From: Thunnus maccoyii
Taxonomy: Eukaryota; Chordata; Actinopteri; Scombriformes; Scombridae
Assembly: GCF_910596095.1 (NCBI RefSeq)
Contig: NC_056542.1
Location: 24,878,457-24,942,456, forward strand
DNA: 64,000 nucleotides
Reading direction: 5' to 3'
This document shows, in pieces, positions 1-64,000 of this stretch. The translations under genes and the position numbers were made by a program. Below the pieces are notes generated by a model. That model worked only from the letters and a program-made list of their open reading frames with translations, ran no database searches and was not told the DNA's origin. Numbering within the stretch: the stretch's first letter is position 1; every line of letters begins with the position of its first letter.

Positions 1-3000
1 CAAATTTAAAATTCAATAACAATCTAACAGTTCTAACTATATACTAATAGCTTTTCATTCTCAATCAGCTGTAAATACCAAGTCAGGAGTCAGTTGAGTG
101 CATGCTACATGTGTTTGTCCTATTACTATGTATTCTTTTATTTCCATACCCTTTAGGCAAGATGTAAATAAACTGTAAATTTGGAAGAAAAAAAGTGCTG
201 ATTTTATCATTTAAAGGTCCAACACATAATCTTGGACTGACAGTTACCAAACAAATGATAACTCCATGGCAGCAGTTCTTGGGGAATTCACAAAATCATG
301 TTTCATAAAACTAGTAGTAATGAAATGGTTCACCGTCTATCTTTAAAGATACATTTATTGTTCATTTTACACTGACTTGAACTGACTGAAACGGGCATTT
401 TTCCTTTTGCCCCATTTTGTTGTTTACACTCTGCAGTGCTAAAAAGGCACTGGCTTTATCCAATTTATATGACTGGTTGGCACAACACAGTTACCTACAA
501 ATAATAATTAATGCAGCATTTCTGGAAAAATACTTTTCATGTACTGCAGTGTTGCTTGACCAAGATGTCATACCATCACCATGAAGGTCTTGTAGGTATT
601 GCAAATGGTGTAACACTTATTTTTTTTAGCATCACAGTATTCCAAGTAGTGCTGATTCCTCGCACGCAGGGCCGTTGTTTATGCTCACGTCTATAGTATC
701 ATCACTGTTACTAAAATAGCAACAGTCCAGACTCTAAACAAATGGAAGATTTCCCTTTCTCCCTATGCTCTCTATTGTTATCAATGTGAAAGTGACAACA
801 ACGCAGCTGGTCGCTATATTTATCCAGGTTATATTTATACACAGAGACAAAAGACAATAAGAGAGACGGCCATCAAAACCTCTGTTTAGACCAACCATTG
901 TTGTCACATAAACAGCTAATAAATAAACACAACAGTGTGTTCTCCCCTTGTCCACCGTACGTGCTTGGATTGTGTGTGCTTTTACTATGTCACGTCTATT
1001 CTGGACTGCTCCAGTGTTTAGTAGGACCCACGTACCTCCACAAATCATCAGCTAACAAGGGGAGTGACCCAGACGACTTCCTGCTCTCTGCTCCTCTCTT
1101 CCTGTCTTCTTGTGCCCTATAGGAAAATCATAGTGCATTAGCAGGTGGTCCTCTAACATCTGTTTATCTGCTTGGTTTTCTCTGAGCAGATGATTTCATG
1201 TCAGTTAAATGACAGATGACCCACTTGCAGAATGAACTTGGGTTATGTGATCAAAAAACTACGAGAGACTTAAGGTCAGGGAAACAGCACTCTGGCAGTA
1301 TTCCTACAACAACAGCACTGCCAGAGCTATTTGGTGGAGTGAAGTAAAAGAGAGGGCGAGGCTGGTACAAAGTGTGCCACTACTCTAAGAGATGATTTTT
1401 CAGCCAAAGCCATGTCCCTCATCAAACAGCTGGGCAGTCTAAACAATCCTGAATGTCGCCGTGAAGTCTCTCATCAGATCTTTCATCTGAACATCGAGAA
1501 CGTCTAAACCCACTCTGGCAGATCCAGCTGCAGATGTGCTGTTCATTTTGTTCTGATTAAAATACCAACATCCGAGTGTGAGGACCTGAGCACTACTGCT
1601 TTCAGAATTACATTATTTTACATCAAGTGAGGGAAATGCTGCTGAGCCATTTATAAAGACACCACAGGGATAAAGATTTGGAAATTTTGATAAAATGTTT
1701 GCTGCAAGAGCTGCTTAAATGTGGAGCTGTTTGCCACTAAGATCTCATCTCCAAATATATTTTTACATGTCAAATGTGTGACAGCATTTCAGGTCTGTTG
1801 GTTGATAGAAAAGTGGCAAGAGCTAAATCTGGTGAAGAAATGATTAAGTAAACTCTGTTCTTCACTCATTCAGTCCATCATCAGTCTGTCATCTGAAGCC
1901 AATCTGATGGATTCAGTCAGAATATACAGTAGATGGGTTCTGTGCATGTTACGTCACTGAAATTCAGAATACAATCAGCAACAACAATAGTAGGAAGACA
2001 GATGGTACGGCAGGCTGGTCTGTAGTCCGCTTGTCTAAATTGTGCTAAGACTAATCAATCAGAGCAGCGTCAAACTTAACAGGATTAATTCGTCAGGCAC
2101 TTGGACTTAATGAGCACCTGCAAGCTGGTTCTGCATCTCTACACTCTGACGTCTATATCTTTAACAAAATATAAATAATCTTCACGTTGTTGCAAACTCT
2201 CTCATCTGCTGAGGAAGACCATGAGATGTAATTGAAATCTCTGGCAGAATTCATATGAGTCTTCCATTAACAGTCAGATGAATCAGTTAACTTACCTAAA
2301 ACAAAGAAACACATAAATTACATATATGTGTGTCAATGGGTCGACAGCTCTGTTGCTAAAACAGTTTCCCATGACATTTTGAACTGAGGGGGAAGTTGTT
2401 GACCCCATCTCTGCTTAGGAATACAAACAATATTTTACCAGAATGGAGCCCTGTTTATTTTACTTGCCGTTTATTTTGCATGCCATCACATGAGTGAATG
2501 AATTTATGCCCAAACACTGCAGGAGGCTCTGAGTGGTTTGCAGGCAGCTGATGTTTTACTGGAATTTCCACTAAGGATGTTTTCTTCCAAACACATGCAG
2601 CCTCTCATTTAGAAAACATCATTAAAACTGATTGAATGAATATCCGCCATGCTTTGGATTTTCTGTCAGTAATCTGATGTTGAATTTTATGAATGAATGT
2701 TAATGACATACAGGATTCACAAATATGGACAACAGATTTCTTGAAAGTTTGAAAGTCAAAGCATTTAAACTATCCTGTTATAAAGAATGAATACAGATTT
2801 GTTTTCTCTCTATCTTGTACTTTCATATTTCATATTTCATATTTCACGTTTCATCAGAGCGGGGCAGAAGAACCCATGTAGACATTCAGTGACACAGTGT
2901 TGGGCACATTGGCACGTAACCTTTCCATGCTGCATTACTGTAAGTAATTTGTTATTGGGTCTTATCTCAGCCTCAAGTGTTCACTGAGACCTATTCTTTT

Positions 3001-3776
3001 GTTGAGCCGTTACCTCTGGGAGTTGATGAGGGTAAAAGGGAAAATGTCAGACTTAAACACATACGGTAAATAACAACCCTCCCCACCCCCCTGACCCCCT
3101 TTTCACCCTCTCGCTCACAAACACACACACACACACATACAAATAATGAAAAGAGGCCAAACATTTTTTGGTTTCAGCTCAAATTATGCTTTTCTTTATC
3201 ATGTATTGTTGTAAATTGAATATCTTTTGGATTTGGACTTTTGGTCAAACAAAACATTTGAAGACGACTCCTTGAGCTCTGGGAGGTTGTGATGGGCATT
3301 TTTCACTATTTTTTTGATATTTCAGAGACTACACATATAATCAAGTAATTGAAAATATAATTGAATTATTAATCAGTAATGAAAATAATCAACATTATTT
3401 TCTTTCAACCATAAATAAAGCAATGAGGCCACTTTTTCTATTCTGTGGTTAAACCTTCCATAACATTTCTAGTCTTTTGGTGCAACACAGAACGTACAGT
3501 TGCCTGTGACTCATTTTTTGCCAAATGAGTTATAACAAGTTAGCCCTCATATACTAGTTGAAAAAATGAAATCTGCCCTCAGATACAATCCTACAACAAA
3601 CAGTCAAACAGTAAAAAACTATTTTATTAATACATGAATTAAAAGAAATACACAAACAAAACACATTGAAAATATATAGGTGTATGTTTCTACTGCAGCT
3701 GTAAAACATTGGCCCTCATAATAAATAATGTGGAAAAAAACTGGCCCACTGCCTGCACTTACTTGCTTACTCAGCA
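1..3776. other. Non-coding DNA, no gene recognised
   Basis: AT-rich sequence with stop codons in all frames. Only short, unsupported open frames occur. The only simple features seen are a short CA run near 3117-3138 and a short 'tttcatatttcatatttca' tandem near 2820-2845. No splice-flanked exon of a known family was recognised. Confidence 0.5.
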
Positions 3777-4330
3777 GCAGTGATGGAAAAAGTATTACTA
3801 TACTTAAGTAAAAGTAGTGATACTACAGTATAACCCTGTACTACCGACCCTGTTATATTATTATATATTACTGATTTGTTACTACTGATGCATTTAGTAT
3901 AAGCAGTATTTTAATGTTGCAGCTGGTTGAGGTGGAGCAAATTCCAATTATTTGATAGTTTAATCAATAATAATGCATCATATTTCCTTAAAGGATCATA
4001 TCGTTAAGACCCTGCACACACATAGTCCTCCCACACTGGTGTTTCCACTTATGCTACTTATGCTCCCTAATTAGACATCTTATCAGGACTGTGTTAGACA
4101 TGTACAAACTGTGCTTGATTGACATCTCCGCCACCCAGCTGTTGATTTTGTTGTGCTGTACCTGCTGGGGCACCAATTTACACCTAACTAGAGATCTATC
4201 AGCCAGGGTTATTGAAAACATCTGTGTTGATAAGCAGAGCCTTTAATTTTCCAATTAACTATATCTGCTACCATAAATGTTTAAATATTTCCCTCTGAAA
4301 TGTAGCAGAGTAGAAGTATAAAGTTGCACC
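3777..4330. repeat. Interspersed teleost repeat, possibly a hAT-type MITE
   Basis: The block opens with a 'gatggaaaaagtattac...cttaagtaaaagtag' motif. It later has 'gcagctggttgaggtggagc' and 'gatagtttaatcaataataatgcatcatat', and ends with text resembling 'ctgaaatgtagcagagtagaagtataaag'. I recognise this order of motifs from repeats found throughout percomorph genomes. The middle part (about 4010-4260) does not match the remembered pattern and may be an insertion. No coding sequence is present. The class assignment is from memory and uncertain. Confidence 0.5.
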
Positions 4331-7165
4331 AACAGCCTGTAAACTATTGATATAATTCCTTGTCAATAGTCAGTAAATTACTGCACCGGTTCCGTAGCCA
4401 TCGCTGGTGCCTATTTAGAAACATATGTTTTACAACACTATTTACAACACTAAAGTCTGTTGGAACACACACTATGTGAAATGTAAATGCTTGGTGTCCA
4501 CTACAATGGACTGAAATATTAGCACATGATGTTGGGGATATTGTAAGCTATTAACTATCGCAAAAAATATGAATTTGTGATCCAATAACTCATGCATGGA
4601 AGGGGTTAGGGTTAGTTTTTTTTAATTCAGCCTTTGAAGATGATGAATAACAAACTTTCCAGATGTTGATACAAATGCTGCGTACAGTAAATACAATCAA
4701 AGTGGACCCTGAATGCCTGCCAGTCTGACTGGAGCTGGTAAAACCTACGTGACTGTTGTGTCTGAGCCCCATTCAGGGATTTCTGCTGTTTATTTTGTTT
4801 GGACTTTTTTGGGCCTCCCTGACCACATCCTCTTACGCTTTCCAGCACTACTCCTAACGTCATCCCTGTCGCCCCCCAAAACACACCCGCTCAGCTACCC
4901 GCCCCTAGACATGTGTGCAGTGTTATGCACACAGGAAGAGAGATGTGCTGCTGGAACAATAGAGACATCGTAACTGCAGCAGCCAGGAGCCTTGCTGCAG
5001 ATGAAGCAATGGCACATAGATGGGACATTATGTAATTTGTTACCCAGAACACATTAAAAAAAAAAAAAAAAACGGGAAAGTTTTTGATTGGGCAACTATG
5101 CTCCAGATGACCGCAGACTGAGAATAAAGAAACATAAAGATGAAAACAGAAAGAAAGAAACATTTAAGTGTATTTAATTGAACTCTGAACAGACAATCTG
5201 GGCAGTCTGTATCAGTATTTTCTGGTGTCCTCGCTCTCGACTCTGATGTCTAATTGAAGATGGAGCCCAGCTGCTAAATAATATCAATGTCCTCTCAGGT
5301 CATTTGCCTTGGGGCTCTCTCTCCCTCCTCCTCTTCCTCCTCTTTCCTCCCAGGCTCTGTGTCTGACCGTCTGTGTCTCTACGTGACCGGTCCAGGGTCT
5401 ATCAGTGCCAGTGGAGTCCGCCATGGCAGGAGATAACGCTAACTAGCTTCCTGCCATTACTCCTAATTGCCCCACGGCCCGGAACTCTGCAGACACCCTG
5501 GGTGGGGCGTGACTGAAGAGTGTGCGCGTCTGTGTGTGTGTATGAGAAATGTGAATTATTCACATATCTGTCAATGCTACCTACCCGTTTATGTGGCTGA
5601 ATTAATCACTGTATACATCGCTTGTCCTGTGGACGTTGTGTCAGTGTTATCGCTGCATTTATAGAAAAGGGAGGGGAGGATGAGGGGTATGTAGACGGCG
5701 GAGGGATGGATGGTGGAGATAGTAGACTGCCAGACAGAATGTATATGTTGTCTACGTCACAAAGTAGAAGAGGAAAAGTCCATAAACAGAGCTGGCTAAA
5801 CAGCTCTGAGCTGGTTAAATTGGTGAAAATAAGTGGCCTACTAGGAAAGACCAGGGTGTGTTCGTTCTAAGGAACACAGACACATCACATGCCAAGATCT
5901 CTGTGTAGTTTATTTAAATATAAATTTGAAATTCAAGCATATGCACACATTTACATAACAACAGAAAAGTAAACAAGTGAATAAACAATATGTGAAATGT
6001 AAAATAAAATGAATAGTATCTGGCATTAACAGAGTAAGCGCTAAACAATCAGGAAAATGCCATAACAGTGTGTTTGTGTATCTACACAAACTTGTGTATT
6101 TGAAAGGTAAATGTTAGACATGTTAGAGTCTGTGTTATGCACCATAATTCCATGTACTGTATAACAGGGGCATACGAGGTTGATGGTGCGTCAGCGTTCA
6201 TGATGACTTTCCTGTGTCACACAAAAAGGGAGGAGAGGATGTTTAGATGTTGCGCTGTATGTTATCACTGAGCCATTTGTGGATGTCTACAGCAGGCTAT
6301 ATGACCCTGGGGAGGGTCGGCAGCGGGCTGAATGTATCTAACAAAGACATCAAGCACGGACAATTTAGCTATGTTGAATGATAGAGAGACAATATGGGTT
6401 AAACTGGTGGGTTTCATTGAGTGTTAGTTTATGAAAGAATTCTCAGTAGTTTCCCATTAAAACATGTATGGCTCATTCTCAGGCTTCACAGTGTTGTGTG
6501 TGTATACTGTACAGCATTAATGGTGCTTGACTGAAAAAACACATCACTCACACATACAGTAATTAACTAGAGGGAGGACATACAGAAAAAAGCACACACA
6601 AATCCCTGACCCCGAAAAACAACCCAGGGCTTCTAGCTCCTCCAGTTGGGATCCTTACCATGGGGTTTGGATCATGTGAACAGACTTCCACACTTTTTCC
6701 AGCTGCTGATGTTGGAACTGACAGCTTTCTGTGTACACGTGTGTATCTCCTCTTCTCATCTCTTCACTTGATTGCAACATTTCCTTTTCAGTTTTATGGG
6801 GATGCAAACTGTCAAAGCAATGTCCTCCAAACAATTTTTGCATAAAGACAGGCTAATTGAGCAAAAAAGTCGCAGGGACACTTTAACTCACAGCTTGTGG
6901 TCAAGATTGATATGGCAGCAGACATCAGATATGCGCTGGGTGAATTTTATAACATCTGGATGTAAGAAACCTATTCCAAACATTGCAACTAATCAAAAAC
7001 ATTGAGTTGGCCTTCACTGAAGCCGCATCTGATAAATGAGAGCATGGCTCTGGGCGGAGGAAGTCAGCAGATTTAAGAAGACTTGGATGACTGAATGTTA
7101 CAAACTTTGAAAAGATTACAGGAATTCTGAGGAATTATTGGCTATCTTATGTATGTGTTTGTCTT

Positions 7166-7168
<3 letters not shown>
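4331..7168. other. Non-coding DNA, no gene recognised
   Basis: No coding sequence is supported. The interval 5200-5470 has a more balanced base composition than its surroundings, which could mark a conserved non-coding element, but that cannot be tested from one sequence. The rest is ordinary AT-rich intergenic sequence. Confidence 0.4.
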
Positions 7169-7231
<63 letters not shown>

Positions 7232-7253
7232 ATGTGTGTGTGTGTGTCTGTGC
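7169..7253. repeat. (TG)n microsatellite
   Basis: A nearly pure TG run with interruptions toward the 3' end (cg, ta, tc). The cysteine/valine-rich and threonine/histidine-rich open frames over it are artefacts of the dinucleotide repeat. Confidence 0.95.
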
Positions 7254-7509
7254 TGATGAGAAGACGGCATCAAAGCAGGCTAGCATCCTGTGGGCAGCCC
7301 AGGGCAGGACCAGTGGGCACAAGGCGGCAGCGAGGTGGGTGTCCTAGGGCAGGCCCCGCACCGTCTTCCTTCACAGATACACACACACACGCACACACAA
7401 ATGCATATACCACCCATGAGCACAAAAGGCCAACATGTAATTGAGGTAGTGTCAGAACTCAGGGGACACACACACACAAACACACACACACACGAACACA
7501 CAAGTTGAT

Positions 7510-7745
7510 CTAGGTCACTTTTTGGGACATCACATAGATTTACATTCATTTCCTGGAGACTTACCCTAACCCTAACATAACCAATTTTTGCCTAACCCTT
7601 AACCTAGCCGTAACCTAACTCTAACCTTAACCACTGACCCAAAAATCAGCTTCTTCCCAATAGGGTATACGGCTTTTGTCCCCAGTTGGACAAGCCATCC
7701 CCAATTAACTGGTCTTAAGTCTGAATTTTGTCCCCGAAAAAAAAG
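7510..7745 (-). repeat. Interspersed repeat with CCTAA-rich core, copy 1
   Basis: Contains 'acattcatttcctggagacttaccctaac' followed by degenerate ccctaac/cctaacc units, then 'gtccccagttggacaagcc'. Its reverse complement matches the repeat at 9640-9905, which carries 'taagtctccaggaaatgaatgtaa' after TTAGG-like units. Both copies lie beside TG/CA microsatellites. It is a dispersed repeat, not a telomere. Confidence 0.75.
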
Positions 7746-9170
7746 CAGCTTTACCTCAGCTTTGAAAACTTTGAAAAAAGATTCAAATGCATTATAATTT
7801 GTTTCTCAGCACAGATTTTTCAGCATCAAATGTAAATCTGTTATCCAGTTTTCATTTGATATAAAATAATTCCTCAGTGATCTTTATCCTGATTAAAGGT
7901 TATTGCTATTAGAGCTGATCAACTGAAGTCGTAATGGCTTTGATGATACAGTACATCACTGTGGTGGTATAGTGTCACTGTTGAATCTTGTGTAACACAT
8001 ACAGTACTAAACTCAGTTTGAGATGTTTCTTATGAGCACATACAAAGAGAACCTTCAAACTCAAAGTGTATATAATCAAACAGTGTATGTTTAAAAAATG
8101 AATAGATTTCCTCCTCTTTATTTTGGTTAATCAGTCTGGGCAAGAGAGTCTGAGGTGGTGGTGTGTGTGTATGACAGTGAACAGCTTGCAACCTGAACAG
8201 GGCTGGTTGTTGGAATATCTTCTGTATGAATTAAAGTGATCGAGTAAAAGACTCCGATAGATATTTGGAAAATAGAAGATAATGTTATTGATTAGATACA
8301 CATATGTGTACAAGCTAGAGTGTACTGATCTATATGAGTGGTATGAATGTGCAGTTTTGCTTCTTGCACTTCTGTAATGCATTAAACTGGTGACAAATAT
8401 GAGATTTCAGTATGAATATGTTCATATATTCTGCACAAAACTATAATTAGTTAAGTTGGGGGAATGTAGTGTGGATATTTTACTAGACCTGATAATAATT
8501 GAAAAGCTGAAGATCAATTAAAAAAACAAACAGATATAACCATGATCCATGAAGTCTTGTGAGTTTCCTTTCTATTATTTCTCCAACTTTTGTTGTCTGT
8601 GTGCTATTAAAGGTCAAGAATGTAATTATAGAGCATTTAAAGTTCGTGAGAATTGCAGTAGGATTATTCATATTTCATGTCATGATTATCAGTGTTAAAA
8701 GCTTTTAAAGGTTGTAGAGCAAATTCCTATGCAAAATATAGTCAGTGTGTAATTAGACATTCAGAAATTAATCAGGTGCTTAAGTTGAATTAATATTTAT
8801 TACTGTTAAAACATGTATTTATTTATTTATTGCTGATAATGCCAAACTATGCTTAATGACAAGTTTGAGTTTTCTTGCAAAATTCAGAACCAAACCTCAA
8901 TGACTGGGAGTTAGCAGTTTAACATTGTCTGTCTGTAGTTTGGTAAACAGTTTAGTACAGGTTTACTTTAAAATAAATGAAACATAAAAAGTATGTTTCG
9001 AACCAAATCTCCAAGAAGACAATTTTTCTTTTGTAGAGTATATTTAAATGTGCCAATAAAATGAGTTTTGGCACCAGCAGCACCACTCAACAGGCTCACA
9101 GGTTTTTGGAGAATGTAAACATACTCACTATAAATAAAGTTTCATTATTGTAATTATAAATTGTGTATAT
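7746..9170. other. Non-coding DNA, no gene recognised
   Basis: AT-rich sequence without a long or splice-flanked reading frame. No repeat family was recognised here. Confidence 0.4.
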
Positions 9171-9258
9171 GTGAGTGTGTGTGTGTGTGTGTGTGAGCAG
9201 GTGTGTGTGTGTGTGTGTGTGTGTGTGAGCGTGTGTGTGTGTGTGTGTGTGTGTGTGC
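9171..9258. repeat. Interrupted (TG)n microsatellite
   Basis: Three TG blocks separated by 'agcagg' and 'agcg' interruptions. Confidence 0.95.
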
Positions 9259-9611
9259 ACTTGCATTTGAAAATCAGTCACTGCATCTTGTAGACGCACG
9301 AAGTGATTTAGCCAAGTAGGACGTGATCCCGGATCAACATCCACATTGCGGTCCTGGATCAACATTGCGCTGTCTTTGCCCTCATCTCTTTGTGCGAATG
9401 ACTGTATTTATGTATTGGTTGGCTATTATGGGTCAACAGAGTCTGCAGAAACAGTGATGGTGATTTGCTGTCATCTAGTGGTTGAATCCAATAAACACCA
9501 AGTAATTAAGTTGTCTCCTTTGCATTTAACTTCACTTTCAGTGAACTTATGCCCTCTATATTGTACATTTGACAGTTACATAGATTGATCCTGCCACCAA
9601 CACTGTCACTG

Positions 9612-9616
<5 letters not shown>

Positions 9617-9650
<34 letters not shown>
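9617..9650. repeat. (TG)n microsatellite
   Basis: A pure TG run directly abutting the second copy of the CCTAA/TTAGG-rich interspersed repeat. Confidence 0.95.
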
Positions 9651-9905
9651 TCCAGGTATTCCTCACGTTGTGGGGACGTAAATTTGTTTACACAGTCATA
9701 TTGTGGGGACTCGCTTCCCTTGTAGGAAGAAAAAGCAAGTCCTGTTAACGTAAAATCATTCATTTTAAGGTGAAGACTTGGGTTTAAAATTAAGGTTAGT
9801 TTAGGGCTATGTTAAGGTTAGGGTAAGGTTTAGGTTTAGGCATGTGGTGGTCATGGTTAAGGTTAGGATAAGTCTCCAGGAAATGAATGTAAGTCAATGT
9901 TATGT
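9640..9905 (+). repeat. Interspersed repeat with TTAGG-rich core, copy 2
   Basis: Includes 'gttgtggggacgtaaatttg' and 'ttgtggggactcgc', then degenerate ttaggttagggtaagg units, then 'agtctccaggaaatgaatgtaa'. It is the same family as 7510-7745 in inverted orientation. TG runs flank it on both sides (9617-9650 and 9911-9937). Confidence 0.75.
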
Positions 9906-9909
9906 CCTC

Positions 9910-9910
<1 letters not shown>

Positions 9911-9937
<27 letters not shown>
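9911..9937. repeat. (TG)n microsatellite
   Basis: A TG run at the right edge of the TTAGG-rich repeat copy. Confidence 0.9.
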
Positions 9938-9945
<8 letters not shown>

Positions 9946-11727
9946 AGAGAAATGCCAGAGAATGTCACAGACTCTGCCTTTGTTTTTATCTGCAGGGTGG
10001 AGAAGGAAGCATGTTTGGACAAGTTTGTTTTCACTCTCCAGGTTTTGTTTTGTTTTTTCCCAAGGGGTGACGAGCACATTGAAATACTAAGCAACTGTTC
10101 TGCTGTATTAACGCAGTGGAAAAAACTCAGGACTGTTACTCAGCTGGTTGACCTGCAGTGTGAGAGATATTGATCAATATAACAATTACCATAGCAACAC
10201 ACAAGACAAAGGCCCATAGAGACATAAACTCATTTTCAATCCTAAATGCTAAATGGTCTTCCCTGTCTCTAAGAGTGTGTAATCTGAGTGACATAGACCA
10301 GTGAGCATGCTGTCCATTTAGTTGTTTTCCACTCTGGCTGACTTAAAGGTTACACCCAGTGATATTGGACCACAGGGGCAGAAAGATTTCAATACAAACT
10401 CACAGAAACACAGATATTATGAAACAAAGTCTGTCTGTTGCTTTCATCCTTGACTTTGTAAAGTGTACTCTCTAAGCTACTATATAAAATAATGCACAGT
10501 ACATAAAACCTGACTTAGTATTATCTCAATGAACACAAGAGCAGGAAATACAGATTTGTTTATTGCCTGGGCTCTCAGCTCTGGTCCATGAACTTTTGAG
10601 TAAATTCATCACTCCTTTACACCAGCTGTCTGGGGCTTCATGCCAGATTGAAAGCATGTACTCAGCTTGTCTGAGCTTGTCTGCTGGAAACTGCAACCCA
10701 CTTGTGGTTTTACACGTGGAAGGTGATGACTGCAGTGACACTCAAGCATATAGTATGCGGGAGCTGGAAAACCCAGCTGAAAGAGCTGCAGAGTTGGGTT
10801 TTTTTGTAGTAATCAGCACTAATAATGACTGAACATAGTGCTTAAATTTGACAATATTTGTAAGTACTGTCAATGTTCGTGTAAAAAAAATTGTCCATAA
10901 AGTCTAGTTCAGGCTTTGCTTATCTTAAATAACATTGTGACACATTAGTAAATTTTGGCTCCCCCTCCACCATTTAGAGGTATGCATTCACTTCTACGAC
11001 TATTTTTCTTCCTTTCTTCTGGTGGTATGTAGACATGTAGATAGTTTTGGTTTTATTCATCCAGGTTTTAAGTTAAACTTTTTTCAGATTTCTACATCCA
11101 CTCCAAAAAGCAATGTGTCTCGCCAGGAACAATGTCCCTGTAACTTTGGATCATCTTGACATCAAGACAGCCTACATGCACAATGCAACTAATGCTTAGT
11201 ACATAATTTAATCAAGGCCACATCAATCATGCAATAAGTAATACAAATTGAGTAAATAAGACCCTGAGTGAAGGCTAAAATGTATAAAATGTACATGATG
11301 GAACCCACTTATAACTGAATAGATGTGTAAAAGATTAATAGTTTAATACAAGTAAACAAACCATTACAAGTCAATAATAAATTAGATAGGTAATTACGTG
11401 TATTTCATGAACAAAAAACAGTGATAGTATGGCTATTATATTACTGACTAATAGCTCTAGCATTATATGACATTATTGGGTATAAAAATAAAAATAAAGT
11501 AATTAATACAAAAAAGATTATTGGATGACTGTAAGAGTCAGACTATAATATTATGCAAGCAATATGTCATTGTAATTATAATTATGTTTAGTGGCAGAAA
11601 AATGACTAAATATGTGTGATACTAGAGCATTATGATGCAAAAAGTAGTTGTGAGGGATCCAAATGATTGATGTTGTTATTTTTCCTATTTTAGCTACTCC
11701 TACTATAACTCTCTCTCTCTCTGTTGG
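9938..11727. other. Non-coding DNA downstream of the sulfotransferase gene
   Basis: No gene is supported. The right part is expected to hold the 3' UTR of the minus-strand sulfotransferase. The only AATAAA on that strand that I noticed in reach is at 11052-11057, which would give a 3' UTR of about 670 nt. This is a weak inference. Confidence 0.35.
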
Positions 11728-12304
11728 TCAATCCAGGCTCCATGGCAGAGAGAAGCTTTCGCCCTCCAGCTCTTTACGAATGACTGATGTGAATCGGGCT
11801 AGTTGCTCTGAGCTGAAATGGTTCTTCCAGTCTCCTGCAACACCTGACACATACATGAGACAGTATCAAACACAAACATACACACAGATACACGCACACA
11901 CACACACATTCACAAATGATCAAATCAATGAATCAACTGTGCAGGAGAAATCTAAAAAAAAATCCAGTCAGACATTTGTATTGAGATAGAAAATCCACCA
12001 ACAAGTCTATTTAAATGTCACTCTTAACAACTCATTTTACACACTCGGGTTTTACTGAACTGACCTGATCAGCCACAACAAGGTTGACATCAAAATCTAG
12101 TCAGAAAATTAAAGGCAACTCAAAGCAAAGTGCACAGGAACTTTTGCAGATGCAGATCATAATTTATGTTCAAATTTATTCCAGAAACACAAAGACATTT
12201 CTAAACTATAGGATCAGTCAATAAAACAAATCAGCAACAGCACACAAGTACAAGCTAAATTGTGGTAAAATAATTATTGTAATTAGAGCTCAATTAATCA
12301 ATAT

Positions 12305-12347
<43 letters not shown>

Positions 12348-13735
12348 TTCACCACATTAGTTTAATTAGATAAAAGTGGCCAAAGTGCTTCTTTAAGCAA
12401 TAGACTGCTGCTATCATGAGAATGCATGATGGACACATGGACCCTCACCTTTCCTGAGGAACGGAGACTTGTCAGCGTCCATGTATACTTTAGGGACCAG
12501 GCTGAAGTTGGACATGTTGTTGGACTTCATGGTCTTGAAAGAACAGTGCTCTGCTATCCTCTGAATGGTTTCTTCACTCAGATTTCTGCCCAGGAAATTT
12601 GAAATACGTCTTAGAGCTGCAGGAAGGTCCTGGAAGAGGGAGACGTGGACTTTAGTGTATGTGAAGCAACAGATCTTTGTTTTTCTCTTATGGTACACAT
12701 TCTGAAATGGAGCATTAACCTGAAAAATGTCTATTACCTGAACCATCTCTTCATATGTGATGTACATTATTCTGTCTCCCAGCTCTGTGTGTCTCCAGCT
12801 CTTCACATGGTCTGTCCATTTTCCAAACAGCACTGCATTGGACCACATTATAAATTCAGTCAACCATCACTTCACTTTGGCAAAAATAATTTTATGAAGT
12901 TAGAAGTAGGCAAACAAAGATCACAGGCTATACTTTCAGAGGGTCCTGATCTTCAACATTCAAAATTCGAAGTAATATATCAAAATGCCCATTTTCCATT
13001 TGTTCCCTCTACAGCAGAAATACATATACTTATCAAAGTGAACTGTGTATGTGACCTCTGACCTCTGCCATCCAGGAATTTTTCCATGAACTCATCAAAG
13101 GTTCCAGGATCTTCAAGGAAAACTGCCATTTGGTGAAAGTAGTATGAAGACACCATGATGTCCATGGGGTTCCTCATCACATAGATCACCTAAAAGGCAG
13201 AGAGGAGACAGACAAAATGCAACAGTGGGTGTAATCTCATTTTAGTTGCCGGTAATTCAATATTTGAAGGCTACTTTATGTTGAGCCTAATATCACACAG
13301 AGCCTCTACCTTGGCTTTGGAAGTATGGAAGGAGGGGGGCATGAGGCTGTAGGGAAAATGTGTGACCAGCGCCCGTGGAGATGCCAACTGATCTGCAACT
13401 ACGGATAGTCTTTTCTCCTCCAGCCAGGGCACCCTGTCCCAGTTAGGAATGCTTTGAATTGGCGTCAGATCCCCTCCATTCAGCACCAGCGGGAGGATCT
13501 CTTGCATCCAGATTGTACCTGCAGAAAAGAACAGAGGAGCAAATACAGGGCTATCGGAAGCACTAACTTAAATAAATAATTATTATATTATTGAATTATG
13601 AGGCGTAAACACATTGACGCCTGTTAGCATGCGTCCAGGGCCCTTTATTGCATGTCACCCCCCATCTCTCTCTCCCCTCACGTCCTGCCATGTCTCTATT
13701 ATTGGCCATCTAATAAAGGCATAAAATACCCCCAA

Positions 13736-13791
<56 letters not shown>

Positions 13792-15715
13792 TTTTTCAAG
13801 CCACATTATAAGACTTATGGCATTATTACACCTGACATCACATTATCATGTGATGTCAGGTGTGCTTCCATAGGAATAACAGAGCTTTTAGGACACTGTG
13901 ACAGCAGTCATTTTACTGGGAAATGAAAAACAGACTCTGAAAAAGTCTTCAGCAACAGAATGAGAATGGGAAATAAATGAATGAATGAACAAAAGGGCAC
14001 ACACATTATGTGCTGGTGTTACCTTTATGAGGTAATCCCCCTTAGAAACAGCTCAGAGTCTGCAATGTTTTGCAACAGTTTGTATTTTTCCTCAGGCAGC
14101 ACTGATGTGGCTCAAACACTTCCTGTGTCTGCATGTTTTTGATGCTCTAAGCACAAAATTTCTGCACCATACTCAATACCAACAATGCTTTCACACTGCA
14201 CCAAGGTGATTTACATGATCAAAGTCCAGGACACCATATGCTGCATGTATGTGTAAAAAAGTAAAACATATATCCACAAATACAGAATTTAGTAAAGCCT
14301 GCTATGCTCCAGAGACTAGAAAGAAATTAATATACAGTACATGAGGAAAAAGCCACATGCTTTCTTAGTGTATCATGGTGAATTTACATTGTTAAAGTCA
14401 AGGATACAGTATGTTCCCATCATGCCTAAACAGGTGGAAACTGTTGATATAATATTTCCCCAAGGTAGTTTGTAAAACATGCTACTTCCACTGGATACTG
14501 GTTGGCCGGCTGAAAAGAGACAAGATGTGAAAATAAATCCACTGTACCTGACTTGGGGTAAGTCACAACAAACACATCTGTGTCTTTCACAGAAAATTTT
14601 GGGCATACTTCAAGCTCTCCATGCTGTGGGCCTCAGAGGACACAAGAACACCATGATATCAAATATACTTGTCAGTGGACATGACTGTACTCAGATCAGG
14701 GTCTTCAAGGTGATTCAGCAGTTTCCTCTCCTGTGCACTGTATATTCCTTTCCCCTTAGCTCCTCATTCCTAGAAGGTACTTGTTGGCAGGGCTAAATAT
14801 TGCTATTTTTGAATGGCAGATTAGTATTGCAGATCATTAGATAAGTCCATAACCACAGAGTGGAACCTTCTGTCTGCTAGAAGTGACAGACTTGTGACGA
14901 CCTGCCCACCTTTGTTATACAAACTTGGCTTCTTTCCCACAGGAGAAGATTGCTTTGGGCCATACTACATCTTAATCTATCTAATTTTTCTTAAATCCAG
15001 CAAACAATAGCAGTACATCTACTTGACAGTATGGATTCAGGCTCCTTTGGGTCATGTGAGTGAAGGGTGTGGCCAGCTGAAACAAGCAGACAAGTGACAA
15101 AATGAATTGTCAACAATTTTGATTATTGATCATTTAAGTCATTATTCATGTAAAATTTCAAACAATTATCAACAATAATTAAGAATTGCTGCTTTCATGT
15201 CTGTCTTATATAAATTAAATATTGGTTTCAGATAGCTGGTTGGACAAAACAAGCAATTTGAAGATGTCACCTTCAGCACTGGGCGATGGTCAGGGGCATT
15301 CCTCACTATTTACTGACATTTTGTAGACCAACAATTGATGGACAAAATAACCAGCAGATTAATAAATGATAAAAACAAATGTTGGTGTACCCTTAAATAT
15401 AACACTACCAAAGTGAATCAGGCTTGAAATGCCCTTTGAACAGAGACAGGATGGTGCCTTTTACAAAAACAAATAATCCAGCCAAGCCAGTGTTCATGAG
15501 CCCAAGATGATTTTCTAAGAATGTTTTGTGGCATTTAGTGGTAATTAGAAGTCAAGTCTATAAGCACTGTTTTAATTCTATTTGGTGGTTTCTGTTACAT
15601 ACTGTTGCTCTGCTGTGTCTGAGGTTGAGAAATCTTCCTGTAGTCTCCTCTTCCCTCTTTTAAAGCTAATGCCCTGTAACGGATCTCCTTGTGGGCAGTG
15701 TGAAAGCAATATATA

Positions 15716-15776
<61 letters not shown>

Positions 15777-16148
15777 CAATATAAAACATTGTATATATAT
15801 ATAGCAATATAAAACATAATATCAAATGTAAAATCTCATAGCATTTTATTATAGGCTTATTTAATAAATGACACTTTGGAGGGAAGGTGCAGGGCACTTG
15901 TTGACCCTGCAGAGACATCAGGATCAGGCAAGCAGGACAATGGAGGGGCTCAAACTAAGTTAACTTTATCACACGTTAACTCGTATTCAGTTTCATAAAA
16001 AACACTGACCTGCCTTCGGGTACGTGACAGCCAAGACATCATCGTCTTTAAACGTGAAGTCCTGCGCAAACTTCAAGCTCTCCAAGGAATGAGTCTCTTT
16101 CGGAAACATGAGTCCATCACACAGAAAATACAACTCTTCGGAAGACAT
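11728..16148 (-). CDS. SULT2-type cytosolic sulfotransferase (6 coding exons, 288 aa)
   Basis: Cytosolic enzymes of this family transfer sulfate from PAPS to hydroxyl or amine groups of steroids and xenobiotics. Coding exons on the minus strand are 16148-16010, 13518-13310, 13189-13063, 12832-12738, 12629-12449 and 11843-11728 (stop). Internal lengths of 209, 127, 95 and 181 nt equal the classic SULT2 exon sizes, and all junctions are GT-AG and in phase. Visible motifs are the 5'-phosphosulfate loop TYPKAGTIW (residues 42-50, Lys45), the catalytic His100 in VTHFP, the 3'-phosphate site R122/S130 in the YVMRNPMDIMVSSYY segment, and RKGVAGDWKNHF (249-260; GxxGxxK). The usual C-terminal dimerisation motif KxxxTVxxxE reads K-NHF-SS-EQL-A, so Thr, Val and Glu are all replaced. 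The start is chosen because exon 1 begins with a Met in family register and gives normal length. The exact paralogue and substrate cannot be told. An alternative first exon lies upstream at 17262-17397. Confidence 0.93.
12306..12345. repeat. (AT)n microsatellite
   Basis: A pure TA run in the last intron area, about 100 nt downstream of sulfotransferase exon 5 on the minus strand. Confidence 0.9.
13736..13789. repeat. (AT)n(GT)n compound microsatellite
   Basis: A TA run passing directly into a TG run inside sulfotransferase intron 1. Confidence 0.9.
13828..13863. repeat. Perfect short inverted repeat (16-bp stem, 4-nt loop)
   Basis: The left arm 'acacctgacatcacat' and right arm 'atgtgatgtcaggtgt' are exact reverse complements around the loop 'tatc'. 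It lies in sulfotransferase intron 1, about 40 nt from a compound microsatellite. It could be a cruciform-type palindrome or the remains of a miniature transposon. It is too short for a typical microRNA precursor. Confidence 0.9.
14350..14890 (-). repeat. Local segmental duplication, copy 1 (partner 17109-17660)
   Basis: Stretches such as 'catgcctaaacaggtggaa' and 'ggtagtttgtaaaacatgct' occur in both copies in the same order as the exon-1 homology. Weaker matches continue to the right of the exon ('gcagatcattag' against 'gcaaatcatcag'). An extra segment of about 55 nt sits near 14370-14430 relative to the partner. The duplication carried a sulfotransferase first exon with its flanks. Confidence 0.8.
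14548..14682 (-). pseudogene. Broken sulfotransferase first exon
   Basis: Read on the minus strand, this aligns codon by codon with the intact alternative exon at 17262-17397. Shared blocks include Y-HGVLV-EAHS-ESLKYAQNF and a final TYPKS before a GT donor. Two lesions are visible: a TGA stop at codon 8, and one base missing within the run after the AQNF codons, which shifts the frame before the PAPS-binding loop. It lies within intron 1 of the intact gene, and the similarity extends well outside the exon. It is therefore a decayed duplicate and cannot serve as a functional first exon. Confidence 0.88.
15711..15776. repeat. (TG)n microsatellite
   Basis: A long pure TG run in sulfotransferase intron 1. 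Confidence 0.95.
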
Positions 16149-16954
16149 TGTGATGCAAGGTTTGGATCAGTCCATAACATAATGTTCAAACACGGACAGA
16201 GGTGGTGGTGCTGCTGCTGCTTTCAGGTCGTGTGGGAAAAATGTAATACACGGGCCAAAAGGCGTTGGCCTTTAGATACCATCATTTAGTGAGCCCCAAA
16301 TCTTTGACCTGCTAAAATCATCTCAAGTTTTAATTGGCATTGTTTTTCTGTTGTTCTGGTGTTCCAAAAATGTTCTTTAGACAACTAACCTACAGCAGCA
16401 GAGCCTTATACCTTTGTACGGCAATGCTATTCAGTCCCTTCAACATGTTCAGATCAAGTCAACTGAGTGAACTTTTGGAGAAACGCAACACGACGTCACG
16501 CTGCGGTGGCGAATCACAGCCGGCGCTCAGACTGATCAGAGCTGTACGAACATGCCATGAGGGAGAACAGACAGACACATTACTAGGAGTTGGGGAGGAC
16601 ATCTCCCTTCGTTTGCTAACGTAAAGTTAGACTTTGCTTTCTGCTTCCCGACTCATTTTTAAAAAGACTAGAGAAAGAGAGAGAGACCAGCTGTGGTCGA
16701 GCGAGTTAGAGAGTGAATGAAGAGACGGAGCGGTGGTAGTGAGAAGCAGGTGAATCAGATCAATAAAACGTTATTTTCTGATTGTTTCACAGCGGTTATG
16801 TCGTAGAGCTCAAATTAACACCCCCACACACCTCCACACAACGTCTGAAACCAACAATCTGATATGAACACAAAGGGTAAACTGAGCTATTACACGGCTT
16901 TCTGTTTCTTGCTGTTCGGGACACACTACACATGTCAGAGAGCTGACAACAAGC

Positions 16955-17008
<54 letters not shown>

Positions 17009-17010
17009 CA
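16955..17010. repeat. (TTA)n microsatellite
   Basis: About 18 TTA/ATT units. The minus-strand poly-isoleucine frame over it is an artefact. Confidence 0.95.
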
Positions 17011-17108
17011 TCATTATTTTATTAACAAAGAAAGGGGGAAATAAAAAATGAAATAAAATAAAAACAAAATCATAGCCTTACTTCTAAGCATATAATCTAT
17101 CATTTACA

Positions 17109-17660
17109 AAGAGCCACATGCTTTCTTCATCCATCATGCCTAAACAGGTGGAAACTGTTGCTACAATATTTCCCCAAGGTAGTTTGTAAAACATGCTACA
17201 TCCACTTGATACTGGTTGGCCAGTTGAAAAGGGACAAGATATGAAAATAAGTCCACTGTACCTGACTTGGGGTAAGTCACAGAAAACACATCGGTGTCCT
17301 CCACAGAGAAGTTCTGGGCATATTCCAAGCTCTCCTTGGAGTGGGCTTCAGGTGGCAGGAGAAGGCCGTGGTAACGAATGTACTCGGGGGAGGACATGAT
17401 GACAGTGCCCGGCTCAGGGACTAAAGCTCAGCAGGGGGATTGGTAGCCTGCTGGTCTGGTAGCCTACACGTTGCTCCTACCTCTCACTGTGAGGTAGTCA
17501 GGGACTTCCTCCTGTTACAGTCCCTGAGCTCCTCTTTATTTGCTACTCTAGCAGGAAGGGCTGAGCCCCTTACGATACAGTTTCTGAATAGCAACTCTGT
17601 ACTGCAAATCATCAGCTGGTGACTAATTCCGGGCTGGAACCTCTTTTTATGAAAGTGCCT
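17109..17660 (-). repeat. Local segmental duplication, copy 2 (partner 14350-14890)
   Basis: Contains the intact alternative first exon. Its flanks match copy 1 in intronic sequence on both sides, with decreasing similarity beyond the start codon. Confidence 0.8.
17262..17397 (-). CDS. Intact alternative (or orphan) sulfotransferase first exon, 136 nt
   Basis: The minus-strand ATG at 17397 opens 45 codons, starting MSSPEYIRYHGLLL and ending with TYPKSG at a GTACAG donor. It carries the canonical PAPS-binding loop with Ser in place of the Ala used by the 16010-16148 exon. It ends in phase 1, the same phase as that exon, so it could splice directly to the shared exon 2 at 13518 and give a 287-aa protein with a different N-terminus. 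No second set of exons 2-6 was found between 14 and 17 kb. The options are an alternative promoter/first exon or the remnant of a neighbouring paralogue that lost its body. Only transcript data would decide. Confidence 0.75.
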
Positions 17661-17939
17661 GCCCTTTTCCAAACAATTTCCATGAATGATTTCTCAGATG
17701 GTTCTGTGTAACAAACCATCTGGCGCGTCAGGGAGCTGCACCCATAAGAATTTCATTTGTGTGGCCTTGGATATCCAAGATGTGATTGAAGAACTCTACA
17801 TAGTGGAGTTGGTAAATATTTGCAGCCTGTAGATATTGATGATGACGTTCTTGTTCTCTCTTCTGCCCAGTATTTGGGCAAGGAATGTAGTGATTTTTCA
17901 GCTGTCTAGATGTGTGCTTCTTGATGATTTTAACATTCA

Positions 17940-18110
17940 TATTGACTGACTGACTTCATTTCAATCTGTCTTTATTTCTGTTTTTGCCTCGTGTTTTTAG
18001 CTGGATGTCTGTATTTAATGTCTGTTGCTGTAGTTGTTTTTATTGTGAAGCACTTTGTGACATCTGCTCTTGTAAGGTGCTATATAAATAAACGTATTAT
18101 TTTGACAGAA
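17940..18110 (+). repeat. LINE/SINE 3' tail fragment
   Basis: Ends in 'gtgaagcactttgtgacatc', then 'aaggtgctatataaataaa'. This tail is shared by many teleost L2-type LINEs and the SINEs they mobilise. Only the tail is recognisable. Confidence 0.6.
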
Positions 18111-18389
18111 GAAGTTGCAGTGATTCCATGTTACGCATCTGTGGGCTAGATATGATGGTGGCCCTAATGTCCAGCGAGCCCAGCTCACTCTGTCTACACT
18201 ATTAATCTTGTAAAATATGAAATGACCTGCGAGGGCCAAAGTTGGTACCATGCTGATCCTAGAGTCACACTCGTCTAATTCTCACTGGAATTCACAAGGT
18301 CAGGCTAACAATGATGTGCCACTGCATCCTTCATTCTTACACACACAAGCAACAACAGTGTACAAACAGAGAGAGCAGTGTGTGTATTT

Positions 18390-18421
<32 letters not shown>

Positions 18422-18968
18422 GCATTAGGTAACAGCAAGAACCATTGTGACATTTCAATAATGAGAGCTTTGTTGGGAGAAAGGGGCCCCAGCTGAGAGT
18501 GGGAAAATGCAGACAGTGTTTAAACTAGTAGAAAAGGAGTGAATAAAATGAGGTGCAATAACAGCAGAGGTGTGTTGTGTGAAGAGATATAAATGAATAG
18601 TAGTTGAACAGTTCAAATCAGCACACACTCAACAAATCAGGACTGTAGTCTTATATGTTTGGAGCAAAATTTTGGAATTCAGTAGTTTTGATTCTCTGTT
18701 TCAGAAATAGATATCTTTCAGCACTCCAGTCCCTCCCTCTTTGTGGAATGAGAAGCCAATGCCAGGAGATGACTGTGTCCTGTTTTTTTATTTCAGAGAA
18801 AAGCAGTGGGGGTCACAGTTTCCTGCCTGCAAGATAGATAAGTAAGTATTTACTTGGACATATGCCCTCTGAATGCAAAATACTGGTGTACAAAGATTCT
18901 ACATCAAGATGGAGTTCATGTACAAATGGTTTTAAAATATAGTCTATATACTGGGATGCTGGCTCAGT
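18111..18968. other. Non-coding DNA, no gene recognised
   Basis: Apart from the TG microsatellite, nothing recognisable: no conserved exon and no repeat family. Confidence 0.4.
18393..18422. repeat. (TG)n microsatellite
   Basis: A TG run with one 'tt' interruption. Confidence 0.9.
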
Positions 18969-19013
18969 CAATGTCCCATTAGCTGACACAATGGGTCAGC
19001 TAATGGGACATTG
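18969..19013. repeat. Perfect inverted repeat (19-bp stem, 7-nt loop)
   Basis: The left arm at 18969-18987 and right arm at 18995-19013 are exact reverse complements (core 'gtcccattagctgac' and its complement) around 'acaatgg'. It sits about 90 nt upstream of the first recognisable Penelope-like reverse-transcriptase text. Confidence 0.9.
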
Positions 19014-19099
19014 TCCCCACTGCTTTTCTTTTGGAGAGTGAGTCCTCAATAATAATGTATTTTTATTTCAAGACAAAATATTTAAACAATGTAAAGGTA

Positions 19100-20285
19100 C
19101 TTGTATGGGAGAGAGCTTTGCTCCAGAGTATGCATGTTTATTCTTGGGTCTTTGGGAGGAAGAATTAATTTACAACCCTCAAAAGAATATTTTTTTGACA
19201 AGATCAAATTCTATTGTTGATTTATTGATGATATTTATCTACATTTTTCAGGTAGTGAGACTGAACTATGATCCTTCCATGATTATTTAAATTCCACCAA
19301 TGCAAATATAAGACTAAACATGGAATACTCTAAAGAAAAAATAAATTTCTTGGATCTCACTATTTATAAAGACGCTCCACCCTCCACATCAAAAAAAGAA
19401 TATCCCTTAAGAACATTTTCAAAGAGTCAGGCGGATTTGTGACTCTAACCTTGACTTTGAGAAGACCAGTTATATCCTTCAAACGTGCTCCTACTATAAA
19501 AGAAAAATTGGTACACAGTTATCTACCAGAACGTAAAGAGGAACATGTGGTTAAAGAAGCCCTAGGGTACTTTCAAGTGTTTTATTAACACATGCAAGCA
19601 CTGTTCAAATGTGATTCAAACAAAGACATTTTATAAACTTTATTAACTGTAACACTACTTTTGTTGTATACTGTCTCACATACTGTCTCACATGGATAGA
19701 GGGTTTAGAATTAGTAAAGATGTCCATCAGGAGTAACAATCATTTATTATTTATTTATTTTTATATTTATGATTCATTTATCATTTATTTATTTTTATAT
19801 TTATTATTCGCAGACTTCTCCAAAGGGAAACTTTTTGGATTTTCAAATTTGATGCAACGGCATTTCCTGGTTTAAATGAGGAGATTGATTACACGCCTTT
19901 TCTATAAATGTAGAATATTATTCATGTATATGGTTACATTATTTAAGTAATTGATCTTTTTTTTTTTAGAAATGTATTGATTTGATGTATACAATCTTAA
20001 TATTGCTTTGGTCATTTATTTCCCATTTTTGTGCAGGATATTCTTTGAGTACTTGCAGAAGCTTGCCATTTTAAACATGGCTTCTCATTGTGATCCATTT
20101 GCTGTCAAACACCTGCATTCACTCAATAATCAGGATTGGGTGACACCCCCTGCCAAGTTTATAAAATGTTTGCCTGTTGTTTGTTCGCTGTTGTACCCTG
20201 ATGAAGACCTTTATAGTCAAAACTGGTCGTTTTTTTTTAATTATAAGTAGCCATGTTGAATAAAAGCTTTTTAACTTAATCACAG
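19100..20285 (+). mobile_element. Penelope-like retroelement relic
   Basis: Fragments of the reverse transcriptase read in shifting plus-strand frames. They are a MG-SFAPEYA-LFLGLWEEE segment at about 19105-19170, an FIDD active-site motif at 19221-19232, and an INFLDLTIYKD segment near 19340-19374. Then come K-C--C----Q-KTF-like codons around 19580-19640, where the linker to a GIY-YIG endonuclease would be. Several frameshifts and stops break it. The right end resembles Penelope-type 3' ends ('cctgatgaagacctttatag' near 20200). It is dead. The class call rests on remembered motif order and is fairly firm for the RT part, weaker for the endonuclease part. Confidence 0.7.
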
Positions 20286-20460
20286 AGTTTGTTTTTTTTC
20301 CTTCTATGTGATGACCGTTATCTTCAAGAGCACCTGCATTTTTCTTGAGTTTTATATGATCAAGACAGTCCTCGAGCACACCACTACCTCTTTTTCACAA
20401 GTAATAAATTATAGTATTGCAAAATCCTGTTGTACATTAATTATAATAATAATTTTATTT

Positions 20461-20850
20461 CACTAACCAAGACCACTCCTTCTAGAATATGGATTTAATG
20501 GTTTATTGGGAGTGTGATGGAAGGCAGGGTGAAAAGGAGGAAGGATAGTTAGAGGGATGGTTGGAGAGGGAAGGATGGATGGGGGAAGGGAGAGGGTCGG
20601 GGGGTGTGAGGATGCGGGGGTGAGGGTCGAGGTTGTGGGATGCGGGATGAGGGGGTAGGGGTTGAAGGGATGAGGGTCGAGGGATGGGGAGAAAGAAGAG
20701 CAGGCGGGAAAGAGGGGAAGGAGGGAGTGGATAGGAGAGTGATAGATGAAAGGAGGAGATGCGTCGACGTCGGGGAGGTAAGTGGGAACAGGGGTTGAGA
20801 CTCAGGGTGGGGGTGCTGTCTCGATGATCTGGCATCTGTACGAGGCCCCC
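20461..20850 (-). repeat. Ngaro split repeat B2
   Basis: A 390-nt repeat from 'cactaaccaagacc' to 'cgaggccccc'. It matches 21042-21432 with few differences (one G fewer in a G run near 20600, and t for c near 20663). Its CT-rich minus strand yields proline/serine-rich open frames that are not genes. Confidence 0.92.
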
Positions 20851-20910
20851 CTGTTCCTGTGTTTGAGCAGAGAAGAGAGGAAAGTTAGCGGAGGGGTCGG
20901 GTGGGAGGGA

Positions 20911-21041
20911 CTTGCAAGCTGAGACAGAGGGGAGAGGAGCGGATATGGTGTGTCTAAATACCCTGTGGTGCGGAAATGGGTTGCGTACAAGGCGTGGTCT
21001 TTGGTTCCCGAACTTTGTTTATAAGTCTATAAACTTCATTT
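20911..21041 (-). repeat. Ngaro split repeat A2
   Basis: A 131-nt sequence beginning 'cttgcaagctgag' and ending 'ctataaacttcattt'. It matches 25274-25404 almost exactly (one clear a/g difference) and abuts B1 directly. Confidence 0.92.
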
Positions 21042-21432
21042 CACTAACCAAGACCACTCCTTCTAGAATATGGATTTAATGGTTTATTGGGAGTGTGATG
21101 GAAGGCAGGGTGAAAAGGAGGAAGGATAGTTAGAGGGATGGTTGGAGAGGGAAGGATGGATGGGGGAAGGGAGAGGGTCGGGGGGGTGTGAGGATGCGGG
21201 GGTGAGGGTCGAGGTTGTGGGATGCGGGATGAGGGGGTAGGGGTCGAAGGGATGAGGGTCGAGGGATGGGGAGAAAGAAGAGCAGGCGGGAAAGAGGGGA
21301 AGGAGGGAGTGGATAGGAGAGTGATAGATGAAAGGAGGAGATGCGTCGACGTCGGGGAGGTAAGTGGGAACAGGGGTTGAGACTCAGGGTGGGGGTGCTG
21401 TCTCGATGATCTGGCATCTGTACGAGGCCCCC
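21042..21432 (-). repeat. Ngaro split repeat B1
   Basis: Starts with the same 'cactaaccaagacc' as B2 and ends at the same 'cgaggccccc'. It directly adjoins A2, so the B1-A2 junction mimics the circular junction expected of the replication intermediate. Confidence 0.92.
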
Positions 21433-21475
21433 AAAGAGACTTCAACCAGAGAGGCGAGAATGGGATTTCTTAATG

Positions 21476-21803
21476 TTATCCGGGTCGTGATGGATGTAGG
21501 TATGAGAGTGGGACGAGGCTGGGCATGGTGCTCCGGGAATCCGGGAAATTGATTCCGCTGAGGTAGGTCTGTATGGTGGAAGACTTGATCTTGAGTTGAG
21601 TGTGGGAGAATGTAATGAAGCAGGAGAGGGTAAGAATGTCCGGTGAAGGGAATGGGAGTCCGTGGGAGACGTGAAAGGTTTTAAAGGAATTCCAGCCGGT
21701 GAAGTATGGAGATAGTGTTCGAGGGGTGACGCTGTTGATGATGTTGTCCCGTGAAGTGGTGACCAGTTGTTCCAGTTGCGGGTTCAGTTGTAGATTGTGG
21801 CTG
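21476..21803 (-). pseudogene. Truncated tyrosine recombinase of the Ngaro element
   Basis: A minus-strand frame different from that of the upstream polyprotein overlaps its last codons and runs about 108 codons to TAA at 21476-21478. It contains SPYFTGWNSF and then SSTIQTYLSGI. These are typical of the N-terminal core-binding (SAM-like) domain of DIRS/Ngaro recombinases (pattern S-x-Y-x-x-x-W-x-x-F ... STI-x-x-YLSGI). After LSGI the sequence leaves the family within about 25 codons and enters repeat B1. The catalytic domain with the Arg-His-Arg-Tyr residues is absent everywhere between here and the element end. It was probably lost by an internal deletion. Confidence 0.8.
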
Positions 21804-24800
21804 AAAACGGTGGGACTGGAGTTGGAAGAGGGTTGGAGGCTGGAGCTAGTTGTCTGAATTTCTGAAACATGAAACGAGAGAGTGAATCGGCGATTGCGTT
21901 TTTGTGGCCTGGAATGTGGAGTGCTCGGATGATGAACTGGTGCTGGGCTGAAACCAACGTGAGCTTGCGCACGAACTGCATGATGTCCAGATTGTGTGAC
22001 CGGCCTTTGTTGAGGATGTCGACGACGGCGCTGTTGTCAGAGTGGATGGCGATGGTCTTTTTGGACCATTCATGCCCCCAAAGAATGGCAGCGATGACAA
22101 TCGGGTACATTTCTGAAATGGTGGAGGAAGGGGCCAGGGAAGAGAAGTCGGGTGGCCATTCGGCAGAGAACCGTCTGCCGCCGTAGTTACCACCGAAGCC
22201 GACTGAAGGGGCGGCGTCGGTGTATAGCTGGATGTCATTGGCGTCTGTAACGTGGACGTCGTAAAAGAAGGAGATGCCCTTCCAGGAAGAGAGGAACTGG
22301 TGCCACATTTTTAGTTCCATCTTGCACGCGCTGTCTAGCGTGACGTGGTCGTGGATGGATGGGACGGCGGTGGCTATGGAGAGAGGGTGTGACAAGAAAG
22401 ATCGGCCCTGAGGGATGATGCGGGTGGTGTAGTTGAAATGGCCCAGCAGAGAGAGTAATTGACGTTTGGTGCATGTGTTGGCCATGAGAAAGTTTTGAAT
22501 GAGTAGAGAAATGCGGTGGAGTTTCTCAGTAGGCAGAGATGCTTGGAGTGTAATGGAGTTGAGGGTGATGCCGAGGAATTCCAAGGATGTGCTTGGGCCT
22601 TCTGTTTTCTCTGGAGACAGGGGAACGCCGAGATCAGTGAATGCGGAAATCATTGTGGTGAGACCGTATGACGGGGGCGAAGACGGTGGCGTGACCGTGA
22701 GGAAGTCGTCAAGTAGGTGGATGACGTATGGGAGTTTATAATTGTTGGAAAGAATCCAGCAGAGGGCTTCGGACAATGAGTCGAAAATTTTTGGGCTGCT
22801 CTTGCAGCCGAAGGTTAGACGCACGGCAAAATAGTATGTGCCCTTCCAGGAGACCCCGAAGAGGTGCCAGTAGTCGGGGTGGATGGGGAGGACTTTGAAA
22901 GCACTTGTGATGTCCGCCTTGGACAACCATGCTCCCTGGCCCGCGAGTCGGATGAGGGAAATGGCGTGGTCTATGGTGGCGTATTGCATGGAAAAGTCCA
23001 GGCTGGGAATCAGGCTGTTAATGCTTGGAACAGTGGAACCGTGGGGGGACGAGAGGTCGATGATGAGCCTCTTTTTCCCAGAGTACCTCCTGGTTGCCAC
23101 TCCGATTGGGCTGACTCTGAAAGACGGGAAAGGGGGGCTGGAGAAAGGGCCAATCATGAAGGTGTCATCAACTTCTTTTTGCAGTAGTCTGTCAACTGTG
23201 GTGGGTTCAGACAGGGCTGATTGCAAGTTGTTGCATATGTGAGTGGACTCAGGCGTGGCCTGCAGACCCGGATGGAAACCGTAAGTGAAGCCCTGAATGA
23301 GGAAGTTGACGAACTGGGTGTCTGGATGGTTTTGTAGGGTGGTGGCTAGGGCGTTGATGTTAACGGGGGTATTGAGATGCTTACACAGCTGTTGCTTTGT
23401 CGGGTTGTGTGGGCATGCGGCTCTGGCGTGGGCTCCCCCGCAGAATGAACAAGTGTGGAGGAATTTGCAGCTGGAGGAGCTGCAACTGAGGTCGTTGAAG
23501 TTATTGCAGATCATCCGTCCTCCCTGGTAGAGGACAGGTCTCCCTCTCCTGTCCGTGCCTTTGGGGAGGGGGCCGAGGATGGACGGGTGATCTAAGGCAG
23601 GTTTGGGGGTGATGGATGGTGGGGGAGCCACCGATGGCAAGTAGTGTGGCATGGCTGGGCTTCGCTTGTCTGTTACCGAGGCGCGGGGCAGGGGGGCGGA
23701 GAGGGTGCATGCTGCGGCGGGATGGGAAGGGGCGCCGCACGTTTCGCAGTGCAGAGAAGCGCGAGCTGCGAAAACTTGGCAGTATAGCTCGTGGTCCAAT
23801 GTTCCCCAGTACGTGCCCTGGTTGAACTGTTGGAGGCGACCGGCGGCTTGGGAGGCGAAGAGGATATGATAGGTATAGAAACCGTTGCCGCCGAAACGCA
23901 AGGCCAGGTCGAGAATTAATGACAAGTAATCATCGAGCTCGGACCTGCGGTCGGGGAAGGCTGAACAAATTATGTCTCTATACAATGAGAACGCAAAAGC
24001 GAACTCGGCGACTGTGAGGTCCTTGGAGCGAGCAGGAAGTGGCTGTTTAAGTTCCGAGGGGCTGAATGAGGTGAGCAGTTCCCTGGGGATGTGAGGATTA
24101 ATTGATGTAGGGTGAATGAGTTGAGCGAGATCAATGTAATTACCGGTTAGGATCTGCTGCCTGAGGGTGGGAGACACGGGGGAGGGCCGGGCGGATGCTA
24201 GGGGGCGCACTGGTGGCTGGGCGGTGGCCAGGGTGTAGCTGCTGGATGGAGGTGTGGGAGCCAGGAAAAGGCCGAGGCTGGCCGTGTGTAAGGCTGTAGG
24301 ATAAGGAGGTGTAGGTGCTGTAGTACGGGTAATGCTAGAGTGCGGGTCGTGGGGAGCCGGGGGGTAGGGGAGGAGACAGGGAGGGTGAAAAGAAGAAAGG
24401 GGAGGAACAGGTTGGGTGTAACTCGTGGAACTGCTGGGGCCCGCTGCTGTTTGTGCTGTCTGAGCGGCTGCCGTGGTTGGTGCGGGTGGAGGAGCAGCTG
24501 AGATAGGAGCCAGAGAGGAGGAAGGGATGCTGGGGTGATGGAATGTATATGCATGGGATGTGAGTGCGGCTGAAGAGAAAGTAGGAGGAGGAAATGGCTG
24601 TGGAGCAGAGAGAGCCTGCATAGGGTTACAAGCAGACTGTACTGGGGAGGCTGAGGTTGCTGAGGAGGAAGGTGTGCGTGTGGCGGAGCGACGTGCCGTG
24701 ACGTCACGGACGTCGTCGCGCGCGCGACGTCGGGAACCCGGAAGATCGTGGGAAGATGGACGGGAGAGAGTGCTGTCCTGCAGGGAGCTTGTGTATAATT

Positions 24801-25227
24801 GAAACAGTCTTGCCTTGTTGTCGGTGCGGTGGAAGGGAATGTTATTTTGGCTGAGGAAATGCTTTAAGCGAGCGACGGTCCACTCGGACATGTTTGGGGC
24901 CGAGGAGCGGTCCGTACACCGGTGGCGAGGAGAGCGCTGCGCGCGGTGGCTGCTCCTCTTGGGCGGGCTCCGGGATCTCGAGCGAGGCTGGAGTGAGCGT
25001 CGGGAATAAGTAGCTTCCTTCGGACGCCGAGTACGGGACCTTCCCCTGGAGCCGCTGGGGATCGAGGGCTCGACGATACCGTCGTCGACGGAGGATGAGG
25101 GCCGAGAGGCCGGGATGAGGGAAACCGAGGAGCGCAGGCGAGGCTGCCGGAAAGATCGGACACCGGGGGACTCCGGGACTTCGAACGAGTCCTCGTCCGA
25201 AGCGTTGAGGAGCAGTTCGAGGTCCAT
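21784..25227 (-). CDS. Gag-reverse transcriptase-RNase H polyprotein of Ngaro element (1147 aa)
   Basis: A single uninterrupted frame. Domains in order: acidic start and an Arg/Ser-rich region (about 50-105); a SAP-like helix-extended-helix segment (112-149); a long Pro/Ser/Ala-rich linker (150-350); a Gag-like region with a CX2CX4HX4C zinc knuckle (494-507), a CX7CX4CX3H finger (574-591) and a second knuckle (593-605). The reverse transcriptase has KRLIIDLS (about 719-726), catalytic Asp772 in KADITSAF and Asp840-Asp841 in HLLDDFL. RNase H has Asp1004, Glu1039, Asp1064 and Asp1114 (LYTDAAPS, SEMY, HSDNSA, HIPGHKNAIADSLSR), so all four metal-binding positions remain. It would bind and copy the element RNA. 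Gag and Pol are fused here without a stop or frameshift, and the recombinase frame overlaps its 3' end. No protease or integrase is seen, as expected for this class. Confidence 0.9.
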   Translation of the reverse strand: MDLELLLNASDEDSFEVPESPGVRSFRQPRLRSSVSLIPASRPSSSVDDGIVEPSIPSGSRGRSRTRRPKEATYSRRSLQPRSRSRSPPKRSSHRAQRSPRHRCTDRSSAPNMSEWTVARLKHFLSQNNIPFHRTDNKARLFQLYTSSLQDSTLSRPSSHDLPGSRRRARDDVRDVTARRSATRTPSSSATSASPVQSACNPMQALSAPQPFPPPTFSSAALTSHAYTFHHPSIPSSSLAPISAAPPPAPTTAAAQTAQTAAGPSSSTSYTQPVPPLSSFHPPCLLPYPPAPHDPHSSITRTTAPTPPYPTALHTASLGLFLAPTPPSSSYTLATAQPPVRPLASARPSPVSPTLRQQILTGNYIDLAQLIHPTSINPHIPRELLTSFSPSELKQPLPARSKDLTVAEFAFAFSLYRDIICSAFPDRRSELDDYLSLILDLALRFGGNGFYTYHILFASQAAGRLQQFNQGTYWGTLDHELYCQVFAARASLHCETCGAPSHPAAACTLSAPLPRASVTDKRSPAMPHYLPSVAPPPSITPKPALDHPSILGPLPKGTDRRGRPVLYQGGRMICNNFNDLSCSSSSCKFLHTCSFCGGAHARAACPHNPTKQQLCKHLNTPVNINALATTLQNHPDTQFVNFLIQGFTYGFHPGLQATPESTHICNNLQSALSEPTTVDRLLQKEVDDTFMIGPFSSPPFPSFRVSPIGVATRRYSGKKRLIIDLSSPHGSTVPSINSLIPSLDFSMQYATIDHAISLIRLAGQGAWLSKADITSAFKVLPIHPDYWHLFGVSWKGTYYFAVRLTFGCKSSPKIFDSLSEALCWILSNNYKLPYVIHLLDDFLTVTPPSSPPSYGLTTMISAFTDLGVPLSPEKTEGPSTSLEFLGITLNSITLQASLPTEKLHRISLLIQNFLMANTCTKRQLLSLLGHFNYTTRIIPQGRSFLSHPLSIATAVPSIHDHVTLDSACKMELKMWHQFLSSWKGISFFYDVHVTDANDIQLYTDAAPSVGFGGNYGGRRFSAEWPPDFSSLAPSSTISEMYPIVIAAILWGHEWSKKTIAIHSDNSAVVDILNKGRSHNLDIMQFVRKLTLVSAQHQFIIRALHIPGHKNAIADSLSRFMFQKFRQLAPASNPLPTPVPPFSATIYN

Positions 25228-25273
25228 GATGTGAGTAAGAAGTTTTAAGTTTATGCTGGTGTGTCACAGGGTG

Positions 25274-25404
25274 CTTGCGAGCTGAGACAGAGGGGAGAGG
25301 AGCGGATATGGTGTGTCTAAATACCCTGTGGTGCGGAAATGGGTTGCGTACAAGGCGTGGTCTTTGGTTCCCGAACTTTGTTTATAAGTCTATAAACTTC
25401 ATTT
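25274..25404 (-). repeat. Ngaro split repeat A1
   Basis: The 5' terminal repeat of the element on the minus strand, partner of 20911-21041. The polyprotein ATG lies 47 nt inside its inner end. The outer end 'cttcattt' borders LINE tail sequence 'atatagcactt'. Confidence 0.92.
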
Positions 25405-27960
25405 ATATAGCACTTTTTAAAACGTGCTATAGTACGTAAAAGTGCTTCACATATAGGATAAAATACACACATACAGAAACAAGTATACATACCTACATAC
25501 ATACACACATACACATACATATACATGATATATAGACAATAATTAAAGCACACGACCGAAATAAACAAAACTAAAAGCAAACAGGGAGCGAACACAGACT
25601 CAGCAGATCTGATGTAATGGGGAAGGCTGTTCAAAGTCCAAAGAGCTACAACCACAAAGGACAGTCACCTCTGGATTTAAAATAGGAACAGGAACAGATA
25701 AAAGGCCTTGAGAAGATGATTAGATTTGGCCGACAGCTAGAATAAGGGCTCAACAACTCTGCCATATATGCAGGGGCCAGGCCACGCAAGCATAATTAGG
25801 AAAATTTAGAAGTCAGTTCTGTGCTTTACTGGAAGCCAATGAACAGAGGCAAGAATTGGGGTGAGACCAATGACTAGTTGTAAAGGTAATGAATCACCAA
25901 ATGATTGGCTTATTATTTTAGTATACAGAGTTGTGCAAGGATGATCATTTGCTCTGTTAATGTGTGCATGTCCTTTAGAGAGGGAATGTATTTTAGGAGG
26001 CCAACTCCTTTCTTTCCACTCTGGCTTAGTAAGGTAACATCCAGGGTCTTGGCGTAAACAGGACAGGTTAAGGGGTCAAAGGCCACATATAGGTTGTGGC
26101 TCTTATCTAGCATACATGAGCATGTAAATGTATACCTTGTGGCTGTCTGCAATTGGTTGTAATCCACAAATTGACCAATCACAGATCATTTCTCTGCTCC
26201 TTCTGCAACTATAGTCGAATAGGTTTTCTCTTTGTTTGGTGAGACGAACTGATGCAAATCTTTGTGTGTTCTGTCTCCTTATTGTACAATAATATTTTTT
26301 AATCTTTTTGTATTATTTCATATGTGTGTTTAGTGCTTTCAGACAATTTCCACAACATAGTTTTGGTGAACAGCCCAGCCGCTGCATTTTGCACCAATTG
26401 AAAACGAGCTAGAGAGGACTGATTAATGCAAGTAAAGAGGGGGTTACAGTAGTCTGAGCAAGAAAAGATTAAGGTATACACTACAAGGTCCATGTTTTTG
26501 GCTTTCTCAACTTAAAGAAACAAGACTGAATGAGCATAGTAACATGAGGTTCAAAGTTCAAATGTTGGTCAAAAAGGATACCAAGATTCTTAGAGGTGGT
26601 CTTGATGTTGTTAGTGTGGGTGCCAATATAGTGACTGACCTCCTTAGTAAAACAATTGGGGTAATCAGAAGGACCTCAGTTTTGTCAGTATTGAGATGGA
26701 GGTAATTTTGAAACATCCCATTTGTAACAGAAGCTAGGCAGTCATGAAGGGTCGTAAGGTTATTGAGGTTCTTAGGTTAAACTGAGATGTAAAGCTGTGA
26801 GTCATCGGCATAGCAATGGAAGGAGAAACCACTGGATGAGTTAAGCAGATGGCCCAGAGGTAGCATATATAATAAAAACAAAATAATTCTGACTGACCGT
26901 TGTGGGACCCCACATAAGAGAAGAGCGGAGGAAGACATGTAATTGTTAAAGGCAGGGGCAATGACTGGCAGGACCTTTTTAAGAAATCTAGTTGGAATTA
27001 TATCCGCAGGGCAGGACGATATGAGAAACTATATCCAAGAGATCATGCATGGAAACACGGTTGAACTCAGACAGCAGAACAGGGCAGATAACTAAATCAG
27101 AGTGATAAACTCCAAGGTTGAAATTTGATCTGAGACCACTGATCTTATCAAAAAAAGGAATTCAAACACAATCATCAGAGGAGGTGGCAGGAAATCCACA
27201 ATGAGCAGGATTCAGAAGTTGGTTAATAGTAATATAGTATAGTATTAAACAAAAACCTTTTGCTTGTCATTATGAAGGTAGTGAACATGGAGGTTTGATT
27301 TTTTCCATCTACACTTAGCCTTTCTATAATGGATTGACAACTGGGGCTAGTCTGATCTTATTTGGAGCAATGGTATCTAGGTAAGAGCTAACGAGCACAG
27401 TTAGCAGTTAACAGAGTCATTAATATTGGAAAACTTAGGAATTGTCTTGGACATATCAGAAAAGAGAGCTGAAAACCTAGCTGCAGGGTGATCTTCAAAG
27501 ATGCGAGACTGTATAGTTGTCAACATTGACATTTGTGATCAGAAACTAAGTCAGATATATGCAGGGAGTTCAGAGTCAGGCCAAGCATAAAAACAGGATC
27601 AAGGGTGTGCCCACAGTTATGTGTGGGGCCAGAAACATGTTGCACTAGGTTAAATGATTTTGCAGTGTTTAGAAATTCTGTGGCTAGGGAAATAGAGGGA
27701 TCATCTAAATGTTAAAGTTACCTACAATAATGATCTTGTCAAATTTCAGTCCAACAGATGAAAGCAGATTGGAGAAATCATTCATAAAATTTGTACAAGA
27801 TCAGGGGGGGCGGTAGATAACCATACAACTCACTGGGATGTCACACTCAATTTTAAAAATTTTTATTCCAAAACTATGAAAAGATCCAGCAGCAAATGGG
27901 ACACAGTTGAGGTGGTTCTTATAAACCACCACAATGTCCCAACCACCATGGTCTATGGAC
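25405..27960 (-). mobile_element. Decayed L2-like LINE, split by later insertions
   Basis: Minus-strand translation shows an endonuclease portion: GGWDIVVVYK... then VIYRPP at about 27955-27805, followed by an IVGNFNI-type segment and a THNCG-TL-LV-like segment further on. A reverse-transcriptase YADD region, altered to AMPMTHS in frame, lies near 26800. The C-terminal SCSDYCNPLFTCINQSSLARFQLVQNAAA lies near 26470-26380, and LWTLNSLPHYIRSAES near 25640. Frames are broken throughout. The tail reads 'aagtgctatataaat' on the minus strand and continues beyond the Ngaro insertion as 'aaataaaattattatt' (20460 leftward). About 460 nt at 25880-26340 interrupt the RT between the QNAAA and LASL-type segments and may be another insertion. 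Confidence 0.7.
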
Positions 27961-28120
27961 CTTGGGGCATTTAAACAGTTATCAGGGGGAACTGCAGCTG
28001 CCACCGCCCCGAGCGCGCAGGTTGGGCCAAATGCAGAGGACAAATTTTGTTTCCATGTATGTGAGTGCTGACAGAAATGACAATAAAGAAATCTTAATCT
28101 TAAATCTTAACAGGGCATCA
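27960..28120 (+). repeat. Retroposon 3' end fragment
   Basis: Contains 'gggccaaatgcagaggacaaatttt', then 'gacaataaagaaatctt' and repeated 'aatctta' units. This is a tail type seen on several teleost retroposons. No coding part is attached. Confidence 0.5.
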
Positions 28121-29035
28121 GCTTGTATAACTTTTGCAGGAGTGTAGAGTCAGTTCAATGTTTGTGGACAAAAGGTGGGATCCTGTGCTATTACAGTGCT
28201 GACCATCATGTTAACAGCTCTGACTGGTTGAGAAAAGAGGTAAAGTTGTCAACAAATATTATGTTATATTGTAAGTAAATAAGTAATAGTAGATAAGTAA
28301 AAGACAACAAATGGCTTGTCTGTAGTTTCAACTCTCTTCAATCTGTCTAGATCCTATTCTTTGTCCTTTTGACTGGATTAGCACTTTTGTTAGAGACTTA
28401 AGGTCTTTTCAAGGTCTTTTTCTTTTGTTTCAGTTCTCCTCTTTGTTCCGATTTTCTTCAAAATTCCTTTGACTTGTTTTTGTTTCCTCCCTCCCTCAGG
28501 AGACCAAATCAATTTATGCATGTTTACATGGTTCTTTCCTCATTCTCTCTGCTCAAGTTTAGTTTCTCTAGTGTAACAGTAGAAGTGTGGGAGCAGAGTG
28601 AGAAGTTTCAGCTGCCCATCTATGAATGCAAGAATTGCAGTAAGCTGCCGCAGCGAGCCACAACTTGTGGGCATTAATATGAATGTAATACACAAATATG
28701 AAGTTGTACATAATAAATATATATGGTGAGTCACATGGTATATACTGTGGTTGGATATAAGGGACAAGATACGGATAAAAATAGTATTTAATTAATAGAT
28801 TCATTACAAGAAACTGCAGAACATTTTTTCATTACAATATCCACTATTTTAGAGGTCATAGATGCTGTATACTGCCCTGTTTTAATGCACTTTTTAACCT
28901 TTTTAACTGAATGTTGTTTTGTGTCTGTTATGTTAGGTGTCTTGACACATACACCCTATCATTCTGTGAAAGTGAACGAAATACATGAGGCTCGTGTCAC
29001 AAATAAAGCAAATTAGAATTAGAATCACTGACATT
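28121..29035. other. Non-coding DNA, no gene recognised
   Basis: Short frames only. A possible retroposon tail ('aaataaagcaaattagaattagaat') lies near 29000. Nothing else was recognised. Confidence 0.35.
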
Positions 29036-29590
29036 ACAATATTGGCCTGTCGGTCCACCACTTTGGTCCAAACTGAAATATTTCAGGAACTATTAGATGG
29101 ATTCGGACCACGTTTCCCAGAGGAAGAATCCTGATGACTTTGGTAACCCCCTGAGAGTTCATTCAGTACATATTTGTTTTGTTTTTTAGTGAAATGTCTC
29201 GACCACTATTTAATGTATTACCATGAAATTTGGTAAAGATATGACTTTTTGTCTAGCATTGTCAGCAGCTCGAATTTTTCACATACATACATACATGAAA
29301 TACCTTAACATCTACTCTAACTGGCACAAAATGTTGTACAGACATGCTTCATCAGTGCTATGTATCCTAAAGGCTTTTGTGATCCACTGACTTTTCATCA
29401 CCATGAGGTCAACATTTGTGGTTCTAAGTGAAATGTTTCAACAACTATATTAGATGGATTGCCATGAAAATTGGTACAGACATTCATGTCCCCTTCAGGA
29501 TTAATTGAAATAACTTTTGTGACCCCTTTACTTTTCATCTGGTGTCATCATCATTTGTCCAATACTTTGATTAAAGACAGAATACCAGCA
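29036..29590 (+). repeat. Interspersed repeat with internal near-copies
   Basis: Related phrases recur at intervals: 'aactattagatggatt' (about 29090), 'accatgaaatttggtaaaga' (about 29220) and 'gccatgaaaattggtacaga' (about 29460), each followed by text of the 'cattcatgtccccttcaggat' type. I remember this pattern as a common unclassified teleost repeat with imperfect internal duplication. Confidence 0.6.
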
Positions 29591-30175
29591 TAATGAATCA
29601 CATCCCATCAGCCTCAGCTGTACTTTGCAATTAGTGCTAATTAGCTAAGTTAAAATCTCAAGAAAGTGAAACAATTTAGCTCAAAGCACTGCTGTGCTTT
29701 GGGAACTGCTAGCACGGCTGCAGATTCAGTCTTGTTGAAATGGACATGACAATTGTGTTAACTTGTGACTACAGAAATTATTCTAAGAAAGCATAGATGT
29801 TGAGATGACAAAATCTTGAATGATCAAAAAATATTAAACATAATTACGCACAAGGTGTCTGTAGCCCTCCAAAAACAAGAGCAAACATGAAAAACTTTGA
29901 GTTGTTTATCTTACTGGTTTATTTGAGCTATTCAGTAGCCAAGATAAAACTTGTGGTGAGATGACAGTGACGCAGGTGAGTGAGGAGTCTCTGAAATGAG
30001 AAATATTAAGTGCACCATTGCTGAAAAACATCGTGCATGCTCAGACAATCTGCCCCTGAAGATGAAAATGATAATTTAGTTCTTTTATTAAATGGGACAG
30101 ATTATTCACAACACCCACAAAGCACTACACAATCTTATCAATCAAGACTGTCAGATAAGACAAAAGAAAGACACA

Positions 30176-30181
30176 TTTATT
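30176..30181 (-). terminator. Candidate tmem147 polyadenylation signal
   Basis: AATAAA on the minus strand about 760 nt past the tmem147 stop codon. Other signals may be used. This is position-only evidence. Confidence 0.3.
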
Positions 30182-30936
30182 AACGCCAAAATCATAGATG
30201 CTTACAAGTCAACATAACGTGGTCAGACTAGCCCTCAAGTTTATTCATACTGCAAGCCTCATTCAGTCTTCTGAGTTCAACTTTAAATCTTTAATACAAT
30301 TTCACCCAAAACTAGAAAAAAAACCTAACTTTTTAAGTACTTGCCTGCATATAAATAAATTGATAAATTTGTGGCCACACAATGAACTATCAAAAACCAT
30401 CCACTTCTCATTAATCCACTCAGTACATTTCACTATTTAATCTAAGCATGTAGCACGTATGCTGGCTCATTAGACAACATATAGAAAAGGAATACATTAG
30501 TTATAAAGACTTAAATTCATTTGTGGTTGTTTTAATACAAAATTAACCTTTTCACAAACACAACACAGTTAAGGTAAGCCAATCGTATTACAGAAGCCTC
30601 ATGATGTCACCACTCACTCTGCAGTTTTCACCAATGGACTGAGGCAAAGCTTTACCCTGAGAGCATGTTTTCCATCATGAGTCCATACAGAACATAAAAA
30701 AACTGGAAGAACTGGTTAGCATACCAGTTGGTGGCTTGTACGTTAGCCTGTTTTACACACCAGACCAGTCCAAATATCCAATATCAACAAGTATTTTCAG
30801 TGGCCTTTGGTGTTGCATGGTGATACAAGGACTGATATACAGTAGTTTCCGAGGTCAACTTCTGATGTATGATAACCTCAGTCCAATCTGGACTTAACAG
30901 ACTGTCGAAGGCTTAGCCCACAGTGTAGGGTTTTAC

Positions 30937-33900
30937 TTAGTTGCTGTGGACCAGAGTGACAAAGAGAAACAGTGAGCAGAGAGAGATGGCACCAGTCAGC
31001 ACAGCTTTCACCAGCAACACTGTCCAACTGCCCAACAGGAAGACATGGACGAACAACCTGAAGACACACAGAGAAACATGGCGTGAGTTACACTGTTCAT
31101 CCACAGGCAAATGCAAATCAGATAAATTTGAGTTTATGCAAGAGTTTTCAGATGTGTAGTTGACAATACTGCCCGAATATTTAAACATTTCAGAGCCAAC
31201 AACAACGACACAATGAACTCTTCCACAGAATGGAAACTTGATAAAAGGATCTGCTGGTCCACTTAATCTTTATCACCAAGAGTTTCTAGTGGCTTAATGA
31301 ACAAATCTGTGCTATTAATAAATTTCAATCAAGCAAAATAAATGTAGATAAAGAAGGAGCTTGCTAAAGACATTATAAGTACATCAAGTTATGCAAGTCT
31401 TACGTGGTTATTTTTTATGCATTTCTCTTACTTGGACATCTTATGTATGTTATGCAATCTCTTTAATTGCTTGTCAATTAAATTCTGTGTAAGTAAAATG
31501 TGTGTGTCATTATTGCATATGTTTCTGCAACATAGTGCCACCTTGTGGTTTATAAAGTAAATTGCAGCCACCACATAGGTGCACATAGGTGGTCAAACCT
31601 GGACTAAACTGAATTTTCCCTTGAATTATTTGCCTTTTTTGGAAATACACTCTTTTTCTTTCTTGTTGAAAGTCAGACGAGAGGATTTTATTCTTTTTTG
31701 TGTACTGTACAGTGTGTATGTAGTATGTCTGCAGGTATGTGCTTGTGCTGAGTGTGCACTTACTCCATTAAGAAGCCCTTGTAGACGCAGAGAGCCAGTA
31801 GCACAGTAACAGGTAGCCTGAAGCTCTTGGGAAGGTCATATCGTGTAAACATCCACACCACTGCTGCCATGGCGATATAATGGACCTGTACACACAGAGA
31901 GAGATGAATAATTACTGGTTTTAATTTATTTTTTTACAAACATTCACATTACAGACGCCTACGTCTAGTTTGACACTAGAGACTTATCATTCGGCAGGTC
32001 AAAGGTGATTAGAGAGCGTGCTAAGTTTAAAGCTAGTGTGGATGTGAAGTCAATTAGTCTAGGTAATGTGTCGAGCCAGGGAATTTCTCACAGCACAGAC
32101 TATCAGACTGACTGCTTGGTTTATAAAATCTCCTTCCCCGCTGCATTGCTCACAAGCTCTCCTTCTCTAAATTTGTGAATCACAATAGTCTAATAATCAT
32201 CCCTACCACTGGTGGTGGTAAAGTTTACAACAAAGCACTTGATAATACAGAGCCAAACATCTAATGTAATCAAAAGTTTGATCACACACTGTCCAGCAGG
32301 CCTTCAAAACTGTCAACTAATAACACAAGGTGTCTAATTCCAATTAATATTTTATCAAGTGGTGGCTCCACAGTTCTGCCTACTACTGATCACTGCAACA
32401 AGACGCTTAAATTTGGTTTTATAAATATCAGATCACTGTCTAAAGCCTTACTAATAAATAGTTTTGATATGATTGGGTTATGTGAAACATGGCTTAAACC
32501 AAATGTTTTCCTTCCCTTAAATGAAGCTTCCCCACATGACTTTACTTATGCCCTTATTGCTCAAGCAAATAAACAAGGTGGGGGTGTTACCTTAATATGT
32601 AAGTCTATTTTCAATTAAACCTCCGAACTTGACATTAAATTCAACTCATCTGAGGCTCTTATTTATAACAGAAACACATTCTGTTCATTCTACATTGTGA
32701 TACTCTATCGGCCACCTGGCCTTTATTCACAATTTTTAGAGGAATTTAGAGAATTTATCTCTGATCTTGTTACTCATTCTGATGAAATTCTGATTCTGAT
32801 GTAATCCACTAAGTACAGCCTTTCTGCCGCTTGTTGATACTTTTGGGTTTGTTCATGAGTTGACTAATTGCCATGGTAACACCCTTGATTTGGTTTATTT
32901 AAAGGGATAACTGTTTCTGATCTGTCTCTCCAGCTACATCTGCTGTGTCAGATCATTTTCTCATTAAATTTGAAGCATAATTGGTCTGTGCTGTTAATGT
33001 CGGCACAGATGCATTTACCACTTGCCACATTGGTCCGTCTACTATAGCTGCATTTGGTGAGCAGTTGCCTGAAGTCTTGGCTCTGTTCACTGCAGAGACA
33101 GGCTCTGTTGAAAATTTCACCAGTGACTTCAATGTCTCCTGGATTCAGTTGCACCTCTTACTCCCAGAACTACGTGACTAAAGAGGTCTACACCCTGGTT
33201 TAATGAAGAGACACATGTGGGCCCGCAGGAGACTAGACAATGGTGAAAATGAAAATTGGAAGTTTTTTACCTATCTTGGCATGAGTGTTTACTGAAATAC
33301 AATCATGCTTCATCTTCTGCAAAAGCAGTGTATTTCTCTCACCTAATCAAGCCTAGATTTCTCTTAAACACTGTAGCTAAACTTACTAAAAAGCAGCTGT
33401 CCATTCGCTGCTCACCTATCACAGCTCATGAGTTTCTAGACTTTTTTCTGCAATAAGATTGATGAGATTAGAAACAAAACTACTTCTTCAACTCCAGCTA
33501 CTGCAGATCCTGTCTTACCAAATTCATATTTATAAAGAGATTCACATATGGTCCCTGTTACTGCAGTTTTTGAGGCCCAACAGGTCTTGAAACTTTGACC
33601 AAGCTTGTATCAGCTTCTAAACCAGCTACTTGCCTACTTGACCCTTTAGCAGCAAAACTTTTTAAATACATCTAGCCTTTTCTGGAACCCACAATGCTAC
33701 ATATTGTTAATTTATCACTTACTACTGGCATTGTCCCCAGATGTTTCCAGACAGCTGTGGTGAAACCTCTACTTAAGAAATCACACCTCGACCCAGGGTA
33801 TCGACCAGTCTCTTCCATTCTTATCGAGTACTAAGAGAGCTGTGTCACAACAACTTTTGACTAATATACAATGATCTACATGAACCTTTTCAATCGGCAT

Positions 33901-36550
33901 TCAGGGTCTGTGCCCCCACTGAAACTGCTCTAACCAGAGTGGTAAATGATCTTCTACTTGCTATGGATTCAGATTCCACCACTGTGCTTCTATTACTGGA
34001 CCTCAGTGCAGCCTTTGACACCATTGATTAATGTATACTATTAGACAGATTAAATTGTAATTTTGGTGTCTCTAACCTAGCCTCTCTTGGCTTAAGTCCT
34101 ACTTATCTGAAAGAACACAGAAACATGTGTAGTATGTCCTCCTGCCAGGTCTCCATGGTGATGGAATTGCGTGACTCAGGTCCTATTTTGTTTCAGTGGC
34201 TCCTGGAATCTGCTTGATGTCCTTTTCATCACACTCTTCATATATATTATACATCTATTGTAATGTTGTTATCCTGTTCAATGCTGTAATTTGCGTTCTA
34301 TTCTGTACACACAACATTTATTCCATGTCTGTTTGTCCTGGGAGAGGGATCCATCCTTTGTTGATCTTCCTGAGGTTTCTTCCATTTTTTCCCTGTTAAA
34401 GGGGTTTTTAGGGAGTTTTTCCTCATTTGAATCAAGGATCTAAGGACAGAGGATGTTGTATTGCTGTACAGACTATAAAGCCCCCTGAGGCAAATTTGTG
34501 ATTTGTAATATTGGGCTAAACAAATAAAATTGACTTGACTTGATTACAGATACAATGACAATATCATAACACCTGAACATGCAGACAAGAATGAAATATT
34601 TTAATGTAATCTTTTTTGTAGACCACTGCTGTTAATGAGGTGAGTGAACAATGTGGAAAAAGCACTTCTGTAAATACAGTGGAAGGAGGTGAGCAGGGAG
34701 GAGGAGAGGGAAAGGAGACTGTCACAGAAAACAGATTAAAATCAATAACAGAAGATAGGAAATACAGGAGGAGAAAACAGCTACTCACCAAACTGATGTT
34801 AGAGTCAAAGCTCATCTGGATGTATTTCCAGTCAAACTCGATCCCTCTGGCTCCGACCCACAAAGGAAGGCACCTGAAGAGCCACAACAGTGAGATTCAG
34901 TGTTTAAATATGAACTATAATAAGTGAAGCTAGTGTTTCTTCTGCAGGAACAATGTTAAGTTAAATCTACAAAAGAGATGAATGACTGCTTACCTGGACA
35001 TCACAAGTTCTGCTGTTGCCCAGCCCATGGCGGCCACCATGATCTTGTACTCTCCTTTCCCAGCATTACGAGACATTACAAGATGGAGGCCCAGCAGGTC
35101 TGCCAGGTCCACTGTTGCCTTCATAAATTCCTGGGAGACACACATACACGCATCAGCCTCTTAAACAAGCTGGTGTTACACAAGCTTTCTTTCTTTTTTG
35201 GCAATTCCAATAGTAAGTAAAATATGACAAAGTGAGAAAAAATGTTTTTTTTGGATCCAACACTCACCCCTACAAAGTCATAAACTCCAGCTCCTCCTTC
35301 CCATGTGGGAAAAAATGTAGCAAGGAACAGCATCTGAAACACAAGAAGATAAGAAAACCCGACTTACACACTCTTAAACACAAGGAAGATAATGACATAA
35401 TAGTTTGTGAATTCCTATATAATGTCCTCCACTCATTTATTTTTCATTTCATATTTCATTCTGGGTTTTCATACAAACTGGCAGTTCCAACAATCATGTT
35501 GCCTAATGTTCTCTGGACAGCAAAATGGATTATATAAGTCCACCATCAGTGCTGGTCACCCGTTGACATACAAGAGCTGTCTGCATCCAACTGAGACATG
35601 TACATGCACTTTAATGCACTGTGCTGCTAACTGCTGGTTCTTTTTTTAGTTTTGTTTTTCCTCTTGGAATTTATTTTTATCATGTTTTTGAAGGGAATTT
35701 TTAGATATACAATATATCTGTTTCCTTTCTGTTGTTGTTGCACTGTTGTGGGCTGGGAGGAACAGCACTTTTTTTGTGTATGCAAATACACAAGAAAATG
35801 ACAATAAGCTAAATCTTGAATCTATAGCCTCAAAAATGAAGAAAGATCATTCAATTGCCTGAAAGCTCACTCACCTTACAGAGCTGGACAAATAAGTAGG
35901 TTGCTCCAGCCTGGACACATCTCCAGAAAGCATTGTACTCTGAACTAAAGATTGAACACAAAGAGATACATTTTAGGACTGTAATACTGTATACGCAGGC
36001 ACAGAATGCAGGATATGAAAGGCTATTATGAGAGAGGGCAGTCCAGGTAGAAACTGACACTTTGGGATGCAATGTTTTAAGATATGAGTGCAATTACAGA
36101 CAAAGAAAAATCAGTCTGCATTATGTTGCTATGAAAAAGTACTTCCAAATCCACGAGCACACTACACAGTTGTAAGAGGATTAGACGAACCCCCCTCCCA
36201 AACCTCTGACATTACTAAGCAGATTATTAACAGAGACTTTTCAGTCTTGAGCATGTGTTGCTACAGTATAGTAGTACATAAAAATCATGTAATAATAATT
36301 TTAAACATTTGCCCATGACAGTAATTTTCTAATGTGGTGCACAGTATTTTACTTTCAATCCTCTCCTCACACGATGCTGTCGATGACTGGACTGACAGAC
36401 ATCACCCAGTTTACACAGACATGCATTGATCACCACCCATGTTGCAGATCCCTGATTTAAAACAGACACTTACAGCCCACTGCATTTGTATGTTATAAAG
36501 TAAGGGAAATACGCCAGAGCAAAGCAGTTTCCAAAGTGAAACAGCGTCAT
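30937..36550 (-). CDS. tmem147: TMEM147, ER membrane protein (7 coding exons, 225 aa)
   Basis: In vertebrates TMEM147 is a multispanning ER protein that partners nicalin and NOMO in the BOS complex of the multipass translocon. Coding exons on the minus strand are 36550-36474, 35944-35875, 35333-35268, 35130-34994, 34873-34789, 31885-31764 and 31057-30937 (stop). All have GT-AG borders and consistent phases. The product starts [20 protein letters not shown] and contains [44 protein letters not shown] and [19 protein letters not shown], ending in LVHSN. It has several hydrophobic segments, consistent with the multispanning family. It is one residue longer than human TMEM147 (224 aa as I recall), with two extra residues (Ala-Gly) after WEGG. 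Intron 5 (31886-34788) holds an antisense LINE. Order and orientation relative to gapdhs match human. Confidence 0.97.
32150..34545 (+). mobile_element. Decayed LINE (endonuclease and RT remnants), antisense in tmem147 intron 5
   Basis: Plus-strand text gives an apurinic-type endonuclease start ([26 protein letters not shown] near 32417-32490, then GGGVTLIC and VILYRPPG). Further on are [25 protein letters not shown] (about 33270-33350) and the RT motif [14 protein letters not shown] near 33985-34028. The 3' end is 'attgggctaaacaaataaaattgacttgacttg' (34510-34545), a tail of TTGA-like units. Many stops and frameshifts are present. It belongs to a Jockey/L2-like clade. Confidence 0.78.
35690..35820 (+). 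repeat. Retroposon 3' tail fragment
   Basis: 'gttgcactgttgtgggctgg' followed by 'gaaaatgacaataagctaaatcttgaatc' resembles the end of teleost retroposons whose tails are tandem TTGAATC-like units. It lies in tmem147 intron 2. Confidence 0.45.
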
Positions 36551-37300
36551 GATGTCTGGTCACGAAATTCAGCTCCCTGCAGAGAAGGAGAGAGAAGAAG
36601 ACGACAAGATAAAAGGGTTGATACCATAGACCTGACTTGTTTCTGTACTGACAGATTTTGGCCCAAACTTACTTAGGTATACATTTACTTATATTATTAC
36701 TGGGGCCAACTAATCTACAAATAACTAGAACAACAATTCTAAAAATGTCACAAAATAGTGAAAAACGACCATCACAATTTCTTTCTTAAGATTAACAATG
36801 ACATAAAACAGATAAAAGCAGATAACAGTTACTTATTTTTTTAACAAACTCTTGATTTTACATGTCTCATCAGTAACAACTGTATCAGACAATAATTCGC
36901 AGTTTCTGATTATGTTTAATATCGGTCGTCCATTTCATACTGTGGCTCCACATAAGCTGATTTATCACATATGCCAAACATTAACAACTCTGTCACCTGT
37001 CAAGTAAATGTTTAGCATGTGTCTTTTTTAAATCCAGAGATATAAATATATGTAGTGTCCTTAAGTAAAGGAATAATCTGTACATTAACTAAACTATTTC
37101 AAACGTTACACGACGCTACGTCTAGCTAGCACGTCTCGACGGCAGTTTCTCCCTGTCGATGTTAACCACAAAGCTGTTTTTTTTATTTCATTTATCACTT
37201 AAATCGTACAGCATAATCTGTAAAACTGAGCTTTTTCAGTGTTTGTACTTACTATGAAAGAAGAACTTAAAAGAGGCCAAATGTCGTGTGCCGTTGAATG
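36551..37300 (-). other. tmem147: tmem147 5' UTR and first intron
   Basis: The start-codon exon extends to an acceptor at 36577-36578 (CTGCAG), so 36551-36576 is 5' UTR. A GTAAGT donor at 37252-37251 closes a non-coding exon whose 5' end lies around 37300. No TATA box was seen, as is usual for a housekeeping gene. The extent of the first exon is inferred. Confidence 0.6.
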
Positions 37301-40300
37301 ACAACCGGAAGTTATCTAGGTTCCACGTCGAAATGCCTCCGACGACGCCACTGAAAAAAGGTTCCGCAAGATGTTCACTTGTGTGTAGCTTAAGGTCGAG
37401 TTATACATATTAATAGACTTAATTTACGGTTATATAATACTTCACAGCTACCATTTTCAAAACATCTGCATTCAGGATGAATCGACATCAGAAAACCGAT
37501 AATTATCTTATCAGAAAACACACACAAGACAAACAGGCAAACATGGACATTTTTAAAAGAATAGGCTACTGTGAATTTTGAATATTCAATAAATACCCGA
37601 TCACAGCAGAATCATGTCATGACAATGTAACATATGGACAAAAAAAAAAAAAAAACATATAGGAGCTGAAAAATGAATAAAAAGAGGGTGAAGTGTTCAT
37701 TGTACTGGAGGAGCTTCACATTTCTAGCCCACAGTCTGATGTTCAGTGCGTGACACCCACGATATAGATCAAAATTAATAACTGGCTGAATGAATCGAGA
37801 AAATAATGAAAATCATTGTTAGTTGCAGCCCTATAGTTATGGGCTATGGGTTATGACAAAAGTTCCCTGTGTGGACATTCATAAAACCCATACTTTCAGA
37901 CCAAAACCAGTGCTATATGCCAAATATTATTTGATTTTACACAAATAATTAAAAAAGTTTATTTTTTTCAGATATCAGGACAACGTCATTAGTATTTACA
38001 GATGACTTAAAATGTAAAAGCCTGTATTTTCACATACATACACTTACATTTCTAAAGTAATGTTACTTCCAGATGGTTGTTGAGCCTTCATGGTTCTGAC
38101 AACTATAAAAGAAAAAAAAAACTGCATGAAAAATACTGTTGTACACTGTTGTAGAGCTTATTAACAGGAAACCATCTTAACACATGAAACATTTTGAAGA
38201 AAATTCATTTATTAACTTAGTGTGGTTGCTGTAATGTCTGTAATACTTAAAGCTTTGGAAGCATTTCACCTTATGCTTGCTTACTTGAGGAGGCTGTAGT
38301 TTAATAAAGTGTAGAGAGACAGGCTTGTAAACAATAAGGTTGCCATCTTAAATTCCTATGACAACAAATCAATTAGTGGAAGGACAAGGAGTCATTTTCT
38401 ATCTCACAAGAGTGCTATGTAAATTTTTGGTGCAAACATGTATTTTTGTAAAAAAAAAAATAATAAAAAAAAAAGGTACAAAGACCACAGACTGGACAAG
38501 AACAAAACAAGCATGTCCACATCCAGCAGGCTGATCAGGATAAAAGAGCAAAACATTTATAATCAGTCATTCAAACTGTACATTTTCCCTCAAAAACAGA
38601 GCATGCCACACCTTTTCAGTGTTTACATTAAACACTAAATTACATCACATTTACACATTACACAAAAGCAAAGATACAGCTGAGAAGCAGCATCTCTCCA
38701 AACCCCCTATTATGGTCCAGATGAAACTGGGACTTTTTAAGTAACATATGAAAACTTTTTTCATTGAACAGGAATTTTTTGTTCCATTTAATCTACCAGT
38801 CAAATTCAAGCTTTTTCCAAACTCTTAACCTGATAAGCCTGGCTGAGGTCCTTGTTTGCTAAATAATCCTACATCTGTATTCTTCCTTTGGCCACTGAAG
38901 TTGGCAGATTTAAAAATGCTCAGAGGAAAAGCAGATTGTGTGAGCTGTGTGATTTCAGAGGAGGGAAAAGTGACTCACATTTTCTTTTCTATTGTACATA
39001 TAATGATTTAAAAGTGTGTGAAATGTTCTGGTGTATAGATAATCAACAATTGTGTTTATGTTTTCTGATTTCATCAGTATAATACAGTACATGTTTTGAC
39101 AGAGCGGAATTTTGCTGTAGACATGAGGGTCTACAATTTGGGAAAATTATTCAAACTAGTTTTCTTTATCTTCTTTGGGCAGGTCATACAAAGCATTGTG
39201 GATGTAGTTTGTATTCATTTGTTTAGTCTTGTAAACCTGTGTGGCATGTTAAATGCAATTTCAATCATTCATTTATATAATTGCTATGGATGAACATGCC
39301 CATCATTTTCAAAAGGTTCAGCTTGTCCAACCTTTTTCTCCAGAAAACATTTGATCTGATTCTCATTTTCTTCCTTCACACCTCACCGTCTCTTCACATT
39401 GCATCACTTTAAATGTATTTTTTTAAACTCAAGACACAAAGAAAAAGGTGATAAAATAAACATAATGAACAATTGTGTTGCCGTGGCTTCAATTTACAAA
39501 TGAGTGCATACTCAAAAACCAAATAATCAATAGAAAACGTGAAAAAACAAACAAACAGATAATACATAAACAAAGTGGACCCAAATCCAGTCGTGTGTGG
39601 TGCAGTACATGCTGTCCCTCCACATCAGAAAGCTTCAGTAACATCCTGAACATTCATAACTGTCCAGTCTCCATGCTTGGATGTGGAAATCAGCCTGCAG
39701 GCAAATGACTGGATCAGAATCTTTTCAGTTAACAGATGTTGATTATCATGTCCTTGTGCTGACCTCTGTCTACCGTACTAGTATTACCTTAGTTTCAGAA
39801 AGATGTCATCCTGTAAAACAACATGCAGCACTATGCTTAAGTCCAAAAGCAGAACAGCTGAGAGTCACTGAAGCAAAGTCTTGGAAAAAAAAGTCTCTTC
39901 AGGTTCAGATTCAACTTCACATGAACATGACAACAATTAACACTTAAACTATATGTAAGATCTACTGAAATTAAATGTCTACATTTAATTTCTACAGAAC
40001 TTAAAAAGGCCCTAAAATTTCTTGACAAAATGTTAAGTTCGATTGAAATATGTATTAGAGAGCAGACGAAAAAGTATTGATTAACAGTAGTTCATATATT
40101 GTGCTGTATATTAAAGGAAAGAGACAGACAGAATGTGTAAAATAAAAAATGAGTAAAATGTGTAAAATAAATGTAGCTAGTGTAACATATACCTTTAATT
40201 TTAATTCCACCTACTGATCTTGTGTCTTACGTTTTAGTCAACATTATCATCACAAGACATGGTAATTCTTAGCAAGCACAGAAATTGAGAAAGAAATGTT

Positions 40301-40370
40301 GGACCCTAAAACCACAACTTGCATTATTCAATGGGACTTGATGGAGACAGAAACCCTCCCACTGTGTGAA
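37301..40370. other. Intergenic DNA between tmem147 and gapdhs, no gene recognised
   Basis: AT-rich sequence with an A-run at 37637-37656 and a broken A-run at 38447-38475. No splice-flanked or family-like coding sequence was found. Confidence 0.4.
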
Positions 40371-40373
40371 GCA

Positions 40374-40374
40374 G

Positions 40375-40445
<71 letters not shown>

Positions 40446-40472
40446 ATATGTATACATATATATATATATATT
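40374..40472. repeat. (AT)n(GT)n(AT)n compound microsatellite
   Basis: A TA run passes into a TG run and then back to TA, giving a near-symmetrical compound microsatellite. Confidence 0.9.
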
Positions 40473-41509
40473 TTTAATATATATTATTAATAGTAACAAA
40501 TGTCCCCCCTTAAATCCCACAGACCTGTAACATGTTGTTTTAATGGCAGTATGTTCAATAAAACAGCAGGTGGCACTGTAGTAAAAAGCCTAATAATTTT
40601 CAGTTTCAGTTTCTTCTAAGAGGAAGTAACTTTTCCAAGGCCTTGCAGTAACATAAAAAAGACAGCAGATGGCTCTACAGGCTTCTGCAGCTGCTCCATC
40701 CTTTATGAATGAATACTTTATTTCAGTCATACATTATGAGAAACAAAACAACAGTGTGGGTATGCAACTGACAAAAACATAATCATACATGTTTGCACCA
40801 ATCCATTTCACACAATAAATTCACACAATCAATGACCGAAAAAGGAATATGCTGAAGCCCAAGGCTTATTTTTGTCTACCCTATACGATCCATAAAATAA
40901 CCCAGAATATCAGCAGTATGACGGAAAGAAAAAACTATTTTTTTACTCTAAATTGTGATCCTAATTGTTTTACATCTTAATCATTTTACCTCGTAATCCT
41001 TAATTATTTTACATTTTAAAGTTTTTTTGAAACTCAACAGAGAGTTACACATTTTCAACTCGTTACTAAGATCATTCCTTCACCTACCAATGTCTCTTAT
41101 TATGAAATGACTTGGAGGATCCAGGAGAAGGGGAGCAGTGGAGTCACTGCCTCTCCTTCTGAAGGGAGACTAGCCAACTAACGATTATTTTCGTCATTGA
41201 TTAGTGTGACGATTATGTCAATGGGAATTTTAGGCATTTTTCTCTTAAAAAATGATTTAAACTACTATTTGAGTATGGGGGTATGACTTGCTACAAAACA
41301 AAACAAACAAAAAAAATCAAACCAGGGATACTGATGTTAAATAGGTAAGCCACAAAGATTCTACCATTTTTGCTGTTTAAACATTTATGGTGAATAAATT
41401 GCCGTGGCCTCCAGTCTTTAAATGGATGGTATAACATTTATATTAACAGTATCATTATAAAATTAGTGCAGCAGCATCTCATTTCTCCCAATTTTTTCAC
41501 AGTAGTTCT

Positions 41510-42100
41510 TCTTCTGCCCTGACTGTCACACCCTGCCTGGACTTTGTGTGTTTTTTGGTCTTTTTATGTTCTTGGTCTCCTGGTTTGCAGTTCTGTTTAG
41601 TCCTTCTGGTCATATGGGTCTTGTTATATTTGGGTGGTGGGTGTGGACTGCCTTTTGTTGTTTAGCCTGGTGTGTTGTGTACGTTAGTTTGGGTTCATGA
41701 CGGTTCTTGGACAAGTTGGTGTGGGTTGCATTTAGAGTATTGTGTTTTCTGGGTTTTGGTTTTGTTAGTGTTTCCCTTGTGTGTTCATGTACTCCTCCTC
41801 ACCTGCCCTGTATCAGTCTCGTTAGCCCTGCCCTGCTTCTTGTGTTTCCCTCAGCCAATCACTCCCAGCCTGCCCTTGTGTCTCGTCACCTGTTCCCCAT
41901 TCCCTGAGTAGTTTAGTCTGTATTTACGGTCTGGTTTTGAGTTGAGTCTTTGTTGGATCATTCGTTTTGTTTCGTCTGCTAGTTCTGTTCAGCTCTGTTT
42001 GCCTGTTCTTGACCATCCACGATTAAGGGAGATTTTCATCAAATCTGCATTCTGGCCTCTGCGTTTGGGTCCAGTCCTGCTTCCCCACCCTGACACTGAC
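41510..42100 (+). repeat. Unclassified interspersed repeat
   Basis: Begins near 'ctgactgtcacaccctgcc' and includes 'cctcacctgccctgtatcagtctcgttagccctg', then a stretch near 'gtctcgtcacctgttcccc'. This order is familiar from repeats common in teleost genomes. The open frames across it are Cys/Leu/Val-rich and resemble nothing known. Confidence 0.45.
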
Positions 42101-42194
42101 AGGTTAGGTGAGGTACACCTGGCTGCAATGAAGGGACGAGAGGATTAAATGAAGTAGAAACCTTTTTATTGAAACCAAAACTGGAGTTCAGAGG

Positions 42195-42430
42195 AAGAAA
42201 TACTTTATTGATCCTTGTGGGTTAACTGATCCCCTGCATTTGACCCATCCTATACACACACATACACACTAGGAGCAGTGGGCACCACAATGCAGCAACC
42301 GGGGAACAACTCCAGTTCTTTTGCACCTGGTGGAAACCCACACACATGGAAAGGACCTTGGATGGAAAGGGTTCAAATTCAAGACCGTCTTGCTGAGGCA
42401 ACAGCACGAACCACTGAGCCACCATGCAGC
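42195..42430. repeat. Interspersed repeat, LINE-associated type
   Basis: Starts 'tactttattgatccttgtgg', contains 'aggagcagtgggcaccacaatgc' and 'ggaacaactccagttctttt', and ends 'ccactgagccaccatgcagccc'. This is a motif order I associate with an abundant teleost repeat. It lies just beyond the 3' end of gapdhs. Confidence 0.55.
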
Positions 42431-42628
42431 CCTCAGGTTGCAACCATTGATGTTGTGTAATGTTCAATTTAATAATGGTTCACTCAAATATAGGAAGTGA
42501 TATGTTAAGTAACTGTGTTGCATTGCAGTCACTGTATTAATGTCAGAGTGTCTCATGAGTGATTTATTGTCTTTTTGTTCATATAAAAAATGAAACAGGA
42601 CAACTGGACAGTTTGAGGTTTTTCAAGT

Positions 42629-42634
42629 TTTATT
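42629..42634 (-). terminator. gapdhs: Candidate gapdhs polyadenylation signal
   Basis: AATAAA on the minus strand about 410 nt beyond the stop codon. It would give a 3' UTR of roughly 410-430 nt. Confidence 0.55.
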
Positions 42635-43042
42635 TCTTTGTCTCATTACTCTTAAGCTGAGTTACAGTAGCTCTGCCTCTCATTTTCCTCCTTCCACTGG
42701 TGATTAAGCCTTTAAAACACACCAACATGGAGATGGATACAGTAGTTACCATAGTACTGAGCCATAACGACACATCTAAAGTGGCAGTGAGAGGTGGAGA
42801 GGGAGGGGCACACAGACACAAATACTGTCACCGACCGATCGTCTCATTATTAAAGGAAAAAACAGATAAACTGAGAACACTCAAACACACTGCTGCTGCT
42901 GCCTACGTATACTGTAGTCGAGCTAAGGACCGTGATGCTATGACTTGGCTATGGATGGGGACTGTGTGTAAAAGAGAAGGGAGGGGGTGAGAGGATGGTT
43001 GGGGTGGTCCCTTTCCTGACTTCCGTTCTGGACAGGAAGTGT

Positions 43043-46531
<3,489 letters not shown>

Positions 46532-46562
46532 GGCTGCTGCTGCTTTGGGGGGATTGAGTTAC
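46532..46562 (-). other. gapdhs: gapdhs 5' UTR part in the start-codon exon
   Basis: A polypyrimidine tract and CAG acceptor (AG at 46564-46563) define the exon start at 46562, 31 nt before the ATG. A separate non-coding 5' exon must therefore exist upstream. Confidence 0.8.
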
Positions 46563-49500
46563 CTGGAGAAAAAAGAAAAAAAGAGAGAAACCAATGACAT
46601 TAGAGAGATAACTACAGCTACTGAATGACGAAAATAACAATTCAATCTCATGTAGCAATGTCCTCTAACTGGCAAACAGACAAAATAACCATGTGCTCTT
46701 AACAATGCCAGAAATTAGTACAACATAACAATGTAATACACTCTCTTCTTTGTCGCTGAGATTAAACATCAGTTGGTAGGCTTGACAACAAAAACACAAA
46801 TATGCAAATGCTTAGACAGATATAAACGGTCGCCTTGGCAGCAAGAAGTGGCTTTAATCAGGTTAGTTAATTTGTTAGCAACATACAGAGACTGCGTGTG
46901 TGTTGCACTGGTGTAATGTGGCCATGTCTGATAACTCTGGTCCTTCTATTCTTTGGACTCTACAAATCAAAAAACAGGAGACTCTTTTATGCCTTTATGA
47001 AGCTTTTCAATAATAACTATGCATTTGAAAATGTTCTGTTGAGGAAATCTAAACATCTACTTTGTATGATGTTAATTAATTTGCCTTTGTCAGCTGTCAA
47101 ATCTGTACAATGCTGAAAGAAACAGACTAGAAACAATGTTAGCAGCAGTAACCTAACATTACATCGACAGGCAGTGTGACGCATTAGCACATACAGGTTA
47201 AAAAAACACCAAGGTGGTACATTGGTGTCCACAGATGAAGCTGGTATAACAGTATGAGCTGTGAACTTTGGTTGAAGGTGCAATAGTGGACTGAAAGTGT
47301 GCAATGGGTTTGATTCTGTTTGTTGTTTTTCTGACTGAAAAATACAGGCTGTCAAATAACATGTTTTATATATATCTGCTGCAGGAGGAGGGAGGTGTTA
47401 CATCATGCATGGGCATGTTTAGAAAACAATGGAGAGGGATAAGGGGGCAGGGAGGAACGCAGAGTAAGCAGTAGGTATGTAACGCAACAAACAGAGACTT
47501 GTCTGCTGACTGAACAGAGAGGAAGCCTGGCCTTGACTCAACTATGTGACTTCTTTTCCCTCTGCTTTCCTCTCCTTTTCATACACTTATCTCTCCACGC
47601 CTCCTCTCTCTTCTCCTCCCACTGTTCCTCCCCCTGTATTTTCTACCAATTGCTTCGCCTCTCTCTTCCTGCCCCCTCCTCCACCATCTTATCTCTTCCT
47701 CTTCTCTGCTGTCTTTGGTATGTCTATAATAGAAGAGAAAAGCACTCTTTGATATCATATTTAGCTTCTTCTTTTATATCATGTGATTTGCCTTTTGGCA
47801 GAGAAAAATTATATCAAAGCACCTGAAACTGCGTCAAAGATTTTGTGTGTAAATTAGGTCAATACTAGGTTCATTACCAGCTGGTTTAAGAGATGTTTAT
47901 CTGAAAGCCTGAATTAATTTAGGGACTCATTTAGGGTTCATTAAAACAGGGTGTACGAGTCAAGTATAAACCCAACACATGAACTCCTGTGGTTCAAGAG
48001 AAGTTGTGGTGAACTATTTTTTACCAACAGCTGCAGGCCTGTTAAATGTGGTGTTTCACTGAGGTATCGTCTCTTGAAAGATTTCTGTCTGTAACATGTA
48101 TCCAAACACTTAGCTCAGACTGCCGAGCAGATATGTTAAGTCAGGAACATTAACCAGGTACTAACCTTGTCAGCAGCTAATGTGTGTGTGTGTGTGTGTG
48201 ACCGTCCCAGGTAGACTAAGGGCGCCACGGATTGTCCTTGAAACTGGTTGGTTGCCATTTTAGACCACTGTAATCTCCTAATCTGTTGTATATGTGCTTC
48301 TGTCTCTGAGTGAGTGTCTCTGTGGGGAACATGTAGGACAGGCTGTCGATCTGGTGAAATGCATTGTGGGAGCACTTTAATAGACTGAAGGGGCAACCAG
48401 ATTAGAGTAAATCATCTCTCTCTCATTCTCCCACACCGTCTCAAATGTATTTGAACCTGAGATTTATTCACTGTTGTTATTAAGTACAATAAGCTGATGC
48501 TCTGTCTCGCTTTGTAACAATTTGATACCAGTCAAAATTCATTTATAGAGCTATTATGGTCTTCAACTGTCAGATTTCAAACAGTTATTTTTAGCGTATA
48601 TTTGTTTCTAGTATTTTTCTTGTCTGCCTGTTTGTAGCACCTTTATTTCAGGACAGAGCAGCCATTTTGTGTTCTGCTGTTAGCATCCATAATACAAGGT
48701 CGCCAAAGGAGAGTCAGAGAGAGAGGGAGAGAGAGAGCACACAGTATCATCGTGCTGTTCTCACATTTCTGTCTTTCCTCCCTTTTATACTTGGTTCCCA
48801 CCATCACCTATTGTGCATTCACAAAGCCCTCTCTTTCCCCTCTTTTGAAGTTTCCTTCCCTGTCGCCAGTGCACTTTTGCACAGTAGAGCGTCCCAGTCC
48901 TTGGCTTTCTCTTTCTCCATACTAACTTCTCCATTTTCTCTAAACAGAGCAGTTGCCCTGGGTTTTCCAACACAAAATGGCTGCTCTATTGATGAATGAT
49001 ACTACTTTTTAAAGCAGAGTGGACTATTCTTACTGACTCAAGTAGATGGAAAATGGGACTGGACAAAGTTTGACAGAGCCAAATAACAGAGAGATCTGTT
49101 GGGATCTGGCTCCAGATGTGGAGAACTTGACAACTTGACAACCTGATCTCATGGAAAATAAAGTTTTTAATTAGTTGCTGAAGTTTAAACTATGAAAATG
49201 AGAGTATGTTTGAATGAACTGATGTAGGAGAGTACTGGAGACTTTTTACTATGTGCGCACAAGCCTGCCTGTATGAGCTTGATGACACGCCCCCTTCATA
49301 TCCGTTACTGTTGCCTAGCTACAGTGTGGGGGTTGGCCAGTCAACGGGAGAAGAGGGAGGGTTAAGGCACTTCTCTAAAAGAAAAGGCCATGTCTAACAT
49401 TTGGAGAGATAGGAGCCGTCATGACTGCATTACAAATAATGATGATGGTTGAACAGCGAGCAAAATTCATGCCCAGGAATTCGAACCCTGCAGTTAAATT

Positions 49501-52500
49501 ATCCAACATTTCTACTGGCATTTTATAATAGGACAAAAATCCTCCAAAGCAGCCAGCAACTCTTTCCACTTCTCCACCACACAGTCCTGCCTCTTTTGAC
49601 TGCAGACCAATCAGCCCAGATCTAGTATTCAGCTCACACTTTTTAACAGGCCGACACATACTCACATAGACACGTCCCAGCTCACAGAGGCAGTATTGTG
49701 CAAAGAGGACCACAGAAGTTAGATGTTGTTAACTGCAGCTTACAATCTGCTGACACTCACTCAAACGCAGGAAGAGGAGGCAGACAGACGGCCAGATAAA
49801 TGAAGTGCAGCAAGGTTTCTTCAACATTTTTCTGGCCATTTACTACCTACTACAGATGTATTACCCTGCTCACTTTTGTTCACGATCAAGTTGAAGACAA
49901 CAGGGACTGAAAAGATTAAAGTGAGTATTATTATGAGTTCACTTCAGTGGCAGCGTCCATTCTAAATGGATTAATCTGTCATATCAATGCTGGCATGAAC
50001 AAAATACATGATTTAGATTCCTGAAGTGCAGCCAGCACTTCTTCTGATTGGCTGGCCAGGGACCAATCAGAGAGACACTTAACCACGCCTCTAAAGAGTA
50101 GGAAGGGAAATGCATCCATCTAGTCTCTCCATCTCTCCATCTAACCTTCATCTCTCATCCGCACTTCTGTGTCACCTCAGTTTTGCTCAATAAATCTCCC
50201 CTTTCACCAGTCAGATATTAAACCACACCAGTAAGTCAAACACTTGACAAGGGTGGTACGACCATACCTTCTTCTGATTGGTTAGAGAAAGAGAAGAACC
50301 AGCCAGTCAGACATGCTTTAGTGTTCAATCCCACTTTTTACCCACTAGTCGATCAAATACCTGTTGTCTTTATTCAGTGTGTAGGTCAGTCCCTCCTCTC
50401 TTCCTCCACCTGCTGTCTCTCTCTCATTGCCCCTTTTAATCCCATTTCTGTTGTATTATTCTCATCAGTCCCTCGCTTGCTTTTTTTTTTTGATATCACA
50501 CTTCCCCTCCCCTTTTCCAATGCACCCAAACTAATCGTTCAAATTCGGCACCCTCCCTCCATCTGCCTATTTGTCTGTCCTCGCCACTCTTTGTCTGTCT
50601 GGTCCACCTCATTTAGCACACTCTACCCTCCCTCTGAGCTGCGACCCATTTTCCTCACACAAACACAGAGTTTCACCGGTGGGGGTATAGGGACAAGGGC
50701 ACCGTGTCTGTGTGTAGTGCATCTACACCGGAGGGACCGTTGGGGGGAAAGATGACTCATACCCAGCCGACCAGAAAAGGACAAAAACAACAGGCTGCAT
50801 CATAGTGGCAAAATCTCAAAATTTAGGCAAAAAAAATGTCTGATGCTGAGAGGAAAAAGGGAGAGGAGAGGAGGGAGTGTGAAACAGCATTTGCCTTCTG
50901 CCAGCACCTCCTCTGGTGTCAAGCACCAACACTTTGCCAAACAAACACTGACTCTTCTTTTCTCTGTAATATGTCAACAGTCTCAGAGGAGTGTTTGGAC
51001 TGTGTGTGTAGTTCAGTCACTTGCTCCTATCCCTTATATGGACTTGAGTTTTATGCAGCACAGATGAGCTACTGTTCATCTTTCCAACAGTATTGGAAAA
51101 CTCTTCACAAATAATGACTGGCCTATTTCAGCTTGTGTATCTACTGCAAATTTGTTTTTGAGTGAATGAACCGACTGACTCTTCCTGCCCACTATGCCAC
51201 TCCCCCCAGCCTTCCTCCTTCGTCTGCCCTTCTTTCAGCGTCTCCTGCCTATTCAAACCTCCCTCTAGCTTTCTCTCCGTCTGTCACACCCTCTTTCTAC
51301 ACAGTATTTTTCCACTGCAGTGGGTTGATTGGCTATAGGCCAGACAGGCTATCCAATTAGGTAATGTTTTCTCGTCTTGCCTGCCTCTCAGTAAATTTAA
51401 ATAAATCAAATAGCTTTGAAACAGTTATACACTCTTACATGTACAACACTAGTAAGGTCAAACTTTCTGTGGTCAAACTCTTTATTTGTCTTTCTGCTCA
51501 TCTTTTTGTTCCTCCCTTCCTTTGCAGTGTACCTCCTTCCTCTCTTTTTATAGTTTCATCATAGAAGCAATGTCACTTTGCTGCTATGAACTAGTCAGTT
51601 AAATGTCCAATGCCATCACATCAATGGTCAGACACATGCAGGCGCCCACCACAGGCTGCGTGTCCTACTCAGCAGGTAGGGCCTCCTGCTGACAGCAACA
51701 GACAGACAACAAGTCTGCTGTTTCATCAGTGGCATAAGCAGCCAGAATTTATAAAGAATTGATAGATTTAAGTATTCCTATTACCAAATATACATACAGA
51801 GATCTGGGTTAATGAAATTAATAAAATAAAGCTGGTGGATTTAGTAACTTACTGCAAAGTGTTGTTCAAGCACACATTCATGCATGCACACACACATACA
51901 CAGGTAGACATCAACCATCATGAATTATTAAAAGGTGTGCTGTATCAAACTGCAGAGGACTCAATAGGAGAGACATGTGACTACTCTGCAGACACACACA
52001 GACTGCTCATGCCCTTCTGAGACTGTCACCAGGCAGATGACAGATATCCTTCCTAAAGCCCTGGTCCTTTTCATCCCCTCCTCTCAAGCTCTCAAGCTCT
52101 CAAGCTACAGTACACCTTTATGCTGTGTGCACTGCTTTTCACTCATCATGGTAACACGTGTACTAACTATAAATTATAACTGTATTAATAACTGTAAATT
52201 ATTTTTAAAACAAGGGTAACTGCTTTGTTACACATGTGTGGGCTTATATTTGTCAGTTGGACTTCCTTCCTCAGTATAAGGGTTATTTCCTTAAATTTAC
52301 AACAGCTCAAAGTGCTGAGTCACTCTAGAGTTACTTCTCTCTCAACCACATCCTGGACAAGATGGCTGGTCGATTAGTCAGCTGCAGAGTGTAATAGAAA
52401 GAGACTCATACTAACCTCAGCCTAGAAACAACCATGCTACCTCTAGGTGGAAAACTTGAGTTGATCTAGAAAAAATGAGTCATAACCTCTTCAAGAAGAA

Positions 52501-55138
52501 GAAATGATTTGAATCTGTGCAGATCTTGAACCTGATTTGATAGAAGAAAAAATAGTCTATGTACTTCTCACAGCAAGTACCTGAGAATCCAATCCCCCTC
52601 TATGAATAATGTCATAGAAACCTACAGTATGGCCTCACTTACATCACGAGTAGCTCATGTGTTGTCAGTATGTTCTTAATAACATGGCTGTGGTGTTTGT
52701 TAGGCTAGGAGAACATGTCTTGTGTGTTCCTGGTAGTGCTCTAGCTAATTTCATTGGCTACTGATATACTCCTTGCTCAGCAAAGCAGCCAACATGTCGG
52801 TCACACAGCCGCTGACATTTACATGTCAGACATTTATCTGACACCCTGACCTGCAGCACTTTAGAGTAAGCACAAGAGCAAAGTGAATGTCACAGTGATT
52901 ATGTGTGACATGACAAGCAACAACTGGGCCTTATATGTGTCCATAATAATATGATTATAATAATACACCTCAGAACAGGTTTATCTTTGGTTAATATTAT
53001 TGGCATGGCACTAGTTTGTCATGATGTATAGTATTTAACCACCTCAAATGCATTGATAAGACTAGTAGACTAATTTGAATTTTAAAATTATATTGTAATC
53101 ACTGTCATTTTTAATATATTAAACTGTATATTAAACAGTAATTAAACTGGATAAATTTGTGCTTTAATGTTAGGACCAATTAAAGACATTGGTCCAGAGG
53201 GAAGTTACAATCAGTCATAAATCATGTTAATTAGAAATACTGCAAAATCATTATCTGCTGATGCATAGCACATGGCTGCTAATGTTCTCCCAAAATGATC
53301 AACACAAAGCCTGAAAAGCCTGGTTACATATATATAGCTTTGATAATATAATACTATAATACTTAGCAGCCCCATGGCAGCTCTGGGCTTGTTATTAATT
53401 ACCTTAAATCATTCACAACCTAAACTATGGGTCCAGTGTGGATAGCCCATTTCAAGCTGATGAAGGAGTTTGAGAATAAAGATTAGCAGCCGGTCAGCAT
53501 CACTGCTGCAGCTCAAGGCCTGCTGTGACCTTCCTCAGCTGGAGTGATGACCTTCAACAGTGAGACAAGGCCAGACATGTCTGCATCTGCATGTACCACA
53601 CCTACCTGAACTGAATGAAAGTAACTGTGAGCTAACAGTGATAACCACGTGTGGTTACAGTCTTATTCACTGAATTAAAACCAGTATTACTATCAATAAT
53701 ACTGCTCTTAGAAACAGGATGAGATTGATTAACATTCCCAATTTTTGTATAATAGCATTGACTGGCTTTTAGGTTTTGATATATATTGATTTTGCCATTT
53801 TTAAAACATCAATTCTCCTGTTACTGTAGCTTCCTCTTATTAATTTTCCACACAACACACGGCTCACTAGTTCCGCTCTTCAGGCGCCTAGTTAAAAGCT
53901 TCATAATAAACTGAGATGAACTTTAGCTGTGTGGTATGGTTGCTTTTAAAAACGCAGGCCTCTTTGAAAACCGCATCAACAGGTCTGTCGAGTCAAATTG
54001 CGGCAGAATCATGCGACATGTACTCTTCCCTCTCTGCCCTTCAAAAAAGCATCACAGGAGCACTTTCAGCTCTCCCTTGTTCATCTTTCGAGACTCAAGG
54101 TTATTCATTTATCTCGTTTCGGTTCTTCGGTTCTTACATCACAGTAACCTCACAGTAACCGTCATTGCGAGAGTACATTCATCTCTGAAGTCTAATGGCG
54201 CAACGACGGCAGGCTTCATCATGAGGAGCCAGGGAGGCACGTAGCTTCACCTCCGGCTCACGCACACCCATTAAGCCCAATACACTACTGTAAACAGCAG
54301 TAAACTACAGATTTCACTATAAACTCGTTTTCATTCAAGCTTCTACCTGGATAGATTATTGCTAAGTATTCTGTTGTGATAAACGCATATTCTTGTATTT
54401 GGTTACGTAACATGGAGACTAATCCACTTCCGCAAAGATGCAGCATTGGGAACTGCCAATGTCACGTTACCCGCTTAGTATGACAATTTAGCTTCGGGTG
54501 AAAAACATATACATTATGAATGAACCGCATTACATGATTGCATTGCAAAAAGGGCATAATTTTATAGCTTTTGGTTTAAGGTAAATGAACTACGCATGCA
54601 GGGAGCATTATACAACCAGCAGCCTCTCTCTCCAGACTCCATGGTCATGGCCGCATCCCCTCCCATCCTCTCTTCTCTCTTCATTTCCCGCATCATTAAG
54701 GCATGCATCCAGCGAAAGAGGATGTCTTAATTATGCCCAATGGACATTACTTTAGCCTTTCATCCTCTTATCAGTCTCCAGTGTTCCTGCGCCACTTTAA
54801 CTTTTACTTTTGGCCGATTAAAATTAAGCTGGATGTACAAAACGTGCACAGGCTTCAGTTACAGCCTTTGTTAATATCAGTTTAAATTAAAAAGAAATGC
54901 GTGGGATTTAACGTCAAAGCTGAAGATGTGTAATTTAAAGAAGTTAACGTATGATAGGCCAACATTGAAGCGCCGACAGATAAGCTAACATTTGAAACCG
55001 TAGTGAAGACTCTTTACAACGCTGAACCGTTTGTATACGTTAATTGTGCCGAATTTCGATCATTTTCGGCAAATATGTGTACCACGGCCGTTATAAAGGC
55101 CGATACACACTGAAGGCTAAATCGGGTTTACAGCTTAC
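46563..55138 (-). other. gapdhs: Probable gapdhs intron 1 (about 8.6 kb), no gene recognised inside
   Basis: No coding exon of any family was recognised on either strand. It contains a short TG run at 48181-48200, purine/pyrimidine-rich patches (47560-47710, 48720-48745, 50840-50880) and the triple tandem 'ctctcaagctctcaagctctcaagct' near 52080. The intron assignment depends on the inferred first exon at 55139. Confidence 0.5.
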
Positions 55139-55170
55139 CTCTTGGCTGATGCTTCTTCTGTCTGTGTGCG
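55139..55170 (-). other. gapdhs: Probable gapdhs non-coding first exon
   Basis: Minus-strand sequence ending AGCCAAGAG at a GTAAGC donor (GT at 55138-55137), with a TATAAAAG box about 25-30 nt upstream of the presumed start. It is the only obvious promoter-plus-donor arrangement upstream of the gapdhs acceptor. The link between the two is inferred. Transcript data would confirm it. Confidence 0.65.
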
Positions 55171-55192
55171 CAATCCTCAGTACCGCCTGCCG

Positions 55193-55248
55193 CTTTTATA
55201 CAAGACACGTGCCTCGGGGAGCCTGGTCGCCCTGGTGATGTGACGTCA
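55193..55248 (-). promoter_or_regulatory. gapdhs: Probable gapdhs core promoter (TATA box, E-box/HRE-like site, CRE)
   Basis: TATAAAAG on the minus strand at 55200-55193. A palindromic CACGTG lies 5 nt upstream (55206-55211) and a perfect TGACGTCA cAMP-response element at 55241-55248. CACGTG includes the ACGTG core used by hypoxia-inducible factor and by MYC/USF-type factors, fitting a glycolytic gene. Site identity is seen directly. Use of the sites is inferred. Confidence 0.65.
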
Positions 55249-55261
55249 TGTCATCCTTTAC

Positions 55262-55960
55262 TGCTGAAGAGTCCATTCGGAACGAGGGACTGGTCACGGG
55301 CTCACAGCGGCTGCCATAGTAACCAGAGAGATGGCACACTGGACTAGTTAACATGTTAGAACAAATCTTAACTCAGATAATAGACTTAATAGGGTTGCGT
55401 TGATGCTAAAAACATAATACTAACAAGACAGACAGACGGGGGGCAGATGAGAGACATAAAGACACACACACAGAGTATGGCAGGGCACCAAAGTGACAGA
55501 AGAAGAAGTGGTGGTGGTGGGGAATGATAAAGCATTTTGTCCCATTCCCACATGTAGACAGCTAGACACTCACGTGTCTGCATGAGATATATAGGCAGAG
55601 ACATAAAACTGCAGTAGCAGCTTTAATAATCAAAATGACACTGTGTTGATGTAATTAGTAAGCTGGTCACTCTCTGCATGTGGCAGGCTAATAAAGGACT
55701 GCATGGCCTTTATAAGGCAAATGTTTTATAACCAGGCCTCCACTGTGCATTGATCTGTAAAGGACTGCAGATTGGATCGCCTATGGATGCAGTACGTATG
55801 TGTATGTGTGTTTGTGTGTGTTTCTATATGGATGGATGCAGCACTCTTATGTAAGATGCCATGAAACTAACATGTCACGTTCCCATGGAGACAGGCTGTC
55901 CTTGCTTAATGGGCCTGATGATGCCTGGATGCTTGAATACATCATATTTCTTTTCCTTTT
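55262..55960. other. Non-coding DNA upstream of gapdhs
   Basis: No gene recognised on either strand. Confidence 0.4.
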
Positions 55961-56138
55961 CCTATTCTATTCTATTCTATTCTATTCTATTCTATTCTAT
56001 CCTATTCTATAATTTTATATTCTATCACACTCTATCATATTCTATTCTATTCTATTCTATTCTATTCTATTCTATTCTATTATACTCTATTCTTTTATAC
56101 TCTATTCTATTCTATTCTATTCTATTCTATTCTATTCA
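55961..56138. repeat. (TTCTA)n pentanucleotide microsatellite, imperfect
   Basis: About 180 nt of TTCTA units with scattered variants (tttta, cacac). The Ser/Ile/Leu/Phe/Tyr frames over it are repeat artefacts. Confidence 0.95.
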
Positions 56139-56560
56139 TCATTTATATTTTATGTACATCTTCTCCTCCTCTGTTTTTTCATTTTTTTGCTCTCCTCTCC
56201 TCATGTCACAGCACGTGTTGGAGACAGAACAAGGCTACGTGAGGCAGGATGCGTACTGTAGTGTAACATGGGAAATCCCTGCAGTGCAGTGCAGCGCAAG
56301 TAGGGAGGGGACGCTCGTTGGCCAACATGGCATTTCGTCATCATGGTTTGATTTCCGTATTTTAAGTAAGGATGGATTATTGCGATTATTGAATAAAGTC
56401 CTTCTTTTTGAAGCAGTTGTCTGTAATGCCTTCATCTCACTGACGATATGATGCATTTATCTTTTACCCCACATAGGAAATGTGTGTAGGTTATATGTAA
56501 AGCACGGTAAAGCATCTTGTACGAGGGTAATAGCGCCCTGTTGCGTCGAACTGTGGGGAC

Positions 56561-56633
<73 letters not shown>
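56561..56633. repeat. (ATCT)n tetranucleotide microsatellite
   Basis: About 18 nearly perfect ATCT units. Confidence 0.97.
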
Positions 56634-57179
56634 CACTAGGCCATCTGTCTGTCTGCATGCGCTGTGCTGTTCCAACAAATGTTTCTGATGTTTACTAATG
56701 CATCAAAGCTACCTTGGGACATTCATGCACCTAAAATGTAAGAAAACGTCCTGAACTCAGAAGTTAAACTATATCGCCATCTCCTGGACAAATTCTCATC
56801 CTGCACAGATTGCTGTAAAATTGGTGTATAATCTCCTATTCTAAAGGGGATTTGTGTTGGATGTCAAATCAAGATAAATAAGCTATGAAATGTTGTAGGG
56901 TACATGATTGTTTTAAAAGTATTTTAATGTAGGTTTAATAAGAATCTACTTAATTAAATTGAAGCATCTTCACAGTAAGTAAAAAAAATCAGGGCAACTT
57001 TAGACAGAGAGCTAGAGAGCATGCATGCAGAAGAATGATAGGAGGGTATGTGTGGATTTTTAAGGAGCACATGATTTAGTATTGCACTGCCACAAAGTTG
57101 GGGAACTCACAACAGACAAACTCGGTCAAAATCTAAGCAGCAGAGGCTCATATATCCTAACTGTAGTCCTTAGTCTTTC

Positions 57180-57420
57180 TAGTTGACAATGTGGGTGTAT
57201 ACGATGTGCTATTGTGTGTAGCTTTGTATTTTATATTATGTGTCCTGTGTGTTTTTTTTGCTTTGTACTGTTTGTTATTGTGCTTTTATATGTTTTAATT
57301 GTAAGGGACTGCAGATGAAAATTATCTTTAAAGCTAACTCTGGTGCAGTGCATCAAATTTTAACATTTATGTTTAAAACTGTACATTGTCCCAATAAATA
57401 CAATACAATAGTACGCCACA
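57180..57420 (+). repeat. Probable LINE 3' end fragment
   Basis: 'ttgtaagggactgcagatga' followed by 'aattatctttaaagctaactctggtgcagt' and ending 'gtcccaataaatacaatacaata' resembles the 3' region of a teleost LINE. No coding part is recognised. Confidence 0.5.
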
Positions 57421-60400
57421 TATTTTGTTGCCTCTTCCATTCATAGATATAGGTATAGAATTTGTAAATATTAGCTTAGCTTTTGCATATGTGACAAATA
57501 AAAACCTGTTGAGTTTCCTATAATGTGACTCATTAAGAGTCTTTTATTAAAACTCCCCCTCCCACCCTGGTAAGTACCTACGGCTGTCTGATGACATCAT
57601 TGGGGTTATTTTCTCTATTTTCACAGGTTGAGATGAGTAAACTGACCTTTTTTGTGTAAATTCAGCGTAGAGCCCCTTTAAGTCAAAAATAACATTTGAC
57701 AACCAAAATTACTGTAATCACACTCCACATGCAATTTCTTCTTTGTTCAACAGGGGGCGGCCTTGTCTTTAATATAGCATGAGCTGGTACCAGTATTCAC
57801 TCTCAGTTGAATCTAACATTTTAATGAATGTGTGCCACCTGAAAACAAGTCTCAGTATGAATAGATAATAAAGCACAAAACTATGAAGGTAGCAAGTCCT
57901 GACACATCTTTCTCTGTAACTGTAAATTATTTATCAGGTTTATTATGAAGCAGAAGTTCAGAAATAAATAGAGACCATGTCATGTGTGCATTATTGGGGC
58001 TATGCTGATGTGGATTTGGCTTGTTACATAACTAGACCAAATCTTAGAAAACTTGTGAACTACTGCCATAAAATGAATAAATTATTTTGAATTATTTAAT
58101 ATCTTTGTCATGGAATCTAAAAAACTAATAATAGACAATAATATTGCACTTTTCAACTATACGCTTTTTAAACATTAGAAGACATTTTTAATTCACCCCA
58201 CATATTGCAAACTGCAGCGGGAGATCCTTGTAACACATGGATAACATAACATACATACACACATAACACATGTTACAGCAGCAACCTTGATCTCTACAGT
58301 AAGAGACAAATTCTGCTCTGGATTTCCTTTCTGTGAGCTCTGCATCATAATTTAGTTTGAAAGACTTTCTCCCTTGAAAAATACAGACTCTACACACACA
58401 TCACACTACAATATGCAATGGGGAGTTACCAGGAAATAAGAAAAGAAAAATAAATCACTGTCCGCAAAATTAAACCCTAGTGATTTAGTTATTTTGTGAA
58501 AACAGTTTTACCACTTTCCTAATTTGGCACACGGTATAAAAGTCTATTTTTTTGATCTAATATGATGCTTACATTTGGAGAAACGAAACCATGCTGTAGT
58601 GCAACCTTGATTGCCATTCACTGAGTCAACGTTTCTTGGATATTTTTCATTATTTCTTTCTTCGACACATGTCTTGGAAACAGAAAGCACCTGTGTAGCA
58701 GAACAAAGTATTTATTGATATTTAAGCTTCCTTGTATAAACTGTCAGCTGATATGAGCCACTAGCCTAATGACAAATCTTTCACATTCACCTCCTACTAC
58801 TACTTAACAGGAAATTTAGGTCTGAGCAGAGGTGTGTGGGTGTGTGTATATATGCATGTGCAGATGTGAACATATGAGAATTCAGGCCTTTCCTTTATAC
58901 ACAACACTGGAAAAACAAACCATTTGTCATTATAATTCAAACTTTTAAAATAATTTCCACATGTTCCAGGCAGAGCATTATGCCTAATTTTCACGTTTAC
59001 ATTACTCCGTACATATATGATTATATCTCATATAGTTTTTCTTCAAATTCTCAACCCCCTGGAAGTGATTTAAGGCATCCCTAATGCTGTAAGCTTGAAC
59101 AGTTCAACACACTGAGCCCATGGTACCATTAAAACAACCTCCTGACCCCCTCAGGCAGCGCGCCGGCCCTCTCTGATAATATTTTCATAGGCTGTGAATT
59201 ATAAGTGTTTAAAGGGGCACTAATCGCAGAGTTACACTCATGCCAAGAGCTGCTTAGCATCAGTAAGCCACAAAGTCTAGGGTTAGAGGGCCAGGACTTA
59301 ACCAAAGTTAAAACATTCATTATAACAATTATTTTTTATAGCATATCTGCCTTTTAGGAGAGTATACAGTGGAAAATACAAAGGAAGACTTGGGGATGAA
59401 ATATTGCAAGGCCATCTGTAGTCGTATTCAAACCCTTGACACCACTTATACATAGCGTGTGCCTGGGGCTGCTGAATACCCAGAATTTTCCAAACTTTCT
59501 GGCAAAGCCCAAAAATGGTGGAAGGCAATGGTAGCCAAAAAGTGAGAGAGACTCCTTGAAGGTAGCAGGGTCCTGGACTGAATCCCTGGGCCGGCTGGAT
59601 AAATACATCCCAGTGAATTATTCTCCTGTCTGCACAGCTAACATCGAGCTTCTCCTCAGGACAGTGTTTTACCTCCAGTGGAGCTGCACAGTGGCCAACA
59701 AGAGAAGTTTGTGGTTGAAATGTGCAGTTCCTTAAAAAAAACAACATTCAAAACTTGAGAAATTTGAAATAAATTTACAGTAAGTCAACGGATTTCAGAA
59801 CAATGATTCAGTATGTTTAATGTGCATAAAACTGACTTGTCAAATGCATTTGCATTTTTCTTAATGAGTGAATGATGAATGAAAGCAAATGCTGGCAATA
59901 ATTAAGTAAAGCAATCAAGCTGTTAATCATAAATCACAAAAATATTTGCATACTGTATGATTCTTGTGTCTCGTGTTTCTTAGATGCGTAAATGTGCCAT
60001 CATGATTACACAGCGAGCTCAGTGTTTGACTGATCAACTAACCTGTGCTTCCACCTACCTTCCAATACCTGCCTATCTATCAACTCTATAGATCTCCTCC
60101 TCTTCCTTTCCAGCCTCTCCCTTTCCGCTGTGTTTTCTTTGGCCAAGCATTGAGGGACTGGAAGTGTCACCTCATCACAGCAGAGTTTTGTTGCCCTTGG
60201 AGGCTGCAGAAGGATGTCTGTTAATCCGATCTGAAATCTCAACCTGGATTTGGCAGTTTCCTACAAACACTGTTGGCTCTCAAACGACTATGAAGTCTAT
60301 CTTAAAGCGTTGTCTATCTGTGAGATAGACTGCCTGTAATAACTCTACAATCAGCCTCAGTGGTGTGTGGGATAGTGCCAGTTTCGAACCTTTTTGACTG

Positions 60401-60811
60401 ACTTTGGCTGAGTTTTTACTGTGGAAGCAAACAAGGCATTGTGCAATAAAATTGTTCTCAAATTCCCCTGTATTTGATATTCTGGCATTTGGATCAAAAC
60501 ACTTGGGAAATTTCAGCAAAAAAAAAAAAGATCCATGAAAAACACCACCTTCCAAATATTGACAGCATGACAACAGCAATCACTTTGAGCCATCAAATTT
60601 CATTACAAAATAATGCTGAAATGATTGGTATTATCATTTTTTTCAATTGTTATGTAAGAACATTGTATTAAGAGCTGAGAGTGATTATATAAATTGATTT
60701 ATATGAAATGACCAGGTAGCTGAAATAAAGTTGTGTTACAGAATTACTAAATACCAACTGTACTTCATGTGTGTTGTAATTTTCCTGTTGCTTCTTGTTT
60801 CAACAGTTTAA
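57421..60811. other. Non-coding DNA, no gene recognised
   Basis: AT-rich. The largest open frame is a 149-codon minus-strand frame at 59298-59747. I recognise no family in it, and it has no codon or splice support. Confidence 0.4.
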
Positions 60812-62729
60812 CCTTTACATACTGTTTGGGTCAAATTTGACCCCTTTTGACATTTGAAAGCAGTAAAGACACCCTGAATCACATTCTTTAAGCCTGAAAT
60901 TTTATGACTCTTCCTAAAGTGGTCCAGAATATTAAAAATTTTGGTCAAATTTGACCTGTATTCATTCAAAGGGATTTTAAAGTCCCCAGAGGAGGTCAAA
61001 TCAAGGTCAAGAGTGGTTATGTGGAATCTTGAAACAGTGAAACTACTGGCATGTCTGTGTATTTCTGTCATTGGGACAGTGGGGACAGAGTTCAAGAGGG
61101 ACCTGGACACTGTCAAGAGAACTGCCTGTGTTCCCTTTGCTACACTTGCCAGGGTTCAATTCAATTCACTTCAACTTTATGTATATAGTGCCAAATCACA
61201 ACAAAAGTTATCTCAGGGCACTTTTCACATAGAGCAGGTCTAGGCTGTACAGAGACCCATTATTCCCCCCTGAGCAAGCACTTGGCGACAGCCACAAGGA
61301 AAAACTCCCCTTTAACGAGAAGAAACCCTGAGCAGAACTGAGCTCTAGGTGGGCGGCCATCTGCCTTGACTGGTTCGGTTGAGAAAGAAAGAGGGAGGGG
61401 GAGAGAGAGACACAGAGAAGCACAATAACAACAATAATAATAATACAAATATGACCAATAATGATAATAGCAGGCGTGGGCATCAAGCAGGACCACAGCA
61501 GCAGGGGGTCCGCAGCCACGACCCATGGAAGCTCGCAATCCATAACTAGGGGGTCCATGACCATGATCCACAAGGAACCTGTGAGACAAGAAAGCACTAA
61601 AACTCTGGGGAAGAAGCCAAGTTAGTAACATGCATTAATGGTACATGAATGCATACAGATGTAGAGAGGGAGGAGGAGAGAGGAGCTCAGTGCATCATGG
61701 GAAGTCCCCCAGCAGTCTAGGCCTATAGCAGTATAACTAGGGGCTGGTCCAAGGCAAACCTGGCTGGCCCAGATGGGCATGTGCACCTGCAAACAAGCCT
61801 ATACAAATTAACAAATCAAACCCATCAATTACCAGGCAACCTAAGTGGTTGCCCAACATAGTCCTCTCTATAGTGAGTAGCAGCTTTCATAGGACTATAA
61901 AAAGTACCTGAGCTGCTTCTTCACTGATGTGGTGAAGGGGAAGGAGTGATGTGGTGGATCTGTTATTCCAAGATGAAAGGAGACAGTGAGTTGAAGCTGA
62001 AGAGAAAGTATTAGAAGAGGAGGACAACACAGACAAAATGGAGGAAAGGTCCTTGTGACCTCTCTCACACAAAGGCGATGCCACCTTCCCCACACGCCAA
62101 CCATAGCAGCTGCAGCAGCACAGTAGTCTGCGCTGATCAGTCTGCAGTCCCACAGTCGGTTGCCACAAGGGGACAAAAGAGAAGGAGATGCAAATTCTGC
62201 ACAAAAAAAGGACTGCAAAAGTAATGTTTTTTACAGTTTTGTTTGTTTGAAATTTGCAAACCAGTTTGTTGTTTTGTTTTATGACTAGTACACTCAATGC
62301 GGAGTTGACTGACAGAAAAGGAGGGCATGTGGTTTGCGGGCAGTGCTGAATGATGGTTTTAATGGTTATAATGAAACCTACCATTCAAAAAATGTTGTTG
62401 CATCCTTCACTTTCAATAACATTCATAGAAATAATTATGGTTGTTTTGTTCTCCTGTTTTAGATAACATGAGATCATAATATAGTGTTATTGTGAATGTT
62501 TTTTCTCTATAAATGAATAGTGTCATACCCAAAGAAAACACTCTCTCTGCTCTCTGAAACATTAATGGTGGATAAATAACCCATTTATTAATGACAAAAT
62601 ATCTATGGATGCAATATATATTTGGGGTTCAACACTGATTTAGGAACTTATAAATAGGGATATTTGAGCTGGGTCAAAAATGACCCGCTCCATACTGTGA
62701 GGGGTCAGGAGATGAACAGTATGTAAGGG
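60812..62729. mobile_element. Non-autonomous piggyBac-like DNA transposon
   Basis: The left end 'cctttacatactgtt' (60812-60826) and right end 'aacagtatgtaaggg' (62715-62729) form 15-bp terminal inverted repeats with one mismatch. The left end is preceded by TTAA (60808-60811). The right is followed by GTAA (62730-62733), one change from the TTAA duplication expected of piggyBac. Subterminal palindromes are GGGTCAAATTTGACCC (60828-60843) and GGGTCAAAAATGACCC (62671-62686). No transposase is encoded. A LINE-type repeat fills the middle. Confidence 0.68.
61153..61860 (-). mobile_element. LINE-type repeat nested in the piggyBac-like element
   Basis: Starts with 'caattcaattcacttcaact' (the reverse complement of a TTGAATTG-type tail) and 'tatagtgccaaatcacaaca', then 'gagcaggtctagg'. 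Later come 'aaggaaaaactcccctttaa' and 'gggcggccatctgcc'. This is a very common teleost LINE-derived sequence in minus orientation. No intact coding region is seen. The right boundary is approximate. Confidence 0.6.
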
Positions 62730-62733
62730 GTAA

Positions 62734-64000
62734 TACCTCTTTTTCAATTTCTTTCTGTCTCTCCATCCATATCTATTTCACTTCCTGTCAATAAGGTCAG
62801 CAGGAGTTTACCTCTTTGTAAACGACAAGGTTAGCCTGTGACATAAGACAGTCTGTGTGTTTGCATCGGAAAGATGTGTTGTGTATGTGTGTACGTGCAC
62901 AAGAGTCAACTAGTTTTCCAGTTGGGAAGGAGGTGAGGTGCATACATAGTTTATGTTTTTCTTCTCTTTGTGTGTATGCGAGTATGTTTAATCTCTTGAT
63001 GTGGTTGAAATATCAGCACAAGAGCAAAAGTTCAGTCAGTGGTTTGGTTGAATGTCAGTGTTAAGGTTTAAAAAATGAAGTAAGTCAGTGGAATGTCCTC
63101 ACAAATGCATGTGTGTACGAGTGTGTGCGCGTGTGTGTAAGACGTGGTATGGCAAGGGTAAGACGACATTCTTGAGAGTACAACGTGTCTCTTCTCCTTT
63201 GCTCACCTTCTGTCAAAAGCATCAGGTGGGTCTCTGGAGGGATGAGCAAACTTTCTTGGAGGAACAGAGAGCGAGGTAGAGAGAGGGGCAGAGAGGGAAT
63301 GAGACGGAGAGAGAAAGATGAGCAAACTCTTACCAGAATAGATAATGACTCTGTTTCTGTGTAGCAGCTAATTCTAGACTTAAAGTAACAAGTCGTTTAC
63401 AAATGTGAATGGAACCAATTCAGCAGAAATGTTTTTGTCATTATAGTACTGACCAAAACTAACACATTACTAACAAGACATAAATGATATATGTGAGCCT
63501 CGAAGTTATATGGTAAAAAAATTACAGAGTGGGCCTTTATGGTAGTGAAAAACTCATTTGTCTATTAGGATAGGCTCCTTCAGGCGTTCATACACCTAGA
63601 ACTTATGTATGTTAAGGCAAAGTTAAAGTTGTTATCCTTATGTTTTCCCCTTTACCCTTAAAATATTGCATGCAATAACATGTTGCATATGGAACAGCAA
63701 CCCTGTCAGAGTTGGGAATAAAATAAAATTTATTCCTGTAGTTTTTCCATAAAAGAAACCAGCACAGGAAGGAACGCTTTAAAGCGAGGCCTTTGTACAA
63801 AACCGCTTCTTCTTCTAGAAGAATTGATTTTCTTTTCTTGATTTTTTTATAGCTTATAGTAAAAGATAAATAGATTCTTAGTATAAAATATTGTAAAAAC
63901 ATTACATGTTACACACCAAATCTAGAGGCTACTTCTCTGGAAGCAAGAGCTGCATATGATGATAATGATAACTATTAAAATTCACTTCTTTAAAGTTTTT
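62734..64000. other. Non-coding DNA, no gene recognised
   Basis: AT-rich with short GT-rich patches (62850-62900, 63110-63140) and a GA-rich patch near 63260-63320. Nothing coding is supported. Confidence 0.4.

Follow-up and report, generated by a model that had tools for sequence, protein, structure and literature searches.

Structure of the element

The window, by which we mean the whole 64,000-nt stretch of Thunnus maccoyii DNA that was analysed, carries a retroelement on its minus strand that reads, in sense order, A1, an open reading frame of 1147 codons, B1, A2, a 60-nt spacer and B2. Its features, each with the basis on which it was placed, are the following.

25405..25604, plus strand: flanking interspersed repeat, the insertion target (paralogue comparison)
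25274..25404, minus strand: A1, 5' terminal split repeat of 131 nt (repeat comparison)
21784..25227, minus strand: Gag-RT-RNase H ORF, 1147 codons, stop-free (translation, Pfam)
23407..23508, minus strand: Cys/His clusters in Gag, codons 574-607, zinc-finger-like (read from the translation)
23117..23384, minus strand: intron-like segment of 268 nt, GTAAG...CAG, coding for the N-terminal part of the reverse transcriptase (RT) (gaps in copies)
22561..22971, minus strand: RT domain, codons 753-889, with an LLDDF motif (PF00078 match)
21838..22230, minus strand: RNase H region, at motif level (motif reading and sub-threshold RVT_3)
21476..22036, minus strand: open frame with the N-terminal remnant of a tyrosine recombinase (YR), overlapping the end of the main ORF (comparison with YR-bearing relatives)
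21501..21505, minus strand: YR deletion junction, TCATA microhomology (alignment with YR-bearing relatives)
21042..21432, minus strand: B1 (repeat comparison)
20911..21041, minus strand: A2 (repeat comparison)
20851..20910, minus strand: A2-B2 spacer, 60 nt (repeat comparison)
20461..20850, minus strand: B2, 3' terminal repeat, ending in TTAGTG followed by AA (repeat comparison)
20459..20460, plus strand: TT (AA in the sense direction), junction dinucleotide at the B2 end (tabulated joints)

A preliminary description of this DNA had read the order A1-ORF-B1-A2-B2 at these positions, with nearly identical repeat copies of 131 nt (A) and 390/391 nt (B). Alignment bears out the lengths and the near-identity, and adds the spacer between A2 and B2; the count of differences that the description had proposed gives 1 site for the A pair, and 1 substitution and 1 indel for the B pair. 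Chance is ruled out for repeats of such length and identity, and sister copies with other flanking sequences are built in this way too. The constant end of A1 opens with ATGAAGTTTATAG, preceded by a variable dinucleotide, while the B1-A2 joint reads TTAGTG-AA-ATGAAG, which presumably represents a circle-junction sequence. No further match to the spacer was obtained within the copies at the threshold applied.

As had been described, the 1147-codon frame contains no stop. Its RT is recognised by Pfam (RVT_1, PF00078, E 4e-9) and its RNase H by motif reading together with a weak RVT_3 match (E 0.055, below the cut-off). The Cys/His clusters of Gag, which we take to be zinc-finger-like, keep their cysteines and histidines in L031, a copy of a more distant family in the same genome. 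Upstream of them, Gag codons 117-143 give a weak HeH/LEM match (E 0.08, below the cut-off). A Pfam match was obtained for one of the ten window ORFs scanned, and the Rfam scan of the window gave no match. Searches of the PDB returned weak matches at most for the RT (best E 0.006) and nothing significant for the YR (Cre at E 1.7), also with a two-row profile; single-sequence AlphaFold models were set aside owing to their mean pLDDT of 31.7 (RT-RNase H) and 36.3 (YR). Elsewhere in the window, positions 12417-12866 of the minus strand hold a sulfotransferase-like exon (PF00685, E 2.6e-22), and the left flank of the element at 20311-20402 is an interspersed repeat matched at 88-98% in at least 23 places.

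Loss of the tyrosine recombinase

The search of the host assembly (782 Mb, 54 contigs) that the preliminary description had called for found many copies. We retrieved 20 with their flanks, then 4 more, 11 YR-bearing ones (as stretches of 2.5-4.8 kb, with upstream parts partly outside) and 3 further loci; a tree was built from 34 copies, 16 of them YR-less. In relatives at 91-94%, the interval from RNase H to B1 contains a YR frame that reaches 358 codons at most and includes the motifs GFLRCSEI, HSFRIG and GRWSSPAYHTYI, whose residues we assume to have the roles usual for such motifs. The recombinase family PF00589 was matched above the cut-off in 2 of the 5 YR proteins of one scan (L026 and L027), and below it in L030 and in L033 (26.9 against 27.1).

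About 617 nt of this frame are missing from the window copy, where the two sides are joined at TCATA, and a YR search at this copy matches residues 1-116 of 358 only. The remnant frame and the end of the RNase H frame overlap. An identical deletion junction is present in 15 of the 16 YR-less loci, the sixteenth, L010, being altered there by an additional deletion; L052 and L054 likewise read through the junction, which brings the numbers to 17 copies with the junction and 18 without the YR. The 16 YR-less copies form one clade (support 99/97) nested among YR-bearing copies. Since this single clade has a common junction, the deletion happened once and the lineage multiplied afterwards. Splicing was considered as the cause of the deletion and rejected, as the borders share TCATA and lack the GT...AG form.

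These results bear on the preliminary description of a young Ngaro-type element with complete split repeats, if it is taken to mean a complete and autonomous element. The repeats and the long open frame are as it described them, but the YR catalytic domain is deleted in the window copy and in the whole clade, and only the N-terminal third of the recombinase is matched at the window copy. The element is therefore a YR-dependent derivative, and we find its autonomy hardly credible. More generally, autonomy does not follow from split repeats and a long open frame.

Among the YR-bearing copies there are three look-alike pairs, C22:3483025 and 3511496, C23:25598559 and 25627144, and C19:28408091 and 28464128 (G000), spaced by about 28.5, 28.6 and 56 kb (about twice 28) on three chromosomes; perhaps they belong to a tandem unit of about 28 kb. 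L031 and L032 represent more distant families of the same genome, with about 49-70% protein identity, an RT and a partial YR; L031 has a long open Gag-RT frame.

Spread and integration of the YR-less copies

Repeat pairs could be scored in 13 of the 16 YR-less copies (L009 and L023 are tail-less, and L010 has a partial B1). With 2 substitutions over 519 paired repeat sites the window copy is a young insertion, as the preliminary description had proposed, yet 7 of the 13 scored copies differ nowhere; L012 has only a gap, and the most diverged copy, L024, differs at 9 of 520 sites. The flanks differ from one YR-less copy to another. The YR-less lineage is still spreading, with repeats that are regenerated and often identical.

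In 22 copies a variable dinucleotide (AA in 9) precedes ATGAAGTTTA at the 5' end, and the 3' end reads TTAGTG followed by AA in all 21 readable copies, of which 16 are YR-less and 5 YR-bearing; the internal B1-A2 joint matches this 3' pattern. All eight fetched paralogues of the window target run through the insertion site, and three of them read TTTATTTATATAGCAC exactly. For L019, which is YR-less, the three fetched paralogues all read CATT-(C/G)TTTG unbroken, and the joint itself has the target TT to the left of the element and the element's AA to the right, without duplication. YR-less and YR-bearing copies are thus alike in their ends and in their precise integration without target duplication, and the joint pattern is what YR integration of a circle should give.

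Several copies depart from the standard tail. L009, L023, L025-L028 and L030 are tail-less and read A-body-B. In L052 (4957-6116) the A2-spacer-B2 tail is doubled, giving A-body-B-A-S-B-A-S-B, and L040, truncated in its 5' part, has the same doubled tail (2973-4110). L053 (248-827) is a solo A-spacer-B unit with intact ends and AA at the 3' joint, and is either a recombination remnant or a short mobile unit of the SIRE kind. The tail variants are consistent with recombination between repeats.

Distribution of intact reading frames

Among the candidates scored, the window protein matches uninterrupted from residue 1 to 1147 at eight loci, all of them YR-less. Three loci, C21:23677350, C7:2676158 and C7:31749730, have an open YR frame over codons 1-358 at 96% or more, and each of them has a broken Gag-RT frame; L030 shows an open YR match at 82% with gaps, and its Gag-RT frame is broken too. 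Altogether, the Gag-RT frame is broken or truncated in all 18 YR-bearing relatives examined. A search with positions 22700-23800, in which 40 of 83 candidates were scored, identified L029 and L043 as YR-bearing copies with all or most of the RT stretch. In L039 this stretch lies in two pieces about 2.9 kb apart, and L029, L039 and L043 are otherwise broken. None of the candidates scored in this assembly combines an intact RT with an intact YR; another haplotype, or loci beyond these candidates, could carry a complete autonomous copy.

Selection on the RT and on the recombinase

Variable sites of the present-day copies were divided into private ones, mostly post-insertion, and those shared by at least two copies, mostly inherited through replicating elements, and the neutral expectation for omega was taken from the non-coding part of the element. 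The shared variants are few, sites are treated as independent and the shared/private split is a proxy for inner and outer branches; read in this way, the shared variants of the 16 YR-less copies give an omega of 0.25 for RT-RNase H (S15, N9, p 0.0009), against 0.95 for the private ones (S20, N45). Gag is under little constraint (shared omega 0.82, p 0.26), and codons 1-115 of the YR remnant give 1.59 (S3, N11); the contrast between RT-RNase H and the remnant has a Fisher p of 0.020. Pooled pairwise omega over the eight intact YR-less frames is 0.27 for RT-RNase H and 0.65 for Gag. There is purifying selection on RT-RNase H in the variants common to the YR-less copies.

In the 12 close YR-bearing copies, the shared variants give an omega of 0.34 for the YR (S23, N18, p 0.0006), 0.41 for Gag (p 0.0002) and 0.64 for RT-RNase H (p 0.051). 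Private variants are not neutral in this set (0.60 for RT-RNase H and 0.60 for the YR), so the shared/private split is a poor proxy there. The eight copies that lack the 268-nt segment (next section) have 0.49 for the YR (p 0.09) and 0.67 for RT-RNase H (p 0.096; Fisher 0.59), and all 18 YR-bearing copies, the older and more diverged ones included, have 0.37 for RT-RNase H (p 5e-7) and 0.54 for the YR (p 0.002). Because the contrast between YR and RT-RNase H in the 12 close copies is not significant (Fisher p 0.11) and the RT-RNase H omega is 0.64, the data do no more than suggest that the RT of the YR-bearing set has lost constraint.

The 268-nt segment

Positions 23384-23117 are gone in 8 of the 18 YR-bearing copies (L022, L025, L026, L028, L030, L034, L036 and L038), with borders that are exactly CAGCTGT/GTAAG...TTTCAG/AGTCAG and a pyrimidine-rich stretch before the CAG; L022 and L026 have a further deletion adjoining the gap. 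The segment is kept in L029, L039 and L043, and L042 keeps the donor and most of the segment up to a deletion, while in L027, L033, L035, L037, L040 and L041 the site is hidden by deletions or truncation. Loss of the segment at the splice borders is not seen in any of the 16 YR-less copies of the tree. The donor reads GTAAGT in L029, L042 and L043 and GTAAGC in 16 of 16 YR-less copies, and GTAAGC may possibly be the weaker of the two. Other deletions within the segment are found in L017 (234 nt) and L024 (29 nt). The gap of L017 and a 107-nt gap near 22329-22223 were considered as splice products and rejected, as neither has splice-like borders.

On removal of the segment the joined codon 615 becomes TAG. 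The segment codes for RT sequence that is conserved in L031, and its loss should therefore kill the RT. When the unspliced YR-bearing rows of the tree are counted, the spliced state needs four changes; against the YR-less rows alone it needs one. Some of the branches that separate the spliced rows have moderate support (83/79, 92/85), and the placement of the eight spliced rows in one clade is rejected by the AU test (p 3e-46). We read these gaps, with some reserve, as the possible trace of a spliced Gag message that was reverse-transcribed repeatedly. One old deletion handed from copy to copy by recombination could also have produced them, since segment exchange within the family could make one event look like several; the moderate branch support and the single change relative to the YR-less rows agree with such a history. 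Against it stand the exact GTAAG...CAG borders after a pyrimidine-rich stretch, the four changes and the AU rejection, and we regard the single deletion as possible but on the unlikely side.

Proposed mode of propagation

We consider it probable that the window element is a young member of a Ngaro-like lineage that provides its own Gag, RT and RNase H, has lost its recombinase and is supplied with a YR in trans. The RNA of the element would be copied in cis by its own RT into a circle with TTAGTG-AA-ATGAAG as its B-A joint, which a YR supplied in trans would recombine with the chromosome. The likely source of the YR would be the related copies that combine an open 358-codon YR frame with a broken RT. 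At the level of sequence, an RT that acts in cis in the YR-less lineage is well supported. With less weight, alternative splicing of the 268-nt segment may produce a Gag-only message that stops at the TAG of codon 615, and reverse transcription of this spliced RNA might generate the RT-dead, YR-bearing copies. To our knowledge, circle formation and integration of YR retrotransposons are poorly understood. Here RT and YR reside in separate, closely related sets of copies with the same ends, a natural separation experiment that predicts an RT acting in cis and a YR acting in trans.

If the element were instead an ordinary deletion derivative moved wholly in trans, an intact autonomous element would give both RT and YR, and the open frame would merely be undecayed. 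The copies are young enough for frames to persist by recency, and the shared variants of Gag are near neutral (omega 0.82). This account has to face the low omega of the shared RT-RNase H variants (0.25, p 0.0009), next to an unconstrained YR remnant and neutral private variants, as well as the lack of an intact two-enzyme copy among the scored candidates, and we think it unlikely. We give even less credence to integration without any YR, by host recombination or target-primed entry. The YR-less copies do lack a catalytic YR and have identical repeat pairs among them, but they share their ends and the absence of a target duplication with the YR-bearing copies (AA follows at the 3' joint in 16/16 and 5/5, respectively), and the two empty-site comparisons (window and L019) show clean insertion; this makes entry without a YR very improbable.

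The dependence on a YR in trans that we favour can be extended to a two-part retrotransposon, in which Gag plus RT-RNase H copies and Gag plus YR copies would each be immobile alone, and in which splicing of a shared RNA would both set the ratio of Gag to Gag-RT and make the YR-only partners. We put this forward tentatively, as a speculation that is rather doubtful as a whole.

Class of the element and comparison with known systems

The preliminary description had assigned the element to the Ngaro type. As to class the assignment is supported on architectural grounds, since split direct repeats, the lack of a methyltransferase, a recombinase in closely related copies and integration that leaves no target duplication all favour a Ngaro-like element. 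The assignment does not carry over to the gene content of the window copy, which has no YR and does not unite all enzymes in one copy; a YR is encoded by close relatives and by no member of the window clade. Inverted terminal repeats of the DIRS1 kind are absent, as only two inverted pairs of 25-27 nt at 70-72% were found, neither of them at the ends. No methyltransferase was matched by Pfam in the 1147-codon ORF or in the scanned YR frames, and the overlap of the YR frame with the end of the RNase H frame leaves no room for one between them. DIRS1-like reference elements were sought in the host through the Dam methyltransferase model PF05869, which matched in the E. coli control and nowhere in the whole host genome, so that the only positive control comes from outside this host. 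Viral contigs scanned for relatives of the RT yielded none.

With Ngaro, the element shares the order A1-[ORFs]-B1A2B2, the lack of a methyltransferase and, in its relatives, a YR downstream of RT-RNase H. It differs in that the YR is deleted in a whole young clade, Gag and RT-RNase H lie in one ORF, an ORF for an SGNH hydrolase was not seen and a 60-nt spacer separates A2 from B2. Isolated AB units have been reported in Cafeteria (PMC8547959). Split direct repeats are also found in PAT (Pat1), for which a zinc-finger motif in Gag is a mark (PMC4157794); unlike the present element, PAT elements encode a methyltransferase, although a PAT element without one has been suggested for C. briggsae (PMC4157794), and such a loss from a PAT-like element may have occurred here as well.

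For elements that lack a part, several precedents can be named. SIRE, a derivative of VIPER, consists of A2, about 30 exclusive nt and B2 (PMC6681497), and resembles the A2-60-B2 tail and the solo unit L053; it is a short truncated derivative, whereas the present lineage keeps an open Gag-RT-RNase H frame. Ngaro type 2b of Cafeteria is an internally deleted subtype without the Gag-like ORF1 (PMC8547959). Both it and the present element are without one ORF, ORF1 in the former and the YR in the latter, where the RT is under selection. Among LTR elements, BARE2 is unable to produce Gag and parasitises BARE1, which splices a subgenomic Gag RNA (PMC3735527); the missing part there is Gag, and here it is the integration enzyme. 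A description of an RT-selected, YR-less lineage was not found in the part of the open-licence PMC literature covered, nor was an earlier report of splicing in this order. In the Ty1/Copia element EVD of Arabidopsis, unspliced RNA gives Gag-Pol and the spliced shGAG form gives Gag only (PMC8892269). Splicing was shown experimentally there, in a different class of element, while our evidence comes from genomic copies, which offer a hint that elements of this order make Gag messages by splicing.
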